Part shown: positions 1-40,810 of the stretch, piece after piece
How the letters are laid out: each line of letters begins with the position of its first letter
Position numbering within the stretch: the stretch's first letter is position 1
NCBI RefSeq assembly: GCF_030382115.1
Contig: NZ_JAUDRJ010000003.1
Coordinates: 3,194,813-3,235,622, forward strand
Source: Nostoc sp. GT001
GTDB lineage: Bacteria; Cyanobacteriota; Cyanobacteriia; Cyanobacteriales; Nostocaceae
Length of the DNA stretch: 40,810 bases
Reading direction: 5' to 3'
Translations under genes and position numbers: made by a program
The notes under the pieces: model-generated
The model's input: the letters and a program-made list of their open reading frames with translations, nothing else
What the model was told of the DNA's origin: nothing
Database searches by the model: none

Positions 1-470
1 ACCTTAGCTACTTTGGTTTTCTGCGCTGGCTGTATCTGGCTTTTACAAGTCTTGTTGGCACTGATGCACGATCCGCCACAGGGTATGCCTTTTTTGCAAG
101 ACTTTGGCTGTTTTGTAGCTGTTGCAAACTCTAATAGCGTTTCGCTAAAACTAGCTACTTGGTTGGGATTGAGGAGTGAGTAGCTAATATCAGAATCTGT
201 GATTTTAAATCTGAGGCGCTTAGTTAATTTGGGGCTAACTTTATCTTTAAAAATCCCTACGATGTCACCCGATTCATTAATGTAAGCCTCTGGAATTGCT
301 GTAATCCCGTCTGTATAGGAAGATTCCAGAATTTGCTTTAGGTCAAGCAGTGACTGCTTATCTTTGATTTGGGTTTTACCTTCCGCAAACTCAATGGCGC
401 GATCGCACAACAGTCGCGTGACGAATAAACCGACAAACTTATATTCTTTTTCGCTAAACTGTAGTGGCAT
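1..470 (-). CDS. Partial phage-associated protein with Cys-rich motif (3' end outside window)
   Basis: An open frame reads from ATG at 470 to the window edge (156 complete codons, no stop). It begins MPLQFSEKEYKFVGLF and continues as ordinary soluble protein. Near the window edge is a compact cysteine motif, CKKGIPCGGSCIS followed by KTCKS. The gene lies 18 bases downstream of the portal gene on the same strand, the place where Mu-like phages keep a head-morphogenesis (MuF-type) gene. That role is inferred from position only, since the visible part shows no domain I can name. The cysteine motif could bind metal or form a disulfide knot. Only the N-terminal part is present, so the real length is unknown. 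Confidence 0.6.
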   Translation of the reverse strand, partial: MPLQFSEKEYKFVGLFVTRLLCDRAIEFAEGKTQIKDKQSLLDLKQILESSYTDGITAIPEAYINESGDIVGIFKDKVSPKLTKRLRFKITDSDISYSLLNPNQVASFSETLLEFATATKQPKSCKKGIPCGGSCISANKTCKSQIQPAQKTKVAK

Positions 471-488
471 TCGGTGAGGCTTATAGTT

Positions 489-2549
489 TTACGCCTCTAG
501 GTTTCCCGCCTCATTCAGTACCTCAAACCTACCCCCAGCTTCGGTTGCCATCATCGCCTGTGCCATAAGTTCAGTGAAGTCTTGGGTATTGAGTTTGGGG
601 AACAGATCAAAGAGGCGATCGCGCACCTCTTCAAAACTCTCCGATTCCTGTACCAATCCCCGTATCTGCTCAATCCAGTCAGTGATGATAGGTGCAGAAC
701 GCTCCTGTAACTGCTGGGCATACAAATCAACCCCATCCAAGTCTAGCTCTGCAAAATTGGTAGCGATGGGGAGTGAGCGGGAAGTAGAGAGGGAGACAGG
801 GGGCTGACGCTTGTACTGTTCTAGACTCTCAACTGTTACTTCCTGGATTCCGCCGAAGAAATCAACAGGCATTTCCTGAAGATATGCAAGCTTGGCTGCC
901 TTCAGGTTTTCGTAACCAAGCATGAATTTATGCTCGTCGAAGTCCCCGTCTTCCGGGGAAACTTGGGATATTTGGAAAATGCGATCGCTCCCCTCTGGCT
1001 CGTCTTTAAGCAGTCCAGGGTAAATGTAGCAGTCGAGCGCTTCACCATCAGCGCCCACGTAGTTGCGTATATGGGCATAGCCAGAGCGCAGTTTTTTAGA
1101 ATTCTTGCGACCAGGAAACCTAACCTGTCCGGGCAAAAACTCCACACCAATCGACAAACTCTGCCACTTTAGCACTCGGTCAATGATGCTACCGAAATCG
1201 ACTACTTCTGACATATCAGCAGTGTCATTCGACTGTACGCCCGAATTAGTCAGAAACTGCTCGTCTGTTGCCTCTCCCCCCTGTTCTACTTCTTCGTAAT
1301 GGTCGCCGTAAATCTCGGTGACGGCTTCCTTCTTGAGCTTAAAGCCCATATCAAACAGGGTCTTATCGCGGTTTGAGCGTCCGTTGAGGTCTTCCGCTTC
1401 CTCGAAGTTGCGCCATAAACGTGGCGGTTTGGCATCGGGCAGGTTCAATTGAACATCCCACTTGATGAGCGTCCGATTGAGGGTGTCGCTGAGTAAATCA
1501 GAGTCGGCTTTGGTTAATTCCTTCCGCACTTCATTATGGGTGTTGGCAGCTGCGTAACTCCCTCTACTGCCTATTTCAGTAGTTAGCGTCTCACCTAGCA
1601 CCGTCTTGCTCATCTCAGAATCCATGTATTTGCACAGGGATTCATAGCAATCGATACTACCGGAGCGGGAAGCTTCTAGTAGCATGATTTCTATGTCTTC
1701 GGGGATAGAAACGGCAGCATCAGTGGCGATCGCCTCCAATGCCTCAAGCAGGGTACTTTTCTGCTGTGCAGTAGCCCCACGCTTGTATTTGCCGATCGCA
1801 GTAGGAGAGGCGAACTTGTCAACGAATTGCAGCCAGAATTTAATCCCCTGCTTTTTGAAGAAAACGTTCCACCAGAGTGTACGCCCCAATCCCGTGCCAT
1901 AAGGATTGTCGTCAGTTGCACCGCAGATGTGAGTCAGGAACTTGCGGGGATGAAGCTTAGTAACCGCTTCCCCGTCGATCATGTCCTCTAGGGTCAACAT
2001 CCTTAATTCCCACTTTCCCGCCTCGTTGATGGCGAAATTGAAGCGCTGCTGGTTTCTGGCTTTGATCTGATTGGGGTAAAATTCTTTACCGTCCTCGCCC
2101 CAGAGAATTTCTGCTGGCTTAAAGCCTTTCAGGACAGCATCAAGCAAGTTGTAACAGGTTCTATCAAAGCCAGTTGCCAAGAGGTCGTCATCATCCGCTC
2201 TACTAGCAAGGCTTTGGAGATGGTATTTCACCATGTCTGCTGCCTTCTGGTCAATCTTATCCTTTGAAGCAGGTTCCACCGACCACTCACGGGCTATCAC
2301 AGCCAGATACCGCTTTTGCAAAACTGAGTGACAGTGCCCGTCCTTGAGCAGATCGTCGTAAGCTTTATACTCCCCTTTCCCCCGTCCCTGGAGAACATCA
2401 TCAGGATTGAGCAAACGCGACCCCAAAAGCAGCATATAGGGATCGCGTTTGACTGAGGCTATCTCTGTATCGAAGTTGCGGGGGAGGGAGGGCGGCATTT
2501 GAGTGAGGGTGAGGGAAAGCCGGAAACCCCGGCTAGGTGCATGAATCAT
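489..2549 (-). CDS. Phage portal protein, DUF935/Mu gp29-like, with inserted pyrophosphatase-like domain
   Basis: The protein (686 aa) is the presumed head portal through which DNA is packaged. Residues about 30-420 look like the DUF935 (Mu gp29-like) portal core, with KGFKPAEILW near 141, NPYGTG near 215 and SRGSYAAANTH near 328. Residues about 465-580 hold a second module (GYAHIRNYVGADGEALDCYI, then FDEHKFMLGY) that resembles the inorganic-pyrophosphatase-like domain seen in other phage proteins. The last 85 residues return to the helical tail usual for DUF935 (FPKLNTQDF...ATEAGGRFEV), so the module appears inserted rather than appended. The start at 2549 has no clear ribosome site; Met18 (2498) is an alternative. 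The terminase genes lie upstream on the same strand, separated by small genes. Confidence 0.85.
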   Translation of the reverse strand: MIHAPSRGFRLSLTLTQMPPSLPRNFDTEIASVKRDPYMLLLGSRLLNPDDVLQGRGKGEYKAYDDLLKDGHCHSVLQKRYLAVIAREWSVEPASKDKIDQKAADMVKYHLQSLASRADDDDLLATGFDRTCYNLLDAVLKGFKPAEILWGEDGKEFYPNQIKARNQQRFNFAINEAGKWELRMLTLEDMIDGEAVTKLHPRKFLTHICGATDDNPYGTGLGRTLWWNVFFKKQGIKFWLQFVDKFASPTAIGKYKRGATAQQKSTLLEALEAIATDAAVSIPEDIEIMLLEASRSGSIDCYESLCKYMDSEMSKTVLGETLTTEIGSRGSYAAANTHNEVRKELTKADSDLLSDTLNRTLIKWDVQLNLPDAKPPRLWRNFEEAEDLNGRSNRDKTLFDMGFKLKKEAVTEIYGDHYEEVEQGGEATDEQFLTNSGVQSNDTADMSEVVDFGSIIDRVLKWQSLSIGVEFLPGQVRFPGRKNSKKLRSGYAHIRNYVGADGEALDCYIYPGLLKDEPEGSDRIFQISQVSPEDGDFDEHKFMLGYENLKAAKLAYLQEMPVDFFGGIQEVTVESLEQYKRQPPVSLSTSRSLPIATNFAELDLDGVDLYAQQLQERSAPIITDWIEQIRGLVQESESFEEVRDRLFDLFPKLNTQDFTELMAQAMMATEAGGRFEVLNEAGNLEA

Positions 2550-2576
2550 GAAAGATTCAGTGCTAGGGTTCCCTGT

Positions 2577-2601
2577 CTATCTGGCGGAATCCGCCAGATA
2601 G
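2577..2601. repeat. Dispersed hairpin repeat, copy 1
   Basis: An 11-bp perfect stem CTATCTGGCGG / CCGCCAGATAG encloses the loop AAT. It sits just after the stop codon of the 2606-2926 gene and before the portal start. The same hairpin recurs at 10034-10060, 19099-19123 and, in the opposite orientation, at 20040-20070. Confidence 0.9.
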
Positions 2602-2605
2602 CTCC

Positions 2606-2926
2606 TCAAGCGGACATCGGATCGTCGCGTCCAATGCCGAGCGATCGCGGCTGGGTTTTAATGCCTTCCCTGCTTTGTCCACAATAGTGATAAGTTTTAT
2701 CTTTTAAGTTAGCCAAATAAAAGCCAGCTTTTCCACCATTAATCCGAAATAAATTGACAACCACTTGCTGCTCAGTAACACCATAAAGTGCAGTAATGTT
2801 ATCATCTTTAACTGTGTTAGACCCTATGAAAGTATCCGTATTTTTGATAAACCAGCGCCCCGATCTGCACTCAAAAATTCGGAAGTAACTTGGATAGATG
2901 ATAGTGTAGTCATTCATATTCGCCAA
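2606..2926 (-). CDS. Hypothetical protein of the phage region
   Basis: The protein (106 aa) is rich in aromatic and polar residues (TIIYPSYFRIFECRSGRWFI near the start) and has no signal peptide or membrane segment. I do not recognise the family. Met4 (2917) is an equally possible start. It lies between the portal gene and a small acidic protein gene, on the same strand. A hairpin repeat follows its stop directly, and its last residues (GIGRDDPMSA) are low in structure, so the C-terminus may have been altered by the repeat. Confidence 0.5.
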   Translation of the reverse strand: MANMNDYTIIYPSYFRIFECRSGRWFIKNTDTFIGSNTVKDDNITALYGVTEQQVVVNLFRINGGKAGFYLANLKDKTYHYCGQSREGIKTQPRSLGIGRDDPMSA

Positions 2927-2950
2927 ATTTGATAGAATGCATTTAACTAG

Positions 2951-2979
2951 GAAAACCCCTATTGGGGTAGGGGTTTTCG
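2951..2979 (-). terminator. Hairpin terminator after the 2987-3181 gene
   Basis: An 11-bp perfect inverted repeat GAAAACCCCTA / TAGGGGTTTTC surrounds the loop TTGGGG. It begins 8 bases beyond the stop of the small acidic protein gene. The T-rich arms make it work as a terminator in either direction. Confidence 0.7.
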
Positions 2980-2986
2980 CTATGGA

Positions 2987-3181
2987 TTAACCTTCTTGAG
3001 GTTCATCCTGTGAACCGTCGAACTCAGGCGGATTTACTTCGATTTCCCGTTCGCCTGTACCAAGGTTCTCTTTAAACCACCTTTGGTCTTCGGTTAGCGG
3101 GTTTTCGTTTTCAACCTTCTCGAAGATATCAATGTCCGATGGCTTAACATCTTCTTTTTTTCCGTTTCCTGATTGACTCAT
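2987..3181 (-). CDS. Small acidic hypothetical protein
   Basis: The protein (64 aa) is strongly acidic and hydrophilic (DIDIFEKVENENPLTEDQRWF) with no hydrophobic core, so it may be disordered or a binding partner of another protein. Translation is well supported: GGAGGTGA lies 5 bases ahead of the ATG, one of the strongest ribosome sites in the window. A perfect TATAAT at 3229-3234 (minus strand) lies upstream. It is transcribed divergently from the ribbon-helix-helix-like gene at 3364. Function is unknown. Confidence 0.65.
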   Translation of the reverse strand: MSQSGNGKKEDVKPSDIDIFEKVENENPLTEDQRWFKENLGTGEREIEVNPPEFDGSQDEPQEG

Positions 3182-3228
3182 TTACTCACCTCCTTAATTT
3201 GAGGGCGTAACTTTTCCCTCATGTTTTA

Positions 3229-3340
3229 ATTATATGCCGTGGGGACATGGATGTAAAGGGAGTTTGCATAAATAATTTTGTATTTTTAGCCATTTACCAT
3301 CAATAAGTTCTATTCCACGGGGACTTGGCTCTAGTATAGA
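3229..3340. promoter_or_regulatory. Divergent promoter region with repeated operator-like site
   Basis: On the minus strand TATAAT (3234-3229) serves the 2987-3181 gene. On the plus strand TATAGA (3335-3340) serves the gene at 3364. A 14-base element occurs next to each -10 box: CCGTGGGGACATGG at 3237-3250 and CCACGGGGACTTGG at 3315-3328 (11 of 14 identical). Both copies lie where a repressor would block polymerase. The small DNA-binding-like protein encoded at 3364 is the natural candidate ligand (inference). Confidence 0.5.
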
Positions 3341-3363
3341 ATAGAGGCAATAGGAGGTGAATG

Positions 3364-3540
3364 ATGCAAAAAATACGAAATAATCAAGGAAAATTTACTA
3401 CAGACAGAGCAGAGGCGAGAGATGCCAAGCTAAGTTTGAGAATAGAACCATCCGTTTTAGAAAAAATTCAAGCGATGCCAGATTGGCAAGAAAAAGTGCG
3501 ATCGCTGCTTTATCAATGGATTGAGAGTGAAGATCAGTAA
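3364..3540 (+). CDS. Small ribbon-helix-helix-like protein
   Basis: This 58-aa frame starts with ATG at 3364, five bases after a strong AGGAGGT; an ATG at 3361 is too close to the ribosome site. The sequence AKLSLRIEPSVLEKIQAMP, then WQEKVRSLLYQWIESE, has the strand-helix-helix pattern of short CopG/Arc-type regulators, preceded by a basic N-terminal tail (MQKIRNNQGKF). It converges on the large terminase gene and overlaps its end by 7 bases. It probably controls its own divergent promoter region (inference from the paired operator-like repeats). Confidence 0.65.
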   Translation: MQKIRNNQGKFTTDRAEARDAKLSLRIEPSVLEKIQAMPDWQEKVRSLLYQWIESEDQ

Positions 3541-5135
3541 TCCCTCAATCTCGACCCCACACGAGAACTCTTGCCCACGCTTTCAAATTCAACCACCCCG
3601 CCAGCACCGTTATACCCCAGCACCGCCGCATCCCCGACATTAGGGGAACGGTGTAACCGAGCAGTAGTCTTCTTCTTATCCTCAATCTTGGTTTTGCCTG
3701 TGGTGGTTTCCTCGTAGTAAGTTCCCGCCAGATCTTCCATGAGCATTTCTTCGATTTCGCCCAAAGGCGCGATCGCAATCTCTTCATTCCTGAATCCTTC
3801 GCGCAGCATCCAGTAATGTTCCGCTTTCAGGTTAGCAAACAAGCTATTTTCATCTGCCGCTTCTCCCCAGTGCGTACCATCGCCTGGGTATTCACCCTCC
3901 AGTAGCTTTGATAAAGCGCCAGAACCAACGCCAATGATATCCACGTTGATGCTGCCTGGTTTCTCGTCCATCACTTTTGCACCAAGGGCCGCTGCTCTAC
4001 CGACATCTAAGCGATCGCCCTTGGTTGGCATAGTGGCAGCTGCATAAAGTACGGGCCCGCGCCAACTGCTAGTAGCGTGGTCATCCCCGCCGTCACCCAC
4101 ATCCAGCCCGTGCCGCCAGTGGTGGTGTTCTGCCATGAAGTCCCATTTTTGGGGGTCGGCATCGTAACGGGCGCGAGCTTGCAGGAACCAGCTGCGGGGG
4201 ACAATAGATTGCTCTGAATCTACCGGGAATAAGCCCTCAACGCGGGATTGCCAGAATGCTGAATTTTCACCTTTTTTGCGGACTTTTTCAATCCAGGCAA
4301 TTGAGATAGCGCCAGGGATAACATCGCGCTGACACCAATCGGGCCATGCTGATTGTGGCAATACATCCCCTGTTACTGGGTCAATGATTGCAGCTGCGAC
4401 ACTCGGCTTTAGGCGATGAATTTCATCGGCGTGTTTTTCATAAGCCCAGGCAACGTTGATGTGGCTCCAGGCTGAAATACGGTTGTGGCGACGAGCGCAG
4501 GATTTTTCAAAAGGAGTGCCGCCGACTATGGGGTTGCCAATTCGCAAGCCTCGGTTATCGGAGCCAGTTAGACAGCTAGCAAACCCGTCGTCGATTTCTT
4601 CGGTGATGCCGCACGCTTCATCTTGAATTAGCAGTAATTTCTCAGCGTGTTTGCCTTGGAAGCTGTTGCTGTCGTAGTTCCGAGCAGTGAAGCCATAGGC
4701 ACGGGCAGACTCAGAAAACTTTAAAAATAACTCCCCCCTCTCTCCGCCAAGCTTTATCTTGTTCTTATCGTAAAGTTTGCGGACTTCTGACCACAGTATC
4801 TGTTTGACCTGAGATTCAGTAGGAGCTGTACTAATAGCTAAACCGCCAACAGCGAACACCCACCACAGGACAACACAAGCTGAGATAAAACTTTTTCCCA
4901 CGCCATGAGCAGCTTGGACATTGGTTTCTGCTCTGTCCCTGACCGACTCCAGAATCTTAATTTGCTCACCTGTCACTGTTGAGACAGCTAGCACTTCCTG
5001 CACAAACTCAACTGGCTTGGTGGCGTAGTCGGCAAAAGGAACCGCTTCATCTTCGGTTTGGACTAGCCCAAGCGCTGCTGCACACTCTTCGGCAAACTCC
5101 CTCCGGCGCTTATCAGCTACGCTTTCTTTTGACAT
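3534..5135 (-). CDS. Phage terminase large subunit
   Basis: The protein (533 aa) is the packaging motor: an N-terminal ATPase drives DNA into the capsid and a C-terminal RNase H-like nuclease cuts it. Visible motifs are Walker A at 77-82 (HGVGKS), Walker B at 167-174 (LLLIQDEA) with the catalytic acid after it, and the nuclease acids at D345 (LDVGDGGDD) and D399 (VDIIGVG). The length is normal for the family. It overlaps the upstream small-subunit gene by 19 bases, so the two are likely translationally coupled. All key residues are present, so packaging could still be functional. Confidence 0.92.
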   Translation of the reverse strand: MSKESVADKRRREFAEECAAALGLVQTEDEAVPFADYATKPVEFVQEVLAVSTVTGEQIKILESVRDRAETNVQAAHGVGKSFISACVVLWWVFAVGGLAISTAPTESQVKQILWSEVRKLYDKNKIKLGGERGELFLKFSESARAYGFTARNYDSNSFQGKHAEKLLLIQDEACGITEEIDDGFASCLTGSDNRGLRIGNPIVGGTPFEKSCARRHNRISAWSHINVAWAYEKHADEIHRLKPSVAAAIIDPVTGDVLPQSAWPDWCQRDVIPGAISIAWIEKVRKKGENSAFWQSRVEGLFPVDSEQSIVPRSWFLQARARYDADPQKWDFMAEHHHWRHGLDVGDGGDDHATSSWRGPVLYAAATMPTKGDRLDVGRAAALGAKVMDEKPGSINVDIIGVGSGALSKLLEGEYPGDGTHWGEAADENSLFANLKAEHYWMLREGFRNEEIAIAPLGEIEEMLMEDLAGTYYEETTTGKTKIEDKKKTTARLHRSPNVGDAAVLGYNGAGGVVEFESVGKSSRVGSRLRDY

Positions 5136-5599
5136 TGGTCATTCAAGGCGCGGATAAATTCAGCCGGGGAGATACCGAGTGCGATCGCCATATCAGCTAA
5201 ATTGGCGGCAGTTTTGGGCACAAGCTTATTACGCAGTTCGATTAACCGACACAATCCCGTAGCAATGCCACCAATGCCGCGAGTATCTTCCATACTTCCT
5301 GAAAGGATGGCTGAGAGAGAGGCGATCGCGCCGTCAATGATTTCTACTTCATCAATTTCTTGTAACTCGTCACGACGACGATTTGAAAAAGGGGAGCAGG
5401 GATTTCGACTACGCGAAGTTTCCATAGTTTTTGGCTGCACACCATTTTGTGCTTGACGTAATGCTGCCCAACCTTCGTCACTAGCACGTTTCTCAACGGC
5501 ACGCTTAGAGATGCCAAACTTCATTGCGATCGCAGCTAGCGACTCTGTGCCAGTTACATAATCATTTTTTGCTTTATCCCAAGTCTTGGAGTCGATCAC
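5117..5599 (-). CDS. Probable phage terminase small subunit
   Basis: The protein (160 aa) starts with a helix-turn-helix (AAIAMKFGISKRAVEKRASDEGW, about residues 23-45), as expected for the DNA-recognition subunit. A helical region rich in Leu and Ile follows. Its last 19 bases overlap the start of the large terminase gene. The call depends on the helix-turn-helix plus position. A basic stretch (SRSRN...NRRRDE) in the middle is unlike the rest and could be a small repeat insertion. Confidence 0.72.
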   Translation of the reverse strand: MIDSKTWDKAKNDYVTGTESLAAIAMKFGISKRAVEKRASDEGWAALRQAQNGVQPKTMETSRSRNPCSPFSNRRRDELQEIDEVEIIDGAIASLSAILSGSMEDTRGIGGIATGLCRLIELRNKLVPKTAANLADMAIALGISPAEFIRALNDQCQKKA

Positions 5600-5673
5600 C
5601 GCATTACCGCATAATTGGGCGTACCGTATTTCTCTACAGTTCCCTACTGATAAGCTTTAGTGGTAAAATGCGG

Positions 5674-5701
5674 CACTGAATTTTGACGCAAAAATTCAGT
5701 G
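5674..5701 (-). terminator. Hairpin after the 5709-5987 gene
   Basis: The 11-bp perfect inverted repeat CACTGAATTTT / AAAATTCAGTG has a 6-base loop. It lies 8 bases past the stop of the 92-aa gene and upstream of the terminase genes, so it may end one transcript ahead of the packaging genes. Confidence 0.55.
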
Positions 5702-5708
5702 ATGACAG

Positions 5709-5987
5709 TTAAGCGCAAAGCCCTTTCTTGAAAAGTTGCTCATCTTGGGTTCCACCCAAGACCGCACTTTTCGCAGTTTCACTCTTTAGCAATTCGCAAC
5801 TGATAATCTCATCAAACTTTTCACAAGCCCCCAATAAAGCACGCGATCGCTCACTTGCTGGTATCGTTTTCAAATCTTCTTGAGATTTCCTCACTTCCTG
5901 CAAAAGACGCACCACGCACGAAATCTCATCATCTAGAGCGCAGAAATCTTCTGATAATTCCGCAAGATATTCATCACTTATACGCAT
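5709..5987 (-). CDS. Hypothetical helical protein
   Basis: The protein (92 aa) is acidic and apparently all-helical (EYLAELSEDFCALDDEIS, then LLQEVRKSQEDLKTI), with heptad-like spacing suggesting a coiled coil. No known domain is recognised. It is the first gene of the minus-strand phage block, upstream of the terminase pair, where phages often keep small DNA-binding or head-completion genes. That role is only positional. Confidence 0.55.
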   Translation of the reverse strand: MRISDEYLAELSEDFCALDDEISCVVRLLQEVRKSQEDLKTIPASERSRALLGACEKFDEIISCELLKSETAKSAVLGGTQDEQLFKKGLCA

Positions 5988-6127
5988 TATCTAAAAGATA
6001 TTGTGTTTAATATTACTTTTATTTGAAGAGCTTATATTTTTTAACAATCTCAAAAGCTTTGTGAAAAGGGCAAAAACACGATATCACCTGTTTCTGGCTT
6101 GCGTGGAATTACGGCAATGATTCTCAA

Positions 6128-6166
6128 AGCTAACTGGTCAAGAGCTTGATAGTTGACCAGTTAGCT
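6128..6166. promoter_or_regulatory. Perfect inverted repeat in front of the HTH gene
   Basis: AGCTAACTGGTCAA (6128-6141) and TTGACCAGTTAGCT (6153-6166) form a 14-bp perfect inverted repeat with an 11-base spacer, ending 12 bases before the ATG at 6179. No ribosome site is visible there. It could be an operator for the encoded HTH protein or an RNA hairpin covering the start. Confidence 0.55.
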
Positions 6167-6178
6167 TGACACGGTTAC

Positions 6179-6847
6179 ATGAACCCTCGAAAATACGATT
6201 TCGATGGTCTTCGGAGGTCTTCGGGGGTGGATAAAAAGCAAGCGGCTGAATTACTTGGCGTTTCTACACGAACTATCGAGAATTACGCCAGCGAAGGGCG
6301 AATAAACGTTACTTATGTTCAGGGAAAAAACGGCAAGCAAGCTGTTTACAAAGAGAATGAACTTAGAGCGTTGAAAGAAGAATTGGAAACACCCGTGTAT
6401 CGTTCTGTGGTTGCCGCGAATGGTTCCGAAATCGCTTCTTCGGAGGTTTCCGGGGGTTTCGTTCCAACAACCGGAGCCTCCGCAGTTGCTCCACTTGGGG
6501 AAACCCCAGACGCTCGCGGACTCGCTAACGCTACGCTATACGCTAAAGCGTCTCCCCTTGGGAGAAGACCGCACTGCTCGCTTGAGCAAATACCTTTAGC
6601 GCAGTTATTACAGATAGCTGATTCACTTCCGCAGCTTACACCAGTGGCGCGGTGGCTAGCTAGTAATTGGGTGTTGCAAATGGCGGCAGTGCAGCAAATC
6701 GTAATTATTCGTTCAATTCTACTAGTTCTGCTAGATAAGGATAAACTGCCACGATTGAAGCGATTTCAATCAAGGGGTTTCGAGTTTATGCGAGTGAACG
6801 ATAAAAGTAATGAGGAGTGGTTAGTATCAATTCTAGAGTTGCGATGA
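6179..6847 (+). CDS. Helix-turn-helix DNA-binding protein with repeat-derived linker
   Basis: The protein (222 aa) has an N-terminal helix-turn-helix of the MerR/excisionase type (KKQAAELLGVSTRTIENYASEGRI, about residues 19-42). Residues about 102-133 are encoded by a dispersed repeat (bases 6482-6577) and read as low-complexity sequence (PLGETPDARGLANATLYAK). The C-terminal part is helical and hydrophobic (VLQMAAVQQIVIIRSILLVLL), possibly a dimerisation unit or membrane-associated. It lies between the packaging block and the recombinase, a usual place for a lysogeny or excision regulator (inference). A perfect inverted repeat precedes the start. Confidence 0.7.
   Translation: MNPRKYDFDGLRRSSGVDKKQAAELLGVSTRTIENYASEGRINVTYVQGKNGKQAVYKENELRALKEELETPVYRSVVAANGSEIASSEVSGGFVPTTGASAVAPLGETPDARGLANATLYAKASPLGRRPHCSLEQIPLAQLLQIADSLPQLTPVARWLASNWVLQMAAVQQIVIIRSILLVLLDKDKLPRLKRFQSRGFEFMRVNDKSNEEWLVSILELR
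6482..6577 (+). repeat. Dispersed repeat (family GCAGTTGCTC...GACCGCACTGC), copy A, with a second repeat nested inside
   Basis: The outer ends are GCAGTTGCTC (6482-6491) with GGGGAAACCCC (6497-6507), and AAGACCGCACTGC (6565-6577). They match copies B (12669-12708) and C (20094-20134), in which these parts lie next to each other. Here they are separated by about 57 bases of a different repeat (CTAACGCTACGC, then AAAGCGTCTCCCC). The whole array is in frame within the HTH gene. Confidence 0.75.
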
Positions 6848-7025
6848 AAGCAAACGTTCCACGGCGAGAAATATAGCATTAAAGATTGAAAAAATCATTG
6901 CCATAATCGCCCAATCATTTGATTTGAAAAAAGTATTTATTACCAAACTATCACTACTTCTCAGTAGTTGCAAATACTACGAAAACTAGGGCGGGGAATT
7001 CTAATGCAAGTAAAGAACCCTTTAA

Positions 7026-7913
7026 TTGCATTATTTTGGCTTGGAAATTACCACCACGAGTAAAGCTAAAAACCGCCTTGTACAACAGGCTTCAACCGAC
7101 GAACAACTAATCAAAATGTGGCTGCACTCCAAAGCCGCTAGCACTCAAAAAGCCTACGCACGAGAGGCTGAACTTTTTATTCAATTTGTCGGCAAGTCTT
7201 TACAGTTAATCACCATTGCCGATATTCAAGACTACGTAGATGAGCAAGAGGGTAAAGCCCCAGCGACTGTTGCCCGCAGCTTAAATGCAATCAAATCCTT
7301 GTGCAGCTTTGGGCAGCGCATTGGTTATCTACCCTTCAATATCGCTGCTCCCGAACGCGCTCCCAGAATCAAAAACACTACAGCCGAGCGCATTCTTACC
7401 AGAGAGGAAGTAGAGAGCATGATTGTCTCTGCACCATCTGGGCGCGATTTGACAATACTGCTAGTTCTGTACACTGCCGCACCCAGAGTCAGCGAACTGT
7501 GTAGGCTGAAGTGGCGGGATGTACGCCCTGCCGGAGTTAGCGGTCAAATTACAATTTTCGGTAAAGGCGGGAAAACGAGGACGGTATTAATCCCACAGTC
7601 TACTTGGGAAGCACTCAAGTTGTTGAAAAAGCCAAATGCTCTACCTGATGACCCTGTATTCCTCAGTCAAAAAGGTGGTCACATGTCAACATCCCAAGTC
7701 TGGCGGATTGTCAAGGAAGCTGGGGAAAGAGCAGGAATCACAGAAGAAGTTTCCCCGCACTGGTTAAGGCACTGCAACGCGTCTCACTCTCTGGATGCTG
7801 GAGCGCCACTGCACTTGGTGCAGCAAACGCTTGGACACAGCAGTGCTGCAACCACTTCCAAGTACTTGCACGCCAGACCCAACGATTCATCTGGTATGTA
7901 CTTGGGAATATAG
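7026..7913 (+). CDS. Tyrosine recombinase/integrase
   Basis: The protein (295 aa) has a SAM-like core-binding domain (about 27-108) and a catalytic domain with the full residue set: R154 (in AAPRVSEL), K180 (GKGGKTR), H245 and R248 (HWLRH), H271 (LGHSS) and the nucleophile Y280 (TSKYLH). The usual TGLR around the first Arg is AAPR here, a mild deviation. The best in-frame start is TTG at 7026; no ATG precedes the core domain. It is the likely integrase of the element, whose right end is the tRNA-Val fragment at 21134. Integrase and attachment site are 13 kb apart, which is unusual for tRNA-integrating elements. Confidence 0.9.
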   Translation: MHYFGLEITTTSKAKNRLVQQASTDEQLIKMWLHSKAASTQKAYAREAELFIQFVGKSLQLITIADIQDYVDEQEGKAPATVARSLNAIKSLCSFGQRIGYLPFNIAAPERAPRIKNTTAERILTREEVESMIVSAPSGRDLTILLVLYTAAPRVSELCRLKWRDVRPAGVSGQITIFGKGGKTRTVLIPQSTWEALKLLKKPNALPDDPVFLSQKGGHMSTSQVWRIVKEAGERAGITEEVSPHWLRHCNASHSLDAGAPLHLVQQTLGHSSAATTSKYLHARPNDSSGMYLGI

Positions 7914-8027
7914 AGTACAATCAGCTACTAAAATAACTCTTTGGTTATCACACTCATTGGATTGCGCCATCTTCACCGTATGGCGTTTTTTGTGGGAACC
8001 CTAGCGAGGTAGTGCAGTATCCCTTCT

Positions 8028-8300
8028 ATGACTTCCCCTCCAACCCCCAAAGATTCTCGAATTGGCAAGGGATACTCATACCTGTTCGCCTCCATTTTGA
8101 CTGCCTTGCTTGTGGGGCAATCGATAGACATTTCCTTCAAAACCAATAAGCCTGGAGACTTTGAATTTGCGATCGCATCCCGCGAACTCAATGCCCAAAT
8201 TTTCTATCCTTGCGTAGCTCTGATTGCCGCAATTTTAGGATTGCCCACAGACACCATTGCCCTGGCTTTGGGACACTTTTTGACCAAGGGGCGCGAGTGA
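8028..8300 (+). CDS. Small membrane protein, unknown
   Basis: The protein (90 aa) has two hydrophobic stretches (YLFASILTALLVGQSI near 18-33, and IFYPCVALIAAILGLP near 57-73), separated by a polar loop, so it may be a two-helix membrane protein. It ends at 8300, next to the GTG start (8302) of the following gene, which suggests an operon. Holin-like size and topology are suggestive, but nothing specific supports a holin. Confidence 0.55.
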   Translation: MTSPPTPKDSRIGKGYSYLFASILTALLVGQSIDISFKTNKPGDFEFAIASRELNAQIFYPCVALIAAILGLPTDTIALALGHFLTKGRE

Positions 8301-8301
8301 T

Positions 8302-8916
8302 GTGGAAACATGGCTCTCCCGACTACAGCGATGGATCGCAAAGCTTTTCCATTTCCAGGGCAAGAAAAAACGTCGCGCCTCCCCAAAAATTATCAAAAGC
8401 TGGTACGGGAAACACTGCGCCGTACTGCGAATCGAGCGCACCACCCCAGGCGGACTTAGCACCTACAGAATCACTTCAATACACGGCGAGTGCGATTACC
8501 TCATCACCCTCGACTATCTCCCCGCTTTGCAAGCAGAGATGGCTGGGGAGTTCAACGGAACCGCTTTCCGGTTGCGATCGCATGACAATCAATATAATTC
8601 TGCACTCACGCACCGTTTTGCAGTCTGGCGTGTCTGGCGCAATGGTGACAGCAGCCCTATTGGTATTTGGGATTGCGATCTTCAGGGGTTCACCCAAAGT
8701 TTTGCACTGTCAGAACTCGCACCCCGTCGCGCAGTTGCGGGGGTGGCGTTAGCGCCGCTCTCACTGATTCACATCCAGAAAAAAACCAAACTTTCCTGGC
8801 AAAACCAGATGGAGCATATAGACTGGCTTTTACTCTTGGAAGAGAGGATTAGGGGGGAATTGTCAAATCCGCATCACAACCTGAAGGCTTGCACAATCCT
8901 GAGTAATGAGCAATGA
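8302..8916 (+). CDS. Hypothetical protein
   Basis: The protein (204 aa) starts with GTG one base after the previous stop. It begins with an amphipathic basic segment (LSRLQRWIAKLFHFQGKKKRR), followed by a strand-rich domain (HCAVLRIERTT, CDYLITLDYLP, HRFAVWRVWRNGD). No known family is recognised. An ATG at 8300 opens an overlapping frame, but its translation is low in hydrophobic residues and looks like noise. Probably co-expressed with the two-helix membrane protein before it. The last residues (TILSNEQ) run into an intergenic ATGAGTAATGAG-type repeat, so the C-terminus may have been changed. Confidence 0.6.
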   Translation: METWLSRLQRWIAKLFHFQGKKKRRASPKIIKSWYGKHCAVLRIERTTPGGLSTYRITSIHGECDYLITLDYLPALQAEMAGEFNGTAFRLRSHDNQYNSALTHRFAVWRVWRNGDSSPIGIWDCDLQGFTQSFALSELAPRRAVAGVALAPLSLIHIQKKTKLSWQNQMEHIDWLLLLEERIRGELSNPHHNLKACTILSNEQ

Positions 8917-8970
8917 GTAATAAGTAAATATCCATCACTCATTACTCCTAAGTCATTACTCATTACTCAT
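8901..8970. repeat. Intergenic GAGTAATGAG inverted-repeat cluster
   Basis: GAGTAATGAG (8901-8910) is matched by its exact reverse complement CTCATTACTC at 8938-8947, with further partial copies up to 8970. It covers the end of the 8302-8916 gene and could act as its terminator. Simple repeats of this kind are common in Nostoc-type intergenic DNA. Confidence 0.6.
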
Positions 8971-9053
8971 TTAATTTGGGGAAATCTAGCCACATCCTCT
9001 ACTCCTCCAGCAGCCCATGAAACTTGCTCACTTACTTCTCGCCGTCGCCATCC

Positions 9054-9929
9054 TCAAGCAGCAGCAAGTTGGCCGTAAAGCCAATCGTGCAGAAAAGCCA
9101 TCCCATTAGGTAGCAAGTATCCAGCGCTGGTTTCAAAGTTTTTCAGATCCTCAGACTCAGAGAGGATAAGCGAGGCTTCTGATAAATCGCAAATTTCTAA
9201 TTTAGACAACTCCTCTATGCCCTGCCACAACAGGGCATTTATTTGGGCTTCGGTTTTACCCAGCATCATAGCCGCAACTTTTGGCTGCTTCCCTTTGAGG
9301 TAAACAAGGTCAATCGCTGGGTTATTGAGGGATGCGATCGCCTCACGCAGCTTCCCTAATATCTCATCACTCCTGTCAATCGGCGCTTCTTGCCCAACCA
9401 GGGTATCGCCCAAGGTTAGGTCGTCTGTGTCATCAAGTTTAGAGTCAAGGCTCCAGATGTATTTTTGATTCCGGGAAGCCCCAAGAGCCTCATCAATTTG
9501 GGACTTGCTGATACCCAGATAAAGCGCCACTTCTGCGTCACTAGGACGATGCCCTAAACTGGCAGATAAATGCGATCGCGCCTTCTTAATTTTGGCGCTC
9601 ATTTCGTGCAATCCACGAGAAATTCTTACAGGGGAAGCTTTGTCGCGGAGGAAGTGCAGAATTTCGCCTTTGATGTAGGGCAGGGCGAAGGATGTAAAGT
9701 ACTTCTGGTTGGGGTCGTAGCGTTCCACTGCTTTAATGAGTCCGATTGTTGCCAGTCCAAGCAAGTCTTGGTAGCTTTCTTGACAACTCACCACCATTCG
9801 ATGGGCAACTCTCCTGGCTAGTCCAATGTTAAGTTCAACCAGGTGATTTCGCAGTAGCAAACTGCGTGTCGCGTGATACAGCACAAATATCTCTTTCATC
9901 TTTTTGCCCCACCCCATCCCCGCCAACAT
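9054..9929 (-). CDS. RNA polymerase sigma factor, sigma-70 family (group 3-like)
   Basis: The protein (291 aa) would direct RNA polymerase to a special promoter set. Region 2 is well kept: YQDLLGLATIGLIKAVERYD, then FTSFALPYIKGEILHFLRD, then VRISRGL. Region 3 follows (SLGHRPSDAEVALYLGIS). Region 4 is weak: the helix-turn-helix is represented only by KGKQPKVAAMMLGKTEAQIN, and about 55 unrelated residues follow. Met11 (9899) is an alternative start. It resembles SigF/SigB-type sigma factors. Its place inside a phage-derived element suggests control of element genes, perhaps late genes (inference). Confidence 0.85.
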   Translation of the reverse strand: MLAGMGWGKKMKEIFVLYHATRSLLLRNHLVELNIGLARRVAHRMVVSCQESYQDLLGLATIGLIKAVERYDPNQKYFTSFALPYIKGEILHFLRDKASPVRISRGLHEMSAKIKKARSHLSASLGHRPSDAEVALYLGISKSQIDEALGASRNQKYIWSLDSKLDDTDDLTLGDTLVGQEAPIDRSDEILGKLREAIASLNNPAIDLVYLKGKQPKVAAMMLGKTEAQINALLWQGIEELSKLEICDLSEASLILSESEDLKNFETSAGYLLPNGMAFLHDWLYGQLAAA

Positions 9930-10033
9930 TACAGTTATGGCGTAGCAATAAAGACTTAGATAATGATATTTATACTGGGCTTACAAAGCTTTAAATTTAT
10001 CTGACTAGAGGAAAATACGGGAGTAGGCATGAG

Positions 10034-10060
10034 GCTATCTGGCGGAATCCGCCAGATAGC
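10034..10060. repeat. Dispersed hairpin repeat, copy 2
   Basis: A 12-bp stem GCTATCTGGCGG / CCGCCAGATAGC with loop AAT. The last base belongs to the stop codon of the 10060-10692 gene, so in the mRNA it sits directly after the stop, as copy 1 does. Confidence 0.9.
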
Positions 10061-10692
10061 TAATTGTTCGGTTCGGTGGAGAATTTGTAGCAAGACACGG
10101 ATTTGTCTACATAGTGAACGCACACATCTTTGTTTGGGTTTTCAGAGAGAGTGTAATCTCTCCACATAACTTTTTCAAAGCCTGATTCAGCTTGCAACTC
10201 TTGTACTGCTACTTCGGCGTCACCGTTTTTCCAAGTCACAATGGACACCGATTCAGGTTTAAGCGAATTGAGGTTGATATACTGGCAGGTTGTGTACAAG
10301 GCGGTGCTGGCTCCGTTAACTGGTAAATAGTCACCTGTTTTGCACACACTTGGGTCGAAGGCGATGGATGCAGGTGTAACTGTTGGCGTTGGAGTAGATG
10401 ACGGCGTTGGAGTTGGCTTGACTTCTTTAGTTGTTAGAACTGGGCTTGGTGTTGGCGTGGGTTTTGCCTCAACTCTGGGCTTTGCGATTGGTGTAACTAT
10501 TGCTATTGGCTCAGACTTTTTAGGAGCTAGTGCGCCAGCAGTGAAGCCGGAAGCCAAGAATACTCCGAAATACAATAGAGAACTTTTTAGGCGTGTACGT
10601 TTGTCGCCACGCAGTACAAGTTTAGGGTTAATTAAGCCAATCACAAAAGCGATAAATGAGGCAATGTTAGCCAGAACAAGTAGACCGAGCAT
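10060..10692 (-). CDS. Membrane-anchored protein with Pro/Thr-rich linker
   Basis: The protein (210 aa) has two N-terminal membrane helices (about 3-20 and 38-55), then a low-complexity linker (about 60-110, rich in PTPTPSS) and a C-terminal domain (about 112-210) with four cysteines (VCKTGDY, YTTCQY, VCVHYV, VSCYKF), which could form two disulfides. This layout suits a cell-surface or periplasmic domain held away from the membrane. No family is recognised. Its N-terminal half resembles general cyanobacterial TM-linker proteins. Confidence 0.65.
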   Translation of the reverse strand: MLGLLVLANIASFIAFVIGLINPKLVLRGDKRTRLKSSLLYFGVFLASGFTAGALAPKKSEPIAIVTPIAKPRVEAKPTPTPSPVLTTKEVKPTPTPSSTPTPTVTPASIAFDPSVCKTGDYLPVNGASTALYTTCQYINLNSLKPESVSIVTWKNGDAEVAVQELQAESGFEKVMWRDYTLSENPNKDVCVHYVDKSVSCYKFSTEPNN

Positions 10693-10771
10693 GAAAGGAC
10701 ACTCATAGTTTTGAATGTCTTAGCAGATGCTTAGGTTCAATGGTGTGATTTGGATTATGCGATCGCTGTCT

Positions 10772-11086
10772 TCAGATGCCCAGTCCTGGTACATCCCCAG
10801 ATTCATCTATTAAACCGCGCGATCGCAACTCCGACAATTCTTCAGCAGTCGGCGGTTTAGCGCTGCCACTCAGCACGTCCATCCATAACTGTGCTGGTGT
10901 GATACCACGCTTCCATGCCAAATATCTATTGCGTTCCACGATACGCTTTTCGCGCTCCATCAGCTTGGCTCCCAACAGGCTATCTGCTTGCTGAGTCTCT
11001 GTACTACCGCGTTGAAAAGCGTCATTCTTCAGCAAATCTCGATAAATTTCTCCCAGACCAATCCTCAGCCTGTTATCTTCTGCCAT
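10772..11086 (-). CDS. Hypothetical protein
   Basis: The protein (104 aa) is charged and helical (GLGEIYRDLLKNDAFQRG, then MEREKRIVERNRYLAWKRG), followed by ITPAQLWMDVLSG and an acidic tail. It has no membrane segment and no known motif. It is transcribed divergently from the small HTH gene at 11250, with an inverted repeat between them. The composition is like a phage-encoded small cytosolic protein. Confidence 0.55.
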   Translation of the reverse strand: MAEDNRLRIGLGEIYRDLLKNDAFQRGSTETQQADSLLGAKLMEREKRIVERNRYLAWKRGITPAQLWMDVLSGSAKPPTAEELSELRSRGLIDESGDVPGLGI

Positions 11087-11113
11087 AGCCTATTTTGCCC
11101 ACTTTTGCCCCAA

Positions 11114-11157
11114 ATAATACCATGATAAAACCAATTAATTCTGATTGATGGTATTAT
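11114..11157. promoter_or_regulatory. Inverted repeat between divergent genes
   Basis: ATAATACCAT (11114-11123) and ATGGTATTAT (11148-11157) are perfect complements 24 bases apart. They lie just upstream of the 104-aa gene and about 90 bases before the HTH gene at 11250. A direct repeat TTTTGCCC also occurs at about 11094-11110. A shared operator bound by the HTH protein is plausible. Confidence 0.4.
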
Positions 11158-11249
11158 CGGCATAAAGAGATGCGCCTCCCAGTGCTGACGACACTGAAAG
11201 ACGACTTCCCCGACCACAGACATTACCTGTAGAAGGAGCAACTAACATT

Positions 11250-11459
11250 ATGCATCCCCGTGAACTTAGGACAAAGTACAATCTTTCATTGACTCAGTTA
11301 GCGTTTTATTTGACATGCGATCGCCGCACCGCAGAGCGCTATTGCTCTAACGAATATCACCCAAGGCAGATTATTTTTCTTGCTTGCTGGCTATTAGACG
11401 CTCATTGGCAGCAGGTTGGACGAGTCATACCTCCAGATTTTTTGGTTCCGACAATTTGA
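11250..11459 (+). CDS. Small Cro/XRE-like helix-turn-helix protein
   Basis: The protein (69 aa) has a helix-turn-helix across about residues 5-36 (LRTKYNLSLTQLAFYLTCDR, then RTAERYCS). The recognition helix is Arg-rich, and the C-terminal segment is hydrophobic (IIFLACWLLDAHW). Size and fold fit a single-domain repressor. GAAGGAG lies upstream of the ATG, with a spacing of about 12. It faces away from the 10772-11086 gene and is closed by a terminator at 11489. Confidence 0.65.
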   Translation: MHPRELRTKYNLSLTQLAFYLTCDRRTAERYCSNEYHPRQIIFLACWLLDAHWQQVGRVIPPDFLVPTI

Positions 11460-11488
11460 CGGACAATAACTCGACAATCAACCGCTAG

Positions 11489-11512
11489 ACCCCGCCCTAT
11501 GGTGGGGTTTTT
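11489..11512 (+). terminator. Rho-independent terminator after the small HTH gene
   Basis: ACCCCGCC and GGTGGGGT pair over 8 bp (one G-T pair) around the loop CTAT, followed by TTTTT. It lies 30 bases past the stop at 11459. The 200 bases from here to 11724 contain no gene; they hold GTTCCACT (about 11572) and its inverse AGTGGAAC (about 11673), possible operator halves ahead of the operon at 11725. Confidence 0.75.
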
Positions 11513-11724
11513 AATTAGCGTATGGCTGAAACACAACTGAAACATGTTCCAGTAACAATTGAATCAACAGGTTCCACTTAACACTTGATAAATTCACCTT
11601 AAATCATCTCAACCAACCTAAAAACATCACCAAAACCCACGAAAAAGAGATTTTGAGGCATTGAATTTAAACAGTGGAACGTGATTGTTTCAGACCTTAC
11701 ATTACCAGTGAAACAAGATGAACA

Positions 11725-12099
11725 GTGAGCAAAGTTGAGATTTGGGATTTTTTTGACCATCGGTCGGGAGTGCGTAGTCAGTTTGATCCATACTTCCTAA
11801 GTCGGGAGCAATGGGCAGATTGTTTAGGAGTTGGGCGGACAACTTTATGGAGATGGGAGCAAAATATTGTCCGCCTTGTAATCGCCATACTTGCTGAATA
11901 TAAAACCGGACACGGCTACCTTGATAACTATCAGCGCTTCATCCTTGCTGCTATTTACGCTTTGAAAAACGGCTACGTGGAAGAGGGCAGGAGGATGAGT
12001 AACGAGGAAGTGAAAGTTTATTTGCGCTCAAAGCGTAGTGAATTAACTAGAGAGCAATTTGAGAATTGGAGAATAGGGAATGGCGTTCACACGATCTGA
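11725..12099 (+). CDS. Helix-turn-helix protein, first gene of the ATPase operon
   Basis: The protein (124 aa) starts with GTG at 11725; the ATG seven bases upstream closes after six codons. A helix-turn-helix lies at about 27-46 (REQWADCLGVGRTTLWRWEQ). The C-terminal half is helical and charged (VYLRSKRSELTREQFENWR). It overlaps the next gene by 20 bases and opens an operon of eight tightly packed genes up to 16247. It is likely the operon regulator, though a role in recognising element DNA (replication or transfer) is also possible. Confidence 0.65.
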   Translation: MSKVEIWDFFDHRSGVRSQFDPYFLSREQWADCLGVGRTTLWRWEQNIVRLVIAILAEYKTGHGYLDNYQRFILAAIYALKNGYVEEGRRMSNEEVKVYLRSKRSELTREQFENWRIGNGVHTI

Positions 12100-12844
12100 A
12101 TTATTTCAAAACTTTGAAGGTGAATACACCACTGAGCAAGTAATTCAGGCATTGTCCAAGCTTGCGGAAATTGATAAACAAGTAGACCCCAATGCAGAAT
12201 CATTCGATGAATCGATTGTTGAGCAGTTGGAAGATATTTTTGGCATTATTCAGGATGCAGTTGACAGGCAAAAGCTTCTAGCTACAAGTGGATCTAGTCT
12301 CACGCCAGTTGAAGACTTGGCTGTTGAATTGGCAGGCGATCGCCTTGACATCCCCAAAGAAGTGTTCAAGGGATTTGTAGAGATTCTGGCGGGCCGGACA
12401 ATTGCCCAAGCCACCGTCATCCACCAATTCACCAATCAGCTATTTAAAGACGTTCAGGGCGAATTGCAAGCCCGATCCTTGCAAGATGCAACTCAGGAAA
12501 CGGCCGAGCAAGTTGCCTTCATGATGCAGTTGATTCAGAACCCCCAGACTAGGCAACAAATTGCACAAGATTATGGATTAAAGCCGAATCACCAAGTGGC
12601 TACCGAACTTAAAACAGTTACCAACACCACGACTGATTTTGACCCCGATGCATTTCTGGCTGAGGTGAGGCAGTGCGGTCTTGGGGGTTCCCCCCATGAG
12701 CAACTGCCGAACCCCGAAGGGGTGTCAGGCGAAAAAAAGTCGATTACACCTGGTTTGAAGATGACCATCCCAGACACGAAATCACTCGTCAAATCCCTGC
12801 TATCCCAGTCTTGCTCGACAAACTTGAACGCTCAGGCTTCATGA
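12080..12844 (+). CDS. Hypothetical helical protein of the ATPase operon
   Basis: The protein (254 aa) is acidic and predicted helical in its first 190 residues (TTEQVIQALSKLAEID, ESIVEQLEDIFGIIQDAV), with repeated glutamines and no membrane segment. Residues about 197-210 are encoded by dispersed repeat copy B (12669-12708) and read as loop-like sequence (CGLGGSPHEQLPNPEG). The stop overlaps the next ATG (ATGA at 12841-12844). I recognise no family. Stable contact with the membrane proteins downstream is plausible only from the operon layout. Confidence 0.6.
   Translation: MAFTRSELFQNFEGEYTTEQVIQALSKLAEIDKQVDPNAESFDESIVEQLEDIFGIIQDAVDRQKLLATSGSSLTPVEDLAVELAGDRLDIPKEVFKGFVEILAGRTIAQATVIHQFTNQLFKDVQGELQARSLQDATQETAEQVAFMMQLIQNPQTRQQIAQDYGLKPNHQVATELKTVTNTTTDFDPDAFLAEVRQCGLGGSPHEQLPNPEGVSGEKKSITPGLKMTIPDTKSLVKSLLSQSCSTNLNAQAS
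12669..12708 (-). repeat. Dispersed repeat (family GCAGTTGCTC...GACCGCACTGC), copy B
   Basis: GGCAGTGCGGTC (12669-12680), then GGGGGTTCCCCC, then ATGAGCAACTGCC ending at 12708. The ends GGCAGT / ACTGCC pair, and the centre is a palindrome. It is in frame inside the 254-aa gene and is the reverse complement of copy C (20094-20134). Confidence 0.8.
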
Positions 12845-13305
12845 AATATCTGCAACGAAACCCGATGGCATCGGTATTTTTCTTTGGGTTGTGCGTGTGC
12901 CTGGCGCTGTCGTCGGGCAACTTGAAAAATCAGTGGGGTGCGATCGCCTCCCTCCAGCAAAAATCCCAAGAAAATACTTCCAAAGAATGGAACCTCACTC
13001 TATCTCAACAGCAGATAGAGACAAACGCCAAAATTGCCGAGGCGCGATACAACAAAGGATGTCGATTGGTGGTTGCTAAAAAATCTCCTGGACAGTTCAC
13101 AACCCTAACCGAAGGGCGACCAGTTTTTGACCGCGTTCGCAACGCCCCTTTACCCGTGGGGACAGTGGTATGCGATGCCTACGGCAACACCGCCAGAATT
13201 ATCAATGGTGAGGTGGTGGGCGAGATTGCTTTCACTGGCAACCAAGCAGTGATTGACAAAGTAGTGAAACGCTCAAAAGCTAAGTACTCTTCACCCAATC
13301 TGTAG
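12841..13305 (+). CDS. Membrane-anchored hypothetical protein
   Basis: The start chosen is ATG at 12841 because it overlaps the previous stop as ATGA; a longer frame from 12811 would bury it. The protein (154 aa) has one membrane helix near the N-terminus (SVFFFGLCVCLALSSG, about 11-26), then a Gln-rich helix (SLQQKSQENTSKEW, LSQQQIETNAKIAEARY), then a strand-rich C-terminal domain with two cysteines (GCRLVV, TVVCDAYGNTARI). It has the shape of an inner-membrane protein with a small periplasmic domain. No family is recognised. Confidence 0.62.
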   Translation: MKYLQRNPMASVFFFGLCVCLALSSGNLKNQWGAIASLQQKSQENTSKEWNLTLSQQQIETNAKIAEARYNKGCRLVVAKKSPGQFTTLTEGRPVFDRVRNAPLPVGTVVCDAYGNTARIINGEVVGEIAFTGNQAVIDKVVKRSKAKYSSPNL

Positions 13306-13307
13306 CA

Positions 13308-13457
13308 ATGGAACAATTCATCAAAGAAGCGATTGGCTTGGGTTCCCCACAAATTCAACCAGAGCCGCAGCCACAACCAGATCCAAAGCCAACGGTTACT
13401 ATTTACGATTTTGGACGCTTGCTATCAGAAAATGAACCAGACAAAAAACAAGAATAA
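13308..13457 (+). CDS. Small proline-rich protein
   Basis: A 49-aa frame starts at ATG 13308, two bases after the preceding stop, and overlaps the next gene's ATG by 26 bases. It has a short helix (EQFIKEAIGLG), a Pro/Gln run (PQIQPEPQPQPDPKP) and a second short helix (TIYDFGRLLSENE). Its tight packing in the operon is the main support. The proline run suggests a spacer or an interaction peptide. Confidence 0.45.
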   Translation: MEQFIKEAIGLGSPQIQPEPQPQPDPKPTVTIYDFGRLLSENEPDKKQE

Positions 13458-14115
13458 TCGGGGTACAGACACCCGTACCTTCATCAGGGTTCTGTACTGG
13501 GCAGCAGTGATTTGCGGGATTTGGTTTGCCTATTTAAATATCCAGCCTTATGCCCAAGCAGTAAAGATGATTATTAGTGGCGCGGCGGCTGATACAGCCT
13601 TACTCCAATTGATTTACTCTATGCCCTTAATTGGCCCCGCCGCCGCCACAGTTGGCACAGCATTGCACTGGCTAGTGGGCCTGGTGATTTGGGTAGTGGT
13701 GCAGACTGTTGAAGTTTTCCCCATCATCCTTAAACGCGATCGCGCCTTCATGCGGACGCTAATAAGCAATGCCCAATCTGCTGATAAATTCGAGATTCGG
13801 GAAAACGACGATCCGGCGTTGGCAGCACTAAAGCGTTGGTACAATGCTTTCCCTACACTGACAATGACCACTGCGCGGAATTTGGCATTGTTCGTTTACG
13901 CGATCGACTTCTGCTTTTGTGCTTTGGTGTATCCCCCATGCAAAGGTGGATTTGGACAGTTGATGTTTGTTTTGGCTTCAGGTCAATGGGGACAAGTTGA
14001 CTGGAAGAATGTCACCTTGCTCATCGTTACGCTATTCGCAATTGAGGCAATTATCCACCTTATCTTCTGGCTAGGAGAAATCGCCTACTTCATGAGAGCA
14101 TCGCATTCGAGATAA
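13432..14115 (+). CDS. Polytopic membrane protein of the ATPase operon
   Basis: From ATG 13432 the protein has 227 aa; a longer TTG-initiated frame from 13333 overlaps the small proline-rich gene and is less likely. Four membrane helices are visible: YWAAVICGIWFAYL (about 22-35), AAATVGTALHWLVGLVIWVV (about 70-89), LALFVYAIDFCFCALVY (about 150-166) and LLIVTLFAIEAIIHLIFWLG (about 196-215). A soluble loop of about 45 residues separates helices 2 and 3. No channel or secretion family is recognised. With the ATPase downstream it may form part of a membrane complex. Confidence 0.65.
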   Translation: MNQTKNKNNRGTDTRTFIRVLYWAAVICGIWFAYLNIQPYAQAVKMIISGAAADTALLQLIYSMPLIGPAAATVGTALHWLVGLVIWVVVQTVEVFPIILKRDRAFMRTLISNAQSADKFEIRENDDPALAALKRWYNAFPTLTMTTARNLALFVYAIDFCFCALVYPPCKGGFGQLMFVLASGQWGQVDWKNVTLLIVTLFAIEAIIHLIFWLGEIAYFMRASHSR

Positions 14116-14149
14116 TTTTTCTTATCAATTACAAATTAAGGCTAAAGCA

Positions 14150-14386
14150 ATGTCACGGAATCAGAATTCAAAAACTGAAATTGTTCTTAACTTCATCGGC
14201 AAAGGCGAAAACGATCAAAATTACAGAGAACAGTTTGTAGATGATGAAGAAGACAATAGAGAATGGTTTGACAAGAATTGTGAAGAGATGTCTAAAGAAC
14301 TCAAGACAGATCCAAGTTGGCCACACGTACCAGCCGAAGCAAGTCCATTAACTTGTGGAGTAAGGTCAAAGAGGATTGGCAGATGA
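14150..14386 (+). CDS. Small acidic hypothetical protein
   Basis: The protein (78 aa) is acidic and hydrophilic (DDEEDNREWFDKNCEEMSKE) with a less acidic tail. There is no hydrophobic core or known motif. It ends with an ATGA overlap at 14383-14386 with the T5orf172-like gene, so the two are probably translated together. Confidence 0.5.
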   Translation: MSRNQNSKTEIVLNFIGKGENDQNYREQFVDDEEDNREWFDKNCEEMSKELKTDPSWPHVPAEASPLTCGVRSKRIGR

Positions 14387-14799
14387 GTAAAGGCACAGTT
14401 TACCTAATTAACGCCAAGGGAACAAACCGCTACAAAATCGGTTACACCAATAGACCTTTTGAGCAGCGGCTAACAGAACTCAGCGGTGGTCAAAGTCCTT
14501 TCCCTCTGATAGCTACCAAGACAATTCTTGTGGAAGATGCTCACACTATTGAGCTAGGTTTGCACCACAAATTTACTTCGTTTCGCAAGCATGGTGAATG
14601 GTTTGAATTTGATAATCGCCAAATCAAGGAAGTGTGCAAGGCAATGGACAAAATGCAAAGTCAAAGGGTGTCTATCCCTAAGCCAATTCCTTTTTTGCTG
14701 ATGATAGCGGGATTAATCACGCTGCTATCCCCGCTATTCCTGAAGCAGTGTCAGCAGCCCCAATTCAAAACTACTCCCTCAATTCATCGCACAAAGTAA
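14383..14799 (+). CDS. T5orf172/GIY-YIG-like domain protein with C-terminal membrane helix
   Basis: The start chosen is ATG 14383 (ATGA overlap), giving 138 aa. Residues about 4-80 match the T5orf172/MUG113 group of GIY-YIG-like nuclease domains: GTVYLINAKG, then YKIGYTNRPFEQRLTELS, then ELGLHHKFTSFRKHGEWFEF. A membrane helix follows (IPFLLMIAGLITLLSPLFL, about 102-120), so the domain would be held at the inner membrane. Such anchoring is uncommon for this domain. The stop (TAA) overlaps the next start (TAATG). It may nick or bind DNA next to the ATPase. Confidence 0.75.
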   Translation: MSKGTVYLINAKGTNRYKIGYTNRPFEQRLTELSGGQSPFPLIATKTILVEDAHTIELGLHHKFTSFRKHGEWFEFDNRQIKEVCKAMDKMQSQRVSIPKPIPFLLMIAGLITLLSPLFLKQCQQPQFKTTPSIHRTK

Positions 14800-16247
14800 T
14801 GTCCGCGTTTAACCCCAACTCACGCCAACTGACACCCCAGGAGTGGCAAGCGATCGCAAGCGATTCCATTGAGGACAATGGCTCTCAATACTTGATTATT
14901 GGCGGCATAGTGTTGGGGCTTTTTGCTGCGTCCGCTACTGGCTTCCCTCCCACGGGGTTGCTTGTCGTCGGTTGGGGGTTTTATTCAGCTTGGCAGCGTA
15001 CTAAGCAAGCCAATCGCAATGAGGTGGCAATCAATAATTACAAGTGTGTGGCCCACATCCTGGAGGGGGATAACTTTAGTGATTTCCGCAGCCAAGTAGG
15101 GGATGCAGAAGTATTGCGACAAATCCAATGGGCGACAGAGCGCGAATACAAACTGAGTAACGATGCACTCGATTTTCTTGAGCAGCGCGAGAGAGGGGGT
15201 TCCCTCACCGTCGGTGGTAGCCTCAACGCATTGGGATTACAAGACCCTTTCTCTACCTCACCAAGTGGAGCGGCTGCTATCTCGTCTCCCACAATCCAAG
15301 TACCACAAACCAATACCAGTTACTACACCCCTCCTAGCCGCCAAGAATTTGATGTGATGGGTGAGATGGTAGGCAAGGCAATAAAAAATCAGCTGATAGT
15401 CGGCATTCAGGGTGCAGGTAAGGGGATCGTGATTAGTAATGCTCTAGCAGCAGTACAAAAATATCATCCTAATCGTAAAATATTTGTAATCGATCCCAAA
15501 GGTAAAGCAGAGGAATCGGGTTACTGGGAAGGGCGCGCAGATTATCTAGAAAGGGCAAAAATTATCGAGATGGAACCCCACGAGGTTGTCGCGTGGGTCA
15601 AGGGGTGTTTTGATTTGTACATGAAAGTTCCAGGGGAATGCTTGCTTTTTTTAGATGAAGGCGCAGCTGTTGCTTCCTCATTCAAATCCACTAGAGGAGC
15701 GATGGCTTGGCTGAAAAACAAGATTGCTCATTTTGTGAGCTTGGGGGATGGGGATGGCAGAAATTTCTGGATGGCAGTTCAAAACGGTGATACTTCAGAT
15801 TTGGGTATAAGCGGGGGAATGCGTAGTCAACTCAACCCTTACGTGATTATCAACCCCCAACAAATGAGCGCCTACGAGTCAGTTATCAACCTTGAACTTT
15901 TACCCAAAGATAAAAAGCCAACTTCCGAGGCAATCAAAGAAATAGCCAAGCGCAGCCCTGTGGGACGCGCCCTTTTCCACGGGGCAATCAACGAGTGGCT
16001 ACCAATGCCAAAGATGGAAAATTATTCAGGCTTTGACCGCGATTCCCGCACCTTCATCAATCCTGCGAAGAACCAGACTGAGCTATTAATCCAGAAGTTG
16101 CAGCAAAGCAATAAAAACTCTCTTGACAGCTTTATTGCTGAGGATTTGGGCGTTCCCTTGGACAAAAAAGAGCGGATGAGGCAGGGGATACTAGAAGCGA
16201 TCGCCCTCCACAACCGCAACGACCTACTGCAAAAGTTCGCCTCCTGA
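14799..16247 (+). CDS. Two-TM P-loop ATPase (VirD4/FtsK/HerA-like)
   Basis: The chosen start, ATG 14799, overlaps the previous stop and gives 482 aa. Two membrane segments lie at about 31-63 (LIIGGIVLGLFAAS, then GLLVVGWGFYSAW). After a Ser/Pro-rich linker comes the P-loop domain: Walker A at 202-209 (GIQGAGKG), a strand with FVIDPKGK, and Walker B at 282-287 (LLFLDE). The layout of membrane anchor plus RecA-like ATPase is that of coupling proteins and DNA pumps, but no DNA-binding wing is recognised. It is the last gene of the operon and likely the motor of the complex. I cannot tell conjugation, defence or partition roles apart from sequence alone. Confidence 0.78.
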   Translation: MSAFNPNSRQLTPQEWQAIASDSIEDNGSQYLIIGGIVLGLFAASATGFPPTGLLVVGWGFYSAWQRTKQANRNEVAINNYKCVAHILEGDNFSDFRSQVGDAEVLRQIQWATEREYKLSNDALDFLEQRERGGSLTVGGSLNALGLQDPFSTSPSGAAAISSPTIQVPQTNTSYYTPPSRQEFDVMGEMVGKAIKNQLIVGIQGAGKGIVISNALAAVQKYHPNRKIFVIDPKGKAEESGYWEGRADYLERAKIIEMEPHEVVAWVKGCFDLYMKVPGECLLFLDEGAAVASSFKSTRGAMAWLKNKIAHFVSLGDGDGRNFWMAVQNGDTSDLGISGGMRSQLNPYVIINPQQMSAYESVINLELLPKDKKPTSEAIKEIAKRSPVGRALFHGAINEWLPMPKMENYSGFDRDSRTFINPAKNQTELLIQKLQQSNKNSLDSFIAEDLGVPLDKKERMRQGILEAIALHNRNDLLQKFAS

Positions 16248-16295
16248 TGTATCAATCCGCCTAACAAGATTTCGCTTTCTGCTTGGAGCGTACCT

Positions 16296-16541
16296 CTACC
16301 AAGGGAAATCTTCTTCCGTGGATGAACCCCACCAATCCGATGCCCAAAGAAAAGGGATGTTTGCAGCATTAGCTCCTTGATTGGTAGCCCCAACTATTAG
16401 CCAGCCTTGGGATTTGTAGTGAGCGATCGCTCTTTGAGATCCAGCAATAATCTCTTGATCGAGAGGATCTGAGATGAATTTTGCCCCTGATTTGGGGCGG
16501 CGAACAGTATTATCCAAATCCAGAATTAAAAGTTTCATCAA
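16296..16541 (-). pseudogene. Truncated HAD-superfamily phosphatase (polynucleotide 3'-phosphatase-like N-terminus)
   Basis: The frame (81 aa) keeps the HAD motif I (LLILDLDNTVR, with the DxD nucleophile) and the motif II region (GWLIVGATNQG). Related proteins run about twice as long and hold motifs III and IV after this point. Here the sequence ends in IPFLWASDWWGSSTEEDFPW, unlike the family, and only 48 bases separate the stop from the ATPase gene converging from the other strand. So the rest was lost, probably by a recombination junction here. Its ATG overlaps the ERF stop. Confidence 0.6.
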
Positions 16542-17236
16542 AAAACCGCCTTTGCTAAATCTCGCATTTCTTGAATAACTGCATCATATTTGTTGGGAGC
16601 GATCGCGGTCGTCGAATCATATCCAAATTTTGCAATTGCTCGTCTGACATCCTCATCACTAAGGTGAAGCTCATTGCGTGCGATCGCCCACAATCTTTTG
16701 GCTTGAGGTTCGGTAATTGTCTGGGTAGGACTCACGCCAGCCATATCGTGTAAAATAGAGCCTTCTTTATCCTTTCTAGGCTTCTGGGCTAACCCAGCCT
16801 CGATTTTTATCTCTTTGGCAACCTTGCGCTTGGTTTCCTCCCAATCTTGGCTATCTGGCTCCACTATTGTTACGTCTAACAAGCACAAAGTACTGTATCT
16901 GCGTCCATAACTGATTTTTGCCGCCAAATCTTTAGGATCGTTAAAGTCGGATGGTAGCAAAAACAGCGATTCTAGCTGTTCGCCGCTTTCGTGGCGGAGT
17001 GAGGAAATCAGGCAGTACCTACCTTCCACGAAGCCCATTTGATGAGCTACTGCCATTCCATGCTGCGAGAGAATTGGAGTAATGGCAGGCAGAATTTCTT
17101 CTAGTTCTGCATAAGTAAAGCTGATTTCCCTGCCTGTTTTGGCGAGGATTTTGACTGTGCGGTTAGCCAATATAGTCGGGATTTCTGCTTTAGCTTTGGC
17201 GAGGGCCGCATTAAGTTGGGGTGTTGGTTCATTCAT
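16538..17236 (-). CDS. ERF-family single-strand annealing protein
   Basis: The protein (232 aa) is an Essential Recombination Factor-type protein that anneals single-stranded DNA during phage recombination. Residues about 35-130 carry the ERF pattern: SFTYAELEEILPAITPIL, then SSLRHESGEQLESLFLLP, then AAKISYGRRYSTLCLLDV. The C-terminal part, about 175-228 (TEPQAKRLWAIARNELHLS), has the small helical module often attached to phage recombination proteins. It overlaps the upstream gene (17233) and the truncated HAD gene by ATGA each, so all three belong to one transcript. Confidence 0.85.
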   Translation of the reverse strand: MNEPTPQLNAALAKAKAEIPTILANRTVKILAKTGREISFTYAELEEILPAITPILSQHGMAVAHQMGFVEGRYCLISSLRHESGEQLESLFLLPSDFNDPKDLAAKISYGRRYSTLCLLDVTIVEPDSQDWEETKRKVAKEIKIEAGLAQKPRKDKEGSILHDMAGVSPTQTITEPQAKRLWAIARNELHLSDEDVRRAIAKFGYDSTTAIAPNKYDAVIQEMRDLAKAVF

Positions 17237-17811
17237 CCTGCTTGACCTTCACTTTCTGCTAGCTCATCCAACAACTTACTCATAAGGCAAATCGCAGCCT
17301 TTAGACTACTACCAAACTCCTCTGGATTGTGGATAAAATCGTGTCTATGAGCATAAACATCCTCTGCCAAGGCAAGACAGTCATCGAGAGTGCCAGCAGC
17401 TTGTTCAAGCGTCATTTGTTCCGGCTCTGGCTCTACAGCAGAATCCCTGATTTTTCCCAATTCAATTAACAAGAGATTTAGAAAACCATCAGTCTTGCCA
17501 CCACACAAGAAATCGCTATTTCTTTGAAGTTGCCAATCTTGATAGCTGCCGCCCCATCTAGATATTGTTAGTTTTTCGCCCTTGTATACAAATTCTGCAA
17601 AAACGTAGACTGGTGACTGGTACACCGCGCAGATATTGATTCCCAGTTCTTTTTGTAAGTTCGGAGAAATCATCACATCAAAGTCAGAACGAAATTCAAG
17701 GATCGCTTCCTCAATTTCTTGTTGCTCTTGAAGCTTTTTCGCCTCAAATTCTGCTTTTATCTTGGCTTGATACTCGCCATAAACCTCATCAATCAGTTGT
17801 TCTAAATTCAT
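17233..17811 (-). CDS. Hypothetical protein upstream of ERF
   Basis: The protein (192 aa) begins with a coiled-coil-like N-terminus (IDEVYGEYQAKIKAEFEAKK, about 7-60), followed by a strand-rich middle (NICAVYQSPVYVFAEFVYKG) and a helical end (LKAAICLMSKLLDELAES). No known domain is recognised. Its ATGA overlap with the ERF start suggests a shared role in element DNA metabolism. A phage nuclease-partner or ssDNA-binding function would be a guess. Confidence 0.6.
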   Translation of the reverse strand: MNLEQLIDEVYGEYQAKIKAEFEAKKLQEQQEIEEAILEFRSDFDVMISPNLQKELGINICAVYQSPVYVFAEFVYKGEKLTISRWGGSYQDWQLQRNSDFLCGGKTDGFLNLLLIELGKIRDSAVEPEPEQMTLEQAAGTLDDCLALAEDVYAHRHDFIHNPEEFGSSLKAAICLMSKLLDELAESEGQAG

Positions 17812-17888
17812 TTTTTACCCCTTTTTTGGATGAACAAGCTTTATGAAAATTTAGGGGCAATTTACGCTCCCAATAAACTTAATTTTAC

Positions 17889-18116
17889 TTACCGCCTGCC
17901 ACCGCCTTTATATGGCACATCCTCACCATCGCTGGACGGAGATGAAGGAGTTTGAGCAGCTACAGATGGGCGAGGCACTTGCAAGGCTAACCGAATCAAT
18001 CGCGTTGGGTCTTTGATAGGAGAAAAAGCGATGCCAAAGGCTGGCTGCGCTAACGCAGTAGGTGCAAAGGTAGCGGTAGATATTGTCAGTACAATGAAAC
18101 TTGAGATAAACTTCAT
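17889..18116 (-). CDS. Small secreted protein
   Basis: ATG 18116 is chosen because AAGGA lies about 9 bases upstream; ATG 18125 would sit directly on it. The product (75 aa) starts with a clear signal peptide (MKFISSFIVLTISTATFAP, cleavage after TALA), leaving about 50 mature residues ending in a Gly/Arg-rich tail (YKGGGRR). No family is recognised. It lies between the ERF block and the SWIM-domain gene. The rest of the gap up to 18241 holds no gene. Confidence 0.5.
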   Translation of the reverse strand: MKFISSFIVLTISTATFAPTALAQPAFGIAFSPIKDPTRLIRLALQVPRPSVAAQTPSSPSSDGEDVPYKGGGRR

Positions 18117-18241
18117 GGTGTTCATTCCTTGTGTGGGTGGACAGGTGTGATCGCTGTTTCTTGACGGAGAGGGCGATCGCATTTAACTAGGTGGTCAACT
18201 GCAATGGGTGCAGATGTCTAAAACTTTTCAATAAACGTAGA

Positions 18242-19285
18242 TTAAGCTACTTGGCAGATAATCTGAAACTCACCGATAACATCATCGTTGTCCATCAGAT
18301 AGAATTGCTGGTCAAGCAAGGTTTTTATGGTTGCCTGACGCACTTCAACGCCTGCATCGTAGGCAACAAAACTGTTTTTTTCGTAAGAATACAAAATTAG
18401 ATTTTTCCGGTCTTCTTCAAGCGAGGCTTGCTCTACTAAACTGGGTTTCAGGAAATTCTCTACTGCTATCTGATGCTTGCACTTTGTCCCTCGATGACGA
18501 CAATCAGCACACCCGCACCGTGAGTTTGGATCTTGATGCTTTGGGCGGACAGTGTAGCGGTTTTGGTTGGTGGAGTTCTCCACCACAAATTCGTCGCCCT
18601 GCTGTTCAAGCACAGTGATTGCTTGGGCGCGTGGGGAACGTACTGCTGATTCCAACTTTTGCTTTTCTTGTATCTTTGCAACAGCTACAATTGTCTCTTT
18701 AATCATTGCTCCAAAGTCTTCTATCAGTCGCACGCCTGTAAGGTTGGATTTGTAGCCGCCACTAACTCCAACAATTAGGATTTGGATGTCATCAACAACC
18801 GCCTCCCATACACCCCCGCGTATGGTCTGCCCGATTTTTTCAAATGCGATCGCTTCCGAGTCACATTGCTTTGGCATTGAGGAAGCATCACGCAATCCGC
18901 GATCGTATCCACTGCGATAGCAAGGATCTATTGATTGCATTTCTAGCCCGTTGGTAGCGTCCTGATAGCCCTGCTGATTGTTTTGTAATCGTTGTAAATC
19001 GGGCGCAATTTCCTCTGCCTGCTCCTCAACAAATGCTTCGAGTTCAGCCTGAGCAACATCTTGCGACTCGAAAATACTCGCTACCGCAACGCTTACATCT
19101 ATCTGGCGGAATCCGCCAGATAGCTTTTCAACCTGCGATTTTTGATACTCAACGATCGCATTAGCCCAGACATCTTTATTGCGTTTGTCACCTTCTGGAG
19201 CAACGCCTAACGAAAACGCGATCGCTTTGATTTCACCTAACTTGAGTTCTTGAAGCTGTTGAACAGTGTAGATTGAGTGTGTCAT
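18242..19285 (-). CDS. SWIM zinc-finger domain protein
   Basis: The start chosen is ATG 19285; the frame is open 40 codons further upstream, but that part looks non-coding. The product has 347 aa. An N-terminal helical module (about 3-45, TVQQLQELKLGEIKAIAFSL) is followed by an acidic linker. A SWIM zinc-binding motif lies in the C-terminal third (CGCADCRHRGTKCKHQIAV, the CxCx(n)CxH pattern), a domain that binds DNA or partner proteins. Residues LSGGFRQI near 54-61 are encoded by dispersed hairpin copy 3, inserted in frame. It is the first gene of the minus-strand block and is divergent to the RHH gene. Confidence 0.75.
   Translation of the reverse strand: MTHSIYTVQQLQELKLGEIKAIAFSLGVAPEGDKRNKDVWANAIVEYQKSQVEKLSGGFRQIDVSVAVASIFESQDVAQAELEAFVEEQAEEIAPDLQRLQNNQQGYQDATNGLEMQSIDPCYRSGYDRGLRDASSMPKQCDSEAIAFEKIGQTIRGGVWEAVVDDIQILIVGVSGGYKSNLTGVRLIEDFGAMIKETIVAVAKIQEKQKLESAVRSPRAQAITVLEQQGDEFVVENSTNQNRYTVRPKHQDPNSRCGCADCRHRGTKCKHQIAVENFLKPSLVEQASLEEDRKNLILYSYEKNSFVAYDAGVEVRQATIKTLLDQQFYLMDNDDVIGEFQIICQVA
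19099..19123. repeat. Dispersed hairpin repeat, copy 3 (inside the SWIM gene)
   Basis: CTATCTGGCGG / CCGCCAGATAG with loop AAT, identical to copy 1. It adds LSGGFRQI in frame to the SWIM protein without breaking it. Confidence 0.9.
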
Positions 19286-19382
19286 TATGGTTTGTACCTG
19301 ATGTTCGTATTTAGGGTTCCAAAAGGGCGATTCGCTGACGTTTGCGAGACTGGAGCGATCGCCTTTTTGGTGGCATGAATCT

Positions 19383-19480
19383 AATGTAATGCATTTGCAG
19401 TGCAATTGTCAATAATTGCATGACAAAATTCCCAAAGCCTAGTTATATAGCTATAATCAAGCCAAGGTAATGCAATGCAA
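19383..19480 (+). promoter_or_regulatory. Promoter region of the RHH gene with ATTGCA/TGCAAT motifs
   Basis: TATAAT (19452-19457) lies inside the near-palindrome TTATATAGCTATAA. Around it, ATTGCA/TGCAAT hexamers occur several times between 19387 and 19480, including TGCAATGCA at about 19471. The same TGCAATGCA sits in a second promoter at 19872. A regulator such as the RHH protein encoded in between could bind both (inference). The ribosome site is ACGGAG-like and lies within the early codons, so initiation at 19486 may be weak. Confidence 0.4.
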
Positions 19481-19485
19481 AAAAT

Positions 19486-19749
19486 ATGAAGCTAACGGAG
19501 CAAATGACTTTTCGCACGACAGAAGAAATTTTGTCAGCTATCAAAAAGCTAGCCAAGAACTCTGACAAAAGCGTTTCTCAGATAATCAATGATCTACTGG
19601 CAGCAGCCTTGGGAATTGACGATGAAAGTAAAGATGGAAGCGACGAGCTTGACAGAATACGCCAGGAAATGCGCCAGGAAATACAGCAAGTGCGGACAGA
19701 ACTTGAACAGCTATTTTTCCAAAAACAGCAGGAAGCGCTAAAAAAATAG
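19486..19749 (+). CDS. Ribbon-helix-helix (CopG-like) protein; likely -1 frameshift extension to 19850
   Basis: The zero-frame product (87 aa) has a CopG/Arc-type N-terminus: the strand MTFRTTEEILSAIKKLA, then helices SVSQIINDLLAAALGI, then a charged coiled coil (RQEMRQEIQQVRTELEQL). The frame stops at TAG 19747 just after a run of seven As. In the -1 frame the coiled coil goes on (KIESLREENQSLRQQRDRIL, then KMLKEDPP...) for 34 more residues, ending in a TAA at 19848 inside the gene's terminator. The slippery site and downstream stem-loop are listed separately. The longer form (121 aa) would have a stronger oligomerisation coil. A simple indel in the A-run is the alternative. Confidence 0.8.
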   Translation: MKLTEQMTFRTTEEILSAIKKLAKNSDKSVSQIINDLLAAALGIDDESKDGSDELDRIRQEMRQEIQQVRTELEQLFFQKQQEALKK

Positions 19750-19782
19750 AGAGCCTGAGAGAAGAAAATCAATCTCTCAGGC
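19740..19782 (+). promoter_or_regulatory. Candidate -1 programmed frameshift signal
   Basis: The slippery heptamer A AAA AAA lies at 19740-19746, in the correct phase (zero-frame CTA AAA AAA TAG). Six bases later a perfect 10-bp stem GCCTGAGAGA (19753-19762) / TCTCTCAGGC (19773-19782) with a 10-base loop begins. A purine run AGGAAG at 19730-19735 could act as upstream stimulator. A -1 shift continues an uninterrupted coiled coil to TAA 19848. Confidence 0.65.
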
Positions 19783-19818
19783 AGCAGCGTGATCGCATTT
19801 TAAAAATGCTTAAAGAAG

Positions 19819-19856
19819 ACCCGCCTTCGTCAAACGACAAGGCGGGTTAATTTTTC
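19819..19856 (+). terminator. Rho-independent terminator of the RHH gene
   Basis: ACCCGCCTTCGTC and GACAAGGCGGGT pair (one unpaired base) around AAAC, followed by TTAATTTTT. The stop of the -1 frame (19848-19850) falls within its 3' arm, so the extended reading frame ends with the transcript. Confidence 0.8.
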
Positions 19857-19871
19857 TAAATCTATTAACCA

Positions 19872-19899
19872 TTGCACTCTAATTGCAATGCACTATAAT
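19872..19899 (+). promoter_or_regulatory. Sigma-70-type promoter ahead of the 20140 gene
   Basis: TTGCAC (19872-19877), 16 bases, then TATAAT (19894-19899). TGCAATGCA fills the spacer, matching the motif in the RHH promoter region. The following 240 bases to 20139 hold no gene, only two dispersed repeats. Confidence 0.5.
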
Positions 19900-20039
19900 C
19901 AGTCTAACAGCGAATAGCAAATGTCATCACTCATGCGCTATTCCTCTACTGACATAAGCAAGAGAAACAAGTACCTAGCTGGGTAGTCGCAAGACATTAC
20001 GTAAAAGTCGCCCTGGTTAGGAGATACTCTTTGCACCAA

Positions 20040-20070
20040 ATTCTATCTGGCGGATTCCGCCAGATAGAAT
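20040..20070. repeat. Dispersed hairpin repeat, copy 4
   Basis: A 14-bp stem ATTCTATCTGGCGG / CCGCCAGATAGAAT with loop ATT (the reverse orientation of copies 1-3). The outer pairs differ from the other copies but stay paired, so the hairpin, not just the sequence, is kept. Confidence 0.9.
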
Positions 20071-20093
20071 CACTGGACTGGGGAAAACTAAAC

Positions 20094-20134
20094 GGCAGTT
20101 GCTCATGCGGGAAACCCCCTCTTACCGCACTGCC
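20094..20134 (+). repeat. Dispersed repeat (family GCAGTTGCTC...GACCGCACTGC), copy C
   Basis: GGCAGTTGCTCATG, then CGGGAAACCCCC, then ACCGCACTGCC. It lies 23 bases after hairpin copy 4 and 5 bases before the ATG at 20140, so it occupies the place of the ribosome site. Confidence 0.8.
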
Positions 20135-20139
20135 TTCCC

Positions 20140-21048
20140 ATGCTCACCGAATACAACTCCCAAGACGCCCAACGCTTACATACGGCAAAGCTTGCTCGAT
20201 TTCAAACTTTTGTCCTTACTGACCTCAATATCACAGTCAATGAAGACTGCCTCATCTTCCGAGGCGCTGATCCTAACATTGTCATCGCCCAATCCAATAG
20301 CTTGATACAGCAAGCTGCCATCATCCTCGGCACTTCCAAACTGAAAATATACGACACTGCCAGCAACCTGTTACTTGCGGCTGAACTAAAATCAGAGGAA
20401 ATACATAAAAGCGAGGAAGCTATGACAGTAGCAACAGTTTCCAGATCGGTAGAGTTTGATTTAGCTCCAACTCAAGAAATGCCCAACGTGGTGCCCTGGA
20501 ATCGGATTACCTCAATCACTGGCGAAACAGAAGAGGAACTGCGACTTCGCCTTCAGGCATTGGGCACACCCTTTTACTGGAGCGATGATTCATGGGCAGT
20601 AGCTCATGAAACGGCATCTCAACTAGTGATTCACTTTCGCATGGAGCAGGGGCGGCATGAGGCAGCAACATTGCTGACCGAAGAGCAGACTAACGGACGT
20701 AAGCAAGAGCCAAAAGCTAAAACTGATAACGGTAGCGTGAGCAACGCAGAACCGTCAAAGCCCGAATTTCAGCCACTTAAGAGAGGTGTTACGCCAACAC
20801 TCGAAAAATACCTCACTTTCGCTGGTGACACCGAGTCAAAAAGAGCAGAAATTTTGGGCGACATCGCCCAGGAAAACACCAAGGGTAAGCGTCACTTGAC
20901 CAAAATTGTTAACTCCTATCCGCCAGATATGGAAAAACCCACACGTGGAGAATTTCAAGTTGCTGCTAAAAAGTTGATGGCGAAGAGAGCCAAACAACTT
21001 ACAAGTGTTGCTGAAACTTCTGAAACAGAAGAAGCGGTAGCAGAATAA
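20140..21048 (+). CDS. Hypothetical protein at the right end of the element
   Basis: The protein (302 aa) has three parts: a mixed N-terminal domain (about 1-95), a second domain (about 110-185, VPWNRITSITGETEEELRLRLQAL, then PFYWSDDSWAVA) that looks like a small helical DNA-binding unit, and a basic C-terminal tail (about 210-290, TKGKRHLTKIVNSYPPD, AKKLMAKRAKQL). No family is recognised. There is no ribosome site because a dispersed repeat abuts the start; translation may depend on another start. It is the last gene before the tRNA fragment, often the site of an element replication or excision gene. Confidence 0.6.
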   Translation: MLTEYNSQDAQRLHTAKLARFQTFVLTDLNITVNEDCLIFRGADPNIVIAQSNSLIQQAAIILGTSKLKIYDTASNLLLAAELKSEEIHKSEEAMTVATVSRSVEFDLAPTQEMPNVVPWNRITSITGETEEELRLRLQALGTPFYWSDDSWAVAHETASQLVIHFRMEQGRHEAATLLTEEQTNGRKQEPKAKTDNGSVSNAEPSKPEFQPLKRGVTPTLEKYLTFAGDTESKRAEILGDIAQENTKGKRHLTKIVNSYPPDMEKPTRGEFQVAAKKLMAKRAKQLTSVAETSETEEAVAE

Positions 21049-21133
21049 TTGTCAAATTAGCTCAAAATTAGCTCAGTGAATTTTTACACTTTCTAGAAGC
21101 TATGCAGACAATACATTTTAGATTTTTACACTA

Positions 21134-21179
21134 CTGCCTTACAAGCAGGATGTCATCAGTTCGAGTCTGGTACTGCCCA
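21134..21179 (+). other. 3' fragment of a tRNA-Val(UAC) gene: right attachment site of the element
   Basis: The sequence has the anticodon arm CTGC-CTTACAA-GCAG (anticodon TAC), a variable loop, a T arm (ATCAG TTCGAGT CTGGT) and the 3' acceptor strand ACTGCCC plus A. No D arm or 5' acceptor strand lies upstream, so this is not a functional gene. A 3' half left at an element end is the usual result of tyrosine-recombinase integration into a tRNA. A normal tRNA terminator follows at 21191, so the chromosome starts here. Confidence 0.8.
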
Positions 21180-21190
21180 TTCAGTAAATT

Positions 21191-21229
21191 AAGGCTAGAG
21201 ACAGCTTAAATGCAGTTTCTAGCCTTTTT
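21191..21229 (+). terminator. Original terminator of the tRNA-Val gene
   Basis: AAGGCTAGA (21191-21199) and TCTAGCCTT (21218-21226) pair over 9 bp and lead into TTTTT. It lies 11 bases past the tRNA 3' end, the normal layout of a single tRNA gene. Confidence 0.75.
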
Positions 21230-21249
21230 AGATTTGTGGTATTCCTTAA

Positions 21250-21753
21250 TTATGGCAGAGGACGCTGACGAATCTGATCGCGCTCTAATACCGTGAACTG
21301 CTCCTCAAATTGCAATCCTTCTATCTCTAGTAAGGACTTGAGTGAAAATAAAGTACCAATAAACCGAGTTTCGACTGCGCTCAACTCTCGACATCTGAGG
21401 GTTGAGCGCAGCGATGCACTGAGCGCAATCGAAGGTCGAAACCCTCCTGGCTGGGACACTATTAACCCGCAGATCCCTAAATTTAACAATAGTGTGGCTG
21501 GCTCCTCTGGAATATGGGGGCGAAACCGCAGATAAATCACACCCGTTGGTGATGGTAATCTTAAGCGATAGATGAGTTCGCCATAGTCGCGATAAAACCT
21601 TAAAATCACCCGTTGCTCATTAGCGGCACGATTCAAAACCTCGGTATCTTCAATACCTGGACAATCCTCTGTCACCGAGGCAACATCATAGCCCGCTTGC
21701 CGTAGCAGCCGCACACTGGGAAGTGGAAAGTTCTCATTCGCCAGAAACCGCAT
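21250..21753 (-). CDS. DUF5615 PIN-like toxin, probably inactive
   Basis: The protein (167 aa) is the toxin half of a DUF433/DUF5615 toxin-antitoxin pair, a presumed ribonuclease of the PIN fold. The N-terminus fits the family (MRFLANENFPLPSVRLLRQA, then CPGIEDTEVLNRAA). Where relatives have FDRDYGEL, this one has FYRDYGEL, so the first Asp of the active-site pair is Tyr (TAT for GAT). Residues about 104-128 (SIALSASLRSTLRCRELSAV) come from a dispersed repeat at 21368-21442 inserted in frame. Both changes suggest a dead or dying toxin. It overlaps its antitoxin by one base. Confidence 0.8.
   Translation of the reverse strand: MRFLANENFPLPSVRLLRQAGYDVASVTEDCPGIEDTEVLNRAANEQRVILRFYRDYGELIYRLRLPSPTGVIYLRFRPHIPEEPATLLLNLGICGLIVSQPGGFRPSIALSASLRSTLRCRELSAVETRFIGTLFSLKSLLEIEGLQFEEQFTVLERDQIRQRPLP
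21368..21442. repeat. Dispersed repeat inside the DUF5615 gene
   Basis: GTTTCGACTGCGCTCAA and its degenerate inverse (TGAGCGCAATCGAAGGTCGAAAC) flank a second inverted pair around GTTGAGCGCAG. It is one of the TTCGACTGCGCTCAA-type repeats common in Nostoc genomes, and keeps the reading frame open. Confidence 0.7.
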
Positions 21754-21998
21754 TACTTGGCCTCAATAGACAGCAATGGTGTGTAGAATACATCCTCTTT
21801 GAGACACTCCGCGGCAAATGCGAACACAGCTTGGATTGCAGGAGCGCTGAGAGTTGGATAGCTTTCTGTAACTTGCTGTTCTGTCCAACCTTCGGCAAAC
21901 AACCCTAATATGAATTCCACAGATAGCCGCGTTCCTTTGACGACAGGCTTTCTAAGGAGAATTTTCGGGTCTGAATGAATATAAGTTCTCCAATCCAT
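21753..21998 (-). CDS. DUF433 antitoxin
   Basis: The protein (81 aa) fits the DUF433 antitoxin family: DPKILLRKPVVKGTRLSVEF, then ILGLFAEGWTEQQVTESYPT, then LSAPAIQAVFAFAAE, a winged-helix DNA-binding fold that represses the operon and neutralises the toxin. It comes first, with TAATG overlap to the toxin gene. All family features look intact, so it may persist as a transcription repressor although the toxin looks damaged. Confidence 0.85.
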   Translation of the reverse strand: MDWRTYIHSDPKILLRKPVVKGTRLSVEFILGLFAEGWTEQQVTESYPTLSAPAIQAVFAFAAECLKEDVFYTPLLSIEAK

Positions 21999-22158
21999 AC
22001 CAGTTTACCTTTATCGGGCTTCATTTATTATGAGCGATACCTACGGCGGGTTGCGCCAACGCACCAGTAAGATATTCTGCATTTTTATCAGATTCGTCAA
22101 AAATGCAGCAGTTGGAAAATAACTTTGCTATGGCAACAATTGACCCAAACTCAAACAA

Positions 22159-22902
22159 TTAATCACTAGTTAATACTGAAGCCAGAAGGTCAGGACGAGA
22201 CAGGTGTGGGCAATGTCCAGAAGGTAGTTCAATGGCATCGACTCCTAAACGCTTGCGTGCGGCGTAGCGTGACCATGTAGGAGATATTATTCGGTCATTG
22301 GTACAAACAATATATTTACGTTCAACATCTGGCAAAGCTTTTAGAGGATTTGTTTCAAATATATATGCCATAGATTGTTGCGAACGACTTTTCGAGATTG
22401 CCCACTGTGCTACATCTGGTTGACAATCATGAAAAAAAAACTCCCTTAATACTGCTTCGTCTGAATAATCTTTACCTACGGAAGCTGGTTCATAAATATC
22501 AGGCTCATCGTGGAACTGTTCGAGTTTACTTAGCTCTTTTGGCTGGTAATTGAATGATTTGAGCATATCAGAATCAAGACGATGAGAAAACTGGTCGAGT
22601 GTACTGACTCCAGGATATGGAAGTAGCGCCGCCACAAACACTAGTTGACGCACTTTTACCGCTTCTGCAACCAAGGGAATTATAGTACCAGCCATTGAGT
22701 GACCGACTAGGACAATATCATCATCAGTTTTTGGCAGCGCTTGAATTACTACATCTGCAAATTGGGACAAAGTAGCAGATGCATTTTCAATTGGCAAATC
22801 CATTGCTACGGTTTTGTGACCCTGCGCTTCTAAGTATGGAATTAGCAAATCCCAACACCAAGTGGCTTGGAAAGCACCGTGAACTAGACAATATAGACTC
22901 AT
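22159..22902 (-). CDS. Alpha/beta hydrolase, esterase-like (MES/salicylate-esterase type)
   Basis: The protein (247 aa) keeps the full catalytic triad: Ser69 in GHSMAG, Asp203 in CTNDRII and His230 in SGHCPH. The N-terminal LVHGAFQATWCWD holds the oxyanion-hole HG. Length and motifs fit small intracellular esterases of the methylesterase/EstC type; the substrate cannot be told. No neighbour shares its strand within 200 bases except the nuclease-like gene upstream, separated by a dispersed repeat, so it is probably a single gene. Confidence 0.85.
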   Translation of the reverse strand: MSLYCLVHGAFQATWCWDLLIPYLEAQGHKTVAMDLPIENASATLSQFADVVIQALPKTDDDIVLVGHSMAGTIIPLVAEAVKVRQLVFVAALLPYPGVSTLDQFSHRLDSDMLKSFNYQPKELSKLEQFHDEPDIYEPASVGKDYSDEAVLREFFFHDCQPDVAQWAISKSRSQQSMAYIFETNPLKALPDVERKYIVCTNDRIISPTWSRYAARKRLGVDAIELPSGHCPHLSRPDLLASVLTSD

Positions 22903-22957
22903 ATCAATCGAATAGTGGTAAGTAGGTAGACATAATTAAATATAAAATAAACTCCTA

Positions 22958-23021
22958 GTTTGTAGTGAGCGATTTATCGCTCAGAGCAAGGATTATCAGG
23001 ACTAAAGTCCTTACTACAAAC
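22958..23021. repeat. Dispersed repeat with terminal inverted repeats
   Basis: GTTTGTAGT (22958-22966) and ACTACAAAC (23013-23021) flank two inner palindromes, GAGCGATTTATCGCTC and GGACTAAAGTCC. This would fold as a three-way junction. It lies between the hydrolase and the nuclease-like gene. Confidence 0.75.
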
Positions 23022-23124
23022 TTATGCCTAGATACTTAATGGTGAACGAGTTGTTTAACTTATCTTATTTTTTAGCAAATTTTCAAACTTGACCAGGTAA
23101 GTTACATCAACACCTGCTATATAT

Positions 23125-23739
23125 TCAAACAGCAGTTAAAACAGCCTGAAAAGGTTGCAATAAAATACCCAAAATTTTATCAACTTCTTTAATATAATAC
23201 TCAGTCGAATCTATATAAACAGTCGTCCCTTCTAAAAATAAAAACTTCCAGTTAGTTCCGCTAGTAACCGAGCCATAAATTCGCCCAAATTCATTGCCTT
23301 GATTTTGATTGAACAGCTGCGCTGCAATCATTGCCGCTACGCATTGACCCAGACCGCCGATAATATCTTCTTTTTTTGCTTCAAAAATAAACATTACCGG
23401 AGCAGAAATAAATAATTGTTCTTGGGAATGGCTGATGATGTAATTGCAAAAACCTTGCAAGCCTTGAGTTGCATCAACATTAAATTCATTTCCCGAAAAT
23501 AGGGAGATTTTATTATTTAATAATCGTCTGATCTCTGCAATAATTGGTGCAATTAAAAACTCTGACCTTGCTTTTTCGGTTGAAATTGCAGTTGCTAAAG
23601 GGATGTAATCTATTAAAATTGTTCTGAGTGTTTCTGATGGTGTAACAGGTTTTGTATCAGCAAATAAATTCCGAGTTTCATCGAGTGTTAAATCAAAACT
23701 CTTTTTCACCTTGGCGAGACTAAAATCGCTGTATGCCAT
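23125..23739 (-). CDS. PD-(D/E)XK nuclease-like protein
   Basis: The protein (204 aa) belongs to a cyanobacterial group whose core reads GLQGFCNYIISHS, then PVMFIFEAKKEDIIGG, then GQCVAAMIAAQLFNQ. The FEAK part (about residues 119-122) preceded by an acidic residue on a strand is the pattern of PD-(D/E)XK nucleases, and the following GQ...A helix suits motif IV. No DNA-binding extension is seen, so it could be an effector controlled by a partner. It follows the STAND/WD40 gene by 25 bases on the same strand, which supports a joint function. Confidence 0.65.
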   Translation of the reverse strand: MAYSDFSLAKVKKSFDLTLDETRNLFADTKPVTPSETLRTILIDYIPLATAISTEKARSEFLIAPIIAEIRRLLNNKISLFSGNEFNVDATQGLQGFCNYIISHSQEQLFISAPVMFIFEAKKEDIIGGLGQCVAAMIAAQLFNQNQGNEFGRIYGSVTSGTNWKFLFLEGTTVYIDSTEYYIKEVDKILGILLQPFQAVLTAV

Positions 23740-23764
23740 CCTTTTGCCTTGTGATTATCTATCA

Positions 23765-26700
23765 TTAGGGTAATGTCCCCTTGTCACCTTTAACTTTATT
23801 CGCCAACTCTTTCGCCCTCGCCTGGGAATCAAACTTTAATTTATTATCCCAATGCTGTGCTTTGTTGAACTTTTCAACAGCGCCATTAATATCATCATTT
23901 CGTGCTAACTTCTCACCTTGGATGACTAATACTGTAGCACCTTGCGCCAAACGAGATGGAGTTTGGCATGATTGCAACTCTTCTAACACTTCTGGATGGC
24001 CAATGAAGTAATTATTCAGCAAGTTGCAACCACTGTGTAATAAATTATCGAAATCCAAATCCCATAAAATTATTGTTTTGTCAGCACTAGCAGAAGTTAA
24101 CTGTTGTCCATTGGGGCTGTAAACCACACTCTCGACTACATTACTATGACCAGTCAGAGATTTGAGAAGTTGACCACTGCTGACATCCCAGATTTTGATG
24201 GTCTTGTCATCACTAGCAGAAGCTAACTGTTGTCCATTGGTACTGAAGACCACGCTATTGACCCAACCAATATGACCAGTCAGCGTTTTGAGGAGTTGAC
24301 CACTGCTGACATCCCAGATTTTGATGGTATTGTCATCACTAGCAGAAGCTAACTGTTGTCCATTGGGGTTGTAGGCGACGCTATTGACCGCACTGCCATG
24401 ACCAGTCAGCGTTTTGAGGAGTTTACCACTGCTGACATCCCAGATTTTGATAGTCTTGTCATCACTAGCAGAAGCTAACTGTTGTCCATTGGGACTGTAG
24501 ACCACGCTAAAGACAGCACTGCTATGACCAGTGAGTGATTTGAGGAGTTTACCACTGCTGACATCCCAGATTTTGATAGTCTTGTCAAGACTAGCAGAAG
24601 CTAACTGTTGTTCATTGGGACTGTAGACCACACTAATGACCGAATTGCTATGATCAGTCAAAGTTTGGAGGAGTTTGCTGCTAGTGACATCCCAGATTTT
24701 GATGGTCTTGTCATAACTAGCAGAAGCTAACTGTTGTCCATTGGGGCTATACACCACGCTACTGACCAAATCGCTATGACCAGTCAGAGATTTGAGAAGT
24801 TGACCACTGCTGACATCCCAGATTTTGATGGTCTTGTCATAACTAGCGGAAGCTAACTGTTGTCCATTGGGGCTGTAGACTACGCTAATGACCGAATTGC
24901 TATGACCAGTAAGCATTTTGAGGGGTTGACCTCTGCTGACATCCCAGATTTTGATAGTGTTGTTGTCAAGACTAGCGGAAGCTAACTGTTGTCCATTGGG
25001 GCTATAGACCACACGACTAACCGCATTGCTATGACCAGTCAGAGTTTGGAGGAGTTTGCCTCTGCTGACATCCCAGATTTTGATGGTCTTGTCAGCACTA
25101 GCAGAAGCTAACTGTTGTCCATTGGGGCTGTAGGCAATGCTATTGACCCAAATACTATGACCAGTCAGGGGTTTGAGGAGTTTGCCGCTAGTGACATCCC
25201 AGATTTTGATGGTCTTGTCATAACTAGCAGAAGCTAATTGTTGTCCATTGGGGCTGTAGACCACGCTACTGACCAAATCGCTATGACCAGTCAGGGTTTT
25301 GAGGAGTTTGCCGCTAGTGACATCCCAGATTTTGATGGTCTTGTCATAACTAGCAGAAGCTAACTGTTGTCGATTAGGGCTGTAGACCACGCTAACGACC
25401 TCACTGCTATGACCAGTCAGGGTTTTGAGGAGTTTGCCGCTACTAACATCCCAGATTTTGATGGTCTTGTCATCACCAGCAGAAGCTAACTGTTGTCCAT
25501 TGGGGCTGTAGACTACGCTAATGACCGAATTGCTATGACCAGTCAGAGTTTTGAGGAGTTTGCCGCTACTAACATCCCAGATTTTGATGGTCTTGTCAGT
25601 ACTAGCAGAAGCTAACTGTTGTCCATTAGGGCTGTAGACCACGCTATAGACAGACTCGCTATGACCAGTTAAGGTTTTTATGAGTTTACCACTGCCGACA
25701 TCCCAGATTTTGATAGTTTTGTCATAACTGGCAGAAGCTAACTGTTGTCTATTGGGACTGAATGCGACGCTAATGACCCCATTGCTATGACCTTCTAAAG
25801 TATTTACCTCTATAGGACGGTTTTCTTTCTTCTCATTTGGCTGTAAGTAAACTGCTTGCCGTAAAGTTGCTACAGTTTGCATTCGGGTATCGCTTCTGTG
25901 CTGTGCCCAAATTGTATGCTTGAGTTTATTACTTGCCTTTAAGGCTGTTATTAAAGCATCTGAATATTGTCCAGAGGCAAAAAAGGCTTCAGAAGAGTTA
26001 TTGATGGCGTTAATTAGCTGAACATTTGCCTCTACTGTCCACTGGAATGTTACCACTGCCAACCCAGCAAATCCTAAACCTGCGGAGATGGAACTAAAAA
26101 GGGCGCGTTTGAGAAAGTTATTTAGTTTCGCTTCACTCAGTTTTCTTTGTTTTCGTTCCTTTTCCAGTTCTGCCATTACCTGCTTTAACTTCGGTTCTTG
26201 TTGCTGGCGGATAAAGGCGGCAATGTAGTCATGTACCAGTTGATAATGGTCAGCCGGGTTTTCTGGTAGCAAAACCACTAAGCCGGATTGAACAAAAATT
26301 TCTAACACTAAATCTAATTGACTTATTTCAGAAGCTTGTTTCTCCCTAGCTTCTGACCCTCCCTGAAGTTCTGAGCGACGAAAGCCGCGGCTCAGACTTA
26401 CTTTTGCCTGCTGCGATCGCCTTAAAAAAGATGTAAAAAGAATAAAGCCCCCTTTTTTAAGAGGGATTGGGGCAATCTCGAAGAAGTACGGGAGCAAATC
26501 GCGTTCCAACTCAGCGCGAGTCTTTAGAGGGCGAGTTCCTTTTTCATCGGTCAGCAAATAGAGTAATATGTCTGCTGCTTGCTGATTCTCAACACCGCAA
26601 TCATTAACAACTTCATGCAAATAACGTTTAACCAATTCGTCCTTAGTACCACGCTGCCGATATTCTGCCAGAGTTGTAATATTCTCCGTTTGCAGTTGCG

Positions 26701-27490
26701 CCCCCACAACCTGCAACTCAATAGGACGAACTTCACCCAATTCTCTGGCTAAATCTTGTACCAGTTGTTCAACTAAAGCTGATTCTAAACGAAAACTAGT
26801 ATTTTCAGTTAAACGCTGAATAATTGACTTTGTATCAGCAGGTGAAAAATTCCCCAACTTGTAAAGCACATTATTACTGAGAATGTCATTGCCAATAATC
26901 TTGAGACTGGACAAATCATTGCACTCCAGCAAGTAATGAATGTAATCCACCCGCAGCGATAAGATAACTTTCACCGATAGAACATTCAAACACTCTCCCA
27001 AAAACTCAAAGAATTGCTTTCTTTGTGCAGGTTCGGTGTAAACAAAGAAAAATTCCTCAAATTGATCAAAAATTAGCACTGTGCGGAGGTTACGCTGTTC
27101 GTTTTTGCGCAGTTGGGTGATTAGGAAGTTAGGAGTTAGGAGTGAGGAGTGGGGATTTTGAGTATTGGAGGTCGAAGTTTTAAGTTCTGAGGTCGAAGTT
27201 CCGAGTTCTGAGGCTGAAATTTTGAGTTCAGGGGTCGAAGTTTTGAGTTCCGAGGTCGAAGTTTTGAGTTCAGTGGTCGAAGTTTGGAGTTCTGAGGTCG
27301 AACGTTGAGGTTCTGAAGCGGAAGTTTTGAGTTCCGAGGTTGAAGTTCCGAGTTCCGAGGTTGAAGTTCCGAGTTCCGAGGTTGAAGTTCCGAGTTCTGA
27401 GGCTGAAAGTTGAGGTTCTAACTCTCCCCATTCTCCAGTTCCTCCCAAAAGCCTCCCCAACTCTTCCACCCAGTTGGTGTAAACGCGCAT
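23765..27490 (-). CDS. STAND NTPase C-terminal part: AAA core, TM helix and 14 WD40 repeats
   Basis: The protein (about 1241 aa from ATG 27490) lacks a Walker A. It starts inside the STAND ATPase fold (MRVYTNWVEELGRLL), has a tandem heptad insert (about 25-108), Walker B at about 138-146 (LIFDQFEEFF), the rest of the NTPase domain to about 430, one membrane helix (about 464-484) and 14 WD40 repeats (about 564-1152) that would form two seven-bladed propellers. A GTG at 27496 also reads in. The missing Walker A is at the end of the overlapping gene 27490-29178, so the two frames are one broken or split gene. Confidence 0.85.
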   Translation of the reverse strand: MRVYTNWVEELGRLLGGTGEWGELEPQLSASELGTSTSELGTSTSELGTSTSELKTSASEPQRSTSELQTSTTELKTSTSELKTSTPELKISASELGTSTSELKTSTSNTQNPHSSLLTPNFLITQLRKNEQRNLRTVLIFDQFEEFFFVYTEPAQRKQFFEFLGECLNVLSVKVILSLRVDYIHYLLECNDLSSLKIIGNDILSNNVLYKLGNFSPADTKSIIQRLTENTSFRLESALVEQLVQDLARELGEVRPIELQVVGAQLQTENITTLAEYRQRGTKDELVKRYLHEVVNDCGVENQQAADILLYLLTDEKGTRPLKTRAELERDLLPYFFEIAPIPLKKGGFILFTSFLRRSQQAKVSLSRGFRRSELQGGSEAREKQASEISQLDLVLEIFVQSGLVVLLPENPADHYQLVHDYIAAFIRQQQEPKLKQVMAELEKERKQRKLSEAKLNNFLKRALFSSISAGLGFAGLAVVTFQWTVEANVQLINAINNSSEAFFASGQYSDALITALKASNKLKHTIWAQHRSDTRMQTVATLRQAVYLQPNEKKENRPIEVNTLEGHSNGVISVAFSPNRQQLASASYDKTIKIWDVGSGKLIKTLTGHSESVYSVVYSPNGQQLASASTDKTIKIWDVSSGKLLKTLTGHSNSVISVVYSPNGQQLASAGDDKTIKIWDVSSGKLLKTLTGHSSEVVSVVYSPNRQQLASASYDKTIKIWDVTSGKLLKTLTGHSDLVSSVVYSPNGQQLASASYDKTIKIWDVTSGKLLKPLTGHSIWVNSIAYSPNGQQLASASADKTIKIWDVSRGKLLQTLTGHSNAVSRVVYSPNGQQLASASLDNNTIKIWDVSRGQPLKMLTGHSNSVISVVYSPNGQQLASASYDKTIKIWDVSSGQLLKSLTGHSDLVSSVVYSPNGQQLASASYDKTIKIWDVTSSKLLQTLTDHSNSVISVVYSPNEQQLASASLDKTIKIWDVSSGKLLKSLTGHSSAVFSVVYSPNGQQLASASDDKTIKIWDVSSGKLLKTLTGHGSAVNSVAYNPNGQQLASASDDNTIKIWDVSSGQLLKTLTGHIGWVNSVVFSTNGQQLASASDDKTIKIWDVSSGQLLKSLTGHSNVVESVVYSPNGQQLTSASADKTIILWDLDFDNLLHSGCNLLNNYFIGHPEVLEELQSCQTPSRLAQGATVLVIQGEKLARNDDINGAVEKFNKAQHWDNKLKFDSQARAKELANKVKGDKGTLP
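24034..25801 (-). repeat. 14 tandem WD40 repeats, 126 bp each
   Basis: Each unit encodes 42 residues of nearly constant sequence (YSPNGQQLASAS, DKTIKIWDVSSGKLLKTL, TGHS). The main variation is in the two or three residues after GHS (NGV, ESV, NSV, SEV, DLV, IWV, NAV, SAV). DNA is almost identical between units, pointing to recent expansion or gene conversion. Assembly of this stretch from short reads would be unreliable. Confidence 0.9.
27166..27418 (-). repeat. About 12 tandem 21-bp repeats coding for SELGTST-type heptads
   Basis: The units encode ELGTSTS, ELKTSTS, ELKTSAS, ELQTSTT and the like. They interrupt the STAND ATPase between Walker A and Walker B and keep the frame. Copy-number change would not shift the frame. 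Confidence 0.9.
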
Positions 27491-29178
27491 TACCACCTAG
27501 GCAAATAATCTTGAGTGCCGATTGCTTTATTCTTTAAAGCTGGCATTAGTCCCGCATTTACCAGGGAACTTTTGCCTACACCCGATTGCCCATGAATTAC
27601 TATCAACTTATAATCAGGGCGACCCATGCGTTCAATTAAACGTTCTACATCCAAAAGACGACCAGATGCAGCAATTTCTGGGGCAATATTTCCTTGGGGA
27701 GAGTTTGAGCGCAATGTCTCTACAAATGCCTGTTTTGTTGCTTCTAACCTACCCGCACCAATAAAAGCCCGCAAGCCAAATTGCTGTTCAATGGAACGCC
27801 GCTGCTGTTTAATTTTGTATGCTTTGAGATATTTTTTCTGTTCAAAATAAAGCTGCTGCAAAAATCTGAGAATATCCAAGTAAAGCCTGACATCTTCTAG
27901 GGGATTACCCACATCTTTAGCAGTTTCTAAGCTGAGGGTTGCCTCTTGAATTTGACCGAGATGGTATTGAGAACGACCTAGAATAAATCGATACAAGCTC
28001 AAGTCTTTTGATTTTAAAACCCTTTCGGAAATATCAGATAAAATCCCTGATATATTAGCTGATTCCAAATCTGGAATCGTAGCAAAAACTTCTAATGCTT
28101 GTTTAACTAACTGATTTGCTTTAACCCAGTTTTTTTGAGCTAAAGCCACCTCAGCTAAAAAACCATAATCTTTGGCTATTTCCCTTGGCTGCTTGTTATT
28201 TTGATGGATTAATAAAGCTTGTTCTGAAAGACTATGTAATATTTCCCACTTTTTCAAGTCTCGCAAAATATCACCAAATTTAACTACTGAACTAGCAATT
28301 AAATCTGGACTTTTAAACTGGCTAATAAAATTTATATACTCTTGAAGATAATGCCAAGTTGTCTGCCAGTCTTGAGAATTGATATCTTGATGCTTCAAAG
28401 CTTTGAGATAATAGCAAAAGCTAATCTCAGCGAGGATTTTTACCTGTCTTTCTAAATTATAACTTTGTTGCCAGAGCTTATAAGCTTTGTGATAATGTTG
28501 TAGTGCCGAATCTTTCTGATTGTTTATCTGTTTAACAAAACCTAAGAGAGATTCTAAGTTAGCTTGAATTTGTAAATTATAAACATCTGGCTTGTTGAGT
28601 AAATATCTTTGCGCCGCTTCTAATTCATTTTCCAGCTTAATATATACATCGAAGCTAAATTTTAAGTTATTACTAAACCACTGATTAGCTGTTTCAATAA
28701 TAAAATCTACTAATTGTTGGGTTGATATATCAAAATTTCTCGTAGTTGCCCAACTTTCCAAATCTGGTGCAAGCTGTATTAGTTGCTTGTAGATTTCATC
28801 GTCAATCCACAACACTAAGGGAAAAGCAAAATTCTTGCGAAACTCCTCCCGCACCTGATTCGCAGAAGTTAACATCACAGATAAATTCTGCACTGATTCC
28901 AAACCCACAACCATCACACAGGCTGGTATTTCTTCGCCGAATTCTTCCTGAATGGTAGTATAAAGAGTTCTGTTTGATTCCTGCACTGCCAAGATACGAA
29001 TTTCGACTTGGCAAATTTCTTGCAATTTAGAGATTAAGCGATCGCGCAAGCTAGCATAATTACACCGTGCCAATATCAGCTTAAACTGTCCCACAGAGGA
29101 TTCAATCGCCCAAGCTAATTGTTTCAGAGAGCGCTCGTTGTTTACATGGTCATCTTCTGGTGATTGCGAGTCTGCCAT
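27490..29178 (-). CDS. STAND NTPase N-terminal part: sensor-like domain, TPR region and Walker A
   Basis: The protein (562 aa) begins with a cyanobacterial STAND-associated domain (about 15-165: RSLKQLAWAIESSVGQF, ILARCNYASLRDRL, SANQVREEFRKNFAFPLVLW), followed by a helical TPR-like region (about 190-480). Walker A is at 530-538 (GQSGVGKSS), after which it reads 24 more residues and stops in DYLPRW. Relatives continue as LPVVMRVYTNW, which is exactly what the next frame supplies. The TAA overlaps the next ATG (TAATG), so a 2-base insertion (AG in CCTAGG) or a 1-base loss split one gene, with possible coupled translation. Confidence 0.82.
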   Translation of the reverse strand: MADSQSPEDDHVNNERSLKQLAWAIESSVGQFKLILARCNYASLRDRLISKLQEICQVEIRILAVQESNRTLYTTIQEEFGEEIPACVMVVGLESVQNLSVMLTSANQVREEFRKNFAFPLVLWIDDEIYKQLIQLAPDLESWATTRNFDISTQQLVDFIIETANQWFSNNLKFSFDVYIKLENELEAAQRYLLNKPDVYNLQIQANLESLLGFVKQINNQKDSALQHYHKAYKLWQQSYNLERQVKILAEISFCYYLKALKHQDINSQDWQTTWHYLQEYINFISQFKSPDLIASSVVKFGDILRDLKKWEILHSLSEQALLIHQNNKQPREIAKDYGFLAEVALAQKNWVKANQLVKQALEVFATIPDLESANISGILSDISERVLKSKDLSLYRFILGRSQYHLGQIQEATLSLETAKDVGNPLEDVRLYLDILRFLQQLYFEQKKYLKAYKIKQQRRSIEQQFGLRAFIGAGRLEATKQAFVETLRSNSPQGNIAPEIAASGRLLDVERLIERMGRPDYKLIVIHGQSGVGKSSLVNAGLMPALKNKAIGTQDYLPRW

Positions 29179-29261
29179 AAGTTGATGTGCTTTTCAGGTG
29201 CGAATTTTTACTATATGTTTTGACGTTGAGTCAACATATCCCGCCTTGCACTCAAGTACAA

Positions 29262-29336
29262 GGCTAATAGCTGAAGTCCACTTTAGTGGACTGGAAAGAA
29301 TTATTAGTCCTCTTGAGAGGACTTTAGCTATTAGCC
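29262..29336. repeat. Three-way-junction dispersed repeat
   Basis: GGCTAATAGCT and AGCTATTAGCC are the ends. Inside are two palindromes, GTCCACTTTAGTGGAC and AGTCCTCTTGAGAGGACT. The same architecture with compensating base changes occurs at 31006-31083. It fills the 200-base gap between the AAA ATPase and STAND genes. Confidence 0.8.
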
Positions 29337-29381
29337 TCGGAATTTATTCCCAGGCGGGTGAGTGGATAAGCGAAAGATACC

Positions 29382-30731
29382 TTACTGCAACTCCCTTGCT
29401 TCTGCCAAAACGGGATTAACATCAAACCAAGACTCGCCACCATCCCGATATTCAAACACAAACCGACTGCGGATCAGTTTTTGATATCCGTGGTCATCAC
29501 TCACCTTTTTCCTTTCTTTGACATGACGTAACAATTGCCACTCATCCTCAGAAATCGGTAACATGATTTCATTCCGCCGAGAACGAATAACTTGCTCTAA
29601 GGTTTCACGGGTTAGGGGAAGACTCATCTCTTCCATAATCCAGGTATTCAGCAGCCTCAGCACGTCCCGCACATGACCACCGCTCATTTGACACAAGCGT
29701 TCTAAGCTAGTAGCATTATCAAAAATCTCGGTAACTTTATTTAAACGCTCCTCTGGTGTCAAGTCAGGAAAAGCTCTAGCCAGTACCATCTGCTGCATGA
29801 GTGACATTCCCTGTGTATGAACACTGCCATCAGACCATTGCACAGGAACCATTGGTAACACCTTGGGGTCTTCTGGGAAACGCTGAGTCAGCATTCCGTA
29901 ATCATTGGAAAACTTCAACGACAAAGGCATGGTGTAGATGAGATGACAATTCAGCTTCGTCAAAAACTCACCCTGATCGACAAATAAATATTCCTGTTGC
30001 GGACGACCCCAAGGTTTGGCACGATTATCTATGCGGTCAAGATTATCGACAATTACCACCAGACCATTTTTACCTTGCTGTTTGAGTTTAGCGATCGCAG
30101 GTTCCAATAATTCTTGATTAATCGCTTCCAGCAACTTAGTTTTTTGCGGTGCTAAATACTGATTAAGTTTTTCTCGCAGTGTTGGGTCATTTTTCATCTT
30201 CGCGGTGATTTCCCCAATCCCTACAGACAGAGAAAACTTTTCTTTATCTGCCGATAAACCCACATCACCAAGCACCGGAAGCTTAACTTTTCCCGCCGTC
30301 ACCTCGGAGTTTAATACCTTCCAAGCACCTTGCAGCAACTCATTAAACTTGTTGGGTTCCTCTAGGGTAATTTTATCCAGACTTTGACTCACCCGCCGAG
30401 CGATCGCTAGCAGCACATCAGCAATATCGACATCAGTCATTTCCAAGTCATCACTAGACTCAAAATAGACCACATGAAAACCTAACTTTTCCAGTTCTGC
30501 CTGTAACCGTAATAGTTCTGTCGATTTACCACAACCAATATGCCCAGTAAATAAAGTACAAGTGGGTTCATTCGGCTTAAAAAAAGTAATCTTCTGCTTC
30601 AGCTTGCCCAGAATATCACCACCTCGTACCGAGGAAAAATCTATATAATACTTGCCATCAGAGCTATTGTTGACAAACAGAGTTCTGCTGGGATCGCTAG
30701 CCTGATAAAATTCCCGTAAATCTATGGACAT
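29382..30731 (-). CDS. AAA-type P-loop ATPase
   Basis: From ATG 30731 the protein has 449 aa (a TTG at 30746 would add five residues). Walker A is GHIGCGKST (about 63-71) and Walker B VVIVDNLDRID (about 225-235), with a C-terminal winged-helix-like part (RHVKERKKVSDDHGYQKLIR, then FVFEYRDGGESWFDV). It resembles cyanobacterial ATPases found next to STAND/WD40 genes, with some features of ORC/Cdc6-like or KAP ATPases. It is transcribed in the same direction as the STAND and nuclease-like genes and is probably the first gene of that cassette. Its actual job is unknown. Confidence 0.78.
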   Translation of the reverse strand: MSIDLREFYQASDPSRTLFVNNSSDGKYYIDFSSVRGGDILGKLKQKITFFKPNEPTCTLFTGHIGCGKSTELLRLQAELEKLGFHVVYFESSDDLEMTDVDIADVLLAIARRVSQSLDKITLEEPNKFNELLQGAWKVLNSEVTAGKVKLPVLGDVGLSADKEKFSLSVGIGEITAKMKNDPTLREKLNQYLAPQKTKLLEAINQELLEPAIAKLKQQGKNGLVVIVDNLDRIDNRAKPWGRPQQEYLFVDQGEFLTKLNCHLIYTMPLSLKFSNDYGMLTQRFPEDPKVLPMVPVQWSDGSVHTQGMSLMQQMVLARAFPDLTPEERLNKVTEIFDNATSLERLCQMSGGHVRDVLRLLNTWIMEEMSLPLTRETLEQVIRSRRNEIMLPISEDEWQLLRHVKERKKVSDDHGYQKLIRSRFVFEYRDGGESWFDVNPVLAEARELQ

Positions 30732-30934
30732 AACCTGGTAGTGCAATAATCTGGTATTGTCTTAACATATCCTTGTGGAAAAGGATAAAGTTATTTACAT
30801 CTTTGCATCTCAATATTTCGGAGAATTTTCGCATTTACTACCTCAAATGCGATCCAATCACATCAAGAATTCTCTGCGTACCTCTGTGCGACGGCAGTCG
30901 CTACAACGGAGGGAACCCCCGCAACACGCTGCCC

Positions 30935-31138
30935 ATTGGTGTCAACTTAAGCTAGAAATAGCTGCGCTACGGGCTTCATAACCCGCCAGAGAATGAATTC
31001 TCTGGCTCATAGCTAAAGTCTACTTCAGTAGACTGAATATTTTTGGGGATATCTAGTCATCTTCAGATGACTTTAGCTATGAGACAGGGATTTACAATCC
31101 CTGGCGGACGTGCGGTTTCGCGTTAAGTTGACACCAAT
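30935..31138. repeat. Nested MITE-like element upstream of leuC
   Basis: A 16-bp perfect terminal inverted repeat, ATTGGTGTCAACTTAA (30935-30950) and TTAAGTTGACACCAAT (31123-31138), bounds about 200 bases. Inside are a palindrome CCAGAGAAT/ATTCTCTGG (30986-31005), a three-way-junction repeat (31006-31083) and a hairpin CAGGGATT/AATCCCTG (31085-31103). No reading frame spans it. The rest of the 30732-31244 gap holds no gene. Confidence 0.7.
31006..31083. repeat. Three-way-junction dispersed repeat, second copy
   Basis: Ends CTCATAGCTAAAGTC and GACTTTAGCTATGAG; inner palindromes AGTCTACTTCAGTAGACT and AGTCATCTTCAGATGACT. Compared with 29262-29336 the stems carry paired changes. It is inside the larger 30935-31138 element. 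Confidence 0.8.
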
Positions 31139-31244
31139 GTGCGCTGCCTCCCCTCTGCGTTTAACAATATTTAAGTTATCTGCAAAAACCCAGACTATTT
31201 TTTGATACTATTTAAGACCGGACTCTTTAAATATTGATTGACGT

Positions 31245-32648
31245 ATGAGCAAAGGTACCCTGTTTGATAAAGTTTGGGACTTACACACCGTTGGTACACT
31301 TCCCTCAGGGCTGACGCAACTATTTATCGGGCTTCACCTAATTCATGAAGTCACCAGTCCCCAGGCTTTTGCTATGTTACGCGAGAGGGGTCTAAAAGTA
31401 CTGTTTCCAGAGCGGACTGTGGCCACGGTCGATCACATTGTGCCCACAGAAAACCAGGCGCGTCCCTTTGCCGATAGCTTGGCAGAGGAAATGATTCAGG
31501 CGCTCGAAAATAACTGTCAAGAAAATAAGATAACTTTTTACAATATTGGTTCTGGTAGCCAGGGTATAGTTCACGTCATCGCTCCAGAACTCGGACTGAC
31601 TCAGCCAGGAATGACGATCGCTTGTGGAGATAGTCACACTTCCAGTCATGGGGCATTTGGTGCGATCGCATTTGGTATTGGAACTAGTCAAGTCCGGGAT
31701 GTTCTCGCTTCCCAAACCCTTGCTCTCTCAAAATTGAAAGTCCGCAAAATAGAAGTTAACGGTACTCTCAACCCTGGAGTTTACGCCAAAGATGTCATCC
31801 TGCATATCATCCGCACCCTTGGCGTGAAAGGTGGTGTGGGTTATGGCTATGAATTTGCAGGTACGACCTTTGAGCAAATGAATATGGAAGAGAGGATGAC
31901 TGTCTGCAATATGGCGATCGAAGGCGGTGCTAGATGCGGTTACGTCAATCCCGATCGAGTCACCTACGATTACCTCAAAGGCAGAGATTTTGCACCCAAA
32001 GATGCAGATTGGGATAAAGCAGTAGCTTGGTGGGATTCCATCAAGAGCGATGCAGATGCCCAGTACGATGATGTAGTTGTATTCGACGCTGCGGAAATTC
32101 CTCCTACCGTCACTTGGGGGATTACTCCCGGTCAAGGTATCGGTGTCAACCAGTCAGTACCTCAGCCAGAAGAACTGCTAGAAGAAGACCGATTTATTGC
32201 CGAAGAAGCTTACCGCTACATGGATTTATATCCCGGTCAACCGATAAAGGGCACTAAAATCGATGTCTGCTTTATTGGTAGTTGCACCAACGGCAGAATT
32301 AGTGATTTGCGAGAAGCGGCGAAAATCGCCAAAGGTCGCCACGTTGCAGAAGGAATTAAAGCCTTCGTTGTCCCCGGTTCCGAACGGGTGAAGGAAGAAG
32401 CAGAAGCTGAAGGACTGGATAAAATCTTTCAAGAAGCCGGATTTGAATGGCGAGAACCAGGATGTTCCATGTGCCTAGCCATGAACCCCGATAAGCTGCA
32501 AGGAAGACAAATCAGCGCCTCTTCCTCCAACCGCAACTTTAAAGGCAGACAAGGTTCCTCTTCTGGTCGGACATTGTTAATGAGTCCGGCGATGGTCGCT
32601 ACTGCTGCCATTAAAGGCGAAGTCTCTGACGTGCGTGAGTTGCTGTAA
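31245..32648 (+). CDS. leuC: 3-Isopropylmalate dehydratase large subunit
   Basis: The protein (467 aa) is the large subunit of the aconitase-type enzyme that converts 2-isopropylmalate to 3-isopropylmalate in leucine synthesis. The three [4Fe-4S] ligands are present: C347 (SCTNGR), C407 and C410 (GCSMC). Other family motifs are [13 protein letters not shown] (about 128-140) and VPGSERVK. Length is normal. The small subunit follows at 32730. Upstream lies a 200-base nested repeat element, so its promoter must be within about 100 bases of the start, or in the element. Confidence 0.97.
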
Positions 32649-32729
32649 TTTTTTGGTCATTGGTCATTTGTCATTGGTCATTTGTAGAAATTAACATACT
32701 GTCATTGAAATGATAGGTAAATAAAGTTT

Positions 32730-33338
32730 ATGGTGAGTGAAGTTAAAACAGTTTCAGGGCGCGGTGTACCCTTAGTGGGCAATGATATAGATACCGATCG
32801 CATTATTCCTGCGCGATATTTAAAAGCCGTTACCTTTGATGGGTTAGGCGAAGGCGCATTTATCGATGACCGGACAGCGCTCAAAGGTGAACATGCCTTT
32901 GACCAACCCCAATACAAAGGGGCGAATATTTTAATAGTCAACCGTAACTTTGGCTGTGGTTCATCACGAGAACATGCACCCCAAGCGATCGCAAAATGGG
33001 GAATCCAAGCTTTAATCGGTGAAAGCTTCGCCGAAATCTTTTTTGGTAACTGTGTGGCAATGGGCATACCTTGTTTGACAGCCGATGCTGTGACTGTTAA
33101 ACAACTGCAAGATTTAGTTGCTGCCAATCCTCAATCTGCCGTAACAGTAAACCTGGAAACCTTGCAAGTGCAAATTGCTGATTACACCGCTCCAGTTGCG
33201 ATCGGTGAAGGGACAAGAAGCACATTTATTTCTGGAACTTGGGACGCTTGCGGTCAGTTGGTGGCGAATGCTGACCAAGTTCTGGCAACAGCTACAAAAT
33301 TACCCTACGTCGGTTGGAGCAATTTAGCCGCGAGTTAG
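32730..33338 (+). CDS. leuD: 3-Isopropylmalate dehydratase small subunit
   Basis: The protein (202 aa) forms the swivel domain of the dehydratase and completes the active site with LeuC. Family signatures are [16 protein letters not shown] (about 17-32) and [20 protein letters not shown] (about 72-91). Length is normal. The 80-base gap from leuC carries a TTGGTCATT-type simple repeat, so it is probably in the same operon. A hairpin follows the stop. Confidence 0.97.
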
Positions 33339-33346
33339 TATTTTCT

Positions 33347-33373
33347 CATTCCCTGACTGTCAGCCAGGGAATG
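33347..33373 (+). terminator. Hairpin after leuD
   Basis: CATTCCCTG (33347-33355) and CAGGGAATG (33365-33373) pair over 9 bp, 8 bases beyond the leuD stop. No long T run follows, so it may only stabilise the mRNA end. Confidence 0.5.
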
Positions 33374-33561
33374 ATGTCAACTGCGGTAAATTCTTGTGAT
33401 TCCTGCGTGGCATCCAAATACTGTTCGGTTAAGGCAAGAGACGCGATGAATCACCGTCTTAACAATAACTCAGTCTTTAACCAAATCGTATTAGCATGGC
33501 CTCTCCCCTAATAGGCTTACGGTGTACACACAAGTCATCTGATTACCCAAAAGTCCTTCTA

Positions 33562-33646
33562 AACCTCACCCTGGTTTTGCTATGCAAAGCCTTCCGATAG
33601 GACAGGGTGAGGTTCTTTTATTATAGGCAATTCAGCGGACACGATA
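33562..33646 (+). repeat. Hairpin and half-element related to 36038-36164
   Basis: AACCTCACCCTG (33562-33573) and CAGGGTGAGGTT (33603-33614) form a 12-bp stem followed by CTTTTATTAT, a likely terminator. GGCAATTCAGCGGACACGAT follows and resembles the right end (GCAATCAAGCGGACATGAT) of the 36038-36164 element. The left end is less clear here. From 33647 to 34301 the sequence is AT-rich and shows no gene. Confidence 0.6.
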
Positions 33647-34301
33647 TAAGCCGTCGAATTTACGTAACTCTAGAACCAAAATATTGAATCAGATTAAAGT
33701 ATTACATTTTACTCATTAGATAAATACTTGTTTGAGAGTAAATGTAAAAATCAATGCTCCAATTTCAACAAAAATCCGGGTTAATAACTGAATGAATTGA
33801 TTTTTATTAGGTACGTTGGAATCACTAGTACTTATAAATTCTTTGAATCAAAACTTACAATATTTTTCATATAAACACTCACTTATTAATACGACTCAAC
33901 GAATTAAGCAGCTGTTAGTAAAGTCACAATACGAATACGGTTTAGTATTTAATATTGTCATTTTTTCAACGTTACTTACATTTGTTTGAACTTGAGCAAA
34001 AATCGTTCAATCAGTTGAAAGCTAGTTTGTAAAAGGCATTCACGAGCTACTCTTTCTTTTTCAGATGACGTAAAAAGTCAGGATGTATTCAACTCTATCT
34101 ATAAAAATCATAGTGAAGAAGTTTTACAAAAACCAATATTCTGCATAAAAGAAGAAAATATCTCTGAGTAATACTTAGCAGCTAAAAACTATAAGTTTTG
34201 TAGTTCATAGAGAGAAACTAGTACTTCCATACATTTATTAAAAATGAAGTATTAGTAACTCATTATTCACTTAGAGAAATTAAGAATTAGGAGTATTAAT
34301 C

Positions 34302-34390
34302 ATGGCAGTAAATTGGATTCCAGACCCAGAGGCCAACTAATGGAGCAGATATAGGTATCAGTAATGCTGCTTCTGATAACTTCAATGGTT
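34302..34390 (+). pseudogene. Displaced start of the RTX protein gene
   Basis: AGGAG at 34290 and ATG at 34302 open a frame that reads MAVNWIPDPEAN and hits TAA at 34338. The RTX reading frame is open from 34312 in the +1 frame and encodes TNGADIGISNAASDNF before 34390, but has no ATG anywhere. A +1 shift at AAC TAA would join them. Confidence 0.6.
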
Positions 34391-35847
34391 TGGGTGGAAA
34401 TGACAGCCTTTTTGGAAATGGTGGTAACGATCTGTTACGAGGTGGCGATGGTATCGACTTTCTATCTGGTGGAGGCGGGAATGATACCCTAATCGGAGAT
34501 CGTGGGAACGACACCTTCACTGGCGGAAACGGCAACGATCGCCTGATTTGGAACAATGGTGACGGTAGCGACAGAATCAGCGGTAATGCTGGCTATGACG
34601 TGGTTGAGGTCAACGGCGCAGGTGTGGGAGACAACTTCCGCCTGCAACAAGATGCTCAAGGCAGAGCAATCTTCGATCGCCTGAACCTGGTTCCTTTCAC
34701 TCTGACTGTAGACAGTGCAGAAAGGTTTGAAATCAATGGTGGTGGAGGTGAAGACACCCTTGATGTCAACAACCTCTCAGGAACTTCTGTAAATGCAGTC
34801 TGGTTCACAGGCGGGGCAGGAAATGATGTACTCGATGGTAGTGGTACAGCGACACCGTTAAGAGCCTTCGGCGGTGAGGGTAATGACAGCCTGACAGGTG
34901 GTACTGGCAATGATAACCTCTATGGTGATACTGGTAATGACCTGTTACGAGGTGGTGATGGTATCGACTTTCTATCTGGTGGGGACGGGAACGATACCAT
35001 ACTCGGAAATCGTGGCAACGACACCTTTACTGGTGGAAACGGTAACGATCGCCTGATCTGGAACAATGGTGACGGTAGCGACAGAATCAGCGGTAATGCT
35101 GGCTATGACGTGGTTGAAGTTAACGGCGCGGGTGTGGGAGACAACTTCCGCCTACAACAAGATGCTCAAGGCAGAGCAATCTTCGATCGCCTGAACTTGG
35201 TTCCCTTCACTCTGACTGTAGACAGTGCAGAGAGGTTTGAAATCAATGGTGGTGGGGGTGATGACACCCTTGATGTCAACAGCTTGTCAGGAACTTCTGT
35301 AAATGCAGTCTGGTTCACAGGTGGGGCTGGCAATGACTTCCTGGATGGTAGTGGTACAACAACACCGTTGAGAGCCTTCGGTGGTGAGGGTAATGACATT
35401 CTCTATGGTGGCGCTGGCAATGACTTACTCTATGGAGATAGTGGTAATGATACATTACGAGGTGGTAAAGGTAATGACATCCTGACTGGTGGTGCTGGTG
35501 GCGATCGCTTTGTATTCAACTCAGGTGTTGGGTACAATAGTGCCGATCTCGGTGTCGATACAATTACTGACTTCAGCAACTTTAACGATAAAATTGTCCT
35601 CGATAAGACAACTTTTGGCGGACTCAATAATCTGCTCCAAATTAGGATAGTAGCTAATGATGCAGCAGCGGCAACTAGCTCTGGACTCATTACTTACAGT
35701 CTTGGAACTGGCAACTTGTTCTTCAACCAAAACTTGACATCACCAGGCTTTGGGACAGGTAGTCTGTTTGCCAACATTGATAACGATAACAATCAATTCA
35801 CAGCCCCACCATTATTATCAGCGATAAACTTTGAGATCGTTGCGTAA
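34390..35847 (+). CDS. RTX (hemolysin-type calcium-binding) repeat protein
   Basis: The frame (485 aa) is built of glycine/aspartate nonapeptides (GGNDSLFGN, GGNDLLRGGDG, GNDTFTGG) that fold into calcium-binding parallel beta-rolls, as in proteins exported by type I secretion. Two large blocks of about 170 aa are near copies (see duplication). The C-terminus (GGDRFVFNSGVGYNSADLG, then DTITDFSNFNDKIVL) resembles the end region used for export. The frame contains no Met; its only start is TTG 34390, and the ribosome site lies before ATG 34302 in another frame. So the gene has a 5' frameshift or is a pseudogene. Confidence 0.78.
   Translation: MGGNDSLFGNGGNDLLRGGDGIDFLSGGGGNDTLIGDRGNDTFTGGNGNDRLIWNNGDGSDRISGNAGYDVVEVNGAGVGDNFRLQQDAQGRAIFDRLNLVPFTLTVDSAERFEINGGGGEDTLDVNNLSGTSVNAVWFTGGAGNDVLDGSGTATPLRAFGGEGNDSLTGGTGNDNLYGDTGNDLLRGGDGIDFLSGGDGNDTILGNRGNDTFTGGNGNDRLIWNNGDGSDRISGNAGYDVVEVNGAGVGDNFRLQQDAQGRAIFDRLNLVPFTLTVDSAERFEINGGGGDDTLDVNSLSGTSVNAVWFTGGAGNDFLDGSGTTTPLRAFGGEGNDILYGGAGNDLLYGDSGNDTLRGGKGNDILTGGAGGDRFVFNSGVGYNSADLGVDTITDFSNFNDKIVLDKTTFGGLNNLLQIRIVANDAAAATSSGLITYSLGTGNLFFNQNLTSPGFGTGSLFANIDNDNNQFTAPPLLSAINFEIVA
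34431..35450 (+). repeat. 510-bp internal tandem duplication in the RTX gene
   Basis: The block beginning CTGTTACGAGGTGG at 34432 recurs at 34942, exactly 510 bases later, and most of the 170 encoded residues are identical (NRGNDTFTGG, DGSDRISGNAGYDVVEV, VPFTLTVDSAERFEING). A frame-neutral recent duplication. Confidence 0.85.
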
Positions 35848-35902
35848 ACATCTCTCAAAATCCATAGAAGGCTAAGGCATGTCTGCAAGCTTACAGCTAA
35901 AT

Positions 35903-35979
35903 CCAAATTAGCAATATTGATAATTGCTAATTTGGGATAATTGAATCCTCCTCATACTTCAAGTACGGGGAGGATTTTA
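35903..35979 (+). terminator. Two hairpins after the RTX gene
   Basis: CCAAATTAGCAAT / ATTGCTAATTTGG (13-bp stem, 35903-35935) and AATCCTCC / GGAGGATT with TTT (35944-35979). The second looks like a Rho-independent terminator. Confidence 0.65.
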
Positions 35980-36037
35980 CAGCAGTTTTCTTTTGTATGA
36001 AGTATGAGGTTACGGAGGCAGACACTCTTTATAGATG

Positions 36038-36164
36038 ATATCATGTCCGCCAAATTACCCATAATAAAATAACCCCCTCCCCGCAGGCGGGGAGGGGAGA
36101 CAAAGCACAGCTTTGGCGGGGTGGGGTTCTTCGGGTTTAATAAGCAATCAAGCGGACATGATAT
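36038..36164. repeat. MITE-like element with 13-bp terminal inverted repeats
   Basis: ATATCATGTCCGC (36038-36050) and GCGGACATGATAT (36152-36164) enclose a GC-rich hairpin made of AACCCCCTCCCCGC and its inverse. A similar right half occurs at 33603-33646. It separates the RTX gene from the usher gene. Confidence 0.75.
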
Positions 36165-36172
36165 GACACGCC

Positions 36173-36385
36173 CTAGGGGATTGACGGGTGTTGTAAATTA
36201 AGCTCTTGGAATGCCTCAGAAGACTCTTCCAATGTTAAGCTACCAGAAGATTTACCGTTGATTTGTAGAGTGTATTTACCTTGTGGCAAGCCTTCTAAAT
36301 AATAGACTCCAGCACCGTTGGTAACAGAAAAACGCCGAGTCCCCCGATCTGGTTGTATAGCTTCTACACGTGCGCCTGCGATCGC
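36173..36385 (-). pseudogene. C-terminal carboxypeptidase-regulatory-like domain cut off from the usher by an in-frame stop
   Basis: Directly after the usher stop (TAA), the same frame stays open for 70 codons to TAG at 36173 and reads AIAGARVEAIQPDRGTRRF, then VTNGAGVYYLEGLPQGKYT. This is the second half of a carboxypeptidase-regulatory-like (beta-sandwich) domain whose first half, GVITDAQG, ends the usher. The stop lies in GGC TAA GCG ATC GC, one C-to-T change from Gln (CAA) next to a HIP1 site. Confidence 0.75.
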
Positions 36386-38854
36386 TTAGCCTTGAGCATC
36401 CGTAATTACCCCCGATCGCGTGTAAGAACGAATTAGCGGAATCATCACAGGGGTATAACTCCCCGCAATCACATCAACGGCTAAAGATTCAGCCGCAGCC
36501 TGCCAATCAGGCGGTAAACCTGCTGGATCGAGATCGAGGCGATAAACGCCGGGAGACATCCGTACTAAAGTGCAATCGCTCTGGATTTGTGGTAAAAACG
36601 ACTTCAGCGGTTTATTATTCAAAGTCAACAATAAATCAGCGTTATCTGTATAAACTTCCTCGCCTCTATCCTGTTTGCCGTTATTATTCCGGTCAAAAAA
36701 TGGCTTAATTGACAGTCCGCCTTGTGTACGGAAATAATTAGAACGGCGATCGCCTGGACTAATACCCCCTTGTAAATTCAGGCTAGAAGCTAAATCTATG
36801 CTGAAAGTTGCTTCATCGGAACTTGCCGATACTCCTTGATAGCGCGCCCGTAATAGCAAACCTGGTAAAACTGTTGTTGATAATGTCGCTAGTAGTCCAT
36901 TACCCTGAGAACCAGTGCCATAACCCAACTGTATTTCCCATCTATAACTACCATCAATCGCCTGTTGTTGTGAACGATACCGCCAACTCACACTTAGCAA
37001 GCTGTCGTTACGGTTTTGATTCTGTGTTTCATAATTTAACAGCAGGGCGTTGCCACTATTAGAAAAGCTGTTTTTAGAAAAGTTGTAAGTTAGTTCCGAC
37101 AAACTGCCAATTTCGTTACCGCGTTGCGTTAATTCTAGTCTCCCAAGACGTTGCAGCAAATTCCAGCGCAGGCGGTTTTTAGTATCTAAGCTGACACGGG
37201 CAAAGGTAAAGACATCTTTGCCACTCAAGTTAATTTGCATACCGCCAGATGTCGCATCAGCTGTGTCAGTACTAGTGAATAAGGTGAATTGAGGCAAAAC
37301 TCGCCAATCTAGATTAAAACGGCTAGACAAGCGATCGCTAATAAATGCAGCACTCAAGGTAGAAAATGGATTATAGCGAATATCTGTATTCACATCCCAC
37401 TTATTACCCGTCAGTGCTGAAACTGCTACTTCCAAAGGTAACTTTCCCGGACGCCAAAATAATTCTGCTAAGGCTCTAGGCGATTCGTCGTACACTCCAC
37501 CTAAGCCTACTGTCAGATTTTCTGATAAACCCCAACGCCCAGCAACTCCGCCCCGAAAGTCAGAAAAGTTGCCCAACAGACTTTGATTTCCCACAAAATC
37601 CCGTCGTAACCCACCAGAAACGATTAATGCTGAAGCACCTGCTGGTAATTGTCCTAGTACTGTCGAAAAAGTAGCCTCTTGAATTTCTGGTTGGGCGGTG
37701 AGTCGTCCTTGGGGATAAAGCAAGACGCGATAATTGTTGCCCAAAAATTGATTTTGGCTTTTAATATTTTCAAAGCGGTAAATGCCAGACGAATCAACTA
37801 AAATTTCGGCAATTACGCGATCGCCAAAACCTTGTACCAACCGCGCTAATGTACCTGGTTCAGTCTTACCAGAAATTGTCCGTCCAATAGCATCTGCTTG
37901 TAACCGTTGGCGAGGATCGGAAGAACCGCCACCGAAGGGTTGAGGTGGTACAAAACCCTGTCGTTGAATGGATGTAAAACCCCAATAGTCTCCTGTTCCT
38001 TGAGTCTGCCAAAACGTTGGCTGGGAACCTACAAAATAATCAGCTGAATTAGTTTGTCGCAGAAACTGCGCTTCGGCAATATTCCAAGTTTGCGGATTTT
38101 CTAAATTTGGTTGATCGGTGCGGATGAACCACGAACCACCAAAAGCACTACCAACAGCCAGAAAATCACCTCTATAGTTTGTCGATCTGGTAGCACTACC
38201 GCTAGCATTTACCTTCTGTTCAATTGCGGCAATACTAAACTTTTGAGGTGCAATGTGTGGTAATCCTTCCAGTTGAATCGGAGTTTCCGTTTCTGCTAGT
38301 TTGCCAGTAGATTGATCTAATCCTGGAACATCTAAAACTATGGCGTATTCATTGATATCAAATTTTGCCGTTACGCCAAAGAGAGTTTGTAAATCTTGAA
38401 TTGTCAAGACTAATCCTAATTCTGGATCGGTGCGAAGTTTTGTTGGGTCGATGCGAGTTACAACACCAGGCGATCGCACTTCTAATTGACCATCAGGTAA
38501 AGTGGTAATATTTAATTTTAATCCTTGAATTACAGCATCATAGGGTAAGAGCCAATTTGCAAAATCAATTGCTTCAGAACCATCTTCTTGACCGCGCACT
38601 AAAACGCTAGGATTGACATTGCGGTTCCCTACATTCAATCCTACGGGAAAAACTTTAAATTCAGAATCCTTCGCTAATTGGTCAGTTGTGGGCGTTTGTA
38701 GATTTGAAATCGCAGGTGTATCTGCCTTCGCTGGGGCGATCGTAATTTGACAGATAATAGCGATCGCAGCTAGCAGATATTTGCTTATAATAGTTAATAA
38801 GCGAAGTTGCACAAAATTTTCATTTCTCAGGAAATTTATTAAAAATAGACACAT
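36386..38854 (-). CDS. Outer-membrane usher-like protein of a chaperone-usher system
   Basis: The protein (822 aa) starts with a signal sequence (LLTIISKYLLAAIAIICQI, mature from about DTPAI). It has an N-terminal domain (about 90-200), a long beta-barrel region (about 210-700) with alternating strands (GGVAGRWGLSENLTVGLGGV, then RLSSRFNLDWRVLPQF), a DRNNNGKQDRGEE calcium-loop-like segment at about 721-733 and a partial beta-sandwich at the end. It follows the chaperone and subunit genes on the same strand, the order of archaic (Csu-like) systems. The C-terminus is truncated by an in-frame stop. A GTG at residue 15 is an alternative start, since the ATG lies in a palindrome. Confidence 0.78.
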   Translation of the reverse strand: MCLFLINFLRNENFVQLRLLTIISKYLLAAIAIICQITIAPAKADTPAISNLQTPTTDQLAKDSEFKVFPVGLNVGNRNVNPSVLVRGQEDGSEAIDFANWLLPYDAVIQGLKLNITTLPDGQLEVRSPGVVTRIDPTKLRTDPELGLVLTIQDLQTLFGVTAKFDINEYAIVLDVPGLDQSTGKLAETETPIQLEGLPHIAPQKFSIAAIEQKVNASGSATRSTNYRGDFLAVGSAFGGSWFIRTDQPNLENPQTWNIAEAQFLRQTNSADYFVGSQPTFWQTQGTGDYWGFTSIQRQGFVPPQPFGGGSSDPRQRLQADAIGRTISGKTEPGTLARLVQGFGDRVIAEILVDSSGIYRFENIKSQNQFLGNNYRVLLYPQGRLTAQPEIQEATFSTVLGQLPAGASALIVSGGLRRDFVGNQSLLGNFSDFRGGVAGRWGLSENLTVGLGGVYDESPRALAELFWRPGKLPLEVAVSALTGNKWDVNTDIRYNPFSTLSAAFISDRLSSRFNLDWRVLPQFTLFTSTDTADATSGGMQINLSGKDVFTFARVSLDTKNRLRWNLLQRLGRLELTQRGNEIGSLSELTYNFSKNSFSNSGNALLLNYETQNQNRNDSLLSVSWRYRSQQQAIDGSYRWEIQLGYGTGSQGNGLLATLSTTVLPGLLLRARYQGVSASSDEATFSIDLASSLNLQGGISPGDRRSNYFRTQGGLSIKPFFDRNNNGKQDRGEEVYTDNADLLLTLNNKPLKSFLPQIQSDCTLVRMSPGVYRLDLDPAGLPPDWQAAAESLAVDVIAGSYTPVMIPLIRSYTRSGVITDAQG

Positions 38855-38872
38855 TGCAATGCAATGTGTCTA
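38846..38872. repeat. Palindrome covering the usher start
   Basis: TAGACACATTGC / GCAATGTGTCTA with loop AAT (12-bp stem). The usher ATG (38854) is inside the stem, so the hairpin would hide it in the mRNA. Confidence 0.7.
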
Positions 38873-39005
38873 CAACATATAATTCCCACGTACCAGGCAA
38901 AATTATATATATTAATCCTGTATTTTACAGCCAGACTAATTCTCCCAAATCAGGCTAAAGATGCCAGATTTAATTTGAATTTATTAATTACGAATTACGA
39001 ACTTG

Positions 39006-39150
39006 TACTGAGCGTCTTGCCCTGAGCGTATCGCTAAAGCGAAAGCTCCGCTAACGCGTAGCGTCTCGTAGAGAAGCCGTTGGCGTGGTAACAGAGCGTA
39101 GTCGAAGTGCAGCCTCTCGTAGAGAAGGGAGCCGAAGTATTATGAATTAC
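39006..39150. repeat. Cluster of interspersed GCGTAGCGTCTC-type repeats
   Basis: CGCTAACGCGTAGCGTCTC, GTAGAGAAGCC, GAGCGTAGTCGAAG and CTCTCGTAGAGAAG are typical Nostoc dispersed repeat pieces. The array is flanked by GAATTACGAA direct repeats (about 38993 and 39143). It lies between the chaperone stop and the usher. The rest of the 38873-39165 gap shows no gene. Confidence 0.7.
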
Positions 39151-39165
39151 GAATTTTTACACAAG

Positions 39166-39993
39166 CTATTTTTTATTTGATGCCGCTGTTTGTGTAGGAA
39201 TAGTAATATTTAAATTGAAGGGCAACTTAGTTTTTTTACTGTCTTCACCCCAAAACAACTCACCACTTAGCTGATATTGACCGGGTTTGAGGGCTGGTTG
39301 GTCTTTATTGGGGTAATTTAATAAGAAATTGCGATCGCTATTTGCCACCACAGCATTAGTATCTACCTGCCCAGTTTTGATAACAGTTTGCCCTTGGCGC
39401 AAAGTCCAATTTAAACTAGGGAGAACAGTTGCTTGACCTTGATTGCGAACTAAAATTTGAATTTGTTTTTGCTCTGGGTTAAAGCTGGCACTATCAATCG
39501 CTAATTGTGGAGAAAGATTGCCTTTTCTGACGTAGAATGTCACGCCAATTCGTGCCACCAAAGTAACGTTATTACCAGCAGCATCTTTGGATTCACTGAG
39601 AGTTTCATTAAACACTACCGCACGATATTCCCCATCAGGTAAATTAGGAGCCAAGCGGCTAATGAGGCGCACCCGCCGAACTTCTCCTGGTTTGACAGTC
39701 AACTCACGCGGTGAGAATTGCAGATATTTTGTCAGGTCATTGGGACTAGAGGATAAGGTTTGAAACCCTGTATCGCGGCTATATGTGAAAGGTTGAGCAT
39801 AGATCCGAATCCGAGAAGGAGTCTTACTGGTATTGGAAATTGTAATCATTCCTTGGGCTTGTCCGCGTTCCGCCTTGGCTTCAATCACCAGAGGAGAAAC
39901 GCTCATTTGTGCTTTAGCAGCACCAGGAAACAATATTAGGGCGAATAAGCCAGCACTAACAGCAGCTAGAGAGCGCCAATTATTATTGAGCAT
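39166..39993 (-). CDS. Periplasmic pilus chaperone, PapD-like
   Basis: The protein (275 aa) has a signal peptide (LAAVSAGLFALILFPGAAKA, then QMSVSPLVIEA) and two immunoglobulin-like domains. Domain 1 shows ITISNTSKTPSRIRIYAQPF and SPRELTVKPGEVRRVRLISR, with the basic RVR strand that caps pilin subunits. Domain 2 covers about 160-265. It would fold subunits in the periplasm and deliver them to the usher. It sits between the subunit genes and the usher gene, a normal order. No unusual residues are seen. Confidence 0.85.
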   Translation of the reverse strand: MLNNNWRSLAAVSAGLFALILFPGAAKAQMSVSPLVIEAKAERGQAQGMITISNTSKTPSRIRIYAQPFTYSRDTGFQTLSSSPNDLTKYLQFSPRELTVKPGEVRRVRLISRLAPNLPDGEYRAVVFNETLSESKDAAGNNVTLVARIGVTFYVRKGNLSPQLAIDSASFNPEQKQIQILVRNQGQATVLPSLNWTLRQGQTVIKTGQVDTNAVVANSDRNFLLNYPNKDQPALKPGQYQLSGELFWGEDSKKTKLPFNLNITIPTQTAASNKK

Positions 39994-40173
39994 ATTTATA
40001 AATATGGCGGGATTGTAAATTTAATTCCTGATTTATAATTCCCAAAAGCAGGGTTATTTTATCTCTGGGTAATCAGAAAAATATCTTGCCGCTTGAAAAT
40101 TTATTCTCTAGCGACAAGATATTCAGCAATTATTTTTCTCAATCAATCTGAAGGAAACGGGAAAAATTTTAGA

Positions 40174-40647
40174 CTATGGCACGATAGTCAAGGTTGTTAC
40201 ATAGCTGTAGTTTCCAGGAAGAAGGGGACTGCCCTTATCTACGATCATGTCTATATCCAAAGGCAAACCGCTACCAGGGGGCAGTAACACAGGACTACCA
40301 CCCTGAGAACTCGTACTACCAAAAGATGAGTTGATATGTCCGGCAGAGAACATAGGTGTAAACGCAGGGCCTCCGGTCTGCTGTGGCTGAGATATACTCA
40401 CTCTGGCACCTTGATTACAGCTAACAAAAACCTTACCAAATTGCCCTCCAGTAAATCCTCCCGCTAGTGCAGTTGCATTAGTCGGCTGGTTGAGTCCCAA
40501 TTTACCAGGGATAATTTGATCGAAGTTGCAGACACCACCGACATTTCCTGTAAAAGGAACATCAGCAGTTTGTGCCATTGTTTTGGGTGCAACAGCAACA
40601 GAACCAACAATTATCAAAGCAGCGGTTAATAAAGAACGACGAATCAT
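40174..40647 (-). CDS. Spore-coat-U-type pilin subunit
   Basis: ATG 40647 is chosen because AAGGA precedes it by about 8 bases (the frame is open to 40680). The product (157 aa) has a signal peptide (SLLTAALIIVGSVAVAP, cleavage near MAQT), then a beta-rich domain with two cysteines (GVCNFDQI, VSCNQGARV) and a conserved end (PGNYSYVTTLTIVP). This is the pattern of spore coat U-domain subunits of archaic chaperone-usher pili. The subunit would be handed from the chaperone at 39166 to the usher. Confidence 0.8.
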   Translation of the reverse strand: MIRRSLLTAALIIVGSVAVAPKTMAQTADVPFTGNVGGVCNFDQIIPGKLGLNQPTNATALAGGFTGGQFGKVFVSCNQGARVSISQPQQTGGPAFTPMFSAGHINSSFGSTSSQGGSPVLLPPGSGLPLDIDMIVDKGSPLLPGNYSYVTTLTIVP

Positions 40648-40708
40648 TTTTAAATCCTTCTCAAATGAATTAGAGTTCAATCAAACGAAGCATCAACAAG
40701 AAAAGCAG

Positions 40709-40810
40709 TTATGGTGCGATAGTTAAGGTAACAACGTAGGTATAAATTCCTGGCGTAAACGCTACTGGTCGTTCTACTAACAAATTCACCTCTAGATTGG
40801 TGTTACCTGC
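40709..40810 (-). CDS. Second pilin subunit, C-terminal part (5' end outside window)
   Basis: The last 33 codons (ending TPGIYTYVVTLTIAP) match the end of the neighbouring subunit (PGNYSYVTTLTIVP), so this is a paralogous spore-coat-U-type subunit. It is the next gene upstream in the operon and continues beyond position 40810. Confidence 0.8.
   Translation of the reverse strand, partial: AGNTNLEVNLLVERPVAFTPGIYTYVVTLTIAP

Follow-up and report, generated by a model that had tools for sequence, protein, structure and literature searches.

A family of small ribbon-helix-helix (RHH) genes in Nostoc-like cyanobacteria carries a conserved signal at the end of its zero reading frame (a slippery heptamer, a 6-nt spacer, and a stem-loop) that is best read, with a probability of roughly 0.92, as programmed −1 ribosomal frameshifting that would yield a short protein and a second one extended by a leucine zipper. 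Comparison among relatives strongly supports the frameshift itself, while what we say of its efficiency and biological role is inferred.

The window locus

The window—the whole 40,810-nt stretch of Nostoc sp. GT001 that was analyzed, which sits within a 7.29-Mb contig—holds a plus-strand ORF at 19486..19749 that encodes an 87-amino-acid (aa) protein and ends CTA AAA AAA TAG, with its stop at 19747-19749 (an 81-aa version is also predicted, beginning with the ATG at 19504). The A run at 19740-19746, exactly seven A long, is the slippery heptamer A_AAA_AAA, and relatives have a slippery heptamer at the same place. It is followed by a 6-nt spacer (19747..19752), whose first bases are the zero-frame stop, and by a stem-loop at 19753..19782, which we propose as frameshift stimulator on the basis of its fold, pair counts, compensatory changes, and a covariance model. 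The arms of this stem (19753-19762 and 19773-19782) form 10 of 10 Watson-Crick pairs around a 10-nt loop (19763-19772), with a folding energy of −16.3 kcal/mol and a z score of −4.2. In the −1 frame (19746..19850), the sequence IESLREENQSLRQQRDRILKMLKEDPPSSNDKAG (19746-19847), a 34-aa leucine-zipper tail, is followed by TAA at 19848-19850, giving predicted products of 87 aa (short) and 121 aa (long).

All of this agrees with the earlier note on this DNA, which had described the heptamer, the immediate stop, the 6-nt spacing, the 10-bp stem with its 10-nt loop, the 34 codons to the TAA at 19848, and the two product lengths, the last of which are correct on translation. The note had further placed the −1 stop inside a transcript terminator. 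The TAA lies at the 3′ foot of a strong terminator-like hairpin (19818-19848; −21.2 kcal/mol, z −6.4), which it overlaps and which is followed by a U tract (whole feature 19818..19855, plus strand); a simple terminator scan (loops of 3 to 8 nt, plain stems) listed none at this hairpin. Among 143 related loci, 121 have a perfect hairpin of at least 6 bp across or directly next to the −1 stop.

The signal across relatives

Relatives of the window locus are cyanobacterial. The heptamers were counted in loci that hold the tail motif, with no condition placed on the heptamer: 207 raw hits contained 150 unique ones, in 143 of which the zero-frame ORF is 55 codons long or longer. These 143 loci represent 124 distinct upstream proteins (compared over the last 60 residues), and the figures cover the loci fetched. 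Every one of them carries one of a few purine heptamers 6 nt before the stem, most loci having been fetched with a model that contains the heptamer and the spacing: G_GGG_GAA in 89, A_AAA_AAA in 23, G_GGA_AAA in 22, G_GGG_GAG in 8, and G_GAA_AAA in 1. The window's A-run class is thus a minority (23/143) among three main slip-site classes. The remaining 7 unique hits comprise 3 loci with short ORFs and the same heptamers, 3 with other letters, and 1 on the reverse strand. An earlier matrix search had given 260 hits, of which 129 were set aside—mostly reverse-strand readings of the palindromic stem, with some short ORFs or other heptamer letters—leaving 131, or 120 after removal of duplicates. 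Because the filter for these 120 loci itself demanded purine heptamers, the claim about the heptamer rests on the 143-locus count.

Other samples of the family gave the same picture. Twelve loci from the tail search that lie outside the places listed for the signal model (L296-L304 and L306-L308) all have a family heptamer, and three tail-search hits that escape the tail motif have AAAAAAA or GGGGGAA with unchanged spacing. The four members on IMG/VR contigs carry GGGAAAA, AAAAAAA, GGGGGAA, and GGGGGAA; the protein of the second is identical to that of locus L079. All three main classes (A_AAA_AAA, G_GGA_AAA, and G_GGG_GAA) occur in the genome of the window itself, where the other copies follow RHH-like genes with very different N-termini and the heptamer keeps its place. 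On a weakly resolved tree of 127 zero-frame proteins, all of them short, at least nine changes of heptamer class are needed. The combination of a family heptamer, 6 nt, and a perfect stem of at least 8 bp has 119 unique occurrences in the 627,686 bases fetched (203 loci, some overlapping), all at family stems and none elsewhere, and the corresponding numbers in three Markov-1 controls of this DNA were 1, 0, and 1; as the loci were fetched for holding the family, only the absence elsewhere and in the controls is informative.

The stem is preserved as well. Pairs 1 to 9 are formed in 139 to 143 of the 143 loci and pair 10 in 112, with two-sided changes at pair 5 (7 A-T, 1 C-G), pair 8 (2 G-C), pair 9 (4 A-T), and pair 10 (3 C-G). 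At locus L298, the weakest of four stems folded (z −2.4), the in-stem stop is changed from TGA to TAA and the pair is preserved, and locus L313 has a C-G pair in place of G-C. The zero frame stops inside the 5′ arm, three residues beyond the heptamer, in 113 of the 120 loci, and the window's copy is one of six with a stop directly after the heptamer. Upstream of the heptamer we found no consistent signal of a Shine-Dalgarno-like stimulator (46, 11, 45, 6, and 11 of 143 in five successive intervals), and a comparison with Rfam gave two weak matches only, far under gathering scores. The comparison of homologues, which the earlier note had proposed as a check, came out in its favor: relatives with the zero-frame ORF retain a slippery heptamer, the 6-nt spacing, and the stem, and the case named by the note as refuting, homologues with a single continuous frame and no heptamer, is absent from the 150 unique tail-motif hits.

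The −1 tail

Over 49 pairs of relatives, each sequence being used once, the tail past the stem has a pN/pS of 0.32 when read in the −1 frame, and the other two frames give 0.86 and 1.49. Codon positions 1, 2, and 3 of the −1 frame show 127, 82, and 206 differences. More distant pairs only (47) give 0.36 in the −1 frame and 0.94 and 1.33 in the others. This substitution pattern indicates that the −1 tail is under purifying selection as a protein, the constraint being weaker than in the 150 nt upstream, where pN/pS in the zero frame is 0.19 (44 pairs).

The selected sequence is that of a zipper. The earlier note had proposed that the −1 frame continues the coiled coil, and indeed the tail extends the zero-frame coil with its register unbroken. 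L-x6-L is present in all 43 representatives, which were chosen by clustering the 120 loci, four loci having been excluded by hand. An LREENxSLR core is kept in the tails, whose length is 26 to 41 aa in 116 of 120 loci. Longer −1 tails of 52 to 57 aa, with a common LK[VM]G[RK]Q stretch, are found at L310, L096, and L173, and at L315:3121-3417, in a genome outside the taxonomic family (G308), the −1 extension is 99 aa long with a weak match to a MerR-like helix-turn-helix (E 0.0054, under the cut-off). A Pfam scan of the window's 34-aa tail at E 1 gave no transposase family, unlike what would be expected of an IS3-family transposase.

Distribution

With a cut-off of E 0.01, a covariance model of the signal (43 positions, built from 11 sequences) matches 101 of 217 genomes of the taxonomic family, in 32 of 56 genera, and in one genome (G476) at least 10 separate places are among the matches listed. 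A profile of the tail only, blind to heptamer and stem, matches 92 of the same 217 genomes. The 116 genomes with no match to the signal model argue that the system is dispensable. In a 388-genome draw of the class, 18 match the signal model, the strong matches all lying in the family; weak ones fetched from outside it (L267-L275, L311, L312, and L314) have no tail motif, and there is one clear member beyond the family, in genome G308 of the same order (L042 and L315). A loose first pattern, used only to find the family, had matched 47 of 386 genomes of the phylum, mostly at unrelated stems. The exact hairpin pattern recovers at least 80 stretches from species genomes, 79 of 80 being titled cyanobacteria—nearly all, we presume, of Nostocales genera; a match in Acidobacteriaceae (L221) has no slippery heptamer and was judged to be due to chance. 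Two or three different members occur inside a single 3-kb stretch at L054, L058, L062, and L151.

Mobile DNA also holds members. Five plasmid records match the family, two of them typed conjugative, and their features are named hypothetical proteins; a phage collection and a plasmid search with the GGGAAAA type gave no match. On a plasmid of Calothrix sp. NIES-4105, the zero frame reads GTA AAA AAA TAA, the −1 frame encodes a tail of this kind, and some stem pairs are changed; the annotated gene is the zero-frame one. In the three plasmid regions examined, this one included, only the zero-frame product is annotated (the gene table being incomplete by its own note).

Protein identity and neighborhood

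The short product looks like an RHH protein. In the window protein, the predicted DNA-binding domain occupies residues 1-48 (19486..19629; AlphaFold helices 13-26 and 30-42, with PDB rows covering residues 2-48) and is followed by a predicted coiled-coil helix of residues ∼51-87 (19636..19746; AlphaFold helix 51-86, with a heptad register over the 43 representatives). The similarity to RHH proteins, by profile and by predicted fold, bears out the identity given in the earlier note and supports an RHH fold; across the family, the zero-frame products resemble RHH proteins of many subfamilies. A protein search at E 0.001 returned two proteins, the window's own and one 87-aa relative that likewise ends ALKK, and the precomputed database label of the 81-aa version is PF19891. 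PADLOC gave a small number of scattered matches for family members.

In 113 of 120 loci, the short product has a C-terminal Ala, with Ala (79), Val (15), or Ser (10) as penultimate residue, and such ends could resemble an ssrA-like degradation tail. The final Ala is, however, forced by the stem, and the window product lacks it; a tmRNA scan of one short locus found nothing.

The upstream region offers candidate control elements. A weak sigma-70-like promoter match (10 of 12 positions) lies at 19429..19457 on the plus strand; the stretch has 3 matches of this quality, and shuffles average 1.3. A TTGCAATGCA-like element, a possible operator, lies at 19470..19479 (plus strand), with similar ones at 19395-19404 and 19883-19892. 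The window has 8 TTGCAATGCA-like matches against 5.8 expected, a number reached by 23 of 100 shuffles, so that only their clustering near the gene is suggestive. Repeated upstream 8-mers are particular to some subfamilies: GGGATAAC recurs in one of them (15 of 18 loci) and GTACTAAC in a further two (7 of 7 and 6 of 6 loci), in counts that ignore relatedness of the loci, and two of nine clusters have no repeated upstream 8-mer in more than two loci. By their recurrence, these 8-mers look like candidate operators of several subfamilies.

A gene transcribed divergently (18242..19285, minus strand; no Pfam match) belongs to a loose single-linkage cluster that is found upstream of 88 of 120 family loci. 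Divergent genes are varied, several having an AQAEL stretch and then a QA-rich one, and two that were scanned have no Pfam match. Farther away in the window, a long minus-strand ORF (23765-27496) has many repeats ending IKIWDV, which we take to be WD40-like.

These observations bear on a reading in which the frameshift is real and the proteins are accessory factors of mobilization (relaxosome) or antitoxins instead of transcription regulators, the zipper serving plasmid-origin assembly or partner binding. Among 30 aligned members, 11 match the Pfam NikA-like model (best E 1.6e-07), and in NCBIfam 7 match RelB/ParD-type antitoxin models and 3 the MobA model of plasmid mobilization, all weakly; the two plasmids typed conjugative point the same way. 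Yet the window protein has no NCBIfam match at 0.01 and stays under the curated cut-off of every Pfam model (DUF6364, 26.8 bits versus 27.3; RHH_1, 15.3 versus 20.5), no toxin was recognized among the neighbors (clusters were made for the 120 loci and three neighbors were Pfam scanned with no match, most neighbors matching nothing), and the operator-like 8-mers upstream of several subfamilies count against either role. We consider mobilization or antitoxin function unlikely.

Alternatives to frameshifting

The −1 frame could also be a separate small zipper peptide, translated by re-initiation or internal initiation with GGGGG as Shine-Dalgarno sequence. Sharma et al. suggest, in a passage of PMC4066793, that G_GGG and the following G acted in this manner in reporters, and a Leu codon stands 10 nt past the G run, being CTG in 135 of the 143 loci. 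That codon is nevertheless CTA or CTC in 8 loci, and the A7 class has no G run at all. From the last upstream stop to the twelfth codon from the tail motif's first Leu, the −1 frame has no ATG, GTG, or TTG in 112 of 143 loci (ATG occurs in 22, and GTG or TTG in 9), and the register of the coil is unbroken across the frame junction. A separate peptide is on these grounds very improbable.

Nor do we give much credit to transcriptional slippage, in which RNA polymerase would add an A in the A7 run and so join the frames in part of the mRNA. The window does have seven consecutive A, and for Nostoc IS elements slippage has been suggested at runs of 8 to 10 A (PMC1088944). But the A7 heptamer occurs in only 23 of 143 loci, the remaining heptamers have no long homopolymer, and run lengths are nearly fixed (7 A in 22 of the 23 loci and 8 in one; 5 G in 97 of 97). 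Slippage, moreover, requires no stem at a fixed 6-nt distance downstream. Heptamer classes and run lengths together make it a poor common cause and speak also against an A-run indel; slippage is very improbable. Last, we reject a sequencing error or a decayed gene, in which a one-base indel would have split a continuous ORF, as a homopolymer A7 in a single assembly might suggest. Heptamer, spacing, and stem are conserved, the two frames stand in an identical relation at all 143 loci, which come from many assemblies, both frames are under selection, and no in-frame fusion of the two occurs among the 150 unique hits. The only one of these hits whose −1 frame stays open far upstream (L005, minus strand) is the reverse strand of the palindromic stem.

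Proposed mechanism and significance

Under programmed −1 frameshifting, ribosomes on the RHH mRNA would be made to pause by the stem-loop 6 nt downstream while A_AAA_AAA occupies their P and A sites. Some of them would slip back by one base, bypass the immediate stop, and append the 34-residue leucine-zipper tail in register with the zero-frame coiled coil. One gene would thus give proteins of 87 and 121 aa with a common DNA-binding domain and different oligomerization. We infer production of both forms, at some ratio, with different oligomer states and hence probably different occupancy of DNA. On a bolder and rather improbable view, the cassette would be a common module by which DNA-binding proteins that differ in operator specificity acquire one zipper core. 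With at least 10 paralogues in one genome and a conserved LREENxSLR core, long forms could then pair across paralogues, and plasmids and integrated elements would carry a bZIP-like combinatorial network of regulators under frameshift control.

The slip sites differ in how well they suit this mechanism. Two of the main heptamers, A_AAA_AAA and G_GGA_AAA, obey the X_XXZ_ZZN rule and fall in the V_VVA_AAR group, which a passage of PMC4066793 names among the most efficient in E. coli. The majority heptamer, G_GGG_GAA, does not obey the rule. It is not a member of the X_XXZ_ZZN set assayed in E. coli, in which, according to the same study, cognate A-site re-pairing was best, and its A-site tRNA would re-pair non-cognately, which counts against a frameshift. 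There are, on the other hand, about a thousand annotated phage frameshifts at GGGGGAA, mostly untested, that are explained by G:U re-pairing in PMC10885494, and the heptamer has been proposed for tail genes of corynephage phi16 (PMC5506516).

Our work extends the likely cases of bacterial −1 frameshifting by a large family of small DNA-binding proteins from Nostoc-like cyanobacteria, with a zipper tail that is absent from the annotations examined. Its many natural variants of slip site and stem, including three classes that coexist in a single genome, lend themselves to comparative study of frameshifting by cyanobacterial ribosomes. The family also makes one ask how having a DNA-binding protein in two forms would benefit a bacterium.

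Comparison with known systems

In IS911/IS3-family elements, the shift region lies within the zipper heptads. OrfA and OrfAB of these elements are likewise produced by programmed −1 frameshifting, OrfA being a regulator whose DNA-binding and leucine-zipper parts are common to the long product (PMC2909936), and their commonest heptamers are A_AAA_AAG or A_AAA_AAA (PMC4066793). The extension is, however, a transposase catalytic domain there and a short zipper here, and DNA binding is by a helix-turn-helix in the elements and RHH-like in our family. The dnaX gene likewise combines a slippery heptamer with a downstream hairpin to make two proteins per gene (PMC3711429). Its shift leads to the shorter product (PMC1088944), in contrast to the longer one in the RHH family, which also differs in having no consistent upstream Shine-Dalgarno-like element. 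The phage frameshifts at GGGGGAA share the heptamer of our majority class (PMC10885494), and their proteins are unrelated.

Among titles and abstract openings of the open-licence literature there is no description of a frameshifted zipper tail on RHH or CopG proteins, and those on ribosomal frameshifting in cyanobacteria or Nostoc do not describe the family. The portions searched of the recoding literature, among them most of a 2016 review (PMC5009743), gave no passage relevant to it. Such organisms do have other known frameshifts: that review devotes a section to −1 frameshifting of 50% efficiency in carbon fixation, and chlD is the subject of a paper. The short form is alike in fold and profile to Arc/CopG/NikA-type RHH proteins and RHH antitoxins, and the family would represent an established mechanism in a new context, since we found no such description for these genes.
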